A DNA stretch of 51,724 bases from Candidatus Zixiibacteriota bacterium (GTDB lineage Bacteria > Zixibacteria > MSB-5A5 > GN15 > FEB-12): contig CP070777.1 in the NCBI GenBank assembly GCA_020346225.1, positions 141,599 to 193,322 on the forward strand. Direction: 5' to 3'. Below are positions 1-51,724 of the stretch, piece by piece. The notes beneath the pieces were generated by a model. It saw nothing but the letters and a program-made list of their open reading frames with translations. It was not told where the DNA came from and did not search any database. Within the stretch, counting starts at the first letter, position 1; each line of letters opens with the position of its first letter. The translations under genes were made by a program, and so were the position numbers.

Positions 1-1335
1 CAGCGGGCGCAGCACGGGATAGCCAGGATCTCCATAGCGATCATCCTCGTCAAGATTGAACCACAGGCGCGACGTGCCCTCGTCTACATCCAAAAGCCAG
101 ACATAACGCCAGCGGCGTATCCTCTCGCGCTGGGTGAGCATGAGCGTGCCGCCCTCAGCGCCCCAGGCGTTCCGCCAGGGCTGGATACGGTGCTCGGCTC
201 GGAAAACCTCCTCGGGCTCTGCTGTGAAGGGCGCGTCCAGACGCATGAGCCGGTCGCGGTGGGGCACCTCGGCTACGGGATTTCCGCCGTCGAGGGCCTC
301 AACCCAGAAGAGCGTATGGGGAGCGGTGGGACGCCACATAATCGAGCGCGGGCCCGGCGGTACACCGTGTATCGGGACCTCGTCGGCCAGGGGCAAGGAG
401 GCGATGGTCGCTACCAGATTGCCCTCAGGGTCCCACACCTCGACCTCGCTGGCGAAGCGCCAGAAGGCCACCTCATGGGACCACGGGCCGACCAGACGCT
501 CGACCAGCAGATACTCTCCGTCCGGCGAGAACTCGGCCGTGTAATAGGGAGCGGGCGGGCCGACAACCTTCGCGTTGCCCGCCGCCGGGTCGACGATCAC
601 CAGCTCGCAGGTGGCGTAGTACTCAAAGAGGGCATCGTCATGCGCTGTTTCGAGGAGGTTGCGCGCTTCATAAGTTGAGCGGGCCGTGGCTCCTGCTCCC
701 TCAACGATCATCGGACCTGCCGGTATGGCCGGCGGCTCGGGAACCGGTCCGCGCTTCGGAATGCGGCGAACCAGCAGGCGCTCCTGGTCGGGTAGCCAGC
801 TTACGGCGGTGCCCATCAGCGGATTTAGAGCCAGGTTTTCAATCTCGGCAACGGCGCCATCTACCGAGCCAACCCACAGACCGATGTGATCGGCGTACCC
901 CACGGTGAGCGCGTAGCGTTGGCCGTCCACCGTCCATGCCATGTTATGGATTTCGCTGTTCGCCGGCAAATCGAGCGGTGTCGTGGCTCCGCTCTCGACC
1001 CGGACCAGGCGGGGGGAGGTGCCCCCGTGCTCACCGTGGTAGCCGTTGGTGGCGGGATTGACCCTGATGCCGGCCAGCTTGTGCATCGGCGCGGCCAGTT
1101 CGGCGAGGGGGGGATAAAGTATGGGATCCGCGAGGAGTAAATACTCACCCGTTGGAGCCTTCCACACCCATGGGAGTTGCGGTGCGTGGAGCGCTTTCAG
1201 CCATTCTTCGGGTGGAGACTGCCACTCCGATGGTGCCCGCAAACTGTCCTCGGATGCCCCTGCGCCCGCTGACGTCGCAAACGTCACCATCGTCAGGATA
1301 AGTGGAATGGCTGCTACGATGATTACTCTTCTCAT
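1..1335 (-). CDS. Secreted S9 peptidase, glutamyl-endopeptidase-like (N-terminal part, cut by window edge)
   Basis: The frame is open from an ATG at 1335 to the left edge: 445 codons with no stop. A near-perfect Shine-Dalgarno (AGGAGGT, read from 1347 down to 1341) precedes the ATG. Residues 1-24 form a signal peptide (MRR, a hydrophobic core, then TSAGAGA). What follows is beta-propeller sequence of a prolyl-oligopeptidase clan (S9) enzyme. Stretches such as 'IHGVPPGPRSIMW', 'FWVEALDGG' and 'EDDRYGDPGYP' are characteristic of the glutamyl endopeptidase subgroup, whose plant member is the chloroplast enzyme CGEP. The catalytic Ser-Asp-His domain should lie beyond the window, so activity cannot be judged. 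The likely role is cleavage of peptides after Glu in the periplasm or outside the cell. The S9 assignment is firm; the glutamyl specificity is inferred. Confidence 0.85.
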   Translation of the reverse strand, partial: MRRVIIVAAIPLILTMVTFATSAGAGASEDSLRAPSEWQSPPEEWLKALHAPQLPWVWKAPTGEYLLLADPILYPPLAELAAPMHKLAGIRVNPATNGYHGEHGGTSPRLVRVESGATTPLDLPANSEIHNMAWTVDGQRYALTVGYADHIGLWVGSVDGAVAEIENLALNPLMGTAVSWLPDQERLLVRRIPKRGPVPEPPAIPAGPMIVEGAGATARSTYEARNLLETAHDDALFEYYATCELVIVDPAAGNAKVVGPPAPYYTAEFSPDGEYLLVERLVGPWSHEVAFWRFASEVEVWDPEGNLVATIASLPLADEVPIHGVPPGPRSIMWRPTAPHTLFWVEALDGGNPVAEVPHRDRLMRLDAPFTAEPEEVFRAEHRIQPWRNAWGAEGGTLMLTQRERIRRWRYVWLLDVDEGTSRLWFNLDEDDRYGDPGYPVLRPL

Positions 1336-1762
1336 TCTTGACCTCCTGAGCCTACCCATTCCTCCGCACGGTCTGAGAGCTGGTTCGGCCGGGTAGCTTA
1401 CTGGTTAAGATTTTGTCTTCTGGTCTATGCGATTTTGCCGCAACGCAACAATTCATCCTCTATCGCCCGCCTCCACCTCAGATTCTGCTCAAAGCGTAGT
1501 GCCGCACAGTCAGTGTACGCCTGCAGACAAAGTGAACTCGGGAGTGGTGTAACTTAAGCCACATTCCGGCCGCTGTCAACAGCGCAGATGGTCACGATTC
1601 GGCCACAACGCGAAGAAGTGTGACGGGTTGTGTGTCCTCAACTACCCTGCCTCCGCCATCGTGGCGCAGCGTCTTTCAGTCAATCCAAAAGACCTGCTAC
1701 CGTGCCGTCCCTGATCCGGGACAAGCCGACCATATAAAGAGCCGACCTGTTCCGCTCGGAGA
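1336..1762. other. Intergenic stretch, no gene seen
   Basis: About 430 bases lie upstream of the S9 peptidase gene and downstream of the beta-lactamase-fold gene. No open frame here has protein-like composition. A small hairpin (GTCCC/GGGAC, about 1706-1722) has no T-run, so I do not call it a terminator. The S9 gene's promoter should be in this stretch, but I could not pick a convincing -35/-10 pair. Confidence 0.5.
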
Positions 1763-2860
1763 TCATTCACTCCAAACCAGGGGAGACACCAGCTCATGAA
1801 ACTGCTCGGGACGTGTCCCTACCACATCATCGTCCGTATGCGGCATTGAGGTCATGACAATCACTAACTGTTGATCCGGGACGATCAGAATACAGTTGCC
1901 ACCGTGTCCCCAGGCCTCGAATGCTTCCCACTGGGGGAGCACCCACCAGTAGTAGCCATAGTCCCTTGTATTCGGCGCGGTTTGATATGGGGTGGTGATT
2001 TGCCGTCGAGTAGACTCCGCCACCCAGGCTGAGTCGACGATCTGCTGATTGTCCCACCTGCCGTGGTCCAATGCCAGCTGTCCGATTTTTGCCAGATCGC
2101 GGGGTTTCAGATGAAGCCCGTGCGCGCCCATGGTGGTACCGGTGTGATCGGCATCCCAGTAACAGCTTTCGATACCGAGCGGGTCAAACAGTCGTTCCCT
2201 TGCCCACTGTTCCAGTGACCGGCCGGTGAGGCGTGCTATGGTATAGCTGAGAAGATGCGGGTCGCAATCGCGATAGTAGAATTCCTCACCGGGGACGGCA
2301 TACATGGGCTTATCCAGAATGTATCTTGTCGGGTCATCCGGTTGATCGGCATAGATCTCCTGCGAAAACACATCGTTGTCAAACAATAAGCCGGATGTCA
2401 TCGTGAACAGGTGGCGTATTGTGATAGAGCGCCTGGTCTCATCGGAAGGGAACTTGTCCGGGAAAATCGAGTAGAGTGTCTGATTCAGCGAGTCGACGTG
2501 CTGCTCGGAGAACACAATCCCGAACACAAGAGACGTGACGCTCTTGGTGACCGATTGGATGTTGCTATAGCGATCGCGGTCCCGAAGATCGCGACAGTAT
2601 GTCTCAAATATCAATCTGCCGTCTTTGACAACCAGCAAGCTTTTGGCGTTGAAGAAGCGGTCCTCTGCAACGAACTGAGCGTAGACTGAATCAAGTGCCT
2701 GCCGGCTTATACCAACCTCTTCCGGCGTCGCAATATCCCAGCCGTCGTCAAGCTGCGCCGGAATGCTCGGACCCGTAATCTTGAAAGGAGCATCCGGTAC
2801 GCACGTAGTCAACACCATCAGAATGAGAATACCACAGATTTGAGAGACGACCGTTCTCAT
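1763..2860 (-). CDS. Serine hydrolase lipoprotein, class C beta-lactamase fold
   Basis: This 365-residue protein belongs to the beta-lactamase/penicillin-binding-protein-like serine hydrolase family (Pfam Beta-lactamase). The signal peptide ends in a lipobox (VLTTC), so Cys20 is probably lipidated and the enzyme anchored in the envelope. The nucleophile motif SxxK is seen as 'SVTKS', and an HGG motif near the C-terminus ('WGHGGN') stands where KTG usually is. The natural substrate is unknown; many such proteins are esterases or D-Ala peptidases and not antibiotic-resistance enzymes. A GTG six bases upstream also opens the frame, but the ATG at 2860 gives the better signal peptide and has GAGGTG just before it. 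It starts 7 bp after the upstream gene's stop, so the two are probably one operon. A paralog lies at 14666-15841. Confidence 0.85.
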   Translation of the reverse strand: MRTVVSQICGILILMVLTTCVPDAPFKITGPSIPAQLDDGWDIATPEEVGISRQALDSVYAQFVAEDRFFNAKSLLVVKDGRLIFETYCRDLRDRDRYSNIQSVTKSVTSLVFGIVFSEQHVDSLNQTLYSIFPDKFPSDETRRSITIRHLFTMTSGLLFDNDVFSQEIYADQPDDPTRYILDKPMYAVPGEEFYYRDCDPHLLSYTIARLTGRSLEQWARERLFDPLGIESCYWDADHTGTTMGAHGLHLKPRDLAKIGQLALDHGRWDNQQIVDSAWVAESTRRQITTPYQTAPNTRDYGYYWWVLPQWEAFEAWGHGGNCILIVPDQQLVIVMTSMPHTDDDVVGTRPEQFHELVSPLVWSE

Positions 2861-2867
2861 GTGCACC

Positions 2868-3680
2868 TCATCCGATTTTCCATTGATAACTGAAAAGCAG
2901 TCTCGTGTTGAGAATCCAGGTATCTTGCGGCGCGGGGCAGTGGTCTAACGTGAATTCCAGGCCAAGATTCATAAGAGCGCCCTTTGAACCGCGCCTGATC
3001 AATATCTGAAGCAGCGGAGATTGATATCCCCAGATGCTCTTGAAGGCAAATGAGCTGTTTGGAGCACTAAAATGATAGCTCACGTGATTCAAAGGTTCCT
3101 GCTGCTGATACCGGGAATCAGGCGGACGTGAAACAAGACCCATAATCGGCAAATCCAGACGCACAACCGAGTATCCGAGATATGGCAGGCGGGTGTGGTA
3201 TTCTCCCACCGCCGCCAGGCTGTGTGTTGTCAACCAGTACAAATGGGCGTCATCCCAGGTATCCATAAAAAGGTTTCTCATTTGCAGCGGAAGAGCTATC
3301 CCGCACCAAAACTGCCTGTCGAGCGGACCGCTCCACACCAGCTTTGTCCAGGACGGTCGAAGTTCGAGAGCCACCGCGTAGGCCTCGTGCGAAAAGCGAT
3401 TTTCAAGCAGAGCCGCAGAGGCGAGAAGGCGAAGGCGCAGACAGGAACGTACTGTTCGGACGGTGTACCCGGCACCCAATGAAAAGACCGGCCCGTCGAA
3501 ACTGATCGGGACAACGAGGTCCTCTCGATGAGAGCCGATTCCTGTGCTCAACACGGGTCCGATATGATGGGTTCGGTGGTTCGGCTGTTGTTCGGTCTGC
3601 GGCAAGGCGTCACTCAAAAGAGACAGAGAGAGAACCAGGACGACCCCCAGTTGTTTTGCTGCTCTCGCGGTGACATGCAT
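2868..3680 (-). CDS. Putative outer-membrane beta-barrel protein, unknown function
   Basis: This 270-residue product is not a family I recognise. It has an N-terminal hydrophobic signal (residues about 10-26) ending near 'SDALPQ'. The rest alternates polar and hydrophobic residues with many aromatics and ends in a strand-like segment ('LLFSYQWKI'), as is common in small outer-membrane beta-barrels. It lies immediately upstream of the beta-lactamase-fold lipoprotein and shares its strand and probably its transcript. That suggests a linked envelope role, which is inference only. Upstream on the coding strand is an AGGTAG-type ribosome site. A periplasmic soluble protein is the alternative. Confidence 0.6.
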   Translation of the reverse strand: MHVTARAAKQLGVVLVLSLSLLSDALPQTEQQPNHRTHHIGPVLSTGIGSHREDLVVPISFDGPVFSLGAGYTVRTVRSCLRLRLLASAALLENRFSHEAYAVALELRPSWTKLVWSGPLDRQFWCGIALPLQMRNLFMDTWDDAHLYWLTTHSLAAVGEYHTRLPYLGYSVVRLDLPIMGLVSRPPDSRYQQQEPLNHVSYHFSAPNSSFAFKSIWGYQSPLLQILIRRGSKGALMNLGLEFTLDHCPAPQDTWILNTRLLFSYQWKIG

Positions 3681-3979
3681 TATGACTACCTCCCGAATGC
3701 CTGAGAGGGGTCCTCCCTACCGTTGGTGCGCGAGTGATGGGCACAGCGACCTATTGGCCCTGACCGGATCAGATACCTGGGCGACAGGTCTCGTGATGAT
3801 GTAAATATAGCAGAATCCCGGTGTGATCACCAAACCTATTTTGGCCCACACCGTTGCCGACCGCTGGTCAGGGTCGACCACGATCTGGCCTAAGTTCTTG
3901 TGCCGCAAGGTGAGTAAGTCAGGTTCTCACAGCCCCGCTCCGGGGCGATGGGCTGCCGGGCTGGATGTTGAATCTTTGC
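3681..3979. other. Intergenic stretch, no convincing gene
   Basis: This stretch lies between two minus-strand genes. A 63-codon minus-strand frame (3717-3908) exists, but it has no ribosome site and no family resemblance, so I leave it out. No strong terminator hairpin was found. Confidence 0.4.
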
Positions 3980-4471
3980 CTAGACCAGGAAACGGCGGAA
4001 AATCACAACCCAGATCACCAGTCCCAGTCCGAAATTCGTGTGATTGACGAGACTGGTGATGATGTAAGGTGATCTGCTTGGTGCTTTCGAAGCCAGAAAA
4101 CCCAGCCCTATGGCCGGATACAGCCACAACCAGGGCAAGAGAACCGTGGCTATCCCGAATATCAAAGGCATCCACACTTGATGCCGAATTGTCGCCGCTT
4201 TCAGTTCCAGGAAAAGATAGACCCCCGCCAGAACGATTCCGATCAAGTAATGAGACAACCAGGCCGCTGATTTTTCATGATTCAATGCCGGTGTTTCGTT
4301 GATATCTCTGTGTCTGAATTCTCCCCTGAACATGTAAAGGGTCCATCGTCCGATAACCTCGGCTCCTACGGGCGGGTGGATGATTTTCAATCGGCCAAGA
4401 ACCATCGCCAGCGAATCCATGACAAGGGTCGCCAGAACACCCATCAAAATCATTTCCACCAGATTGATCAA
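3980..4471 (-). CDS. DUF2938-type integral membrane protein
   Basis: This 163-residue protein has about four membrane helices. The N-terminal segment ('GVLATLVMDSLAMVLGRL') and the conserved small and aromatic residues further on ('WLSHYLIGI', 'LWLYPAIGLGFLASKAP', 'NHTNFGLGL') fit the DUF2938 family of unknown function. The frame opens with TTG at 4471. It is preceded by AAGGAAAAA with good spacing, and no better ATG gives the full first helix. It is divergent from the ECF sigma gene, with about 180 bp between them, so the two may share a control region. Confidence 0.7.
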   Translation of the reverse strand: MINLVEMILMGVLATLVMDSLAMVLGRLKIIHPPVGAEVIGRWTLYMFRGEFRHRDINETPALNHEKSAAWLSHYLIGIVLAGVYLFLELKAATIRHQVWMPLIFGIATVLLPWLWLYPAIGLGFLASKAPSRSPYIITSLVNHTNFGLGLVIWVVIFRRFLV

Positions 4472-4652
4472 TTTTTCCTTTCCTGGCAGAAAGGTGAAGG
4501 TAGATTCCTGTCCCGGATTTAAGTCACCGGTTGCAATAAGTCAATCAGTTTTTTATCGAGCGCACAGGAGGTATCGCGGCTTATTCCAGACACCACTGTC
4601 ACCCGCGGCAAAAACAGACTTGAATCAATGGCAGAACATATTATTTTAAAGG

Positions 4653-5267
4653 ATGGAGACGGACACCAGAGATTCTGACTTCAATCGCATTTTCAGCGAG
4701 CATCACAAACCTGTCTACAATTATGTTCTGCGAATGGTCAAGGAACAATCCGTAGCGGAAGAACTGACCCAGGATGTTTTCGTTAAGATTTACGGAGCTC
4801 TGGCGGACTTTCGAGGTGACTCGGAGATTTCGACCTGGATTTACCGCATCGCTACCAACGCCTGCCTCGATTACTTTCGGTCCAGGCCCCACAAGAAGTC
4901 CGAGAAGACGGATTTGTTGAGTTCGGAAGATCTCCTTAAGTCCACACTGCCCGAAGACAGGCAGGAAGTGCCGGCCGCTGAAGAGGAACTCATAAGTGCT
5001 GAGATGTCATCTTGTGTGCGGGGTTACATTGATGACCTGCCGGAAGAATACCGGGCGGTCATTCTGCTCCACGACCTTCAGGGGTTCACGAATCAGGAGA
5101 TTGCAGGGATTACCGGCGCCACCCTCGAAAATGTCAAGATTCGGCTCCACCGGGCTCGTCGGAAAATGAAGGAAGTGTTTTCCTGCAAGTGCAGTTTTTA
5201 CCGTGATGAAAGAAATGTCCTCCGATGTGTGGAGAGAGAGGAGGACGAAGGCGGGAATGACGTATGA
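4653..5267 (+). CDS. ECF-type RNA polymerase sigma factor with Cys-containing C-terminal tail
   Basis: This 204-residue protein has the two domains of a group 4 (extracytoplasmic function) sigma factor. Region 2 is at about residues 12-80 ('YNYVLRMV', 'AEELTQDVFVKIY', 'STWIYRIATNACLDYFR'). Region 4 is at about 118-175 ('LPEEYRAVILLHDLQGFTNQEIA', then 'LHRARRKMKE'). After region 4 comes a tail with Cys178, Cys180 and Cys192 around 'SFYRDERN'. Such Cys tails in some ECF groups bind metal or sense redox state. The start is constrained: a TAA lies just upstream in frame, and AAAGG abuts the ATG. The last codons overlap the anti-sigma start (ATGA), so the pair is translationally coupled. It should direct polymerase to the promoters of its own regulon, probably including the operon that follows. 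Confidence 0.93.
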   Translation: METDTRDSDFNRIFSEHHKPVYNYVLRMVKEQSVAEELTQDVFVKIYGALADFRGDSEISTWIYRIATNACLDYFRSRPHKKSEKTDLLSSEDLLKSTLPEDRQEVPAAEEELISAEMSSCVRGYIDDLPEEYRAVILLHDLQGFTNQEIAGITGATLENVKIRLHRARRKMKEVFSCKCSFYRDERNVLRCVEREEDEGGNDV

Positions 5268-5527
5268 ATTGCAGAGAATTTGAAGACCTTTTGACAGCTT
5301 ATCTGGATGGCGAAATTCCAGCCAACAAGCGCCGCTTCTTTGAGCGACACATGGAATCCTGCGAGCGGTGCCAGGCAGAGATGTCCACGTATGAAAATTG
5401 CGCTAGGCTATTCCAGAGGTTTATAAAAGACGAGGCCCCCCCGGAGGGCTTACGAAAGGCTGTCTTCGATAAATGCGGGTGCCAAGATCTCTCCGAGTGC
5501 TGTCCTCGGCCGAAGCGCGACAATTAG
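5264..5527 (+). CDS. Zinc-binding anti-sigma factor (zf-HC2/ZAS type), soluble
   Basis: This 87-residue protein carries the zinc-binding anti-sigma signature Cys3...His29-x3-Cys33-x2-Cys36, as in RsrA and ChrR-type regulators. It starts inside the sigma gene's stop codon, the usual arrangement for a sigma/anti-sigma pair. Unlike most zf-HC2 anti-sigmas it has no membrane helix, so it should act in the cytoplasm. A second Cys group lies near the C-terminus (Cys71, 73, 79, 80). Together with the Cys-tailed sigma, this suggests that oxidation or a metal releases the sigma factor, which is an inference. Confidence 0.88.
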   Translation: MNCREFEDLLTAYLDGEIPANKRRFFERHMESCERCQAEMSTYENCARLFQRFIKDEAPPEGLRKAVFDKCGCQDLSECCPRPKRDN

Positions 5528-5705
5528 CCCCCCGCCTCCTGCTTCTGGCGGTCTTTAATTCCTGCCCTCGACCATAATCGTTTATGCGGCAGCAACTTGC
5601 TGCCCCTCTGGCCACTAAACCCCGTAATTTTGTATCCTTCTTCAGATTTACTTCGTCCAATCAGACGAAACCAGAATTCCAACAGGCTGAACGAGGGAAA
5701 TTGCG

Positions 5706-5933
5706 ATGACTGACTCACAAGAAAAGAAAGCAAAAGACTCACAAGACACGCAGCGAGTCACTATTGAATTCCCGGGCAACTTCTTTCAGGGAATGTTCAG
5801 AATGATGGCCGGTGGCGGCATTTTTGGCGGAGCCGGTTCAAGCTGCTGTGATTTCCCGCAAGACAGATGTTGCCCGCCTTCCGGGGAAGATGCGGGGCAA
5901 GAGTTTACAATTACGATAAAAAGAAAGGAGTAA
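5706..5933 (+). CDS. Small Cys-pair protein of unknown function
   Basis: This 75-residue protein matches no family I know. It has a charged N-terminus, a central Gly/Met-rich segment ('MFRMMAGGGIFGGAG') and two Cys-Cys pairs ('SSCCDFP', 'DRCCPP'), then a short beta-like tail ending in 'TITIKRKE'. It lies between the anti-sigma and the YgaP-like gene, only 4 bp before the latter, and is on the same strand. It is therefore probably transcribed with them. The vicinal Cys pairs would suit metal binding or thiol chemistry, but no function is assigned. Confidence 0.65.
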   Translation: MTDSQEKKAKDSQDTQRVTIEFPGNFFQGMFRMMAGGGIFGGAGSSCCDFPQDRCCPPSGEDAGQEFTITIKRKE

Positions 5934-5937
5934 TGAA

Positions 5938-6165
5938 ATGACTATCAGGAAAAACATCGGCTGGCCGGGGCGTGTAGGGAGAATTGTTGCGGGAGTGATA
6001 CTCCTGTCGCTTGTTCCTCTCGCTTTTGCGGGTCCGAAGACACCCCTGGCCCTCTGGGGTCTCCTTGGGGTAATTCCCTTAATCGCAGGTATTTCGGGGT
6101 ATTGTCTTCCGTTTGATCTTCTGGGGATAAATACCTATCGCAAAGAGAAAACCGTAAATCAATAA
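5938..6165 (+). CDS. DUF2892 (YgaP transmembrane-domain-like) small membrane protein
   Basis: This 75-residue protein has two membrane helices. It carries the DUF2892 hallmark near the C-terminus, here 'YCLPFDLLGINTYR' in place of the usual CPLY-x-LLGI-N/S-T. In E. coli the domain is fused to a rhodanese (YgaP); here it stands alone. The start at 5938 follows AAAGGAG with ideal spacing and overlaps the stop region of the preceding gene. It lies in the operon downstream of the ECF sigma/anti-sigma pair. Its role is unknown; sulfur or thiol handling in the inner membrane is a reasonable guess from the family. Confidence 0.85.
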   Translation: MTIRKNIGWPGRVGRIVAGVILLSLVPLAFAGPKTPLALWGLLGVIPLIAGISGYCLPFDLLGINTYRKEKTVNQ

Positions 6166-6180
6166 ACGAGGGTAATACTA

Positions 6181-6366
6181 ATGTGTGGTGAACCGTTTTT
6201 GTGGATTCTTTTTCCGCTTATGTTTTTTGGGATGATGATCCTGTGCATGATTTTCTCCCGAAGGCGGGGTCGCTGGTTCTGCTGTTCTCCGTTTGACGAC
6301 AGATTCTCAGACCGCGAACGTATACGAAAACTTGAGCAAGAGATAGACGAATTAAAAGGCAGATAG
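6181..6366 (+). CDS. Small single-pass membrane protein with C-terminal coiled coil
   Basis: This 61-residue protein has one very hydrophobic helix (residues about 6-26) followed by basic residues ('SRRRGRW'), a 'FCC' motif and a short charged helix ('IRKLEQEIDELKGR') that should form a coiled coil. This is the layout of small scaffold or stress proteins such as phage-shock components, but no family is recognised. It follows the DUF2892 gene by 15 bp on the same strand. Confidence 0.65.
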   Translation: MCGEPFLWILFPLMFFGMMILCMIFSRRRGRWFCCSPFDDRFSDRERIRKLEQEIDELKGR

Positions 6367-6401
6367 GCCAGGGGTTGCCTTTCTCAGGAAGGGAACGATT
6401 T

Positions 6402-7337
6402 ATGCGAAGCTTAAGAAGTCGTTTGTTCCGCTCGGTAGTCAAGCACTGGATGTCGCCGAAGTTCAACACTCGGGCGACGGTACAGCAGCAAAGGAAAGCC
6501 CTCGAAGGTTTCGCGAAGCTTTCATTAGTCCCCGCACAGACTGAAGTACAAATTGTCGGTATCGGAAATATGTCTGCTGAATGGATTTCCGTGGGTGACA
6601 CCTTGGAAGATTGCGCCGTATTGTACCTGCACGGTGGAGCTTATAATATCGGTTCCTTGAATACGCACCGAGATATAGCCGCACGTGTTTCAAGGGCAAG
6701 CAAAGTAAAGACGTTATTAATAGACTATCGTCTTGCTCCTGAACATGCTCACCCCGCTGCAGTTGAAGATGTTGCGGTGGCGTATCGTTGGCTGCTTAAG
6801 AATGGTTTCTCCCCACACAATATAGTGGTTGCGGGTGATTCCGCCGGCGGGGGATTAGCTATCGCTGCTCTGGTCTCGCTGCGTGATGCTGGTGACCAGC
6901 TACCGGCCGCGGCAGTGTGTTTATCGCCATGGACAGATTTGGCGGGAACCGGCGAGTCAATTACATCTCTGGCTCACCGTGACCCTTTTCTCGCTCCCGA
7001 ATGGCTTCAGTTCATGGCGAACAGCTATGCCGCAGATAACGACCCGCGCTCACCCCTCATATCACCGATATTTGCTGACCTGCCGGGACTTCCACCAATA
7101 CTTATCCAAGTGGGCTCAGATGAAATTTTGCTAAGTGATTCCACTCGACTTGCCGACCGAGCCCGCGAGGCGGGTGTGGATGTAAGATTGGAGGTATGGG
7201 AAGGCATGTGGCATGTCTGGCATTTTTTTGCTGGACAGATGCCGGAAGCGAAACGTGCGATAAATGATGTCGGGACATTCATTTACCAGCACGTTAGCCA
7301 GTCGGAAGAAATAGATTTTGGCAAATCTCATCGTTGA
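6402..7337 (+). CDS. Alpha/beta hydrolase, hormone-sensitive-lipase (acetyl esterase) family
   Basis: The protein is 311 residues long and cytoplasmic, with no signal peptide. The oxyanion-hole motif HGG is at 77-79 ('LYLHGGAY') and the nucleophile elbow GDSAGG holds Ser147. Asp ('VGSDEILLSD') and His ('MWHVWHFF') complete the triad of the HSL/Est family. It should hydrolyse short-chain esters. I chose the ATG at 6402, which follows GGAAGGG; a TTG nine codons upstream gives a poorer start. It is the sixth gene of the plus-strand run behind the ECF sigma factor and starts 35 bp after the previous stop. Confidence 0.92.
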   Translation: MRSLRSRLFRSVVKHWMSPKFNTRATVQQQRKALEGFAKLSLVPAQTEVQIVGIGNMSAEWISVGDTLEDCAVLYLHGGAYNIGSLNTHRDIAARVSRASKVKTLLIDYRLAPEHAHPAAVEDVAVAYRWLLKNGFSPHNIVVAGDSAGGGLAIAALVSLRDAGDQLPAAAVCLSPWTDLAGTGESITSLAHRDPFLAPEWLQFMANSYAADNDPRSPLISPIFADLPGLPPILIQVGSDEILLSDSTRLADRAREAGVDVRLEVWEGMWHVWHFFAGQMPEAKRAINDVGTFIYQHVSQSEEIDFGKSHR

Positions 7338-7416
7338 AGTTTAGAGCGAACATCAGTATTATAGTCAATAGAGCAGAAGCGAATATAATCGCCGAAAATG
7401 CGCAAGTGAGGAACGT

Positions 7417-7818
7417 ATGAGTTCTATCAAGATGATCAGCGAGGCCGAGGCGACGGGTAAAACCAGGTCGATCTACGAAGACATCAAGGCGACTCTGGGC
7501 ATCGATTTCGTTCCAAACATGTACCGGGCGATGGCGGTCAAACCGGATTTCCTGGAGGCAAACTGGAACAAGGTCAAGGCGGTCATGCAGGCTCCAGGCA
7601 AACTTGACACTATCACCAAGGAAATAATTGCCGTGGCCGTGTCGGCGGTCATGGGCTGCCGGTACTGACTCACCGTACACACTTCCGCGGTGCGGAAACT
7701 TGGACTGGATGATGAGGGTATTGTCGAGTTGATGGCGGTAGTCGACCTTTTCAGCGGGTTTAACAAACTGATGGATGGGCTGCAGGTGGAAATGGATGAA
7801 AAGCCGTGGTACGGCTGA
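7417..7818 (+). CDS. AhpD/carboxymuconolactone-decarboxylase-like selenoprotein (Sec84 encoded by TGA)
   Basis: Read conventionally, this frame stops at TGA 7666-7668 after 83 codons, in the middle of the AhpD redox motif. Read through, it continues in frame for 49 more codons to a TGA at 7816-7818. The result is 133 residues with normal AhpD-family sequence on both sides. The TGA stands at the second Cys position: Cys81-Arg-Tyr-Sec84, then His88, matching CxxC-x3-H of AhpD-like peroxidases. A hairpin downstream (7683-7697) looks like a bacterial SECIS. AhpD-fold selenoproteins are known from environmental bacteria. The expected role is reduction of peroxides or another thiol/selenol redox reaction in the cytoplasm. 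The usual Glu three residues before the first Cys is replaced by Val. The alternative is a nonsense mutation of a Cys codon. The intact downstream frame and the hairpin argue against it, but selA/B/C/D are not in this window. Confidence 0.82.
7683..7697 (+). promoter_or_regulatory. Candidate bacterial SECIS apical stem-loop
   Basis: TTCCGC pairs perfectly with GCGGAA around a GGT loop. The loop begins 20 nt after the TGA at 7666-7668. A loop with G at its first positions (GGU, as in the E. coli fdhF element) about 20 nt beyond the codon is what SelB recognition of bacterial SECIS elements requires. It lies within the coding sequence, as bacterial SECIS elements do. Found by eye; no folding was computed. 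Confidence 0.7.
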
Positions 7819-7935
7819 GGCTGAGAATCACGAATGCCGTGAGCATTCCTGAAAACCCGGCACCCTGATTCGCGGGGAGATATGGAATAGATATGTCGCA
7901 TACCAGTCAGCTAGTGATACAACAGGAGGTAGTCG

Positions 7936-8457
7936 ATGCCATTCATTCTGAAAGCGATCGATGACACGTCGGCGTATGAACAGTTTAAGTCCGTACTTAT
8001 CGTACCGTGCAGATTTTGTCCGGCTGTAAGTGCCGCTGTCAAGAATAACGAACCATACCTTCAGCCCTTTTTCGAACTCTTTAAAACAAAATCGTATGAA
8101 CGATTCATTGCGGACCTGAAAACCCGGCTGCAAAGAAAACGAATCAAGACAGACATATTTAAGAGCTCGTGGATTCACCAATTCGTACTGTGTATGTGGA
8201 CGGAACGAAGACGCAAGGCCCTTAAGAAACTTGCCGGCAAGTACGACGCGCTGATTGTCCTGGGATGCGAAGCGGCAGTACAGACCATTAAGGATGCGGT
8301 CGAACCAAATTCATGCGAGGTTCTTCAGGGAGTTGAGACGGAGGGGATAATGAGTATTCAACCGAGGTTCAATCTTCCCTGTAACCTGTCGCTGGAACTT
8401 GAGAGCGTTTCTCGGTACAAGTATCTGGGGACCCAGGAAGTGGCAAATGCAGGTTAA
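7936..8457 (+). CDS. Cys-containing protein of unknown function, faintly MetV/MTHFR_C-like
   Basis: This 173-residue protein has no signal or membrane segment. A strong AGGAGGT precedes the ATG. Five of its Cys residues (25, 28, 86, 111 and 149) lie in short motifs: 'VPCRFCPAV', 'FVLCMW', 'ALIVLGCEAAVQT' and 'NLPCNL'. The third resembles the 'CGxGVQT' motif of the zinc/iron-sulfur MetV-type domain found beside methylenetetrahydrofolate reductases, but the overall similarity is weak and the usual run of C-terminal cysteines is missing. It sits 117 bp after the selenoprotein gene on the same strand. Function is unassigned. Confidence 0.65.
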   Translation: MPFILKAIDDTSAYEQFKSVLIVPCRFCPAVSAAVKNNEPYLQPFFELFKTKSYERFIADLKTRLQRKRIKTDIFKSSWIHQFVLCMWTERRRKALKKLAGKYDALIVLGCEAAVQTIKDAVEPNSCEVLQGVETEGIMSIQPRFNLPCNLSLELESVSRYKYLGTQEVANAG

Positions 8458-8683
8458 GCCTGCCCGACGCCCCCCACTTCCCCAAGCATGCCGCTTTTGC
8501 CGACGATTCTCAGACGATGATCCGTGAAGTTTCAAACCGAGCCGTCGCGGCATGCACAGGCACCTCGGCGCCAACTCGTTATTTTGATTGAATGCCTGAT
8601 TTCGCGAAAAAAGCTTGCTTAAAGACAATGTCAGGACAAGAATATCGGTAAACACACATCCGGTGAGATAGAAAGGACGCGCC

Positions 8684-9118
8684 ATGACTGAAACGAGGAA
8701 TCTGACGGCTCCCTGCGGTTTGGACTGCTTCAATTGTGAAATTTACGAAGACAACTTAACGGACGAGATGGCAGACTTTATTCATGCCAAGATGGGGGTT
8801 CCCAAAGAGCAGATCTCCTGCAAAGGCTGCCGCCGGCAGGACAGCAGTCACTTCCACCTTCCGGCCGATGGTTGCGCGACTCTCAACTGTGCGAAAGAGA
8901 AGGGCGTGGAGTTTTGCTGTGACTGCGGTGACTTCCCTTGCTCGTACCTGGCGCCCCTGGCCGACGGGGCCGGGAGATTCCCGCATAACATGAAACTATT
9001 CAATCTCTGTCGGATCGGGAAGATAGGCGTTGAACGCTGGGCTGCGGAAGAAGCCGGCGAGATCCGCAAGAAGTACTTCACCGGCGAATTTGTTGTTGGA
9101 AAAGGGCAGGCGGATTAA
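8684..9118 (+). CDS. DUF3795 Cys-rich protein
   Basis: This 144-residue protein has the DUF3795 pattern. The N-terminal 'APCGLDCFNCEIY' is followed by 'CKGCRR', 'GCATLNCAKEKGVEFCCDCGDFPC', and a conserved tail with 'NMKLFNLCRIGKIGVERW'. The Cys spacing suggests bound metal, zinc or an iron-sulfur cluster. The start follows GAAAGGA with good spacing. Function in the family is unknown; it is common in anaerobic and FCB-group bacteria. It continues the plus-strand series of Cys-rich genes after the ECF sigma operon. Confidence 0.88.
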   Translation: MTETRNLTAPCGLDCFNCEIYEDNLTDEMADFIHAKMGVPKEQISCKGCRRQDSSHFHLPADGCATLNCAKEKGVEFCCDCGDFPCSYLAPLADGAGRFPHNMKLFNLCRIGKIGVERWAAEEAGEIRKKYFTGEFVVGKGQAD

Positions 9119-9216
9119 CACATGGCCTGAGCCTCATCCGGATAATGAATAACGGCTTTATTTAACAGGCATACGGTTTGTCGGCGGGTTTGGTGTAAGA
9201 TGGAGAGCATAATAAA

Positions 9217-9663
9217 ATGATTATACTAATCGGAATCGTGGTGATAATAGTTGGGCTGTTATGCTGGGTAGGTCAGGGGCTCGGTGTCTTCGCGCTGCCG
9301 GTCGCTGTCAGACTCGGGTTTGCCGAACCTGAAGATGAAGTTGACCAATCGCTGTACTTGATTGAGCGATGGGCGCAGGGGATAATGGACGTTCTGCTGA
9401 CCTGGATATTACCCCTTTCGGGATTGCTGATGATTTTGCACAATACTTACTGGCCGGTGTTCGCTCTGGTGGGAGGCGGAATCTACCTGTACTTTCCGGG
9501 TGTATTTATGACCAGCCGGATCGTCCTGAAGAAACACGGCAGGAAAGTCGGGAGCCCTTCATCAGTCACAGCCGCGTATATACTCGGAACCATCTGGATC
9601 GCCTCGGCAACCACCATGGTCGTGCTGGCCGTAATAGAATTGAAATCGGGGACAATTGGATAA
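9217..9663 (+). CDS. Membrane protein of unknown function, about four helices
   Basis: This 148-residue protein has hydrophobic segments at about residues 2-25, 58-75, 78-98 and 118-142. The first loop is acidic ('AEPEDEVDQSLYLIERW'). I do not recognise the family. The ATG follows GGAGAG at somewhat long spacing. It is followed by another small membrane protein about 110 bp later, so both may serve the inner membrane. Confidence 0.7.
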   Translation: MIILIGIVVIIVGLLCWVGQGLGVFALPVAVRLGFAEPEDEVDQSLYLIERWAQGIMDVLLTWILPLSGLLMILHNTYWPVFALVGGGIYLYFPGVFMTSRIVLKKHGRKVGSPSSVTAAYILGTIWIASATTMVVLAVIELKSGTIG

Positions 9664-9771
9664 ACACGTCAAGATAATAACTTATGCCGAAGCCAGCCGC
9701 GAATAAACGGTCAAGACGGCCAGTCCTAACCGGCCGAAGTTACGAAAGAAACAAAAAGAGAGGAGAAGGAG

Positions 9772-9960
9772 ATGGATCAGACCAACCTAAAAAACGATAA
9801 GAGCACCTGGGCTATCGGTGGCGGGTTGCTCATGGGCATTGGCATCGGGTTTTTCTTCCTGACGAAGTCTCCGCTCATCTTCGTCGGATGCATACTTGCC
9901 GGCTTGGGCCTAGGCCTGATGGTAACATCGATAATTTCAAGAGGGCAGGGGTGGGAGTAA
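9772..9960 (+). CDS. Small two-helix membrane protein
   Basis: This 62-residue protein has two Gly-rich hydrophobic helices (residues about 14-31 and 35-53) separated by a short 'TKSP' turn, with Lys/Asp residues at the N-terminus. A very good ribosome site (GAGGAGAAGGAG) supports it. No family is recognised. It ends 18 bp before the alcohol dehydrogenase start, so the two are likely co-transcribed. Confidence 0.65.
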   Translation: MDQTNLKNDKSTWAIGGGLLMGIGIGFFFLTKSPLIFVGCILAGLGLGLMVTSIISRGQGWE

Positions 9961-9978
9961 CAATTGGATGACAGGGTA

Positions 9979-10968
9979 ATGAAAGCAGTCGTTTATACCC
10001 GATACGGCCCGCCGGAGGTGCTTCAGCTTAGAGATGTGGCCAAACCCGTCCCTGAGGACGGTGAGGTACTGGTGAGAGTATTTGCGGCCGCCGCAAACGC
10101 CTATGACTGGCGGCTGTTGGGGGCAAAACCTTACCTGATCCGCCTGATGGGTTTCGGGCTTCTGAAACCGAGAAACAAGATACTCGGGGCCGACATAGCC
10201 GGGCGGGTGGAAGCGGTTGGCAGGAACGTAAAGCGGTTTCAGCCGGGCGATGAGGTGTTCGGAGATATCTCCGAAGACGGTAACGGCGGCTTCGCCGAAT
10301 ATGCTCGTGCCAGCGAGGTTTTTCTGGCGTCGAAACCGGCCAATATCTCGTTTGCGGAAGCGGCGGCCACGCCATTTGCGGCTCTTACCGCCCTGCAGGG
10401 TCTTCGTGATAGAGGGCGGATCCGGCCCGGGCAAAAAGTACTGATCAGCGGGGCCTCCGGCGGTGTAGGGACGTTTGCGGTGCAGATCGCCAAATCTTTC
10501 GGGGCGGAGGTTACGGCAGTGTGCAGCACCCGGAACCTCGATTTGATCCGTTCAATCGGTGCCGACCATGTCATCAATTACACCAGAGAGAATTTCACCA
10601 AGAGCGGACGGCACTATGACCTGATCCTTGCCGTCAACGGACACCATTCGATTGCTGCTTATAAGCGTGCCTTAAGCCCCGGGGGTGTTTATGTCATGGC
10701 CGGCGGCTCCATGTCTCAGTTATACCAGACCACTCTTCTGGGACCGTGGCTTTCCATGGCCGGCAGCAAGAAAATGGGCACCTTCGTGATGAGGCCAAAC
10801 ACTGAGGATTTGCTCTTCGTCAAAGGGCTTCTCGAAGCGGGCAAAATAGTCCCGGTCATAGATAGACGCTACCCGCTGAGCGAGGTTGCCGAGGCTCTAC
10901 GGTATCTTGAACAGGGACACGCCCGGGGAAAAGTCGTAATAACGGTGGCCGGTGACGCCGACGCCTGA
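9979..10968 (+). CDS. Zinc-independent NAD(P)-dependent medium-chain dehydrogenase/reductase
   Basis: The protein is 329 residues and belongs to the MDR superfamily, quinone oxidoreductase/enone reductase type. It starts with the typical 'MKAVVYTRYGPPEVLQL' and has the GroES-like domain at about 1-120 ('ILGADIAGRVEAVG', 'GDEVFG'). The Rossmann nucleotide motif 'GASGGVGTFAVQIAK' lies at about 155-170. The Cys ligands for structural and catalytic zinc are absent, so it should be a zinc-free NADPH-dependent reductase of quinones or unsaturated carbonyls. The ATG at 9979 with AGGG upstream is preferred to the TTG at 9964. Confidence 0.92.
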   Translation: MKAVVYTRYGPPEVLQLRDVAKPVPEDGEVLVRVFAAAANAYDWRLLGAKPYLIRLMGFGLLKPRNKILGADIAGRVEAVGRNVKRFQPGDEVFGDISEDGNGGFAEYARASEVFLASKPANISFAEAAATPFAALTALQGLRDRGRIRPGQKVLISGASGGVGTFAVQIAKSFGAEVTAVCSTRNLDLIRSIGADHVINYTRENFTKSGRHYDLILAVNGHHSIAAYKRALSPGGVYVMAGGSMSQLYQTTLLGPWLSMAGSKKMGTFVMRPNTEDLLFVKGLLEAGKIVPVIDRRYPLSEVAEALRYLEQGHARGKVVITVAGDADA

Positions 10969-11048
10969 AAATGCCACTCCCTGGCTTTAGCTTCAGGCGC
11001 CACCCGGGCCCGAAATCGCCGTATAGCGGCCGCCTGTACAGTGCTCGA

Positions 11049-12257
11049 CTAGCGTTCCGTTAGGCGCATCAGCAGGACATCCGTCTCGCCCAGGGCCAGC
11101 GTGTCCCGCGCAAACCCTGTCACCGCATACCTGCCGCGCATGTCTCTGATTATCGAGGTACCCGTGCCGACCAGTCCGATATTCTCGTTCCAGAGTAGAT
11201 TGCCGGACGCATCGAGTTTGGCGACACCGGTGCCGCTGTTCTCGAGGGTGGTGATACCGGTTAAAATAAGCGTCCCGTCGGGATTCTCAGATATGTCCCG
11301 GCAGAGCAGGCCGCTGCCGTCACCGAAACTCTTTTCCCAGACCACCGTGCCGCTAGCGTCAACTTTGAGCACATAGAGCTTCTGGTAGTTCTCCGAGTTG
11401 AAGGAGCGACTGGTGCCGGCCAGCACGAAACCGCCGTCACCGGTTTCGACCGCGGCCAGGGCCTTGTCATCGCCGGCGCCGCCGTAGGTCTCTTCCCATA
11501 CCACACCGCCGGTGTCATCGGTCTTGATCACGAAGACGTCAACATTATTGGTCCCCTCATAATGAACCAGCCCGGCCAGCAGAAAACCGCCGTCAGTAGT
11601 GGCGGTCATGGCATGTGCCCACTCGCGGTCGGGGCGGTCGTAGGTCTTGGACCACATTTCGTTACCTCTCAGATCGGTCCTGACAAGCATGAAGTTGCCG
11701 CTCTCATTGTCGGCGGCGGATAGAGTGTACCCGGAAATGGCGTAGCCGTCGCTCAACACCGCCAGATCGGTGCCCCAATCGAAGGCGGCGGAACCGAAAG
11801 ATCTCTGCCACATGAGACTGCCGCTCGAAGAAACCTTGAGAAGGTAAAAATCATAGCTGTCGGAAAGGGAACTGGTGACACCGGCAACGACAAAGTTGTT
11901 GTCCGCAGCCAGGGCCATTCGCTCGGCATTGTCCTCGCCGCTTCCGCCGAACACCCTCTCCCAGAGCACTCGGCCGGTCGAATCAGTTTTGAGCATATAG
12001 AGCGTGTTTTTGCCGCTGCCGTACGAGTCGGTCGAGCCCGATACGGCTAAGCCGTTGCCCGGCAATTCAATAATCGACGTTCCCCAGTCCCAGCCGGCGC
12101 CCCCGTGGAAGGTGAGAATGTCAGTGGCCAGATGAGCCGTCGTGTCAGCAAGAAACACCTGCTCGTCCTGATCAGAGCTTGTTGGCGAATCATCCGAGCA
12201 GCCTAATAGCAGCACCAGTGGTAAAACCATCAGGCAGACGGACTTTGACATACGCAT
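11049..12257 (-). CDS. Lipoprotein with seven propeller-type repeats
   Basis: This 402-residue protein has a signal peptide and lipobox (LLLGC, Cys20), followed by a Ser/Asp linker. Seven repeats of about 50 residues follow, each with the pattern 'W-x-x-x-(F/Y)GG-x-x-x-D', 'DGG(F/Y)xxAG', then 'D-x-x-x-x-K-x-D-x-x-G'. Such repeats are expected to form a single seven-bladed beta-propeller on the cell surface or in the periplasm. Function is unknown; related proteins are often called delta-60-repeat-like or 'T9SS-associated' hypothetical proteins. The ATG at 12257 follows GGAGG; the frame is open further upstream, but the lipoprotein signal fixes the start. Confidence 0.75.
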   Translation of the reverse strand: MRMSKSVCLMVLPLVLLLGCSDDSPTSSDQDEQVFLADTTAHLATDILTFHGGAGWDWGTSIIELPGNGLAVSGSTDSYGSGKNTLYMLKTDSTGRVLWERVFGGSGEDNAERMALAADNNFVVAGVTSSLSDSYDFYLLKVSSSGSLMWQRSFGSAAFDWGTDLAVLSDGYAISGYTLSAADNESGNFMLVRTDLRGNEMWSKTYDRPDREWAHAMTATTDGGFLLAGLVHYEGTNNVDVFVIKTDDTGGVVWEETYGGAGDDKALAAVETGDGGFVLAGTSRSFNSENYQKLYVLKVDASGTVVWEKSFGDGSGLLCRDISENPDGTLILTGITTLENSGTGVAKLDASGNLLWNENIGLVGTGTSIIRDMRGRYAVTGFARDTLALGETDVLLMRLTER

Positions 12258-12450
12258 AGCTATCCTCCATCTGAGAAAGACACGTCTATCTGTGCCGCGA
12301 GGCGGTGTCGGGCGGGTTGCCAAACCTCCTTATTTAATATACGATACAGGGCCATTTTGTGCCGATAAAGTCGTCGCCCGGCGGAAACTGTGCCCGAGTT
12401 TGGCTGTTTTTTCACTGGCCCGCCCAATAGAATCCTCTCATACTGATGTC

Positions 12451-12891
12451 GTGGATGAAATCGAACTCAGACAGGCCACGACTGCTGACAGTGACTTCGC
12501 CTACCGGGTAAAGAAGCTGGCCTTTGGCAGCTATGTTGAGCAGGTCTGGGGCTGGGACGAAGACGAGCAACGACGGCTGCACGAGAAACGCTTTGCCTCA
12601 CAACAGTTCAGAGTGATAGAGTGGTCGGACACGGATGTCGGCATCATAGCCGCCGTTCGAGAAGATGACGGTCTTAAGATCAACCAGCTTTTTGTTCTTC
12701 CGGAGTATCAGGGCAAGGGCATTGGCAGGGCATGCATGAAGCGAATCATCGATGAAGCGGTCGCTTCAAAATCGCCGATCAGGCTCCGGGTGCTAAAGAT
12801 CAACTTTCGGGCCATGGCTTTCTTCGAAAGGCTTGGCTTCAACAGGATCGGCGAAACCGACACTCATATACTGATGGAAAGCCTGCCGTGA
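12451..12891 (+). CDS. GNAT-family N-acetyltransferase
   Basis: The core is about 146 residues and has the acetyl-CoA-binding motif A ('LFVLPEYQGKGIGRACM', with the Q/R-x-x-G-x-G/A loop). Motif B follows ('NFRAMAFFERLGFNRIGETDTHILM'). It transfers an acetyl group to an unknown amine. The start is uncertain. The open frame extends to 12292, but the GTG at 12451 ('DEIELRQAT') begins where GNAT domains usually do. No strong ribosome site is visible there. It is divergent from the propeller lipoprotein gene. Confidence 0.85.
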   Translation: MDEIELRQATTADSDFAYRVKKLAFGSYVEQVWGWDEDEQRRLHEKRFASQQFRVIEWSDTDVGIIAAVREDDGLKINQLFVLPEYQGKGIGRACMKRIIDEAVASKSPIRLRVLKINFRAMAFFERLGFNRIGETDTHILMESLP

Positions 12892-13004
12892 CCATCTTCA
12901 CACGAGACGGTCACGACATGATGGACCGCCGGGCGCCTAAGCACGAGTGATATAGAACCAGCCAGGCCCGTTCGCACTCCCCGTCACGTAAGCTCGTTGA
13001 TATG

Positions 13005-13035
13005 AAAAGAGGAGACTGGCCGAAGGCCAATCTCC
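13005..13035 (-). terminator. Rho-independent terminator of the RRM protein gene
   Basis: On the minus strand an 11-bp stem (one G-T wobble) with a TTC loop occupies 13035-13011. It is followed by TCTTTT at 13010-13005. It lies 51 bp after the RRM gene's stop. Confidence 0.8.
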
Positions 13036-13085
13036 TTTAAGATCAAACCCGCAAGAGGGTTGACGCGGGCTTCATTATGTCGTCG

Positions 13086-13376
13086 TCAGTACGATCTGCC
13101 GTAGCGATTGCCGCCGCTGCGGTTGCCGCTTTCGGTGCGCGGTTTTGCTTCGTTGACATTCAGGGTGCGTCCGTTCAGCTCCTGGCCATTGAGCCCGCTG
13201 ATGGCGGCAATAGCCTCCTTCTTCGCCGACATTTCGACAAACGCGAAACCTCTTGATTCTCCGCTGTACTTGTCCTTAATAATGTTGACGGTTGAAACTT
13301 CACCAAAACCCTGGAAGGCCTGGCGCAGTTGATCTTCTGTCGTGTCAAACGACAGGTTTCCGATGTAGATATTCAT
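13086..13376 (-). CDS. RRM-type RNA-binding protein
   Basis: This 96-residue protein is a single RNA recognition motif. RNP2 is 'IYIGNLSF' at residues 3-10 and RNP1 is 'RGFAFVEM' at about 42-49. A short Arg/Gly/Ser-rich tail ends in 'GRSY'. This is the usual form of bacterial small RRM proteins, similar to the cyanobacterial Rbp cold-inducible proteins, which bind single-stranded RNA. Its own terminator follows the gene, and about 180 bases of upstream sequence before the next marked element leave room for a long 5' leader. Confidence 0.93.
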   Translation of the reverse strand: MNIYIGNLSFDTTEDQLRQAFQGFGEVSTVNIIKDKYSGESRGFAFVEMSAKKEAIAAISGLNGQELNGRTLNVNEAKPRTESGNRSGGNRYGRSY

Positions 13377-14054
13377 TCTACACTCCGTAGGTGTTTATCC
13401 GGAAGTGAACCGGATTCCTGTGGAACCTGACACTTCAGGATAAGAGACATGTTGCGCATGATTGCGCGGTCAATTCGAGGTTACGTTTTAGCGGAGAGTT
13501 GTGGATTAGACAAAACTACGAAAAAGGTCGAACTCAAATCGATATTAACTTTTCAGTATATCGGTTACCCTGACGAAAACCTACGATTATTTCTCTAAAA
13601 CGCAGTTTATTTTTTGGTGGCATGTCACCAAAACCACGCAAAACCACCCCAATTTGGCCACAATCGGGTGCAAGCCCTTGTGCCACAACGCGTGGGCGCC
13701 AGCTCAGCCTAAGGCCGTTCGGCTTTCCCCCACCATGATTACGACTTTGGCCTGCTGAATCCCGCTGAGTTACTTGGAGAAGTATCGCTTGCTACGAAAA
13801 GCGGCCCCGGTAGCGGTCAGTGCGAATCTTGCGAGCCGGGCGAAAGATACCTCAGCCCGCCCTCGTTCTGTAACTGCGCCTCCCCGACAGCCGTGTTGTC
13901 TTTCGTTTCCCGCAGAAGCCGTCCTATCAATGCAGGCGCAACATCCCGCACAACGACGCGTAAAAACGCCTAGGGAATTCTAGATTGAACCGGCAGCATA
14001 TATCGCAGGGCTGACCATTTCGCGTTGGTCCGCGTCCCCTGAAAGGGGGAGTAC
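13377..14054. other. Long gene-free region between divergent genes, with palindrome
   Basis: The 678 bases separate the RRM gene (minus) and the NTF2-like lipoprotein (plus). No open frame looks like a protein. It holds a 22-bp near-perfect palindrome at 13612-13633 and a hairpin over the ribosome site of the plus gene at about 14035-14050. The rest is GC-rich with several short self-complementary pieces. I tested for a cobalamin-type riboswitch by eye and saw no match. Confidence 0.5.
13612..13633. repeat. 22-bp near-perfect palindrome, possible operator
   Basis: TTTTGGTG and CACCAAAA are exact inverted arms around GCATGT, which is itself self-complementary apart from one mismatched pair. 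It lies about 235 bp upstream of the RRM gene start and 420 bp upstream of the NTF2-like gene. A dimeric regulator could bind it, or it could fold as a hairpin in RNA. Confidence 0.5.
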
Positions 14055-14552
14055 ATGAAAAGTAGATTGCTGATGGCTGCTACAGGTCTATCAATGATTC
14101 TGGCAGGAGGTTGTAACCATATGAACGATGAAGCGAATATCGCCGCGGAGAAGGCTGAAATCAGCAGAATCATTCACAGCAGTATCGGCTGGGCGGCGAC
14201 CAAGGATAAGGAGCTGGTTTTCGGCTGCTTTGCCGACGATCCCGAACTGTTCTGGTTCTCTCCCCGGGATGACGGCACCATTCACGGCTACAAGGCGTTC
14301 GTCGACCTGACCGAGGGCTTCTTTATGCTCGATGATTTCAAGGCCATTCGATACGAAGTCAAGGAGCTGCATATAAGCCTGTCCCGGTCGGGCGATGTAG
14401 CCTGGTACCATGCCCGCCTCGATGATTTCAATGAATGGAAGGGCCAACCGGCTAACTGGGAGGATGTCCGCTGGACCGGCGTACTGGAAAAGCGGGACGG
14501 TCGCTGGGTGATTGTGCAGATGCACTTCTCCAGCGCCTCCGATAAGACCTGA
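14055..14552 (+). CDS. NTF2-like (SnoaL/ketosteroid-isomerase-like) lipoprotein
   Basis: This 165-residue protein has a lipobox (LAGGC, Cys20), so it should be an envelope lipoprotein. The remainder fits the SnoaL-like/NTF2 fold: an N-terminal helix ('IIHSSIGWAATKD'), the 'F-x-x-DPELFWFSP' strand region, 'IHGYKAFVDLT', and the C-terminal strand pair 'WTGVLEKRDGRWVIVQMHFS'. Such domains bind small hydrophobic ligands, and no catalytic residue can be assigned. The ribosome site GGGGGAG lies in the 3' arm of a small hairpin. Confidence 0.82.
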   Translation: MKSRLLMAATGLSMILAGGCNHMNDEANIAAEKAEISRIIHSSIGWAATKDKELVFGCFADDPELFWFSPRDDGTIHGYKAFVDLTEGFFMLDDFKAIRYEVKELHISLSRSGDVAWYHARLDDFNEWKGQPANWEDVRWTGVLEKRDGRWVIVQMHFSSASDKT

Positions 14553-14665
14553 CGGGGGGGACACCCCGCTGTTGCCCTGATCGCGGCTGGGCCGCGACGG
14601 GTGAACAAACATACGCGCCTTTCGTATCCCAATAGTGGATTTTTGAAATAACCTTGAGGTGACGA

Positions 14666-15841
14666 ATGATCCTTAAAAACAGTCTCAGGCAGAGACCGAG
14701 CAGAACCGTAAACACCGAGCACATTCTACAACTCACCCTGATTCTCATCATGATATCGCTGATTTGCTGCCTTTGTGTATCGTGCGGGAAGGATGATCCG
14801 GTTAGCCCCGAGCCCGAGCCGGAAACCAGCTTCGAGTGGACCATCGCTCCACCCCAGGATCACGGTTTCGATCCTGCCCTGCTGGAAACTCTGACGGATA
14901 GAGTGAGCACCGGGGCCCTTGGCCGTATTACCAGTGTACTCATCGTTCGAAACGGGTATCTCGTGTATGAGGAGTATTTTCGGGGGAATGATAGATATGA
15001 TCTTGTCGAAATCTACTCCTGTACCAAGAGTATCAGTTCGGCTCTGATCGGCATCGCCATCGACGACGGACACATCTCCGCTGTCGACACCAGGCTCTTT
15101 GATTACCTGGACGGGTATACTCTGTTCCCCCCGAATCGAAATGACAGCCTTTACCGGGAGGCCTTGACCCTGGAACACCTGCTGACCATGACGGCCGGGT
15201 TTTCATGGGATGAATCGAGCGTTCCGTACGGAAGTGAGGACAACAGTTACAACCAGATGGTGGCCAGTGATGACTATATACAATACACCCTGAACAGGCC
15301 GATCATTTCCGAACCGGGTACATCGTTCGAGTACAATACCGGTCTGTCCGGGCTCATGGCGGTCGTTCTGGAGAACAGTACCGGGCAGCGGGTGGACCGC
15401 TATGCGCGAGAGAAACTCTTCAGCCGCATCGGCATCGATACGTGTGTCTGGCGTATAACACCGACCGGCGTCCCCATGACCGGAAACGGAATCAATCTCC
15501 GGCCGCGCGACATGGCCAAGTTCGGCTGGCTGTATTCGCGGAACGGCGTGTGGAACGGCGAAACCATCGTGCCGGGCGAGTGGGTGCAAGCATCCCATCA
15601 GCCGCGTGTTGCCGTGCCCGATGGAAGGTCTTACGGGTATCAGTGGTGGCTGGCACCGGCGACCGACGATGAAGGGAATCCGTATTACATTCCTTATGCA
15701 CTCGGCTACGGCGGTCAGCACATCATTGTCCCGCCGGGCACGGATGCCGTTATCGTGGTTACCGCTGACGATGACCAGGATGTCGCTGAACACCACATCG
15801 ATGACATCGTCGAACTCATAGGACAGGCCTTTACGCCCTAG
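14666..15841 (+). CDS. Serine hydrolase lipoprotein, class C beta-lactamase fold (paralog)
   Basis: This 391-residue protein has an N-terminal membrane segment ending in a probable lipobox (CVSC, Cys40), followed by a Pro/Glu linker ('VSPEPEPE'). The SxxK motif is seen as 'YSCTKS', and 'FEYNTGLSG' is the Y-x-N region of the family. The C-terminal 'LGYGGQH' stands for the KTG/HGG motif. It shares its overall layout with the protein at 1763-2860. The likely activity is that of an esterase, amidase or carboxypeptidase. The start follows GAGGTGACGA. It is single in its strand run; a hairpin (14581-14597) lies just upstream. Confidence 0.86.
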   Translation: MILKNSLRQRPSRTVNTEHILQLTLILIMISLICCLCVSCGKDDPVSPEPEPETSFEWTIAPPQDHGFDPALLETLTDRVSTGALGRITSVLIVRNGYLVYEEYFRGNDRYDLVEIYSCTKSISSALIGIAIDDGHISAVDTRLFDYLDGYTLFPPNRNDSLYREALTLEHLLTMTAGFSWDESSVPYGSEDNSYNQMVASDDYIQYTLNRPIISEPGTSFEYNTGLSGLMAVVLENSTGQRVDRYAREKLFSRIGIDTCVWRITPTGVPMTGNGINLRPRDMAKFGWLYSRNGVWNGETIVPGEWVQASHQPRVAVPDGRSYGYQWWLAPATDDEGNPYYIPYALGYGGQHIIVPPGTDAVIVVTADDDQDVAEHHIDDIVELIGQAFTP

Positions 15842-15964
15842 CGTTCTGGAAACTGAGCTGCATCAAGGCGGCCACGGTCGGCTTTGGCTCCGGCTGGTAT
15901 TGTCGTTTCGGTCAAAGAAGATAATCTTTGCATGCAGAACCGTGATTGGCTACACTGTTAGCTA

Positions 15965-17146
15965 ATGAAAGCCGGACTTCCGATGGAGAACGAACCCGAT
16001 ACCGCAATGCGGCGATACGGAATGCGGATTGCAGCCATCTCGGCCTACGCCCCGCGAAACAGGATTTCGAACAGGCGAATCGCCGCTCGGCTCCGTTTTG
16101 AACGCATGAGGGTCAATGCTGACCGCCGTCGCCACGGGCTGGGCCCGTTGCAGACCAAGGAGAAGAAGGTCTACGCCACCAGTGATCGCTGGATTCAGCG
16201 CTTCATTGGATTCAAGGAGCGTCGCTTTGCCGCCGAGGGTGAAGGTACTATCGACCTGGCTGCCCGGGCGGCCCTGTTGCTGCTAAACGAAACAGACCTC
16301 AAAGCCTCCGCTGTCGACGGAATCGTTTTTGGCAGTGTCACCCCATCCTACCTCAGCAGTCCACCCGACTCGGCTTTACTTCAGGACCGACTGGGCATCC
16401 TCCCCTTTGACGGCGGACAGCCCCGGGAGTTCTACTGTATAGATTCATCGCTCGCCTGCAGCACCTGGGTAGCCTGTTTGAGACAGGCATATCTTCTTAT
16501 CTCCTCGGGCGCGGTCAGGAACCTGCTGGTTATCGGTGCCGACAAAATGAGTGATGCCATAAACTGGCAGGACAGGGCCTTTGCCACGGTCCTGGGTGAC
16601 GCTGGAACGGTCGCTTGGTGCACGGCCGTTCCGGTCGAGGAGGACTGGTTTGGCCCAGAGCAGTTCTGGAGCTGGGCCAGCGGGCGGGATGGAGATATCA
16701 TCAGTACACCGGTGGGCGGTTCCAAGAGCCCCATCCACTCGTTGTCCGACGTCACCGATTATCGCAACCGCCTGACAATGGATGGCGCCATGGTGAAAGA
16801 GTTGATAGTCCCTCTGGTCGGCGGTCCTGCTGCGAAGGCTGCCCTGCGCAAGGCCGGCTGGACGATGGATATGCTCGATCTGGCGGCGTTGCACGAGGCA
16901 AACCTGGTGCTCAACCAGAGCATTGTCGAGCAATGGTCGGGCAGCGGCTTTCACGGTAAGGTCCTGGACGCCGGCGGAATGTTCGGCAACACCACCACCG
17001 CTTCAATTCCACTCGCTCTGGCTCTCAACGCGGATGCACTGAACGTGGGAAGCCGTTTTATCTGGGCCGCTTTCGGCGGCGGTCTGACGGTCAGCATCGT
17101 GCTCGGACAGATAAGACACGATGTCAGGGTTCTTACGGCGGTGTAA
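15965..17146 (+). CDS. Ketoacyl-ACP synthase III-like (thiolase-fold) condensing enzyme
   Basis: This 393-residue thiolase-fold protein is like FabH or HMG-CoA-synthase-type KAS III enzymes. The nucleophile Cys sits in 'SLACSTWV', the His in 'LHEANLVLN' (FabH usually has HQAN), and the Asn in 'GMFGNTTTASIPLAL'. The C-terminal 'FGGGLTVSIVL' is also typical. It should condense an acyl-CoA with an ACP-bound malonyl group or a similar acceptor. An N-terminal extension of about 80 residues makes it longer than FabH (about 320). The start is uncertain: in-frame ATGs at 15965, 15983, 16007 and 16022 all lack a strong ribosome site, and the last begins 'MRIAAISAYAP', where FabH proteins usually start. 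It has no fatty-acid or polyketide genes beside it, so its pathway is unknown. Confidence 0.85.
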   Translation: MKAGLPMENEPDTAMRRYGMRIAAISAYAPRNRISNRRIAARLRFERMRVNADRRRHGLGPLQTKEKKVYATSDRWIQRFIGFKERRFAAEGEGTIDLAARAALLLLNETDLKASAVDGIVFGSVTPSYLSSPPDSALLQDRLGILPFDGGQPREFYCIDSSLACSTWVACLRQAYLLISSGAVRNLLVIGADKMSDAINWQDRAFATVLGDAGTVAWCTAVPVEEDWFGPEQFWSWASGRDGDIISTPVGGSKSPIHSLSDVTDYRNRLTMDGAMVKELIVPLVGGPAAKAALRKAGWTMDMLDLAALHEANLVLNQSIVEQWSGSGFHGKVLDAGGMFGNTTTASIPLALALNADALNVGSRFIWAAFGGGLTVSIVLGQIRHDVRVLTAV

Positions 17147-17175
17147 ACGAGCTGCCCGCCGGAAAACCCGAAAGA

Positions 17176-18600
17176 CTACTTGCCCGGTGATATGTTCTGG
17201 TTTAATCGGAAGAAATTGTCCGGGTCGTACGTCTCTTTTATCTTCCGGAGCCGCCGGTAGTTCGGACCGTAAGCAGCCTGTACCCGTTCCGTCTCGTCCT
17301 CGGTGAGGAAATTGACGTAGACACCGCCGGTTGCGAAGGGGGCGGCGTCTTTGTACAGCTGTCTTGCCCATGCCACGCACTTTTCATCGTTGGAAGGCTT
17401 CTGCCATCGTCCGTGTACGTTCATGACATAATTTGCATCGCGATGCGGATAAGCCGTTTCTTCCGGCATCTTACCGGCCACTTCGCCTCCGAGTTGTCCG
17501 ATAAATATCTCGCACTCGTCGGAAGGCAGCCGGGAGGCATAATCCACCGCCGAGTCAATAACGCCGTCGGCAAGTTCCGAGAAATTGTGCGACTTCCAGT
17601 AGTTCCTGGCCCCCGGCGTCAGGAGCGGGTCGAACGCGGTCTGCCAGGCGGTATAAGGCTGTACGCCAAGATGTTCACCGAGGACTGTCCCGAACCCGCG
17701 CACCGGCTCAATGGCCTTCTCCCCCTCTGTGGCATCACCCACGTGAAAACACGCCAGGACCAGTATATTCTGACCGTGGACCGAAACCGGCAAAAACGGA
17801 AGCGGCGGCGCTTTCCGCAGCACCGTCCAGACGCTGGTATCGTCGCCAAGATTCGGGCCGTATTCGCGATATTTTTTTAATACTGAGGTCGCCTCGTCCA
17901 AAGAAAAGACTACCAGTCCGCTGTATATCTGCGTCCCGATCTCATAGAGCTTGAATTCGAACCGCGTGACAACACCGAAATTACCGCCTCCTCCCTGAGT
18001 GGCCCAGAGGAGATCAGGGTGCTCCCATTCATTGGCCCGTATGAACTGTCCGTCGGCCGTTACCACGTCGGCGGCGCTGAGATTGTCGACGGTCAAGCCG
18101 TACTTTCGGGAGAGCCATCCGAATCCGCCGCCTAACGTAAGACCCGCCACGCCGGTCGTGGAGTTAATACCGAGCGGTGTGGCCATTCCGAACGCCTGGG
18201 TTTCGTGGTCGACATCACCCAGGGTTGCTCCCGGTCCTGCGTGAGCCAGGTGATTCTCGGGCTCGACCCGGACGGAGCGCATCTGCGACAGGTCGATCAC
18301 CATACCGTCGTTGCATATGGCGTTTCCGGCAATGTTGTGTCCCCCCGAGCGAACCGCTGTCAGCAGTTCGTTTTCCCTCGCGAAGTTAACCGCAGCCATG
18401 ACGTCGGCCACGCCGGTACACTTGGCAATCAGCGCCGGCCGGCGGTCGATCATCGCATTCCAGATGGTGCGGGCTTGGTCGTAGCCCGGGTCCGCTGATG
18501 TTAGCAATTCGCCCCGGAAGGAGGCGGAAAGTTTCTCCAGCTTCGAGGTATCAACAGCGACCTGTCCGCCGCTGACAGTAGCGACCTGAATTGAACTCAT
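17176..18600 (-). CDS. FAD-binding (berberine-bridge-like) oxidoreductase
   Basis: This 474-residue protein has the FAD_binding_4 (PCMH) domain at about 50-215 and a berberine-bridge (BBE) motif at the C-terminus ('NYRRLRKIKETYDPDNFFRLNQNI'). His88 in 'RSGGHNIAG' is the residue that carries the 8-alpha-histidyl FAD bond in this family. The Cys that forms a second flavin bond in bicovalent members is absent ('LGINSTTGVAGLTLGGG'), so a single covalent link is expected. It has no signal peptide. The substrate is unknown; relatives oxidise sugars or alcohols. The ATG follows AAAGGAAT. It is convergent with the KAS III-like gene, with only 29 bp between stops. Confidence 0.9.
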   Translation of the reverse strand: MSSIQVATVSGGQVAVDTSKLEKLSASFRGELLTSADPGYDQARTIWNAMIDRRPALIAKCTGVADVMAAVNFARENELLTAVRSGGHNIAGNAICNDGMVIDLSQMRSVRVEPENHLAHAGPGATLGDVDHETQAFGMATPLGINSTTGVAGLTLGGGFGWLSRKYGLTVDNLSAADVVTADGQFIRANEWEHPDLLWATQGGGGNFGVVTRFEFKLYEIGTQIYSGLVVFSLDEATSVLKKYREYGPNLGDDTSVWTVLRKAPPLPFLPVSVHGQNILVLACFHVGDATEGEKAIEPVRGFGTVLGEHLGVQPYTAWQTAFDPLLTPGARNYWKSHNFSELADGVIDSAVDYASRLPSDECEIFIGQLGGEVAGKMPEETAYPHRDANYVMNVHGRWQKPSNDEKCVAWARQLYKDAAPFATGGVYVNFLTEDETERVQAAYGPNYRRLRKIKETYDPDNFFRLNQNISPGK

Positions 18601-18939
18601 TATCTATTCCTTTGTATTTTGATTCTCGGTCGGCGGTTTGCGCGGTACCCTGCGCGCCGGCAGCCTGCCCACCTGAAAACATATACGGTCCGGCGGCGAT
18701 AAGTTTGAGACAAAAATAGATTAAATTCATCCACAAAAGCAGCTGCGGCTGTTGGAAGCGCCCTGATGACTTTGCGCGGCTGTCTGCGAGTTCAAAGTCG
18801 TGTACGACAATGCCCACCCTTGGAGTCCAGGAAACCGGCAGGAACCGCCGGCTCGCCGCTTAACCTACACCTGCACATTCTCTTATGATTACCGCTCTCG
18901 GCTCGCCGTTCAACATCGCTCCTACAGCGTCATTATATT

Positions 18940-18971
18940 AAACATAATGGTTTTTATGTGAAACATAATGG
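18940..18971 (+). promoter_or_regulatory. Tandem direct repeat, probable operator of the adjacent regulator
   Basis: The 11-mer AAACATAATGG occurs twice, at 18940-18950 and 18961-18971. The copies start 21 bp apart, close to two helical turns. The first copy also pairs with CATTAT just upstream (18931-18936) as an inverted repeat. An AT-rich TATATT lies at 18934-18939. The region is 45-75 bp upstream of the preferred start of the YozG-type regulator, so autoregulation is likely. Confidence 0.6.
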
Positions 18972-19015
18972 AACGCTTGTCGTACAAGCGGTCGTGGAGC
19001 AAATTCCAAGGCGAG

Positions 19016-19225
19016 ATGATCCGAGTAAACCTCGACATGGTTCTGGTGAAAAGGAAGATGTCACTGACTGAGCTATCCGGCCGGGTGGGCATCTCCGTTA
19101 CAAATCTCTCTCTGCTCAAAACCGGCAAGGTGAGAGGGATTCGTTTCTCCACGCTGGCGGCAATATGCAGAGAACTGGACTGCCAGCCAGCAGATATTCT
19201 GGAGTACAACCCGGAAGCGGTCTAG
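19016..19225 (+). CDS. XRE-family (YozG-type) transcriptional regulator
   Basis: This 69-residue protein is a single Cro/CI-type helix-turn-helix ('MSLTELSGRVGISVTNLSLLKTGKVRGIRFSTL' spans the HTH), with the family end 'CQPADILEY'. It matches the small YozG/HTH_26 regulators, which are usually paired with a membrane protein gene. I start it at 19016, where 'MIRVNLDMVL' aligns with the family and AAGGCGAG lies just before. An in-frame ATG at 18968 would place the start inside the operator repeat. It precedes a membrane protein by 58 bp, the usual pairing for this family. Confidence 0.9.
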   Translation: MIRVNLDMVLVKRKMSLTELSGRVGISVTNLSLLKTGKVRGIRFSTLAAICRELDCQPADILEYNPEAV

Positions 19226-19283
19226 CCCATAAAGCAAAGGACCTGGTTGGTAACGAACAACAGGATACGGAGATACTTGAAGA

Positions 19284-19886
19284 ATGAATGAAAATCGTTT
19301 TTCGATGGCGGGGTGGGCGTCGATAGTGGCCAGCGTGGTTTTCCCGCTGGCGTTTATAATCGACGGGATCCACCAGGAGGTTCTCGAGTGTAGCGGGGCC
19401 GAGTTCACAGTCGGTATCGGACCGGCCGATCCCCTGTTTCTGCTCTTTGCGGCCCTGTCAATCTATGTGCTGAAGGCTTTCAAGACTCTGCTGTATGAAT
19501 ACTACAGTTTCAGAGAAATCGGGACTATCATCTCGGTCGCCATTTTCTGGCATATTGTATTTTTTGGTGGCTCGTTTCTGCTGGAGCTGATGTACGGCAC
19601 GGTCTGGCCGCAGGGTCATGTGGGTCTGCCGTTGGCCCTGGTGGTCTTCTACGTTACAGGCATAGCCGTTTTCGGGATTATCGATATAATAATTGGAATC
19701 ATCCTGCTACGCCAGAAACGCCGCTTCAGCCTCCCGATACGGGCTTTCGCGTGGCTGAGCATAGCCATGGGATTCTTTGAAGCGACGGTGGTTCTGTCGT
19801 TTCTCGCGCTCTTGCTGGTACCGGTTTCGCTGATCGCACTGGCTTTTGTTTTTCTGCGACGGGTTGACGAGGTAGAATTCGTTTAG
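19284..19886 (+). CDS. Multi-pass membrane protein paired with the YozG-type regulator
   Basis: This 200-residue protein has about five hydrophobic segments (residues about 8-27, 44-64, 80-104, 113-140 and 155-190), with a charged break 'RQKRRFSLPIRAF'. YozG-type regulators are often beside DUF2975-type membrane proteins; this one has a similar layout but I cannot confirm that family. The start follows GAAGA. It lies directly downstream of the regulator and is probably controlled by it. Transport or stress sensing is possible but unassigned. Confidence 0.7.
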   Translation: MNENRFSMAGWASIVASVVFPLAFIIDGIHQEVLECSGAEFTVGIGPADPLFLLFAALSIYVLKAFKTLLYEYYSFREIGTIISVAIFWHIVFFGGSFLLELMYGTVWPQGHVGLPLALVVFYVTGIAVFGIIDIIIGIILLRQKRRFSLPIRAFAWLSIAMGFFEATVVLSFLALLLVPVSLIALAFVFLRRVDEVEFV

Positions 19887-20089
19887 CGGCAGCAGCCTTC
19901 GCCACTCGACAACCGCCGACCACGACAGCAAACACGCTTCCCTGTCCGCAGGACAGCAATTCTAATTGTCCGATCGCATCACCCCCGTCAATTGGGTTCA
20001 TGATGAGCAAGCTTGACCTCGAAAAGGCGTCAGATTAGTATGGGTAGGCCATTCTTGATTTAGCTGATCGGCAAACAGAGGAGATGGTG

Positions 20090-20401
20090 ATGGAAACGAG
20101 AGAGTATCCGAATTTCGCATCTGCCATGAGAGCAGCGCTTGACTGGCTGGCTCAAAACGGAGTCAAGGTCCTTGATGCGCCGTTCAGGAGCAAAATGGGT
20201 ACTTACGGAATGCAGTCGAAAGACAAGAGGTCCTACTATCGGATCGAATTCGATCAACGGAGCGGGGCTCACATAAACGTGCAGGCGAAAGGAAAGAAAG
20301 GGCCCCATTTCGTATTCGACGGCAATGAGAGCGAAGTCCGAAGCAGATGGCGCCAGCTCTTTCTGTGGCATCCTGTTTTCGGCAAGAGCGGTCGAGGCTG
20401 A
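20090..20401 (+). CDS. Small basic protein with G-x-H-I-N-V motif, unknown function
   Basis: This 103-residue protein has no signal or membrane helix. The C-terminal part reads 'YYRIEFDQRSGAHINVQAKGKKGPHFVFDG', followed by 'VRSRWRQLFLW'. Similar 'G-x-HINV...F-x-G' segments occur in C-terminal toxin-like domains of polymorphic or RHS-type proteins, but that link is from memory and weak. AGAGGAG lies ideally for the ATG at 20090; the ATG at 20084 abuts it. No immunity-like partner gene lies beside it. Confidence 0.6.
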   Translation: METREYPNFASAMRAALDWLAQNGVKVLDAPFRSKMGTYGMQSKDKRSYYRIEFDQRSGAHINVQAKGKKGPHFVFDGNESEVRSRWRQLFLWHPVFGKSGRG

Positions 20402-20674
20402 TCGGGTGGCCGGGCCGGCCCGATCTCCCCGCCGGCAATGCGCGCGATGCGGCCCTGAACCCGGCTGTGCCGGCATCGGGGTCTCTGCAGAATTTAGTTG
20501 CCAGCGTATCGCCGTGTTGCTATATATGTTGAGGTTCCTGTAGTACGTGACAGTATAGCCGGACATCATTAGGTTCTAACCTGCTGCTCGAACGGTATCA
20601 GATGGTATTGTACACTATTCAATCGAATAGGACTATCCGCAACCTTCACCTTTCATCTTCCCTCAGGAGGAGAT

Positions 20675-23600
20675 ATGCGAAGAGCCTCAATCATCGCACT
20701 CATTCTGGGAATCCTTGTGCCATGCCTTGTCGTGGCGGCTGACGTACTTAACGTCGATCCGGCCAAGTATGTCAGAGAGGAGGGATTCCTGGGATACGTT
20801 CCCGATCGCTTTATAGTAATCCTCAAGAGCAACGTTGATGTCGACCACGCCCGCGACATGCGCAGCCCTATGGCGCTCTCCGATAAGGCGGGGTTTGGCG
20901 AACTGGCCGAGGCATTCGGTGTCAGCCGGGTGAGGCCGCAGTTCCCCGGATCCGATCGCAAGACGGGGGCGGAATCACTTGCCCGCCACTACAAGGTGTA
21001 CCTCGAGTCGGGCGACAACATTGATCGGGCTGTCGCGGCATACGAGGCGCACCCGATGGTCGATCATGTCGAGCGGATCGGTGTGCATCTGCTGCACGCC
21101 ACGCCCAATGACCCGTATTATGATGATCCCCCGCCCACTTTTCCGCATGATCAGTGGCATTACTGGGATACCTACGGCGTCAATGCCGATTCGGCCTGGG
21201 ACACGGAAGCCGGCGACCAGACGGTGGTGGTCGGCGACCTGGATATTGGCATGAAGTACGACCACGGTGACCTGGGCGGCAGCAACCCGCCGGGACCTGA
21301 CGATGCCAGCACCAACGGCAACGTCTGGATCAATACTAACGAAATCCCCGGCAATAGCGTCGATGACGACGGCAACGGTTACGTCGACGATGTACTTGGC
21401 TGGGACTTCGTCGAGCGCACCGACTGGTACTCTTACGAGTGCATTGACCTCGATTGCGGCGGAGCCGACAATGACCCGTGGGACGGAGACGGCCACGGTA
21501 CGCACACCGGCGGAACCATCGCCGCCATTACCAATAACGGCTATGCCGTGGCCGGAGTGGCCGGCGGCTACGGTAATGGGAGTTTTTCCGGCGGTGGCAA
21601 CGGTGTCAAAGTTGTGCCGTGCCGCATCGGATATGTTCTGGATTACTGGATTTACGGTCCCACCGGCGTGGTCATCATGGATTATGTGGCCGAGGCGATG
21701 TACTACATGGCCGACCTCAAAACGTCCGGCTGGAACGTGGCGGCCATCAACTGCTCCTTCGGTAGTTCGAACAGCGGTGGCATAGCGGCCGCGGCCGATT
21801 ACCTGATTGCTCAGGACGTCATCGTCGTCGTTTCGGCCGGCAACAGCAACTCGTCCAGTCCAAGTTATCTTGGTGGCCGCGGTGACTGCCTCGATGTCGG
21901 CGCCACCGATCAGAGCGGCAACCCGGCCAGCTTTTCCAATTACGGCAACTGGGTCGAGATCGCCGCTCCCGGCGTTGAGGTTATGAGCACCATCACCGAC
22001 CCGACGGACCCCGCCAGCGATTATGTCGCCTATATGGACGGCACTTCGATGTCGGCACCGCACGTTACCGGCGTAGTGGCCCTGCTGGAGTCATTCAACC
22101 CTGCCTTATCGGCCGCCGACAAGTTCGACATCATCACTAACGTAAACAATACCAGACCCTACAACCAGACCAAGAATGTCGGCGTTGGCATAGTTGATGC
22201 GCGTAAATGCCTTGATGCCGCCGGTGGCGGATGCGATCTGACGGCCGACTTCTCGGGCAGCCCGACTTCCGGTTGCGTCTCGCTGACAGTCAATTTCACC
22301 GACCAGTCGACCGGCACCGGTATCGACGGCTGGTCGTGGGATTTCGGCGATGGTGTCGGGACCTCGGCAGCACAGAATCCGAGCTACACCTATACCTCGG
22401 CGGGCACCTATACGGTCACGCTGACGGTTTCCAGCAGCTCCCAGGGCTGTGACGATACCAGCGTCAAGACCGGTTATATCACTGTCAACCCGGCGCCGAC
22501 AGCCGCTTTTGTCGGTAACCCCGTTTCGGGCACGGCGCCCCTCACGGTCAATTTCACCGATCAGTCTTCAGGTAATCCAACCTCGTGGAGTTGGGATTTT
22601 GGCGACGGCGTGGGAACATCTGCCGACCGGAATCCGAGCTATACCTATAATAATGAGGGGACCTATACGGTCACTCTGACCGCCGCCAACGCCTGCGGCT
22701 CCGACCAGGAACAGAAGGTCGACTATATTACTGTCAGCCCGTGCGTCGCCCCGACCGCCGATTTTGTCGGCACGCCTACGACCGGATGTGTCCCGCTGAC
22801 CGTTGACTTCACCGACCAGTCGACGGGCAATCCGACTTCGTGGAACTGGGATTTCGGCGACGGCGTGGGCAGCTCAGCCGAGCAGAACCCGTCATACACG
22901 TATAACGGCCCCGGCACCTATACGGTCACCCTGACCGCCGCCAACGCCTGCGGTTCCGACCCCGAGGTGAAAGCCGATTATATTACGGTCAATGATTGCC
23001 CCGCCGCCAAGGCTTATGCCAACGCGGACATCCCGGTGCAGGGCACGGTTGGTGGGACGTTCGTCAACACCCTGTCAAGCGACAACAGCTACGAGTCAAT
23101 TACCGAAATAGAAATAGCGCAGAATAAAGTACAGAAGTACAGCGCTCTGGAACACAAGTGGACGGTCGATGTCGGCGCCGGTGGCGCCGATATGACGTTC
23201 TACGTCGAGGCCTACCGCCCGGATAATTCCGATGGCGATAACTTTGTTTTCGCCTATTCGACTGACGACGCTCTTTACACCGACATGGTGACTGTGGCCA
23301 GCGCATCTGAGCAGGTTTACTCGGCGTCCCTGCCGGCGGGCCTGACGGGTACCGTTTACATCCGCATGCTCGATTCCAACCGCGGTTTCGGTAACGTCTC
23401 GCTTGATGCCGTCTTTATCGATGAGATGTATATGGAGTACGGCGGCGAACCGCCTCCGCCTGAGCCGCCGGTGGCCGATTTTGTCGGCTCGCCCACATCG
23501 GGCAGCCCGCCGCTGACAGTCGACTTCATCGACCTCTCCACCGGCAGTCCTACCTCATGGAGCTGGGACTTCGGCGACGGAGTCGGAACATCGGCAGATC

Positions 23601-24334
23601 AGAACCCGAGCTATACCTACAACTCGGTCGGAAGTTATACCGTTACGCTGACGGCGACCAATGCCTATGGTTCGGATGACGAGGTCAAGACGAACTACAT
23701 TACCGTCGCCGAAGCCGGCAACAACATGCATGTACACGACATGGTGGTCGATCGCATCAAGTATATCGCGCAGTATTACGGAACCTGTACCGTTTACATC
23801 TACGACGACAATCACAATCCGGTCTCCGGCGCCACGGTTTATGTCACGGCTACGGGACCGAGCGGCGGTGATTACAACGGCGTCACGGGTGGCGACGGTT
23901 CGGCATACTTCCAGGTGACGGAAGGCTTCAAGAAGCCATCGGGTGAATGGTGCTTCGAGGTGACCAACGTCACCCATGCCTCCTATACCTATATCGCCGG
24001 TTCCAACGATGTCACTATGGCATGCGAGAGCGGGTCGGTGTTCAAGGACGGTCTGGCCGAGGCGGTACCCGACACCTATGGCCTCGCCCAGAACCATCCC
24101 AACCCGTTCAATCCGAAGACGACCATCTCGTTCGGTCTGCCGGAGCCGGGTCATGTGAGTCTGGAGGTTTACAATATTCGCGGTCGGAAGGTGACTACCC
24201 TCGCCAACGGTGTTTACCCCGCCGGGTATCATCATGTTGAGTGGGATGCTTCAGCCCAGCCTTCGGGAATATATCTGTATCGCCTTACGACCGGAAATTA
24301 CGCTGAGACGAGAAAGATGCTTCTGGTCAAGTGA
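20675..24334 (+). CDS. Secreted subtilisin-like (S8) protease with four PKD domains and C-terminal sorting domain
   Basis: This 1219-residue exported protein has a signal peptide (1-22) and an inhibitor-like propeptide (about 47-100). The S8 catalytic domain holds Asp190 ('LDIGMKYDH'), His274 ('GHGTHTGG') and Ser458 ('GTSMSAPH'). PKD domains start at about 519, 606 and 691, each with 'W-x-WDFGDG', and the fourth is at about 930-1011. A beta-rich module of about 150 residues lies between PKD 3 and PKD 4, and a Cna-B-like/Ig module follows PKD 4 at about 1015-1115. The end (about 1135-1219) is a type IX-like sorting domain ('NHPNPFNPKT...', ending in 'MLLVK'). It should be a surface or secreted peptidase that degrades protein or binds polysaccharide. 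AGGAGGAG precedes the ATG. A terminator follows the stop. Confidence 0.95.
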   Translation: MRRASIIALILGILVPCLVVAADVLNVDPAKYVREEGFLGYVPDRFIVILKSNVDVDHARDMRSPMALSDKAGFGELAEAFGVSRVRPQFPGSDRKTGAESLARHYKVYLESGDNIDRAVAAYEAHPMVDHVERIGVHLLHATPNDPYYDDPPPTFPHDQWHYWDTYGVNADSAWDTEAGDQTVVVGDLDIGMKYDHGDLGGSNPPGPDDASTNGNVWINTNEIPGNSVDDDGNGYVDDVLGWDFVERTDWYSYECIDLDCGGADNDPWDGDGHGTHTGGTIAAITNNGYAVAGVAGGYGNGSFSGGGNGVKVVPCRIGYVLDYWIYGPTGVVIMDYVAEAMYYMADLKTSGWNVAAINCSFGSSNSGGIAAAADYLIAQDVIVVVSAGNSNSSSPSYLGGRGDCLDVGATDQSGNPASFSNYGNWVEIAAPGVEVMSTITDPTDPASDYVAYMDGTSMSAPHVTGVVALLESFNPALSAADKFDIITNVNNTRPYNQTKNVGVGIVDARKCLDAAGGGCDLTADFSGSPTSGCVSLTVNFTDQSTGTGIDGWSWDFGDGVGTSAAQNPSYTYTSAGTYTVTLTVSSSSQGCDDTSVKTGYITVNPAPTAAFVGNPVSGTAPLTVNFTDQSSGNPTSWSWDFGDGVGTSADRNPSYTYNNEGTYTVTLTAANACGSDQEQKVDYITVSPCVAPTADFVGTPTTGCVPLTVDFTDQSTGNPTSWNWDFGDGVGSSAEQNPSYTYNGPGTYTVTLTAANACGSDPEVKADYITVNDCPAAKAYANADIPVQGTVGGTFVNTLSSDNSYESITEIEIAQNKVQKYSALEHKWTVDVGAGGADMTFYVEAYRPDNSDGDNFVFAYSTDDALYTDMVTVASASEQVYSASLPAGLTGTVYIRMLDSNRGFGNVSLDAVFIDEMYMEYGGEPPPPEPPVADFVGSPTSGSPPLTVDFIDLSTGSPTSWSWDFGDGVGTSADQNPSYTYNSVGSYTVTLTATNAYGSDDEVKTNYITVAEAGNNMHVHDMVVDRIKYIAQYYGTCTVYIYDDNHNPVSGATVYVTATGPSGGDYNGVTGGDGSAYFQVTEGFKKPSGEWCFEVTNVTHASYTYIAGSNDVTMACESGSVFKDGLAEAVPDTYGLAQNHPNPFNPKTTISFGLPEPGHVSLEVYNIRGRKVTTLANGVYPAGYHHVEWDASAQPSGIYLYRLTTGNYAETRKMLLVK

Positions 24335-24352
24335 CCCGGATTTTTATCGAAG

Positions 24353-24383
24353 AAAAGGGACAGGCGCCGGGCCTGTCCCTTTT
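24353..24383. terminator. Bidirectional Rho-independent terminator
   Basis: AAAAGGGACAGGC (24353-24365) and GCCTGTCCCTTTT (24371-24383) are a perfect 13-bp inverted repeat around a five-base loop. It lies between convergent genes, the S8 protease (plus) and the APC permease (minus), and has T-runs for both directions. Confidence 0.9.
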
Positions 24384-24433
24384 CTGTTGTTTGCCGGTGA
24401 TCGGAGCCTGCATGCGCGTCCCCAATAGGCGAC

Positions 24434-26740
24434 TCATCCGAGAATGCGCTTGAGGAGCGACCTGGCCGCGCCTTCGTACTTTTTGACCAGCATAACCGTC
24501 GACGGCGAATAACGGGCCACCTTCTCGGGGATTTCGCCAAAGAGCATTTTGCGGAAAAACGGCTCTTTGGCGGCTCCTATGACCACGAGATCATATTCTT
24601 TTCCCGCTCTGGCTATTCCGCCTGAAACACTTTTCGACTGAATAAGCATCTTCTTCGTGTTTTCTGCACTCTTGCCCAGCAGGCTCACGGTGTCGTCAAG
24701 ATGTCTGTTTGCCGTCTCAATCTGCTCTGGCGTCGCCCGCGGGCTCACAATGTGACCGGCAGTAATGGACATCTCCTTCTCGGCGGCGATTGACCCGATA
24801 ATGGAAGCGGCCAGCCGGGCATTCGGCCCGCCCGAGGTCGGTAACAGGCAGGTTTTTAGCTCTTTCGTCGCCGGTTTTTTGATGAGCACCAGGTCGCACG
24901 GCAGATGACGGATCACCTGGTCGGCTACCTCCCCGAAAAGCCGGTCACGGGTATTGGTGAAACCTTTCCAGCCCATTACCAGGACATCCGCCTTGTGTCT
25001 CTCCACCGCTGAAAGGATACCGTCCGCCACCCTGTGCGCTACCACGATCTTCGTATCGAGTTGTTCTTCTCGCCGGGCAGCGATCTTTTTGGCCCGGGCG
25101 AGAAGGGCCTCGCGGTGATGTGCTGTCCGCATACCTTCGTGGATCGGCACCTGCCGGGGCACTTCTACGATACTCACAGCCGCCATCCGCAGACCGCGGG
25201 AGCAAGCGATCGGGTAGGATAGTTCCAGAAGGGCCTCGATGTTGGCGGGATTGTTCAGCGCCACCATGACGCACGGCTCCGGCGTTTCACTTGGCTGTGC
25301 CGGCTCTGGAATCAACACCTGCGGTTTGAGAACGGCGGATTTCTTCTCGAAAACCGCGTAGTAAAGCAGCAGCCCGGCTCCGATCCAGCCCAGGGTGACG
25401 TACCAGGCTACCGGCTGGAACCTGAACTGATACAGCGCCAGCAGTATGTTCAACGCGAAACCAAGGACCGGTATGATTGGATAGAACGGGACTTTGTACT
25501 TTCTCGGTATCTCCGGGTGCTTCCTGCGCAGTACAATTACCGCCAGGTTCACCAGAGCGAACGTCAACAGGAATATCAGACTGGCGGCCGATCCGACCGC
25601 CTCGAGCGGCAGGGTCAAAGCCATACCGATCAGGATCGCCCCGGTGGTCAGTATGGCCACGTGCGGCGTGCGGCGTCGGACATGTATTTTTGAGACGGTC
25701 GACGGGAGCCAGAGATCGCGCCCCATCGAAAAAGCCACCCGGCTGGCCGCCATGACCGTGGCATTGAGGGCCGAGGTGGTCGACAGTAGGCCGCCGAATA
25801 CGATAACGGCTACGCCGGCCGTCGGCATGAAACTCTCGGCCGCTCTGACTATCGCCGTTTCCTTGAATTTGCCCAGAAACTGCCAGGCCGGTTGATCGCC
25901 TGAGTCGATTGCCGCTAGCGATACGAACAGAATCAGCAGGTAGATGGGAACGGTTACCGCCAGTGACAGAAAAGTCGCTCGCGGAATGTTCTTCTGCGGG
26001 TTTTTGACCTCCTCGGCCACCGTGGCAATCAGGTCGTAGCCCTCGAAGGCTATGAAGGTCAGTCCCATGGCGATCAGAACACCGCCCAGCCCTCTGGGGA
26101 AAAACGGCGTAAGGCTGTCTGTGACCCGTTCCGGCTGGTGGAAAATGGCGTAAAGCCCGAAAGCCAGGAAGATGCACAGCACGGTGATCTTGGATAGCGT
26201 CAGGGCGTTCTCCGTCTTGCCCGTTACTTCCGCACCGCGCACATTCAACCAGGTGAAACCGGAACCCACCAGGAAGGTTATCACCAGAACCGCCCGGTAG
26301 CGTCCTATCAGATTGTCAACGCTATCCACCAGCCACGGAAGGTACTGCTGGAAAAGTTCCCAGAAATAGCCGGCGAATCCCAGGGCATAAAGGCTGCAGG
26401 CGACGGTATAGGCAAACCACAGAATCCATCCCGAGACAAACCCGGCCGCACCGGGGAACGCCATCCGTACAAATGAATAACCGCCCCCGGCTCGTGGAAG
26501 GGCCGAGGCCAGCTCGGCGTAGGCGAACGCCGTCAAGAGCGTTACCAGGGCGTTGAGAGCGAAGGCCAAAAGCGATGCCGGTCCCGCTTCACCCGCTGCT
26601 ATCCCCGTAAGAACGAATATCCCGGCCCCGATCATCGCCCCTACGCCGAGCATGGTGGCGTCGAAGAGGCCCAGGTCGCGCGCAAAAGTGACCTGCGCCG
26701 CCGGGTCGTTATGATTTCTCTCTTTCGTGCTCTGGGGCAT
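24434..26740 (-). CDS. APC-family amino-acid permease fused to two universal-stress domains
   Basis: This 768-residue protein starts with an APC-superfamily transporter (residues about 20-480, twelve hydrophobic segments). The hallmark is 'GAMIGAGIFVLTG' in helix 1 and 'IAFEGYDLIATVAEEVKNPQKNIP' near helix 6. The C-terminal half holds two UspA-like domains (about 490-630 and 635-768), each ending in a 'VM/VIG' nucleotide-fold motif ('VLVMGWKG', 'LVVIGAAKE') and a hydrophobic strand ('CDLVLIKK', 'STVMLVKK'). The first Usp probably senses ATP or stress for the transporter. The substrate is not evident from sequence. The frame runs to 26986, but 'MPQSTKERN' at 26740 starts before the conserved N-terminus. 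No strong ribosome site is visible. Confidence 0.92.
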   Translation of the reverse strand: MPQSTKERNHNDPAAQVTFARDLGLFDATMLGVGAMIGAGIFVLTGIAAGEAGPASLLAFALNALVTLLTAFAYAELASALPRAGGGYSFVRMAFPGAAGFVSGWILWFAYTVACSLYALGFAGYFWELFQQYLPWLVDSVDNLIGRYRAVLVITFLVGSGFTWLNVRGAEVTGKTENALTLSKITVLCIFLAFGLYAIFHQPERVTDSLTPFFPRGLGGVLIAMGLTFIAFEGYDLIATVAEEVKNPQKNIPRATFLSLAVTVPIYLLILFVSLAAIDSGDQPAWQFLGKFKETAIVRAAESFMPTAGVAVIVFGGLLSTTSALNATVMAASRVAFSMGRDLWLPSTVSKIHVRRRTPHVAILTTGAILIGMALTLPLEAVGSAASLIFLLTFALVNLAVIVLRRKHPEIPRKYKVPFYPIIPVLGFALNILLALYQFRFQPVAWYVTLGWIGAGLLLYYAVFEKKSAVLKPQVLIPEPAQPSETPEPCVMVALNNPANIEALLELSYPIACSRGLRMAAVSIVEVPRQVPIHEGMRTAHHREALLARAKKIAARREEQLDTKIVVAHRVADGILSAVERHKADVLVMGWKGFTNTRDRLFGEVADQVIRHLPCDLVLIKKPATKELKTCLLPTSGGPNARLAASIIGSIAAEKEMSITAGHIVSPRATPEQIETANRHLDDTVSLLGKSAENTKKMLIQSKSVSGGIARAGKEYDLVVIGAAKEPFFRKMLFGEIPEKVARYSPSTVMLVKKYEGAARSLLKRILG

Positions 26741-27351
26741 AGTCAATTTTGTGCCGGTGCTAACGCACTGCGGCCTGTGTTCGGCGATTCCGTTGGAGAA
26801 TTTCGGTACAAAATGGCTGAAAAGCCACCACGAATTTGACTGGTGGGTGAGTCTGGGGGCTTCCGTCCGGAAAAATGCCTGGCTGGCCGGATAGGCACGC
26901 CGAAATCGTATTGCCGCGCAACACCCTGTAATATATGGCGATAACGGTATGGCGAGGTATCGGTCTCGGCGCTTCAGGCTCAGCACGCTGAATTGGGAAT
27001 GAACTCAGCAGAGTGCTCCTGTGCCGAGCGTACACCTGAGCGCGTAGCCCCGCCAGGCCGGGAACGGTTTTTGCTCTAATGGTGGCGGAGAATTGCTGAA
27101 ATCATTCTTGTCAACGGACTTATGGTCTAAATGAAAGGCAAATTGATGACCTTTGCTGGGGATCAGGAACGAAAAATGCAAGGTGTTGCAAATCCGATCG
27201 ACGGTCACTTCAACAGGCATCCCGGATACAGAGAATCTTCCCCTGAGATTGTTCCTTTTTTGACCAGCCGGGTCGACGTCATTGGAGGTAGCTGACATCG
27301 GCGTTTCGCCTCGGCTCTGAAGCGAACTGCCGACCGTATCCGGAGGACCTT
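26741..27351. other. Long gene-free region, one weak minus-strand ORF
   Basis: The 611 bases lie between two divergent genes, the APC permease and the OmpA-like protein. A minus-strand frame at 27005-27298 (97 codons) contains a plausible middle ('VEVTVDRICNTLHFSFLIP') with GAGG upstream of its ATG, but its C-terminus looks random. It could be a decayed gene. The promoters of both genes should be here; I could not choose them. Confidence 0.4.
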
Positions 27352-28329
27352 ATGTCAAAGTTCATAATTACAGCGTTTGGTTTGCTGGTCTTGCTGGCCG
27401 GTGTGGCCTCGCCCCAGGAAGTCGTCATCACCGACTTTCCGCTGGGTGTGGCCGGCAGTATAGGTCAGGACGTGTTCAAGCCTCACTACGCGGAGCTAGA
27501 GGCGATAGCGGACACGCTTAAGAAGTATCCCCTGCTTCGAGCCGTTGTTACCGGCGGCGCCGACGGTGCGCGCTATCGGGAGAATCATGACGCCAAGAAT
27601 CCTTCGCTGGCCCTTGGCCGCGCCCACGCCCTTCTCGACTTCCTGATAAAAGAGTTCAATGTCGATTCCAGCCAGATTGTCATCCGAACCGAAGACGTGA
27701 AGGAGAAGGGTCCGCAGTACCGTTATGCCGGTGTTCGTATCGCCGGGGAGCTGTCGGATATCGACAGTCAACTTTCCGACCTCAGGACCCGTGTCGGCGA
27801 TCTCGAAGGTCGCCCACCGGTGGAGAAGCATTTTACCGAAGTGACCCAGGCCCCCCCGACCTTTATCGAGAATTTCGGGCTGCAGTTCGGCGCGGGAGTA
27901 TCCTCGACGCCGTTCGGAGGAACGCCGGTCGCCGCCGCCGCTGTCAGCCTGAAACGCATCATATATCTCGAGGGTATGGTGGGACATACCTTCTGGAACG
28001 GTACCTACCGGTTTCAGGACACCGACCTGGATACCCGCCGCCGGCTGCTGGGCGGCCACGTGATTATATACCCCAGGGAGAAGCTGCCGGTGGGAATTGT
28101 CGGCGGCTGGCTCAGGGTCGAAGAGGTCGCGCAGGATTATTACGAGTACACCAGGCTCTCGGAAGGCCTTGTCCTCGGTCTCAGAGCCACACCCATTGAC
28201 TACTTCTCCGTAACGGCGGCCTACAACCCGTCCAAACAGCGCGCCGCCGGAAAGCTCGGTTCCACGACCGAGAACGACCGGTTCATGATCTACATCCTGG
28301 CACATCTGTCATTTGGAGGCGCAAAGTGA
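27352..28329 (+). CDS. OmpA-like domain protein with C-terminal beta-barrel-like region
   Basis: This 325-residue protein has a signal peptide (to about residue 22). An OmpA-C-type peptidoglycan-binding domain follows at about 45-130 ('VVTGGADGARYRENHDAKNPSLALGRAHALLDFL'). A short coiled coil ('IDSQLSDLRTRVGDLEG') comes next, and then alternating beta-strand sequence (about 165-325) ending in 'MIYILAHLSFGGAK', like an outer-membrane barrel. The domain order is reversed from classical OmpA. The start follows GGAGG. The next gene's GTG overlaps its stop, so the two form an operon. The expected role is tethering of the outer membrane or porin-like function. Confidence 0.8.
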   Translation: MSKFIITAFGLLVLLAGVASPQEVVITDFPLGVAGSIGQDVFKPHYAELEAIADTLKKYPLLRAVVTGGADGARYRENHDAKNPSLALGRAHALLDFLIKEFNVDSSQIVIRTEDVKEKGPQYRYAGVRIAGELSDIDSQLSDLRTRVGDLEGRPPVEKHFTEVTQAPPTFIENFGLQFGAGVSSTPFGGTPVAAAAVSLKRIIYLEGMVGHTFWNGTYRFQDTDLDTRRRLLGGHVIIYPREKLPVGIVGGWLRVEEVAQDYYEYTRLSEGLVLGLRATPIDYFSVTAAYNPSKQRAAGKLGSTTENDRFMIYILAHLSFGGAK

Positions 28330-28841
28330 GAAGAACAATACTACTTGCGGTCTGGGCGGTTATTTGCCTGGGCGTCTATCTTTTTGTGAACTGCTCCGAC
28401 CCTCTGGACAGCATCGACCAGGACGGCTGGGACCCGATCGGGCCGATTACTGACGTGGATACCATCATCGAATACGACACCGTGACCGTGACCGACACCG
28501 TCACCTATGTTGACACGCTGATAATCTACGAGCCTCAGCCGGGTGATCCGCAGACCGTCTGCAGTATTATTCTGGACAACCTGCGCGAGGTTATCTGGAT
28601 GTTTCGCAACGACGAAGGGACGTACCGCTTGCTGTTCGAGGCCGCGGCCGCGCGTGAATTCACTTTCCGGACTCTGATGGTGGATATCGACGGCCAGTTT
28701 TTCGAATGGAATCCCTCGAAAGACCCGGAGTTCACCAGGGAACTACCCGTAAGCCAGAATGCCACCATTCGGATCCTGGCCGATCAGCCCATGCTACTGG
28801 GGCATCAGGTCGATGTCTGTCTTACGATAAGCATCCCGTGA
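28326..28841 (+). CDS. Lipoprotein with Thr/Val/Asp repeat, coupled to the OmpA-like gene
   Basis: This 171-residue protein starts with GTG inside the OmpA-like gene's stop (GTGA). A short hydrophobic signal ends in 'LFVNC', so Cys23 may be lipidated. After it comes a low-complexity stretch rich in 'DTVTVTDTVTYVDT', probably an extended linker. A beta-rich domain ('TVCSIILDNLREVIWMFRN...VDVCLTISIP') follows; I do not recognise it. Translational coupling suggests that it partners the OmpA-like protein in the envelope. Confidence 0.75.
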   Translation: MRRTILLAVWAVICLGVYLFVNCSDPLDSIDQDGWDPIGPITDVDTIIEYDTVTVTDTVTYVDTLIIYEPQPGDPQTVCSIILDNLREVIWMFRNDEGTYRLLFEAAAAREFTFRTLMVDIDGQFFEWNPSKDPEFTRELPVSQNATIRILADQPMLLGHQVDVCLTISIP

Positions 28842-28957
28842 GCCGCCGGGCGATTCGCCCCCCAACTGATTTGAAGCCGGGCTTTGCCTTTAGCCGCACC
28901 GCCCGGCTATCAATCCTTCCTGCACACCGCTGAATAAGAATGCATCCGGTCGATCAG

Positions 28958-30238
28958 CTATCGGCTGTCGCGCAACCCCTTCAGCACATTGACGGCATTG
29001 GCGTTGTCCGGATTCAGTTCGAGCGACTTCTCGTAATTCACAATCGACTGTGCTGTATCCCCCGAAAGCAGCAGCGCCTCTCCATAGCTGTCGTAGACGT
29101 TGAAAGAAGCCGGAAACGTTTCCGCATTAAATTTGAATATTTTGAGTGCATCGTCAAGCCGGTTGCGGAAAAGAAGCTGGTAGCCGAGCATGTTCAGATG
29201 CGCTTCCCCGTAATCGTAGGCGTCGGGCTGCGAGGATTTCAACTCGCGGTATTTCGCTACCGCCAGAGCCGCCGCTCCCGACCCCAGCACCTCCGTAAGC
29301 GGTTCGCAGACCGATGTTTTTGCCTCCGGCCGCCCTGACACATCCCGGTACACCGTCCTTATCCAGGCCTCGAGAGTAGTCGTGGGAAACTGTCCGTTCC
29401 ACGACTGCCAGGCGGCCAGCAGGTCGTTCTCGATCATCTCTTCCTCGGTCTGCCCCGCGGCGGCTGCGCCGCGAACAAGGTCGGTGGTTTCGGTCAGCAT
29501 GCGCCTGTATTCTCTCAAGTCGTCCTTGCTGTACCGGCGGCCGTGAGCGGCGAGAAACACCACTTCGTCAGGGAATTCGTCGATAAAAGCCCGAATTCGG
29601 TCGATGTACCCCAGAACCGTACCGTTGTCTCTCTGGTCGATGTAGGGGATCTCGTCCGAAAAGAACAAATCGCCTGCGGCAACCACACCGGAGCCGACGA
29701 AATACACATAGGCGTCGCCCGCGGAGTGAGAGTTGGGCGTGTGTACGATATGAATCTCCTCACCGTTGAAATACACAACGAGAGAGTCATCGAATCCCAC
29801 CGAGGGCCGGTTGGGGCTGGGCAGCTCCGGTAGGTGGAAATATCTCCCTGAGAGCTGACCGATGGCGTTGCGGTGCGCTATGGTAACCGCCCGGTCACTC
29901 AGAAAACGATTGCCCGAAGTATGGTCGCCGTGGTAGTGGGTATTGATGACCATTCTGAGCTGGCCGTTTCCCAGCGTCTTCAGGGTATCGGCCAGCGCCG
30001 GGCCGGTCGCGGCGAAGGCGGCGTCGACCAGAAGAATGCCATCGTCCCCGACGGATGCGATAAGGTTGGTGCGGTACGGGGGCATGCCGAATTCCTCTCC
30101 GCCGGTGCAGGTGATCACATACAGATGATCGGAAAACCGGGAAATCTCGATCGGAGTCCGGTCAGGCTCGTCGCCGGTGCCGCCGGCAGCACTCCCCAGG
30201 CCGATCAGAACCAGAAAAACCAAAACGGTACGTTTCAT
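28958..30238 (-). CDS. Exported metallo-beta-lactamase-fold hydrolase with C-terminal TPR
   Basis: The protein is 426 residues. A signal peptide (1-20) is followed by an MBL-fold domain with the metal motif His101-x-His103-x-Asp105-His106 ('NTHYHGDHTSGN'), a further His ('TPNSHSAGD'), the bridging Asp in 'AAGDLFF' and a last His in 'AAHGRRY'. The C-terminal third has TPR-like helices ('NRLDDALKIFKFNAETFPASF', 'SIVNYEKSLELNPDNANAVNVL'). It should be a periplasmic hydrolase. The substrate is unknown. The start is the ATG at 30238, after AGGCAAAGAG. A plus-strand paralog lies at 34559-35806. Confidence 0.88.
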   Translation of the reverse strand: MKRTVLVFLVLIGLGSAAGGTGDEPDRTPIEISRFSDHLYVITCTGGEEFGMPPYRTNLIASVGDDGILLVDAAFAATGPALADTLKTLGNGQLRMVINTHYHGDHTSGNRFLSDRAVTIAHRNAIGQLSGRYFHLPELPSPNRPSVGFDDSLVVYFNGEEIHIVHTPNSHSAGDAYVYFVGSGVVAAGDLFFSDEIPYIDQRDNGTVLGYIDRIRAFIDEFPDEVVFLAAHGRRYSKDDLREYRRMLTETTDLVRGAAAAGQTEEEMIENDLLAAWQSWNGQFPTTTLEAWIRTVYRDVSGRPEAKTSVCEPLTEVLGSGAAALAVAKYRELKSSQPDAYDYGEAHLNMLGYQLLFRNRLDDALKIFKFNAETFPASFNVYDSYGEALLLSGDTAQSIVNYEKSLELNPDNANAVNVLKGLRDSR

Positions 30239-30738
30239 TAGTCTCTTTGCCTTTCTGCTGGAATTGCTCTCATTTATAGACGTAGCGGTTGATAGAATTG
30301 GCCGCAAGAATCTGTGGTTGAATTCTCTACGCAACAGCGGGAGGAGAGTTGCGCCTGGACAGAGTCAGGCGAAGACCGGTGTCGGGATGAGTGAGAACGG
30401 TTGAATGGACTGGTATGAGAGGAGATGGTATCGCTGGCATTGCCATTCTGTTTATTAATGTGGCGGTTTCGAAACCTGAACCTGACGCTTAATCGCTTGT
30501 TGGTAAAGAGCTTACCAGAAAAACGCAAAAGACCGCTTTTTTTTGAATTTCTTCTTGACAAAATAGTGCCATTTTCCGATACTTCTCGTATAGTGAAGTA
30601 TATAGGATGCTAAATAATGTTGACTTACAGTACGAAAAGCCCACTTGAGTCCGCCCTTAATAGGCTGTATCTGTCACAGTTCTTCTTCCTGCGCATGCGA
30701 CCGGGACTACTGGCGGTCTCGAATCTTAGGAGGTCAAA
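30239..30738. other. Divergent control region between MBL and transglutaminase genes
   Basis: The 500 bases hold no convincing gene. They contain the plus-strand promoter and inverted-repeat operator described separately at 30555-30601 and a T-rich tract just upstream (about 30536-30543). The minus-strand promoter of the MBL gene should also be here, but I did not identify it. Confidence 0.5.
30555..30601 (+). promoter_or_regulatory. Sigma-70-type promoter with overlapping inverted-repeat operator
   Basis: TTGACA (30555-30560), a 17-bp spacer and GATACT (30578-30583) form a strong -35/-10 pair. An inverted repeat ATACTTC-9-GAAGTAT (30579-30585 and 30595-30601) overlaps the -10 and the expected start point. 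It lies about 150 bp upstream of the transglutaminase operon and is well placed for a repressor. Confidence 0.7.
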
Positions 30739-32793
30739 GTGAGATTTCTAACAACTATCCTATCGCTTGGCCTGCTACTGCTGACACCCCTTACCAGCCA
30801 GCAGGAGCAGACCGGGGACAGCCGCGATCTCTACTACGCCATCGAGCAAAATGATGTTATCTGCGGATATGCTCATGTTTTTGTAAAGCAGGCCGAATTC
30901 AACGGCCGCCCCATCATTCAACTTATTGACAGTGTATGGACGCAGCTACGCCTGATGGGTAAGACCATCGACGGCCGGTTCCGGTTTGAGTACCACATCG
31001 ATGCCGGCACCGGACGATACTTCTACCACAGCAGTGACATTGATCATGGTGGGATGACCATGAGCGCCACTATGCTTGTCGTCGGAGACAGCGTTCGCAT
31101 TGTCTCTGGCGACACTACCGCGGTTTACCTGCCCCCCGGTACCGTTCTGCAGAATACCCGCGTTCACAGGTATCTTGCCGATGATTTCGCGGCGGACGAC
31201 CTCAACGAGAAGACCTACCAGGTCTTCAGTGAAGCGGATGGAATGCTCAACACCGTCACCTATACAAGGCTCGGCCGGGAAATGCTGGAGATGGTGGGAA
31301 AACCGTACGAAGCTCTTAAGCTCAGGATGCTCAACCAGACTACCGGCATCGACGCCGAAATGTGGATTGATGCAGAGTCCGGCCTTCTTCTCAAAGCTCA
31401 CTCTGCCATTAGAGACATCTACCTCACCGGTTCCGGCGTGGTCAAGAAAGTGAAAGCGGCCAACCTGGATGAGAAAATATTCGCCAGGGTTGGCGTGGTT
31501 ATTCCGAACCCCTGGGCTATCTCCTATATGAAGGTGAAAGCCCGCCTGAAACCGGCCGGGATGTGGATAACCCCGGAAAGCCTCAACGTTCCCGGGCAGA
31601 AGTTCGACGGTACGGTCGAGGAGAATCTGGTGCAGGGCGTGTTCGACGTGAAACGCGACCGTTATGACGGCTCCGGCGCGCCGCCGTTCCCGTGCGACTT
31701 CTCCGGCGATACCGCTTTAAAGCCGTATCTGGAACCCGGCGACATGATTGAGTCCGAGGCTCCCATGCTGGTAGAGAAAGCCGCCGAGATTACGGCCGGT
31801 GCCGCCGACGCCTGGGATGCGGCGATCCGTTTGAGCCGATGGGTTAACGATGAAATCGACTACGACCTTCCCGGTGGCGGGACCGCCCTGAACACGTTCA
31901 AGACTCGCCTGGGAGAGTGCGGTTCCCATGCCAATCTGCTGGCCGCTTTCTGCCGTGCCGTCGGTATCCCCTGCCGCACCGTTTTCGGGTGTATGTATGT
32001 CCCCAGCCAGGGCGGCGCTTTCGGTCAGCACGCATGGAATGAGATTTACATGGGCAAGGCGGGCTGGATTCCGGTTGATGCTACCGTCGAGGAAATCGAC
32101 TATGCCGATTGCGCGCACATCCGCCTCGGTGAGTGGAAGTCAAAGGCGGCCATGTTTAATCCGGACACGATGGAAATCCTCGATTACCGCGTGGGTGAGG
32201 GGCCGTATGCCGATGCGCAGAGAAGGCTGTCCGAGGAAATATACAAGCCCTATGTAGGCCAGTATCGGGGCCAGCAGGGCACTCTCACCGTGCTGGTTCA
32301 GAACGGGAGTCTGGCCGTTGACATACCGGGCCAGATGGTCTTTGAGCTAAAGGACCCCAATGAACACGGTGACTGGTTTTTTAAGCTGACTAACCAGGCT
32401 TCCGTGTCGTTTGAAACCGACTCGTCGGGACAAATCGTGACTATGGTCATCGACCAAAGGCAAAGGCTGCCCCGGAAGTCCGAAGGCGACTCATCGGTGA
32501 TCCACGCTGATATTCCCCACGAATACCGCGCCTGCGTCGGAGCTTACACCATACCGATGCGAAACGCATTATACGCTATTGTGTATCAGGACAGCGGTCT
32601 GGCTCTGGATATCCCCAATGACCGCGTCCTGCCTCTGCAACAGGAGGTCGAGGGCGGGAGATGGATGGGTGATTACAGCCCGCGCATCCGGCTGGCCATA
32701 TCGTTCGAAACGGAGGCCGGCGATGTCGCTTCGTCAATGACCCTGAGCCAACTGGTGAGATGTCCCAGGATAACCTCACCGGATGAGAACTAA
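30739..32793 (+). CDS. Exported transglutaminase-like protein
   Basis: This 684-residue protein has a signal peptide (1-20). A beta-rich N-terminal region precedes a transglutaminase/protease core with Cys394 ('LGECGSHANLLAAFCRAVGIPCR'), His431 ('GQHAWNEIY') and Asp447 ('PVDATVEE') as the triad. After it come two short repeats of about 90 residues ('QGTLTVLVQNGSLAVDIPGQM' and a later one ending 'ALDIPNDRV'), perhaps a C-terminal beta domain. It could cleave or cross-link peptides in the envelope. The start is GTG after AGGAGGTCAAA. It heads an operon with the next two genes. Confidence 0.9.
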   Translation: MRFLTTILSLGLLLLTPLTSQQEQTGDSRDLYYAIEQNDVICGYAHVFVKQAEFNGRPIIQLIDSVWTQLRLMGKTIDGRFRFEYHIDAGTGRYFYHSSDIDHGGMTMSATMLVVGDSVRIVSGDTTAVYLPPGTVLQNTRVHRYLADDFAADDLNEKTYQVFSEADGMLNTVTYTRLGREMLEMVGKPYEALKLRMLNQTTGIDAEMWIDAESGLLLKAHSAIRDIYLTGSGVVKKVKAANLDEKIFARVGVVIPNPWAISYMKVKARLKPAGMWITPESLNVPGQKFDGTVEENLVQGVFDVKRDRYDGSGAPPFPCDFSGDTALKPYLEPGDMIESEAPMLVEKAAEITAGAADAWDAAIRLSRWVNDEIDYDLPGGGTALNTFKTRLGECGSHANLLAAFCRAVGIPCRTVFGCMYVPSQGGAFGQHAWNEIYMGKAGWIPVDATVEEIDYADCAHIRLGEWKSKAAMFNPDTMEILDYRVGEGPYADAQRRLSEEIYKPYVGQYRGQQGTLTVLVQNGSLAVDIPGQMVFELKDPNEHGDWFFKLTNQASVSFETDSSGQIVTMVIDQRQRLPRKSEGDSSVIHADIPHEYRACVGAYTIPMRNALYAIVYQDSGLALDIPNDRVLPLQQEVEGGRWMGDYSPRIRLAISFETEAGDVASSMTLSQLVRCPRITSPDEN

Positions 32794-32820
32794 CGACGCT
32801 TTTGCACATGGAGAACTAAA

Positions 32821-33633
32821 ATGTGGCTTTTGAGCAAACTCAGACCGGAAACCTCGATTAACATACTGTTACCCGCCATCATAACCCTGACCGGTCTCGC
32901 TGTTCTGTGGATACTGGTCGGTCGGGTTTATGCCTGGCTCTTTGTGGCGGCCGTGTTCCTGATATATTCCCTGCTGTCGTTTTCCGTATTCGTGCGAACC
33001 CGCAGTGCGGGCTATCTGGTCGCTTCTCTCTTTCAGCTCTTCGGGTTTCTGTGGATCGGTGGTGCCAAAGAAGGGTTGTTGTACGTCAGTGACCAGTTGC
33101 TGTTGTTGGGAAAATTCGGGGCGCTGCTTTTTGGCGGGTGGCTGCAAATTCTTCTGCTGACCAGGAAAATGAAATGGCGCGGTCGTGAGATTCTCGAGCT
33201 GGCCGCTCTACCGGTTGAGGATGTCACCAACGGTTTCACCGAAAGACCGCGGCCGGTGGGGAAGGTGACGTTTTCGCGGGAGGACGTTACCGAACTCGCC
33301 CGCTTCGCTTCCAAAAACCTTATTGCCATGCCTTATATCGAACCTGACCGAATCGTCCTTGCGACCGCTACCATGGCGCAGTCATTCCGACATCTTTACC
33401 CGTGGCGACGTGACTATAGCCGTGATACGTGGGTGTCCTTCGGCAGCGACGGGCAAGTTTCCGTCAACATCTCCCAGGACGACTATGCAAAATACAGGCA
33501 GAGCCTGTCGTTTGATCAGCTCTGTGCGTCGCTGGGCAATCTGTTTCTTGAATTTCTCGAAATGTACCGGCGGGGTGAAGGATTGCAGATAATTGACCGT
33601 ATGAATACCCTGCGAATTAACCCCTACACCTGA
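32821..33633 (+). CDS. Membrane protein of the transglutaminase operon, unknown function
   Basis: This 270-residue protein has four hydrophobic segments in the first 120 residues (about 13-32, 35-57, 65-82 and 92-115). A soluble C-terminal domain of about 150 residues follows ('REILELAALPVEDVTNG...'). The soluble part contains 'AMPYIEPDRIVLATATMAQSF' and 'WVSFGSDGQVSVNI'. I do not know the family. GGAGAACTAAA precedes the ATG, 27 bp after the transglutaminase stop. Confidence 0.75.
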   Translation: MWLLSKLRPETSINILLPAIITLTGLAVLWILVGRVYAWLFVAAVFLIYSLLSFSVFVRTRSAGYLVASLFQLFGFLWIGGAKEGLLYVSDQLLLLGKFGALLFGGWLQILLLTRKMKWRGREILELAALPVEDVTNGFTERPRPVGKVTFSREDVTELARFASKNLIAMPYIEPDRIVLATATMAQSFRHLYPWRRDYSRDTWVSFGSDGQVSVNISQDDYAKYRQSLSFDQLCASLGNLFLEFLEMYRRGEGLQIIDRMNTLRINPYT

Positions 33634-33640
33634 GCTCGAC

Positions 33641-34258
33641 ATGGAACCACAAATGGATTTCAAAGCAGCAGCCAAACTCGGTCATTATATTTCGAAGGAC
33701 TACGCCAGGGATGTCTTCGAACTGCTGGTGAACTACCGCACCATTTCCGCATCCGAAGCTGCCTCCCGGCTCAATCTTCATGTTAATACCGCTCAGGAGT
33801 TTCTGGAAGCCATGGCGGAATTGGATATCCTGAGCAAGGAGCAGGTGAGCGAAGGCAAGCGGCCGTATTTCCGATACTCGCTCAAGACACAGCAGATTTC
33901 AATGCAGGTTGACCTTTCGAAAATGGAGAGAAAATCATCTGACGGTATCCCGGCCATGAGGATCCGCGAGAGAAAAGATGCCAGGGCCAGGTTCACCACC
34001 GGGCGCAGCGGCCAGGCCATAAGCAGCGTGGCCGTCTGGACCGGCACCGGGCGCGAGCGAAAGGAACGACGGATAAATCTCACCACCGCGCAGGGCAAGT
34101 TTCTCTATCATCTGCCTTTTCCTGATGGCGACCCGATGACGGTCGCTGAGATTATGACTAAGGCTGGCGTGGACGAAACCTTCTCAGCTGAGGTTGTGGA
34201 CATTTTCGAGTTGCTTGAGTGCTATGGCGTAATCGAATCGCCGGGAAGCAAAACCTGA
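33641..34258 (+). CDS. Winged-helix DNA-binding-like protein
   Basis: This 205-residue protein has an N-terminal winged-helix (MarR/ArsR-like) segment at about 20-85 ('VFELLVNYRTISASEAASRLNLHVNTAQEFLEAMAELDILSKEQVS' region). After a basic linker, a second winged-helix-like region at the C-terminus ends in 'IFELLECYGVIES'. It starts 8 bp after the membrane protein's stop and is the last gene of the operon. It may regulate the operon or an unlinked target. The operator at 30579-30601 is a candidate site. Start choice between 33641 and 33653 is uncertain. Confidence 0.7.
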   Translation: MEPQMDFKAAAKLGHYISKDYARDVFELLVNYRTISASEAASRLNLHVNTAQEFLEAMAELDILSKEQVSEGKRPYFRYSLKTQQISMQVDLSKMERKSSDGIPAMRIRERKDARARFTTGRSGQAISSVAVWTGTGRERKERRINLTTAQGKFLYHLPFPDGDPMTVAEIMTKAGVDETFSAEVVDIFELLECYGVIESPGSKT

Positions 34259-34558
34259 ACTGCCGGCCCGGATTGAAAAAGGCCGGCCCATCCATTTGTC
34301 GCATCCCCTCATAAGTCATCCATCGCACGTCCCGGTCGGGGCTGTAAGCCTTTGTCGGATAATGTAATCGCTTCTTGTCCGTGATCCCGCCCATCTGGTT
34401 CTGTAGACGGCCCGGCTGAAATATCCGGTAATATCGTGCAACCACTTCGGTCAAACCTTCGTCATAGTTTGAGTAAGCAGGTTCGCTGAAAAGAAGCTTC
34501 GCGTAAGGGAGTATTTGGGTACCGACCGGTAACTGAATACACAGGCAGGAGGATTTAC
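34259..34558. other. Intergenic stretch before the second MBL gene
   Basis: No open frame of protein-like composition was found in these 300 bases. No T-run terminator is seen after the winged-helix gene. A ribosome site (AGGAGGAT) at the right end serves the next gene. Confidence 0.4.
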
Positions 34559-35806
34559 TTGAAACGTCTCTTATATGCCACTTTGGCATTCGCCCTGGCG
34601 GCGATGGCTATATCCGCCTTCGCGCAGGACAAGCATGACATTGAGATTACCCCTCTCAACGACCACATATACAAGTTGAGCTACGATGGAGGCGGCTACA
34701 CGGTAAAGGTGATAGCTTCGGTCGGTGACGACGGTGTCCTTCTGGTGGATGCCGGTCAGAAGCAGGCGGCCGAGGAGCTGAAAGCGGCGCTGACATCGAT
34801 CAGAGATGAACCGCCAAGGATTATCATCAGCACTCATTCCCACGTCGAACACGTCGGCGGCAACGACGCTTTCGGTGGCGCGCCGCTGATCATCGGCCAC
34901 CGCAACATAAGAACGACACTGCGAAGCGGTATCTACCTGTTCGACGAGTTCTCCGACCAGGTCCTACCGGATATAACTTTCGACGACTCTCTTTCGATTC
35001 ACTTTAACGGCGAAGAGATAAAGATAATGGCCTTCCCCGGAGCCCACAGTAACGATGACGTGCTAGTGTGGTTCACCGGCTCCAAAATCGCCTGTGTCGG
35101 GGCCCTGTGTAACGGTTTCGACTTTCCTTCCGTAGATTCAAAGGGTGACGTAACGAAGTATGCCGAGATAACCGGGCGTGTTATCGAAGCGCTGCCTGAC
35201 GATGCGATGGTTATCCCCGGTCACGGACAGGACTGCACGATGGATGATTTCCGCGCCTTTCACGATATGCTGGTCAGGACCGGTGAGATAGTGAGGCAGG
35301 AGCTCGACCGGGGAAAGGACGCGTCGGCATTGCAGCAGGAGAAAGTGCTCAGCGAATGGGAATCGTTCGGCGGCAGTTACACAACAACGGACAGATGGAT
35401 AAAGTATCTGGCCGAAGGCTTCACCGGCAAGGACACCCGCCCGACCGCATATGAACCGATGTACTACGCTATAAGGGACATAGGTGCGGTTGCGGCCGTT
35501 GACCATTATTTTTCCCTCAGGGTCACCCAGCCCGAAACCTATCGGTTCACCGACAACGATATCGTGTTCATAGCGTACAAACTATACAAGAACGATCGGG
35601 TAGAGGAATCCCTGCCGTTCTTTGAGAGGGCGGTGGTCGAATACCCCGACGGCATGTATGCCGAGCTGTGTTTCAGTTATCTTGGCGAGGCCTATTATGC
35701 CGCCGGCGATACAACCCGGGCATTGTCCAATTACCGGAAGGTGCTCGAGTTGAACCCGGACAATACTGACGCCGCCGAAATCGTTGACAAACTGGGAGGT
35801 AAATAG
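34559..35806 (+). CDS. Exported MBL-fold protein with altered metal ligands and C-terminal TPR
   Basis: This 415-residue paralog of the protein at 28958-30238 shares the signal peptide, the segment 'FDDSLS-HFNGEEIKIM' and a TPR-like end ('TTRALSNYRKVLELNPDNTDAAEIV'). In the metal-binding motif the Asp is replaced by Glu (His93-x-His95-x-Glu97-His98, 'STHSHVEHVGGN'). The bridging Asp motif 'GD' reads 'GA' ('ACVGALCNGFD'). The C-terminal His ('IPGHGQD') is kept. So it probably binds metal poorly or not at all, and may be a pseudoenzyme or a changed activity. A TTG start follows AGGAGGATTTAC. Confidence 0.85.
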   Translation: MKRLLYATLAFALAAMAISAFAQDKHDIEITPLNDHIYKLSYDGGGYTVKVIASVGDDGVLLVDAGQKQAAEELKAALTSIRDEPPRIIISTHSHVEHVGGNDAFGGAPLIIGHRNIRTTLRSGIYLFDEFSDQVLPDITFDDSLSIHFNGEEIKIMAFPGAHSNDDVLVWFTGSKIACVGALCNGFDFPSVDSKGDVTKYAEITGRVIEALPDDAMVIPGHGQDCTMDDFRAFHDMLVRTGEIVRQELDRGKDASALQQEKVLSEWESFGGSYTTTDRWIKYLAEGFTGKDTRPTAYEPMYYAIRDIGAVAAVDHYFSLRVTQPETYRFTDNDIVFIAYKLYKNDRVEESLPFFERAVVEYPDGMYAELCFSYLGEAYYAAGDTTRALSNYRKVLELNPDNTDAAEIVDKLGGK

Positions 35807-35909
35807 GACCGAGAGCGTTGTGACCGGCAGCTGGCGTACCTGCCAGGATGATAACGGCACGAGAGAATGGTGCCGGTGAGGTAGTGTGACTTCAAAAGGT
35901 GGCTTATCA

Positions 35910-37205
35910 GTGACAATCAGGACGGTCTGCTTCGTGTTCCCTGCCGCTCTGGCCCTGCTTAGCTCTGTCCGGGCACAGACCGTTCCCGAGTGGAGCTTTT
36001 CCATTCTGGCTTCGGTGAAGGACACGACCGTTGCCCGCCTCGGCGGGCCGGAAAATGTAACACGGCTCATCAGAGAACAGTTCGACTCCGTCAACGTGAG
36101 GTTCAATCGGCCCGGCGTCTTCGACGGTACTTTCAATTTCTCTGTTGATTCGGTGCACATCTTCCAGAGCGATCCCTATACTCAAAGCCGCCAGCCTCAC
36201 CCCGACCATGACTACCAGATTGTCTATGACTGTTCTTCCTGGACGCGCGCCAACTGGCTCTTTCCGCCCGACAACGGCGTCCTCCTGCTCTTTCCTGTGA
36301 CCAGCGACAGCCTGGGTCCATTCGGCTACAAGGCGGGGCAGATCCTTACTCACGAGTTGGCCCACGCGCGGGGCGCCGTAGATCTTTACGGCCTGGCGGT
36401 CAGTGCCGACCTGAACGAGGTAAACGGCGTCTGGTTCAGCACGGGACCCTCAATCATGAAAATCTATATGGACTCAGTCTGGGACCAGCATTCGATAAAC
36501 ATTATAAACAGGTGGGCCGACCATGTTCTCGAGCTGGAACAGTTCCGCCTGAGCCGCTACTTTCCGTCGACCATCGGGCTGAGGTTGACGAACGTTTACG
36601 GCGGAGCGCCGCCGCGTGCCCGGGTCACGGCCTATGCCCATGGCTGGTACGATTTTGCTCTGTCCGACGTACCGGTAGCCACCGGTCGCACCGATTCTGC
36701 GGGTGTATTCAGATTTCTGTCAAACCCGTTTGCGCCGGACGCTTCGGATCCCGATATCCGCAACGCCTGGGACATAAAGAACTCGGTGCTTCTTATCGAG
36801 ATCCGGGCTGGCAGCGACGCCCACTACTACTGGCTGCCCTTCACCCTGCCTCAAAACGCCTATTTCTCCGACTCGACTTCCCCGTACTTCCTGCAGATCA
36901 CCATTCCCCCGACCAGCGATGATCTTTATCAGAGCGTTCCGGACTATTTCACGCTGTATCAGAACGTCCCCAATCCGTTCAACTCCGCGACGGAAGTCTA
37001 TTTCGAACTTGAGCAGTCAGGCCACGTCCTGATCGAGATATACAACATTCTCGGCCGCCGCCAATCAGTGCCGTTTGACGGCTGGCTTGAGTCCGGAATG
37101 CACCACGTTACCTGGGAACCCGGCCGATCAGCCAGCGGTGTGTATCTGGCACGGGTGACCGTCGACGGCAGGAGCGCCAGCTGCAAAATGCTGATGCTCA
37201 AATGA
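35910..37205 (+). CDS. Secreted HExxHxxGxxD protein with C-terminal sorting domain
   Basis: This 431-residue protein has a signal peptide (1-23, ending 'SSVRAQ'). The mid-protein segment 'THELAHARGAVDLYGL' gives His148-Glu149-x-x-His152-x-x-Gly155-x-x-Asp158. This is the zinc motif HExxHxxGxxD, known from snapalysin-type metzincins, so a metalloprotease is likely. A beta-rich Ig-like section follows, then a Por/type IX-like sorting domain (about 345-431: 'NVPNPFNSATEVYF', 'NILGRRQSV', ending 'KMLMLK'). The GTG at 35910 after AAAGGTGG fits the signal peptide; an upstream GTG at 35886 is weaker. A possible terminator follows at 37277. Confidence 0.78.
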   Translation: MTIRTVCFVFPAALALLSSVRAQTVPEWSFSILASVKDTTVARLGGPENVTRLIREQFDSVNVRFNRPGVFDGTFNFSVDSVHIFQSDPYTQSRQPHPDHDYQIVYDCSSWTRANWLFPPDNGVLLLFPVTSDSLGPFGYKAGQILTHELAHARGAVDLYGLAVSADLNEVNGVWFSTGPSIMKIYMDSVWDQHSINIINRWADHVLELEQFRLSRYFPSTIGLRLTNVYGGAPPRARVTAYAHGWYDFALSDVPVATGRTDSAGVFRFLSNPFAPDASDPDIRNAWDIKNSVLLIEIRAGSDAHYYWLPFTLPQNAYFSDSTSPYFLQITIPPTSDDLYQSVPDYFTLYQNVPNPFNSATEVYFELEQSGHVLIEIYNILGRRQSVPFDGWLESGMHHVTWEPGRSASGVYLARVTVDGRSASCKMLMLK

Positions 37206-37276
37206 TACCACAACCCAACCTGTTGTATAACAACTTCATACGGCCATAGCCGGGTTTGTTCCACGGTCTACAACAC

Positions 37277-37322
37277 CCAGTGATACGACCTCCAATTAGG
37301 TATCAGTGGTTAGGATTTTTTA
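37277..37322 (+). terminator. Probable terminator after the sorting-domain protein
   Basis: CCAGTGATAC (37277-37286) pairs with GTATCAGTGG (37300-37309), with one mismatch, around a 13-base loop. TTAGGATTTTTT follows at 37310-37321. The loop is rather long and the T-run starts seven bases after the stem, so confidence is moderate. Confidence 0.55.
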
Positions 37323-37488
37323 AAGAAGAGAATTCTCAAGTATTACTCTTGACCTCCATGTTGGCAACAAAATGAGCTAGTCATTCGTATAATCATCATA
37401 TATCGACGGATATTTCTGAATAATCGTCAGATTATGGTTGACAGATATGGTCGCAGGCAGCTATTAGAAAATGAAAGGAGGTAGCAGA

Positions 37489-37950
37489 ATGATTGACGAT
37501 GTTGACCGCAAAATACTGTCGATTCTTCAGAAAAACGCCAGAGATTCCAACGCTAATATTGCTAGGGAGCTGGGACTGGCACCCTCGGCCATTCACGAAC
37601 GGGTAAAAAAGCTTGAGCAAAAGGGGATCATTAAAGGTTATCATGCCCGTCTTGACGCACCGAAGCTTGGTTTCTGTGTTACGGCCTTTGTCTTCGTGCG
37701 GAGCGACGACCGGGTGGGCTCGGTGGCTTCGGCCAAGCGGCTGGGCGAAATCGACGAAGTTGAAGAAGTCCATCATATAGCTGGGGAGGACTGTTATCTG
37801 GTGAAACTGCGGGTCGGTGGTAATGAAGAGCTGGGCCGGCTGCTTCGTGAGAAAATAGGCGCCATTCATTCAATCAAGTCGACACGCACCAGCGTGGTGC
37901 TGGAAACCCTGAAGGAGGGCGCAAACCTTCCCGTAACTGAAACCCGTTGA
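37489..37950 (+). CDS. Lrp/AsnC-family transcriptional regulator
   Basis: This 153-residue protein has an N-terminal helix-turn-helix ('DDVDRKILSILQKNARDSNANIARELGLAPSAIHERVKKLEQKGIIKGY' region). The C-terminal RAM ligand-binding domain includes 'EVEEVHHIAGEDCYLVKLRVG', the family hallmark 'hhIaGeyD'. It should sense an amino acid or other small metabolite and form octamers on DNA. The ATG at 37489 follows AGGAGGTAGCAGA; an earlier ATG at 37471 precedes the ribosome site. It is 78 bp upstream of the EamA transporter operon, which is a likely target. Confidence 0.95.
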   Translation: MIDDVDRKILSILQKNARDSNANIARELGLAPSAIHERVKKLEQKGIIKGYHARLDAPKLGFCVTAFVFVRSDDRVGSVASAKRLGEIDEVEEVHHIAGEDCYLVKLRVGGNEELGRLLREKIGAIHSIKSTRTSVVLETLKEGANLPVTETR

Positions 37951-38028
37951 AGCCGGGGTGTGGACGCTCGGTGCCAACGGGCGCAAAGAGAGGTCCGTTA
38001 AACTGACCGGATAACCGTAAATAAAGTT

Positions 38029-39012
38029 ATGTCCAGGCATTTAAGATTGAAAATAATTCTTGGCTTCGCCGCCATCTACGTCATCTGGGGCTCGACGTAT
38101 CTGGCCATCCGCTTCGGGGTGGAAACGATTCCCCCATTCCTTATGGCCGGTGTTCGGTTTATTATTGGTGGGGGCTTGCTCTATGGCTTCGTTCGGGCTC
38201 GCGGCGTCCCGGCCCCGCAACGCTCTCACTGGAAACCGGCGCTTATCATGGGCCTGCTTATGCCAGCCGGGGGGACGGGACTGGTCACCTGGGCCGAGAC
38301 CCTGGTCCCCTCGGGCCTGACGGCGCTTCTTGTGGCAACCGCGCCGATGTGGATTGTCCTGGCCGACTGGCTTCGACCTAAAGGGACGAGGCCGACCGTG
38401 ATGGTGGTGGCAGGCCTGTTTCTTGGTCTGGCCGGTATGTCCCTGCTAATTAATCCCACAGATATCGGCGGCTTCAATGAGGTTAACAAGCTGGGCGCGG
38501 TCGTTATCATTATCGCCGCTCTGTCCTGGTCGGTGGGTTCCGTCTACTCAAGATACGCTCATCAGCCGCGCTCCAAGCTGCTCGGGGTGGCCATGCAGAT
38601 GATCGCCGGCGGGGGCGGCCTGGTGCTGGTCTCACTTCTTGTGGGTGAACTCGGTTCCTTCGAACACACCGCCGTATCGCTCAAATCGCTGCTGGCTCTC
38701 GGCTACCTGATTTCGCTGGGTTCGCTGGCTTTTGTAGCCTACATCTGGCTGCTGGCCGAATCCACACCGGCCAGGGCGGCAACTTACGCTTATGTCAATC
38801 CGATCATCGCCCTCGTTCTGGGCGCGGTGCTGGCTGGTGAGACCCTGAGCGTCTGGACGCTGGGCTGCTCTGCGATAGTTATCACTTCTGTTATAATGAT
38901 TATAACGGCGCGAACTCGTGCCGGTGAAACGGAAATCACCCGAGCGTCTCCGCGGCCGGTCCAACCTGTATCAGTTAAAGAAGGAGAAATCTGTCATGAC
39001 AAATCCTCCTGA
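38029..39012 (+). CDS. EamA-family (DMT superfamily) transporter
   Basis: This 327-residue protein has about ten hydrophobic segments arranged as two EamA repeats: the first at about 10-140 ('AAIYVIWGSTYLAIRFGVETIPPFLMAGVRF'), the second at about 155-290 ('PARAATYAYVNPIIALVLGAVLAGE'). The opening matches the YedA/RhaT-type family. It would export a metabolite or amino acid. Its last 17 bases overlap the start of the next gene (38996), so the two are translationally coupled. Confidence 0.93.
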   Translation: MSRHLRLKIILGFAAIYVIWGSTYLAIRFGVETIPPFLMAGVRFIIGGGLLYGFVRARGVPAPQRSHWKPALIMGLLMPAGGTGLVTWAETLVPSGLTALLVATAPMWIVLADWLRPKGTRPTVMVVAGLFLGLAGMSLLINPTDIGGFNEVNKLGAVVIIIAALSWSVGSVYSRYAHQPRSKLLGVAMQMIAGGGGLVLVSLLVGELGSFEHTAVSLKSLLALGYLISLGSLAFVAYIWLLAESTPARAATYAYVNPIIALVLGAVLAGETLSVWTLGCSAIVITSVIMIITARTRAGETEITRASPRPVQPVSVKEGEICHDKSS

Positions 39013-40006
39013 GGCCCCAGAAGATACGCCCATTTACAGTCAGGTGTTGACGGCGCTTGAAGAGAAGGGTTACCGGGGCAGAATCGTGTCAATCGGGCGG
39101 CTGCGCGATATCAGCGCGCATATCGATCGGCACCGGCAGGCCGGCAGCCTCGACGAAGAATTCGACCGGGATTGGCTGGCCACCTTTGATTTCGATGTGG
39201 CCGCTAAGCACCCCGACCTCAAGTCGATTATCATTGTGGCCGTACCACAGCCTCACGTGCGTCTGTCGTTCGAGTCCGGTCAGGGCACCATCACGGCCGT
39301 TATCCCGCCCACCTACTCTGACAAAATCGACGGTTACGTCACGAACGTGCTGCAGGACATTCTCGTGCGGGGCGGCTTCAGGCTGTCGCGCCATCGTGTC
39401 CCTCTCAAGACCGTCGCCGCATGCAGCGGGCTGGCCGAGTACGGAAAGAACAATATTACCTATGTTGAAGGTATGGGCAGTTACTGTCGCCTGATGGCTT
39501 TCTGCACCGATATGCCGTGCGATGACTATGCCTGGCAGGAACCGCGCGAGATGGAGGCGTGCCGCGACTGCACTGCCTGCCTCAAGAAATGCCCCACCAA
39601 CGCCATTGCCGATGACCGCTTTCTCCTTCGCGCCGAGCGATGTATTACTTATCACAACGAGAGCGAAGGTCCATTCCCGGAATGGATCGAGCCTGCCTGG
39701 CATCACTGCCTGATAGGCTGTCTCTACTGTCAGGCTTACTGTCCGGTGAATCACGGTGTCAGCCGGTCCGTCAAGACGGGGCCGAGCTTTGACCTCGCTG
39801 AGACAAATCTCATTTTGAAGGGTGTACCCGCTAACAGCCAGCCAGAGGCGACGCGGCTCAAGCTGGAGGAGTATGGTTTCTATGAAAGCCTGGCGGATCT
39901 GACTCGCAACCTTTCGGTGCTGATAGAAATTCCCGGAAACATTGAGCGGGGGCTGAGTTTCCTTCCGGAAAAGCAAGGCATGGGAGATTCACATGGCTTC
40001 AGATAG
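38996..40006 (+). CDS. 4Fe-4S double-cluster protein, epoxyqueuosine-reductase-like
   Basis: The protein is 336 residues. Two ferredoxin-type Cys groups lie at about 192-270: 'CRDCTACLKKCP' followed by a distant Cys ('ERCITYH'), and 'CLIGCLYCQAYCP'. That is the twin cluster arrangement seen in QueG and related proteins. QueG also has a cobalamin domain; the N-terminal 190 residues here resemble the family only generally, so epoxyqueuosine reduction is not certain. GAAGGAG precedes the ATG. It overlaps the FMN reductase gene by 14 bp and the transporter gene by 17 bp. Confidence 0.8.
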   Translation: MTNPPEAPEDTPIYSQVLTALEEKGYRGRIVSIGRLRDISAHIDRHRQAGSLDEEFDRDWLATFDFDVAAKHPDLKSIIIVAVPQPHVRLSFESGQGTITAVIPPTYSDKIDGYVTNVLQDILVRGGFRLSRHRVPLKTVAACSGLAEYGKNNITYVEGMGSYCRLMAFCTDMPCDDYAWQEPREMEACRDCTACLKKCPTNAIADDRFLLRAERCITYHNESEGPFPEWIEPAWHHCLIGCLYCQAYCPVNHGVSRSVKTGPSFDLAETNLILKGVPANSQPEATRLKLEEYGFYESLADLTRNLSVLIEIPGNIERGLSFLPEKQGMGDSHGFR

Positions 40007-40586
40007 CAGCGAAAAGCTACGCGTGCTGGGTGTGGTCGGCAGCCCGCGCAAAGGCGGCAACACCGATATCCTGGTCGATGCCGTTCTGGCCGGTGCCGAA
40101 CGGGCCGGGGCCGAAAGCAGCAAAATCTACCTTGGCAAGTTGAACCTAAAACCGTGTCGGGCGTGCGAAGGGTGTAAGAAAGCCGGCCGTTGTGTCAACG
40201 ATGACGACATGCAGCTTGTGCTCAGTCAGATGGATCAGAGTACCATATGGGTACTGGGTACGCCGGTCTACTTCTGGGGACCGACGGGCTGGTTCAAAGC
40301 GTTCGTCGACCGCTGGTATGGCGCCAGGGAACACATCAACTTCGCCGAGAAGAAGGCCATTCTCGCCGTTCCCTTCGAGGATACCAAGACCGCCACGGCC
40401 AGACATACTGTCGGCATGATTAAAGATGCCCTCGACTACATGAAAACCCCGCTCCTGGCCAGTATCGTTGTCCCCGGCGTTCTGAATAAGGGTGATGTCA
40501 ACAGCCACGAGGAGACACTGGCCGCGGCGAGCCGGGCGGGGTACGATGCCGTGGTTAACCACAATGCCGCTTTGGGCGCCGAATAG
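39993..40586 (+). CDS. NADPH-dependent FMN reductase / flavodoxin-fold protein
   Basis: This 197-residue protein has the flavin phosphate loop 'GSPRKGGNTDILV' at the N-terminus, and 'KPCRACEGCKKAGRC' with CxxCxxC-like spacing at about 53-67, as in iron-sulfur flavoproteins. It further shows 'TPVYFWGPTGWFKAFVDRW', a conserved flavin-binding segment of the family. It should reduce a flavin or quinone with NAD(P)H, perhaps passing electrons to the 4Fe-4S protein encoded just upstream and overlapping by 14 bp. Confidence 0.92.
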   Translation: MASDSSEKLRVLGVVGSPRKGGNTDILVDAVLAGAERAGAESSKIYLGKLNLKPCRACEGCKKAGRCVNDDDMQLVLSQMDQSTIWVLGTPVYFWGPTGWFKAFVDRWYGAREHINFAEKKAILAVPFEDTKTATARHTVGMIKDALDYMKTPLLASIVVPGVLNKGDVNSHEETLAAASRAGYDAVVNHNAALGAE

Positions 40587-40612
40587 CACAGCCGCGCGTC
40601 CGAAATCCCGGC

Positions 40613-42628
40613 CTATTGCCGCCGGACAGCCGTACCGACCACGTACCGGTGAAGAATGGGAATCCCTTCTGACGTGCCGGAGCGCTCGTCAACACGTCTC
40701 ACAAAATCTTCCATTAGACGGCCGCGCTGAGACTCTTCGATAGCGTGATAAAATGTCGAGCCGGCGCCCGATTTCATTACGTGATCGAGCACCCCGCGTC
40801 CGTCACGGCACACTACCGTGAACGTTCCGTCATACAGGTAGTCAATCTCGAATCCGGCGGCCGCAAGCGACGCCGCGACATCTCCGGATTCTTGCGGGAA
40901 CTTTAACAGCACCGCCTTCCGAATAACGCCGGGATTTTCCCGGACCAGGTCCTCGAAGATCTCGAAGGGCAGTTCGGGGGAGCGATCCAAATGTGCCACA
41001 AAACCGATTTCTCCGCCGGGTCTTATGACGCGGCTAAGGCTGGGAAAAATCTCTTCACAGCCCACATATCCGATCAGCCAGGTCAGGGTTGCGATATCGG
41101 CCGAGCCGGGGGGCATGGCAGCCAGCTCCTCAAGGACGTCACCAATGCGAAACTCGGTTCGGTTCAATCCGGCGTTCTCCAGGCGCTCTCTGGCCCGGGC
41201 CACCATCGCCTCCGTCAAATCTATGCCTATCACCCGCCCGCCCGGCGCCACGCTGCGGGCAAGCATGGCCGTGGCGTAGCCGGTGCCGCAGCCGCAATCG
41301 ATTGCGGTGGCTCCCGGGTTGTCGGACAGACGCTCGAAAAGATCGTCGATGGGTCCGGATGCCACCGACAGCCAGTAATCATCATAGGTCTCGCTGGCCT
41401 GCGAATATCCGGCGATGATCTCGACGTTGCCGGTCGATTCCTCCTCCGACCGGGTGAGCACTTCATAGAACCCCGGCAGACCGTCGTTAAACGGCGGTAT
41501 GGACTCCGCCTCGCTCGACGGTATCAAACCGGATCGGCGGACGTGGGTTTGAAAATGCTCGCGCTGGGCAAAGGCCCGGCAGGTCCGGCACGGTGCTTTC
41601 AGCGCCGACTGCATCCTCTCGATAATCGGCTGGAGATCCTCGCTGTAAGAATTGCCGTAGGTAACCGGCATCATGTTGCACGGCGAGACCTCCCCCGTCC
41701 CGTCGATGTAGATATGCGAGAACCCGGCGCCGCAGCCGAAGAACTCCGGTGCTTCCAGGTGGGCAAAGGAAGAGATAGCGGGACCGTTCTCGTCGGAATT
41801 GTATTTTGCCATGTAATCGCGGATGGTTTGAAAATCGGAAGGTTCGAGCAGGCTGGAAGAGTGAAGCAGCTTTCCGGCCGGGGCCGGTTCGAGAATCTGA
41901 ATTTCGGCCACGCCGAGCCGGCGGTTCAGCTCGACCAGGCTCGCGAAATTGTCCGGCTCGAGCATGTGTTTCGAGGGGACCACACACGTGTAGGTGTAGA
42001 AACCGTGCTCAAGCGCCGTTTCGATTCCCCTCAGGGCGATTCGAAAAGCACCGCGGACACCTCGGATGCGGTCGTGCTCCTGCTCGTTTCCGCTGTCCAG
42101 ACTGACCGAGATGGCATACACGCCCCGTTCGCGGAGGCGGCCCGCCAGGTTATCGCTGAGACCGTAGCCGGTCGTCGATATAATGGCGCACGTATCATCG
42201 TTGAGTGCACCGCAGATTTCGACCAGGTCCGATCTCAGGCACGGCTCGCCACCCGTGAAGTTTATCAGGAAAGCCCCCAGCTCCTGGAGCCGGGCAACGA
42301 CACGCTGCAAAGCTTCGGTGACCGGGTCGGCCACCTGGCGGCCGGCGTTGTAACAGTGGCGGCAGTTGAACATGCAGGCGTTGGTAACGGCCAGATCGAC
42401 CGCCTGGACACCCGTCGGTCCCTCCGCCCCGAAAAATGTCTCCATGAATCGCGCGAATGCCTTGCCGGGAAAGGGGGGAATAAAAGTGCTGATAACGTAC
42501 TGCTCACCGTACCGTCTGACACGTTCGATTGACAGAAAGTCGACGAGGAATTGATGCAGCGAGGGGGTGAACACCCCCGTATCCACCATCCGCATGAAGT
42601 CTTCAAGAAACCGGTTATTGGCTGTCAT
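40613..42628 (-). CDS. Radical SAM enzyme fused to a class I methyltransferase
   Basis: This 671-residue protein has the radical SAM cluster Cys85-x3-Cys89-x2-Cys92 ('TNACMFNCRHCYN'), the GGEP motif ('NFTGGEPCLRSDL') and a SPASM-like extra-cluster region at about 300-360 ('GCGAGFSHIYIDGTGEVSPCN', 'CRTCRAF'). From about residue 420 there is a class I methyltransferase ('AIDCGCGTGYATAM', then 'VIGIDLTEAMVARARE'). The first 80 residues are unfamiliar. The two halves together suggest modification of a peptide or metabolite, with methylation in the same chain. There is no precursor peptide gene in sight. The start follows GGGAG. It is convergent with the FMN reductase gene. Confidence 0.85.
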   Translation of the reverse strand: MTANNRFLEDFMRMVDTGVFTPSLHQFLVDFLSIERVRRYGEQYVISTFIPPFPGKAFARFMETFFGAEGPTGVQAVDLAVTNACMFNCRHCYNAGRQVADPVTEALQRVVARLQELGAFLINFTGGEPCLRSDLVEICGALNDDTCAIISTTGYGLSDNLAGRLRERGVYAISVSLDSGNEQEHDRIRGVRGAFRIALRGIETALEHGFYTYTCVVPSKHMLEPDNFASLVELNRRLGVAEIQILEPAPAGKLLHSSSLLEPSDFQTIRDYMAKYNSDENGPAISSFAHLEAPEFFGCGAGFSHIYIDGTGEVSPCNMMPVTYGNSYSEDLQPIIERMQSALKAPCRTCRAFAQREHFQTHVRRSGLIPSSEAESIPPFNDGLPGFYEVLTRSEEESTGNVEIIAGYSQASETYDDYWLSVASGPIDDLFERLSDNPGATAIDCGCGTGYATAMLARSVAPGGRVIGIDLTEAMVARARERLENAGLNRTEFRIGDVLEELAAMPPGSADIATLTWLIGYVGCEEIFPSLSRVIRPGGEIGFVAHLDRSPELPFEIFEDLVRENPGVIRKAVLLKFPQESGDVAASLAAAGFEIDYLYDGTFTVVCRDGRGVLDHVMKSGAGSTFYHAIEESQRGRLMEDFVRRVDERSGTSEGIPILHRYVVGTAVRRQ

Positions 42629-43031
42629 AACTACTGCTCCCTGTTTGGTCGTCAGGTATCCGCAGGATGATGGTGCAAGGGTTGTGCCGGGCGGCTCCGT
42701 TTAACCTCGACCCCCTTAATGCTCTTACCGGCAATGCATTATAATGAAACGGTCGCCCTTGGTGACCGCCGCCGGGTGATTACTGGATAACCAATCGGGG
42801 TAGTAGCTTTCTTTGTCGCGAGGCTGAATCGAAGGATGCGCCCGGCGCGGTCGTTTTAAGGCTTTCGTTTGGGGTCCGAATGCAGTAAATTGGAGGTTCA
42901 AGAGGAATAAGCCCGAGTATTCAGTAGCAGATTTGCCGAGGCAGCTTGGCCCCGGGGCACAAGCTTTTTCGGGTGCGCCCTTTTACGTGGTCTGCTCGCC
43001 GTCAATGGCGGGAACAAAGGAGGACAACAGG
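42629..43031. other. Intergenic region before the S46 peptidase, no gene
   Basis: These 400 bases are upstream of the S46 peptidase (plus) and of the radical SAM gene (minus). TATAAT at 42740-42745 lacks a good -35 on the plus strand. The AAAGGAGGACAACAGG ribosome site at the right end belongs to the S46 gene. Confidence 0.4.
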
Positions 43032-45200
43032 ATGATGTCGAGGAAAGTGACAGTATTGATGATTATCATCGCGGCGGGTCTTTGTCATGGCCTTGCATTC
43101 GGTGAAGAGGGGATGTGGCCGCATTATGATGTGGGCAAAATATCGTTTGAAAAGTTCCGGCCGCACGGACTCGAGCTGCAGCCGAAGGATATCTTCGACC
43201 CCGACGGAGGCGGCCTCTACCGGGCTGTCGTCCGGCTGGGCGCAACCGGCTCCTTCGTTTCAGAGAAGGGATTGATAATCACCAACCACCATGTTGCTTT
43301 CGGAGCCGTACAGAAGCAGAGCACCGCTTCCGAGAACCTGGTGAAGGACGGCTTCTACGCCCCCACCCGCCAGGAAGAAATACCGGCCATCGGCTATAAT
43401 GCGTGGGTTACCCTGTCAGTCGAGGATGTAACCGATCGTGTGCTCACCGGCATTACCGACGACATGGACGACTATGACCGGTATCAGGCGATGGACCGGG
43501 CTATCAAAGAGATAATTGACGGGGCCGAGAAGAAGGGCGATTACAAGTGCCGGGTGGCGCGGATGTTCGGCGGCAAGCAGTTCATTCTGTATACCCAGCT
43601 CAAGATTCGTGACATCCGAATCGTGTACGTCCCGCCGTCCTCCATCGGCGTCTACGGCGGCGATATCGATAACTGGATGTGGCCGAGACACACCGGCGAT
43701 TTTTCTTTCCTGCGGGCCTACGTGGCGCCGGACGGCAGTTCCGCCGAGTATGCCGAGGAGAATGTCCCGTACCACCCTGATGTGTATCTGCCGATCGCCA
43801 AGGCCGGCGTCGACGAAGGCGATTTCGCCATGATCATCGGCTTCCCCGGCGGGACCAGCCGCTATGCCTCTTCTTTCTACATCGATGACCTCATCGGGTA
43901 TTCTTATCCCAGGTGGATACGGCTCTCTCAGGATGTTCTGGGAATCATTGAGAAGGTTTCCGCCGAGGACGAAGAGGTTGCCATCCGGCTTTCTTCGCGC
44001 GTACAGGGTCTTAATAACAGCCTGAAGAACAGTCTCGGCATGATGGATGGTTTCGATGACTGGGGTCTTCTGGAGAAGAAGCTTCAGGCCGAGGCCGGCC
44101 TGAGCGAGTTTATCGCCGGCAGCCCGGGACTGGTAGAGCGGTACGGAGGCGTTCTCTCGGGACTCGATAGCCTTTATCGGCAGAAAAAGCTTACCCGAGA
44201 CAGGGACTACGCCCTGAGGATGTTGGGCTGGCCGAACTACGCCGGCATGGCCTTCGCCATCTACAAATGGGCCCTGGAGCGTGGCAAAGAGGACCTGGAC
44301 CGGGAACGCGGCTACCAGGACAGGGACTCCTCATCGACTCGTGAATGGCTTGAAGATGTCCAGGTCAACCTTGTCCCGGGGTACGACCGGGCGCTTCTTG
44401 AGTATCTGCTCGCGCGCGCTCTGGAGCTTCCCGAGGGCCAGCGCATCGCTTCTGTCGACGAGACCATCGGCGCGGCCGGGGGCGGTGACCGCCGAGAGCG
44501 GCTGAATACCTGGTTGGACGATGCTTTTGGGAGAACCGGCATCGGCGATCTTGACAAAAGGATGAAGATGTTCACCATGTCGCTGGAAGAACTGGAGGCG
44601 CTGAAGGACCCTTTTATCGAGTTCGCTAAGAACACCTATGCCGAGCGCGAAGAGATCAAAAAACGGGCGAAAAAGTTCTCAGGTATGTCCAGCCGCCTGG
44701 AGCCGAAACTTATCTCGGCCTATGCGGAATGGAAGAACTACGAACTGTATCCGGATGCCAATGGCACTATGCGGGTCAATTTCGGCGTGGTCAAAGGGTA
44801 CAGCCCGCGCGACGCGCTGAACTACACCTGCTTCACCACCGTGGCCGGGGTGCTCGAAAAGGAAACCGGCGAGGATCCGTTCATCGTACCGCCTGAGCTT
44901 AAGCAGTATCACCGCTCCGGCGCCGCCAGCGCCTATATCGATCCCGGCCTGGGCGACGTTCCCGTGAATCTGCTTACCACCAACGATGCCACCGGTGGCA
45001 ATTCCGGCAGCCCCGTCATCGACGGCCGTGGGCGGCTCGTCGGACTGCTCTTTGACTGCAACTATGAGAGTATTGCGGCGGATTACCTGTTTAATCCCGA
45101 CGTGACCCGCTCTATAAGTGTTGATATCAGATATGTGCTCCATGTCATAGACGAAATCTATCACCTGGACGCTTTGGTGGATGAATTGACAGTTCTGTGA
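43032..45200 (+). CDS. Secreted S46-family dipeptidyl-peptidase (DPP7/DPP11-type)
   Basis: This 722-residue protein has a signal peptide (to about 24). 'ITNHHVAFGAVQKQS' holds the catalytic His, 'DNWMWPRHTGDFSF' the Asp region and 'GGNSGSPV' the nucleophile Ser. The C-terminal 'DIRYVLHVIDEI' also fits S46 peptidases, which remove dipeptides from the N-terminus of peptides in the periplasm of FCB bacteria. The residue that separates DPP7 (Gly) from DPP11 (Arg) in 'FD-x-NWE' is Cys here ('FDCNYE'), so the specificity cannot be read off. AAAGGAGG lies before the start at 43032. Confidence 0.93.
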   Translation: MMSRKVTVLMIIIAAGLCHGLAFGEEGMWPHYDVGKISFEKFRPHGLELQPKDIFDPDGGGLYRAVVRLGATGSFVSEKGLIITNHHVAFGAVQKQSTASENLVKDGFYAPTRQEEIPAIGYNAWVTLSVEDVTDRVLTGITDDMDDYDRYQAMDRAIKEIIDGAEKKGDYKCRVARMFGGKQFILYTQLKIRDIRIVYVPPSSIGVYGGDIDNWMWPRHTGDFSFLRAYVAPDGSSAEYAEENVPYHPDVYLPIAKAGVDEGDFAMIIGFPGGTSRYASSFYIDDLIGYSYPRWIRLSQDVLGIIEKVSAEDEEVAIRLSSRVQGLNNSLKNSLGMMDGFDDWGLLEKKLQAEAGLSEFIAGSPGLVERYGGVLSGLDSLYRQKKLTRDRDYALRMLGWPNYAGMAFAIYKWALERGKEDLDRERGYQDRDSSSTREWLEDVQVNLVPGYDRALLEYLLARALELPEGQRIASVDETIGAAGGGDRRERLNTWLDDAFGRTGIGDLDKRMKMFTMSLEELEALKDPFIEFAKNTYAEREEIKKRAKKFSGMSSRLEPKLISAYAEWKNYELYPDANGTMRVNFGVVKGYSPRDALNYTCFTTVAGVLEKETGEDPFIVPPELKQYHRSGAASAYIDPGLGDVPVNLLTTNDATGGNSGSPVIDGRGRLVGLLFDCNYESIAADYLFNPDVTRSISVDIRYVLHVIDEIYHLDALVDELTVL

Positions 45201-45398
45201 CAGCAGGCTTCGCTTATCCGATTTAGGGCAGGACACCGCCGTCTGCGGGGTAAACCGGCGCGCCGGGGCTAAAAGCCCGGCACGCACGGTCATCCCCTCA
45301 CGACGCCGCCTGCCCGCACGCCTTCGGTTTCACTTGCTCCCTCAGAGGTTCAGCGTTATATTGGTGTTGCAGGAGCGCGGCAAATACCGTCACCTTCA

Positions 45399-48074
45399 AT
45401 GGGAGGATTCCTGCCCGTGGCGGCAGATGAAGCTCACGACGGTCGGACTGAGTCCATTGTCGCTCTGGTAGCCGGCGCTAAGGTTTTACACTACAAGATC
45501 ATCAGCAAAGTTGGCTCGGGCGGGATGGGTGACGTATATCTTGCTGAGGATACTGAGCTCGACCGCCGCGTGGCCCTGAAATTCCTTCCAGCAACTCTCA
45601 GCCGGGACGAGCAGTGCCGGGCCCGGTTCAGGCGCGAGGCGCAAGCTACCGCCAGGCTCAGTCACGCCAACATAGTCGCTATCCACGAGGTTTCCGAGTT
45701 TCAGGGCCGGCCCTTCTTCGCCATGGATTACGTCTCTGACAAATCGCTCAAGGATTATACCTCGCAGCAAGGGGCTTCCTTGTCGGAGATCCTTGATCTG
45801 GCCATGGAAATCTGTGAAGGTCTTTCCGCGGCACATAAGGCCGGCGTAATTCATCGCGACATCAAGCCGAGCAACATACTAATCGACGAATCCGGAAGAC
45901 CCAGGATCGTCGATTTCGGTATTGCGCACGTCAGGGGTAAGGAGAAGCTGACCGCGACCGGCTCAACTGTCGGAACGACCGAGTATATGTCGCCCGAACA
46001 GGCTGAGGGCAGGCCGCTGGACGCACGCTCCGACCTGTTCTCACTGGGAATCGTTATTTACGAAATGATAACTGGTCGGCTGCCGTTTACCGGTGAATAT
46101 AACCAGGCCGTTATCTACTCCATTCTCCATCATACGCCGGAGCCGTTGGCGCGATACAAATCCGACGTACCGGCCGAACTTCAGCACGCTCTGGAAAAGG
46201 CACTGCAGAAGGACCCGGCCATGCGTTACCAGGGTGTTGCCGAGTTTCTGGCCGACCTCCGGCTGGTGAAGCATCAGATGGAATCGACCGAACTGATGAT
46301 AACAGCGAAACGGCCATTGCCGCGGCTCCTGTCGCTGCGCGCCGCGCTGACCGGGGCAATGGTGGTGGCGGGGTTGGCGCTGCTTTTGTGGATTAGTCCG
46401 GCGACCCGGCATTCGGCTCAAAGACTATTGGGTATAGCCCGGGTGTCGGGGGTTCGACATCTGGCGGTGCTGCCGTTCATGAGCCTGGGGGAGGCTCCCG
46501 AAGGTCAGGCTCTTTGCGACGGCTTGCTGGAAACATTGACCAGCAAGCTCACCGAAATAGAGCAGTTCCAGGGTTCCCTCTGGGTGGTGCCGGCCAGCGA
46601 GGTCCGGCAGCGTAAGGTCGTCAGCGCCGGCCAGGCGCACCGGGCTTTCGGAGCCAACCTCGCCGTAACCGGCAGCGTGCAGCATCTTGATGGCGACATC
46701 CGCATGACTCTTAACCTGGTTGATACGAAAACGCAGAGACAGCTTGACTCTAGGGTCATAGATGATTCGGCCGCCAGCGTTTCGGCGCTTCAGGATTCGA
46801 CCGTTCTCATGCTGGCGGAAATGCTGGAGGTACAACTTCAACCTGAACAGCGGCAGCGTCTGATGGCCGGAGCAACCACCCGGCGTGAGGCCTACCTCCA
46901 TTACGTCAAGGCCCGCGGTTATCTGGCCCGATACGAGAAATTGGAGAATGTCGACACGGCCATTGCATCATTTCGGCAGGCGCTCGAAGAAGACCCCGAC
47001 TATGCCATGGCCTACGCCGGGCTGGGAGAAGCCTACTGGAGAAAATACGAAATTCTTGCCGAGCCCCGATGGGAAGATCTGGCCATATATAACAGTCAGC
47101 GCGCTATCGAACTGGATGACGGGGTAGCACCCGTCTACGCCACACTGGGTGTGATTCATCACGGACGCGGCCGATACGAGGAGGCTATCGAACAGTTCCA
47201 AAAGTCTCTGACGCTCGATTCGGTCAGCCGCAGTTCTCTTCGCGGCCTGGCCGCCGCGTACAAGGCGCTCAACATGGATGCTGCCGCCGAATCCACGTAC
47301 CAGAGAATCACGGAATTATGGCCCGATCACTGGAGGGGCTATGTTGACCTGGGGCTCTTCTACTTCCAACGCGGTCGAACTGGTGATGCTCTGGCGCAGG
47401 CGGACTTCGTTGCCGGACTGGAGCCGGAGGGTTATCATGGGTGGAATAATCTGGGTGTTCTGTACTTCAATCTGGGGCAAGTCGAGGATGCGCGCGCCGC
47501 GTGGGTACGATCATGGGAGATTGAACCGACCTACGGGACCTGCTCTAACCTCGGACTTGTCTACCATATGGAAAACCGGTACGGCGAGGCAGCCGAGATG
47601 TACAGGCAGGCCCTCGAATTGAACGATCGTGATTATCGGCTCTGGGTGAATCTGGCCTCGGCGCTGTGCGAGATTCCGGGCGCCCGTGAGGAGATGATCG
47701 CCGCATATCAGCAGGCCATCGAAAGAGCGCAGCGGCAATTGACAATTAACCCTCGCGACAAGCAAATACATTCCAGCCTGGCCGACTGCTACGTCGTCCT
47801 GGGCCAGCGTGAGAAAGCACTATCGCACATACAACAGGCGCTGTCCCTGGCGCCGGATGACGTGGACGTCATGAGCACGGCCGGTATTGTTTACGAACGT
47901 CTGGGTGAGCGAGATACCGCCCTGATGTGGGTGGCAAAAGCTATCGGCGGCGGATACCCCTCCGAATACATCGAGTCGCTTCCCGAAATGCAGAACCTTA
48001 CGCGCGATCCCAGGTATCAGATTCTGCTGCAGGGAGATAGCGCCACCAATAAGAATGGCAATTCACAACAGTAA
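45399..48074 (+). CDS. Serine/threonine kinase fused to TolB-like and TPR domains
   Basis: This 891-residue protein has a Hanks-type kinase domain (about 30-300): 'GSGGMGDVY', Lys61 in 'VALKFLP', 'HRDIKPSNIL', 'DFGIAHV' and 'MSPEQAEG'. A membrane helix lies at about 312-330 ('ALTGAMVVAGLALLLWI'). Then comes a TolB-like/FlgO-type domain ('RHLAVLPFMSLGEAPEGQALCDGLLETLTSKL', about 350-480), and about ten TPR units to the end. The kinase would be cytoplasmic and the TolB/TPR part outside the membrane. Such proteins are common in Acidobacteria and FCB groups as signalling hubs. A GTG at 45417 with GGAGG upstream could also be the start. Confidence 0.9.
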   Translation: MGGFLPVAADEAHDGRTESIVALVAGAKVLHYKIISKVGSGGMGDVYLAEDTELDRRVALKFLPATLSRDEQCRARFRREAQATARLSHANIVAIHEVSEFQGRPFFAMDYVSDKSLKDYTSQQGASLSEILDLAMEICEGLSAAHKAGVIHRDIKPSNILIDESGRPRIVDFGIAHVRGKEKLTATGSTVGTTEYMSPEQAEGRPLDARSDLFSLGIVIYEMITGRLPFTGEYNQAVIYSILHHTPEPLARYKSDVPAELQHALEKALQKDPAMRYQGVAEFLADLRLVKHQMESTELMITAKRPLPRLLSLRAALTGAMVVAGLALLLWISPATRHSAQRLLGIARVSGVRHLAVLPFMSLGEAPEGQALCDGLLETLTSKLTEIEQFQGSLWVVPASEVRQRKVVSAGQAHRAFGANLAVTGSVQHLDGDIRMTLNLVDTKTQRQLDSRVIDDSAASVSALQDSTVLMLAEMLEVQLQPEQRQRLMAGATTRREAYLHYVKARGYLARYEKLENVDTAIASFRQALEEDPDYAMAYAGLGEAYWRKYEILAEPRWEDLAIYNSQRAIELDDGVAPVYATLGVIHHGRGRYEEAIEQFQKSLTLDSVSRSSLRGLAAAYKALNMDAAAESTYQRITELWPDHWRGYVDLGLFYFQRGRTGDALAQADFVAGLEPEGYHGWNNLGVLYFNLGQVEDARAAWVRSWEIEPTYGTCSNLGLVYHMENRYGEAAEMYRQALELNDRDYRLWVNLASALCEIPGAREEMIAAYQQAIERAQRQLTINPRDKQIHSSLADCYVVLGQREKALSHIQQALSLAPDDVDVMSTAGIVYERLGERDTALMWVAKAIGGGYPSEYIESLPEMQNLTRDPRYQILLQGDSATNKNGNSQQ

Positions 48075-48166
48075 TCTTGGAAACGGAAGAACATCACGCA
48101 GGATAATATACCCGTAAATTAGACAAACACGAGGGCGCTTTGCCCTCAATAGAGACGGAGGATAAC

Positions 48167-48448
48167 ATGATACGCTACGTGGTGATTTTGAAAGACGGCG
48201 ACGAGTACAAAGTCGCAGGAGGTCGCCTGAAAGCTGAAAGGGGACACACCGTACGCTTTTACAACTTTGCCGACGCCCCGGCGACTGTATCGTTCGACAC
48301 CGTGAAGCCGATTGCTGACTTCACCCTCGAAACCGAAGGCGGAAAGAAAGACTGGCCCGGAATTGAGTCCGGCTATTACCCCTATACCGTGATGGTCGGC
48401 AAACAGGAGGCGACGGCTTCAAAGCCGATAGTAATCGTCTATCCGTGA
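48167..48448 (+). CDS. Small beta-rich protein of unknown function
   Basis: This 93-residue protein has no signal or membrane helix. The strand pattern ('YVVILKDGDEYKVAGGRLKAERGHTVRFYNF...TVSFDTV...YPYTVMVG...PIVIVYP') resembles a small beta-sandwich, perhaps cupredoxin-like, but no metal-binding Cys/His cluster is seen. GGAGGATAAC precedes the ATG at 48167; the upstream frame to 48140 is only an extension. It follows the kinase gene by about 90 bp. Confidence 0.65.
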   Translation: MIRYVVILKDGDEYKVAGGRLKAERGHTVRFYNFADAPATVSFDTVKPIADFTLETEGGKKDWPGIESGYYPYTVMVGKQEATASKPIVIVYP

Positions 48449-48609
48449 TGTGAAGCCGGTTCTCTCTCCCCACCTTTCCGTCACGAAGCCGACTCATCGC
48501 GCACAAGTGTCCAAACTGTGCCGCTGTGGAAGCGGCCCGGGCGGAGTTGCGCAAGAAAACGGCAACGGCCGAAGTCTGTGTGCACCCACTCAAGCCGTGC
48601 AAGCGACTG

Positions 48610-49377
48610 TTATTTCAGGTCCCGGGCACAACGAAAGCCGACGTTGAAATCGCGCCAGTTTGCCGGCAGAGCGTTGCGGAAGTAGACCCGGCAACAGCTG
48701 GGGCCGGAGTGCCAGCCGCCACCGCGTATGACCCGGAATTTTCCCGATTCCGGCCCCTGTGGATTTCGGCCGGGACTGACGGCATAATAATCTGCCGAGT
48801 AGCGGTCGAATACCCACTCCACCACATTTCCGGCCATGTCGTATAGCCCGTAGCCGTTGGGGGGGTAACTTCCTGCGGGGACCAGCCCCTTGGCAACCCC
48901 TCCCACCGTGAAATTCGCCTGAGTTGAATCCAATTTGCCGCCCAGCGGAAACCTTTTGCCGATCAAACCTCCTCTGGCCGCATATTCCCATTCAGCTTCC
49001 GTTGGCAGGCGCTTGCCGGCCCACTCAGCATAAGCGGCAGCATCACTCCAGCTCACGCCGACCACAGGGTAATCGGGGAAATCCGGCCCGGAATGAAAGT
49101 CCTTCTTGCCCCAGAATTCGGGCAGCTGGTGGCCGGTCTCCTCACAGAACCGGTAGAACTGAGCGTTGGTGACCTCGTACCTGTCGATGTAGAACGAGTC
49201 AATATGAACTGCGTGGGCCGGAGCGTGGTCGCCGTCACTGCTGTCGCCCATCAGAAACTCGCCGCCGGGGATGAGAACAAGCTCAACCGCGACCTCTGAT
49301 GTCGTTGTGCCGTTTTCCGCCGCACTGGTGCCGGACATCGGCAGCAGCAACGCGATAAGCACCGTAAGTGTGGTCAC
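48610..49377 (-). CDS. Exported formylglycine-generating-enzyme-fold (SUMF1-type) protein
   Basis: The protein is 255 residues. A signal peptide (1-20) is followed by the FGE-sulfatase domain: 'IPGGEFLMGDSSDGD', 'IDRYEVTNAQFYRFCEETG', 'YPVVGVSWSDAAAYAEWAGKRLPTEAEWEYAARGG', 'LYDMAGNVVEW' and 'NVGFRCAR'. In true FGE two Cys near the C-terminus bind copper. Here one has become Ser ('GGGWHSGPSCCRVYFRN'), so formylglycine synthesis is unlikely. Members of this fold also act as C-type-lectin-like binding domains. The start is GTG at 49377, after AAAGGATAAT; a TTG further up is weaker. Confidence 0.88.
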   Translation of the reverse strand: MTTLTVLIALLLPMSGTSAAENGTTTSEVAVELVLIPGGEFLMGDSSDGDHAPAHAVHIDSFYIDRYEVTNAQFYRFCEETGHQLPEFWGKKDFHSGPDFPDYPVVGVSWSDAAAYAEWAGKRLPTEAEWEYAARGGLIGKRFPLGGKLDSTQANFTVGGVAKGLVPAGSYPPNGYGLYDMAGNVVEWVFDRYSADYYAVSPGRNPQGPESGKFRVIRGGGWHSGPSCCRVYFRNALPANWRDFNVGFRCARDLK

Positions 49378-49434
49378 ATTATCCTTTGATCTGACAATTC
49401 CATGCAAGCCGGCCCTTCGAGCCGAATACGGTGT

Positions 49435-51723
49435 CTACCTCAGGGTGAGTGGCAACTTTATGGTTACGACGGTACCGCGGCCTGCTTCGCTCTCGATGCC
49501 GATCTCTCCCTTGTGGTCACGGACAATCTGGTAGGCGATAGCCAGGCCCATGCCGGTTCCGATGCCGCGGCTTTTGGTGGTATAACCCGGGTCAAAAATT
49601 CTCTCGAGGTTGTCGCTCTCCACGCCGATTCCGGTATCCCGCACCTGCACCACCGCCATTCCGTCGTCAGAGTATGTCCTGATTGTGATTTCTCCGCGCT
49701 CACGGATGGCCTCGATCGCATTCATGATGACGTTCAGGAAAACCTGATTCAGGTAGCCGGGATAGCAGGGGATCATGGGTAGTTCACCGTACTGCCGGTT
49801 GACGATGACGTGCTGTTTCATCTGCGGGTGCAAAAGCTCCAGCGTCTCGTCCAGGCAGTCCGCCAGAGTTACCCTTTGTAGCTCGGCCTCATCCAGGCGC
49901 GCGAAACTTCTGAGCTTTCTCACGATTCGATCCACCCGGTCGGAGCCGTCTGCAATCGAAATGTTGATGTTTTCCAACGCTTCCACCGACTTCAAGAGGT
50001 CGCCGACCACCCCTGGCTCGATTTCCGCTTGGCTGATTTGCCGCCGAAGAAGACTGATCATCCGGGTAGCGGTATTGTTGCTGCTGGCGATGCCGGAAAG
50101 CGGACTGTTTATCTCGTGAGCGATGCCGGCGACCAGCTTGCCCAGCGAAGCCATCTTCTCCGACTGTACCAGTTTGGTCTGGGCCGCTTTCAGATTGTCC
50201 AGTGTGTTTTGCAGTTCGTTGCCGGCCTGCTCCAGTTTGTCGCGCTGGCTGGATATTACGCCAAGATTCCGCCGGATTTTCCGCCGGTGATAGTTTGTAA
50301 ATATCAGGGCAATTACAAGAACAGCGAAGACGCCGTACAACGTGCGCTGATTTCTTACCAAGAACGTTCCGACAATGCTCAAGAAGGGTCGCTTCTCAAA
50401 ATACAGCAGGTGCATCCTGGGTTTGTTGTCGTCTCTCAGCAGTAGGGCGCGTCCCGGCTCGGCAAAATCGACATCTGTGAGGAATGACTGGTGAAAATCG
50501 AAATTGCCGTCGATCTGAGCCAGTACATCGAAGGAGTTGCCCAGAAGCATCGTCTTGCCGTCGTCAGTGGAAACAATCAGTTGGTTCTTTCCGTTGCCCA
50601 GAAATTCCTGGCACCGCCACAACTCGATGGCACCTGGAAACTCATATCGATTCAGAGCCTGAAGTTGTCCGTTGCAGACTGTTACGATGCCGTCGGAGGT
50701 GCTGATGATAATTTCGTCCAGCCCGTCACTGTCAAGGTCGCCCGTAACGACACCCTCGACGCCGACGCCCGAGGAAAACCGCATGGAGTCGACCGGGGTC
50801 CCATCCGGTTCGAAGACGTAGAGGAAAGCACCGCTTTCAGGCGCCAGGCTCGAATCCCCGGGCACACCCGGGTTTGTCCAGGTGAGCACCTCATCAGCGC
50901 CGTCACCGTCGGTGTCGATGGCGCCCGCCCACGAATAACTGAAGATCCCCGCCGGAGCCTTACTCCACAGCAACTCGCCCGAGGTATTGAGACAGAGAAC
51001 GTAGGAGTGGCGGTCATCCATGGTGGGCGTGCTGACGGCATTGCCCATGGAACATACCGAAACCAAAATCAGATCTGCGCCGCGATTGTCCCGAGCCAGA
51101 ACGGCCGGGTTGGGCAGTCCCGGAAGATCCTGTTTCCAAAGCAGCGAGTCGTTCTTCCAGTCAAGGCACCAGAGTCCTCGGGGGTATAGGTCGAATCCGG
51201 CAAACACCGTCATGAGCAGTTCAGCGTAACCGTCGCCGTTCAAGTCGCTGGCCACGAAGGTCGTGATTCCGCCATCCCAGCGGCCGTTTTTGTTATAGTC
51301 GTTTGGCGTTAGTAGGCGTCGCTTGTAAGCGATCGAGTCATCGACCGTGATGATCTCAAGCCAGACGTCCGGGCCATCTGTATAAGCTACTACAATGTCG
51401 CTGTTACCGTCGCCGTCAAGGTCGGCGGCGCCATGATGCATGAATTGCCAGATATACCTGTTCGCCTGTCTGATAGCACCGGTTGTTTGCAGGTCCGGCC
51501 GAAAGATGACGAAACTCAGGGTATCCCCGCGCCAGTGACTGCAGATCTCGTAAGCGCCGGACGCCGACTGGTCCGCGTATCGAATGGGAACGAAAGCGGC
51601 CTTGGCAGAGAGGAGTGGGATTGTACGTTGAGTTCGAAACTGGTACGTGAGCAGCGCCTCGTCGACGACAGGCTCAACCTTTTTGATCGCGAGACTCCGA
51701 CCGGCAAGGAGAAGAATCGAAAG
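49435..51723 (-). CDS. Sensor histidine kinase with FG-GAP/VCBS propeller sensor (5' end beyond the window)
   Basis: The frame is open to the right edge without a stop, so at least 760 residues belong to it. The outermost part reads like the end of a signal peptide. The sensor has FG-GAP/VCBS repeats with Ca-binding-like 'DLDGDGNSD', 'DLNGDGYAE', 'DTDGDGADE' and 'DLDSDGLDE' motifs. A membrane helix ('LYGVFAVLVIALIFTNYHRRK') is followed by a coiled linker. The kinase has an H box ('VAGIAHEINSPLSG'), an N box ('FLNVIMNAIEAI') and G boxes ('VRDTGIGVE', 'GIGTGMGLAIAYQIV'). The domain order implies a surface sensor that passes a signal to a phosphotransfer partner. No response regulator gene is next to it in the window. 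Confidence 0.9.
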   Translation of the reverse strand, partial: LSILLLAGRSLAIKKVEPVVDEALLTYQFRTQRTIPLLSAKAAFVPIRYADQSASGAYEICSHWRGDTLSFVIFRPDLQTTGAIRQANRYIWQFMHHGAADLDGDGNSDIVVAYTDGPDVWLEIITVDDSIAYKRRLLTPNDYNKNGRWDGGITTFVASDLNGDGYAELLMTVFAGFDLYPRGLWCLDWKNDSLLWKQDLPGLPNPAVLARDNRGADLILVSVCSMGNAVSTPTMDDRHSYVLCLNTSGELLWSKAPAGIFSYSWAGAIDTDGDGADEVLTWTNPGVPGDSSLAPESGAFLYVFEPDGTPVDSMRFSSGVGVEGVVTGDLDSDGLDEIIISTSDGIVTVCNGQLQALNRYEFPGAIELWRCQEFLGNGKNQLIVSTDDGKTMLLGNSFDVLAQIDGNFDFHQSFLTDVDFAEPGRALLLRDDNKPRMHLLYFEKRPFLSIVGTFLVRNQRTLYGVFAVLVIALIFTNYHRRKIRRNLGVISSQRDKLEQAGNELQNTLDNLKAAQTKLVQSEKMASLGKLVAGIAHEINSPLSGIASSNNTATRMISLLRRQISQAEIEPGVVGDLLKSVEALENINISIADGSDRVDRIVRKLRSFARLDEAELQRVTLADCLDETLELLHPQMKQHVIVNRQYGELPMIPCYPGYLNQVFLNVIMNAIEAIRERGEITIRTYSDDGMAVVQVRDTGIGVESDNLERIFDPGYTTKSRGIGTGMGLAIAYQIVRDHKGEIGIESEAGRGTVVTIKLPLTLR

Positions 51724-51724
51724 G

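Follow-up and report, generated by a model that had tools for sequence, protein, structure and literature searches.

An AhpD-like bacterial gene with two in-frame UGA codons, a probable double selenoprotein with a candidate SECIS element in its 3′ UTR

The window analyzed here, a stretch of 51,724 nucleotides, contains on its forward strand a frame (7417-7818; MSSIKM...MGCRY-UGA-LTVHTSAV...KPWYG) with one internal TGA at 7666-7668, which raises the question of what this codon stands for and where the product ends. The preliminary description proposed a selenoprotein with selenocysteine (Sec) at the second Cys of an AhpD-type CxxC-x3-H motif, preceded by 83 residues and followed by 49 codons in register up to the TGA at 7816-7818. 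These positions are correct, but the reading frame very probably continues past 7818, the proper end according to that description; the terminal TGA is itself likely to encode Sec, served by a SECIS element of its own. The features discussed below are:

7408..7411, forward strand: likely ribosome-binding site GAGG, 5 nt ahead of the ATG (from the sequence)
7417..7824, forward strand: predicted coding sequence of an AhpD-like double selenoprotein of 135 residues, with UGA84 and UGA134 as Sec and the true stop TGA at 7822-7824
7666..7668, forward strand: UGA84, very probably the Sec of a C81-x-x-U84-x3-H88 active site (the window and its 26 closest loci all have TGA, the related clade has Cys)
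7683..7697, forward strand: SECIS 1, predicted in the coding region, TTCCGC-GGU-GCGGAA (folding, covariation, synonymous constraint)
7816..7818, forward strand: UGA134, which looks like the stop but very probably encodes another Sec at the C-terminus, KPWYG-U-G-stop (homologue comparison)
7822..7824, forward strand: probable true stop, TGA here and TGA, TAG or TAA in homologues (homologue comparison)
7832..7848, forward strand: SECIS 2, predicted in the 3′ UTR, GAAUGC-CGUGA-GCAUUC, loop 19 nt past UGA134 (scan, alignment, covariation, fold)
7936..8457, forward strand: candidate partner gene for a 173-aa CxxCP protein without Pfam family, a recurrent neighbor of the selenoprotein gene (gene-neighborhood comparison)

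The AhpD-like identity claimed for the frame is borne out by matches that run across the TGA. The Pfam CMD domain (PF02627) spans the internal codon (5.7e-18; 65.1 bits against a cut-off of 23), the AhpD core domain TIGR00778 exceeds its curated cut-off (55.3 versus 27.8 bits), and the solved AhpD-core protein 2OUW of Rhodospirillum rubrum aligns at 3.1e-24 with 35% identity. TIGR01926 (peroxidase-related enzyme; 178-position model) scores 77.1 bits, just under its cut-off of 81.8, which leaves the protein outside that family, and the NCBIfam models NF041238 (CFYUT, 30.9 bits), NF041047 (GSU3128, 25.7) and NF041537 (ArsM-AhpD, 23.1) all remain far below theirs. An AlphaFold model computed with 30 homologues as input (pLDDT 94) shows the all-helical AhpD fold and superposes on 2OUW with a TM score of 0.9. 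On the strength of this model and the family matches, the product is predicted to be an AhpD/CMD-fold protein. 2OUW shares the fold and a similar length; it differs in having Cys, not Sec, at the site, and its sequence match stops short of the tail of the window protein. A scan of 84,980 species genomes yielded 56 homologous loci, mostly from metagenome-assembled genomes related by descent, so that the counts given below represent non-independent events. Viral contigs yielded no homologues, and plasmids only relatives below 60% identity. A search of Rfam gave no family, its single match (E 2.6) being ascribed to chance.

UGA84 takes the place of the second Cys in the motif E69-x11-C81-x-Y83-U84-x3-H88. 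The proton relay of PA0269 is composed of Glu36, Cys48, Tyr50, Cys51, and His55 (PMC3141380), and the E-x11-C-x-Y/H-C-x3-H pattern recurs here with the same spacing (E69, C81, Y83, U84 with Sec for Cys, and H88). The window and 26 of the 26 closest loci of the TGA form in which codon 84 is covered have TGA there, and the next group (L042, L043, L045-L050) has TGC or TGT. According to record titles and tree labels, the TGA84 forms are spread over about ten phyla, including Zixibacteria, Gemmatimonadota, Krumholzibacteria, Acidobacteria, and KSB1, as well as Chloroflexi, Planctomycetes, deltaproteobacterial groups, and Thermoleophilia. One outcome that the preliminary description had set against its own proposal, close relatives with a decayed region behind the TGA and no Cys or Sec aligned with it, did not occur: related homologues carry Cys at the site, and mean pairwise amino-acid identity is 86% downstream of UGA84 versus 71% upstream. 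An in-frame UGA aligned with a Cys of homologues, one mark of bacterial selenoproteins, is found at position 84 and also at 134. To judge from these alignments, the AhpD-like protein very probably carries Sec at the second Cys of its active-site CxxC.

The absence of sel genes was a further point on which the proposal could have failed, and here too it stood. The host genome (3.18 Mb in one contig, 95.6% complete) has selA (503 bits) and selB (296 bits) side by side, a tRNA-Sec gene (selC, 68 bits) and selD (381 bits), the last being a Sec gene itself, as its frame contains a TGA close to the N-terminus (VSCAG-U-AAKL). A second, partial selD-like match (G000:C1:3017215-3017673, L008; model positions 159-309) has a run of N nearby. 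Two AhpC/TSA peroxiredoxin matches (G000:C1:1168584-1168982 and 1747163-1747525) also contain an in-frame TGA and are likely further selenoproteins; taken with the sel genes, they imply that the organism very probably uses Sec. Among the homologue genomes, selB exceeds the cut-off in 22 of the 24 that have the Sec form and in 4 of the 8 that have the Cys form. In both Sec-form genomes in which selB stays under the cut-off (G149 with L035 and G143 with L029) tRNA-Sec is over it, pointing to either an assembly gap or a divergent SelB.

The perfect 6-bp hairpin with a GGU loop reported behind the internal TGA is present as described, and the distance of about 20 nt given for it fits the loop, which lies 20 nt from UGA84 (the stem starts at 14 nt). 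Its fold of -11.8 kcal/mol is weak when compared with shuffles (z = -1.3); since single-sequence folding is no proof, it is covariation that supports this element. At one pair, 7 of the 27 sequences have exchanged C-G for U-A and, at another, one sequence has exchanged U-A for G-C, a covariation score that none of 500 shuffles reached. In seven sequences TCC/CGG has become TCT/CAG, leaving Ser90 unaltered while changing Arg93 to Gln, a coupling that RNA pairing therefore explains better than the protein does. In addition, synonymous codon identity is highest at codons 88-94, where it reaches 0.80; over all 7-codon windows it averages 0.47 with a standard deviation of 0.09. With the family match, this SECIS-type hairpin, the sel genes and the Cys of homologues at the site, the proposal of an AhpD-like selenoprotein with Sec in its CxxC is supported.

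The end of the gene turned out to be less simple. Codon 134 is TGA in all 27 TGA84 homologues, and codon 135 encodes Gly in 25 of them, using all four GGN codons (GGC 8, GGT 8, GGA 7, GGG 2); L041, whose frame diverges past residue 116, is excluded from these tail counts. The next stop comes directly after codon 135 in 23/27 and within four codons in 27/27, and is variously TGA (11), TAG (10), or TAA (6). Among background ORFs of the same loci TGA accounts for half of the stop codons, and of the 98 ORFs ending in TGA a single one continues with GGN and a stop. Moreover, all eight Cys homologues have Cys at position 134 (PW[YHF]G-C-[GA]). One further locus, L106 (Dehalococcoidales), combines TGA at 84 with TGT (Cys) at 134, a separate exchange at the second site; its genome (G164) holds a second copy, L121, partly masked by a run of N. 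Relatives of 176 residues (L053, L057, L059, and others) lack the C-terminal tail, which therefore belongs to the two-UGA subfamily. From this comparison, TGA 7816-7818 very probably encodes another Sec, and the product would end in ...KPWYG-Sec-Gly. Since UGA134 lies two codons ahead of the stop, termination there would give a nearly complete protein.

A second hairpin follows the gene. Alignment shows its consensus GAAUGC-CGUGN-GCAUUC, or a variant, in 27/27 homologues; in the window and nearly every homologue it lies beyond the true stop, whatever the reading frame. Its loop starts 17-21 nt past UGA134 wherever the hairpin scan picked it (at L020, L021, L029, and L035 it favored a different hairpin or reported a stem with fewer pairs). 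In the proposed register 97.5% of cells are paired, compared with at most 57% when the hairpin is slid; compensatory changes occur in four of the six pairs, and no shuffle out of 500 reached the covariation score. The fold of -8.8 is weak for a single sequence (z = -0.9). In the host genome the exact pattern is confined to a single site, at the selenoprotein gene, and in other genomes it usually occurs once per gene copy, so that a dispersed repeat can be dismissed; an intrinsic terminator is unlikely, as no T run follows the hairpin in the window. According to a 2026 review (PMC13188914), bacterial SECIS elements have a loop of 3-9 nt, a stem of 4-16 bp, a G in the first two loop positions, a spacing of 16-37 nt, and a minimum free energy of -7.5 or lower. 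Both hairpins agree with that model as given there (hairpin 1: 6 bp, GGU, 20 nt, -11.8; hairpin 2: 6 bp, CGUGA, 19 nt, -8.8). The same review locates bacterial SECIS elements within coding regions (PMC13188914), as is the case for hairpin 1, whereas hairpin 2 lies wholly past the true stop. In the window, the loop of hairpin 2 stands 19 nt behind UGA134, whereas only 13 nt separate it from the stop UGA at 7822; the latter distance falls outside the 16-37 nt of the published model (PMC13188914), which would explain why UGA134 is read and the next UGA stops.

Sequence comparison shows two UGAs with the behavior of Sec codons, each accompanied by a covarying hairpin, in a genome that has the Sec machinery. 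We thus consider it highly probable that the gene encodes an AhpD/CMD-fold redox selenoprotein with two Sec residues, UGA84 being decoded through the SECIS inside the gene and UGA134 through the one in the 3′ UTR. Three other explanations have to be weighed against this double selenoprotein. The most serious, which we nevertheless hold to be unlikely, is that UGA84 alone encodes Sec, TGA 7816-7818 being a real stop and hairpin 2 some other 3′ element involved in mRNA stability or termination. It gains some credit from the abundance of TGA, about half of the stops in the same loci, and from the survival of hairpin 2 in two homologues with Cys134, but it accounts poorly for a TGA that never varies in 27/27 while the next stop takes all three forms, for a Gly codon kept through synonymous change, for Cys aligned at 134 in 8/8 Cys homologues, and for a hairpin placed at SECIS distance with a G in its loop and, in the window, no T run after it.

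A lone stop in an otherwise open frame does have the look of a young pseudogene, and the internal TGA might be put down to a sequencing error or to a CMD gene decaying through a nonsense mutation. Conservation rules this out: the same TGA is observed across genomes (the window and 26/26 closest loci), and the strong protein constraint behind it (86% mean identity), the covarying hairpin and the complete Sec machinery make decay extremely improbable. Insertion of another amino acid, through a code in which TGA means Trp or through tRNA suppression, has the open frame in its favor and nothing beyond. About half of the long ORFs in the same loci terminate at TGA, the aligned residue is Cys and not Trp, and tRNA-Sec, selA, selB, and selD are all present, leaving this explanation scarcely any probability.

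Under the double-selenoprotein reading, SelB would decode UGA84 by means of the hairpin inside the gene and UGA134 by means of the second one in the 3′ UTR. Within the AhpD proton-relay site (E69, C81, Y83, U84, H88), Sec84 would stand for the second Cys and probably act as the catalytic selenolate, with C81 as resolving residue and H88 and E69 relaying protons. The C-terminal -Gly-Sec-Gly tail would most likely be a mobile shuttle, reducing the C81/U84 selenenylsulfide or being reduced by it, and Sec134 may hand electrons to a partner, for which the CxxCP protein of the adjacent gene is a candidate. The chemistry may be that of a peroxidase or of thiol/selenol transfer, with peroxide, a peroxiredoxin, or another disulfide as candidate substrates.

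The putative partner has six invariant residues (C25, C28, P29, C86, C111, and C127). Neither Pfam nor PDB contains a match for it at E <= 0.001, and its structural model is weak (pLDDT 64). The gene adjoins the selenoprotein gene in 10/27 loci, downstream in some and upstream in others, and it is because of this changing gene order that we argue for a link between the two. L027 and L028 add two further cases, the former with a broken copy next to it and the latter with one that a contig end truncates. Among the genomes of 41 relatives, four have the CxxCP gene and all four also have the selenoprotein, and it is found in 13 of 24 Sec-form genomes versus none of the 8 Cys-form ones, although relatedness inflates these co-occurrence counts. 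The suggestion that the Cys-rich neighborhood forms a redox cluster is supported in part: the next gene is a recurrent partner. The other Cys-rich genes in the vicinity encode a zf-HC2 (anti-sigma-like) protein, behind a sigma factor gene, and a DUF3795 protein, after the CxxCP gene.

AhpD-like CxxU selenoproteins have been known since 2005 (Sargasso Sea 2005, GOS 2008; PMC1088965, PMC2398784, and PMC13188914). The latter places the AhpD-like/CMD-like ones under TIGR01926 and PF02627 with one Sec each (PMC13188914). Like the window protein, they belong to the CMD family, have the second CxxC Cys replaced by Sec and contain a bacterial SECIS within the gene; in the available text of that review, the examples have no C-terminal Sec or 3′-UTR SECIS described, whereas both are predicted here. 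The AhpD-related proteins of NF041238, NF041047, and NF041537 (the last with several Sec) also have CxxU, in architectures that differ from this one. In the open-access papers searched, we found no report of a C-terminal Sec in the AhpD-like family or of a 3′-UTR bacterial SECIS. Mammalian thioredoxin reductase ends in Gly-Cys-Sec-Gly, with a penultimate Sec, a SECIS downstream of the stop and a tail that exchanges electrons with the enzyme's own redox center. The penultimate Sec and the SECIS past the stop are common to both, a likeness of logic only, thioredoxin reductase being an unrelated flavoprotein with a eukaryotic SECIS. Overall, these genes quite probably represent a widespread bacterial AhpD-like subfamily combining a CxxU Sec with a penultimate -Gly-Sec-Gly decoded via a SECIS wholly in the 3′ UTR, that is, a convergent tail resembling that of thioredoxin reductase, with a previously undescribed CxxCP partner. 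If true, a family known for one Sec would turn out to contain an enzyme with two, one of them on a mobile tail, and a natural case of a bacterial SECIS acting from past the stop codon would run against the general statement that these elements lie in coding regions. It would also mean that an apparent stop at a gene end can hide a C-terminal Sec missed by searches restricted to internal UGAs. The CxxCP gene provides a testable partner of unknown family.

In the tree, the Cys clade is nested within the TGA forms with moderate support, which may point to a joint loss of both Sec in this clade. His88, otherwise conserved and catalytic, is Tyr in its members L042, L043, and L045-L050. Hairpin 2 persists in two Cys134 homologues, L042 and L106, where we read it as vestigial, although it could serve another function; its retention in the Cys form L042 fits a recent loss of Sec. 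L042 also has, at 3915-3970 and behind an unrelated TGA-ended ORF, a second copy of the Cys-form tail and hairpin (WFGCGGH-stop-TTGAATGCCGTGAGCATTC), perhaps the remnant of a duplicated gene end.
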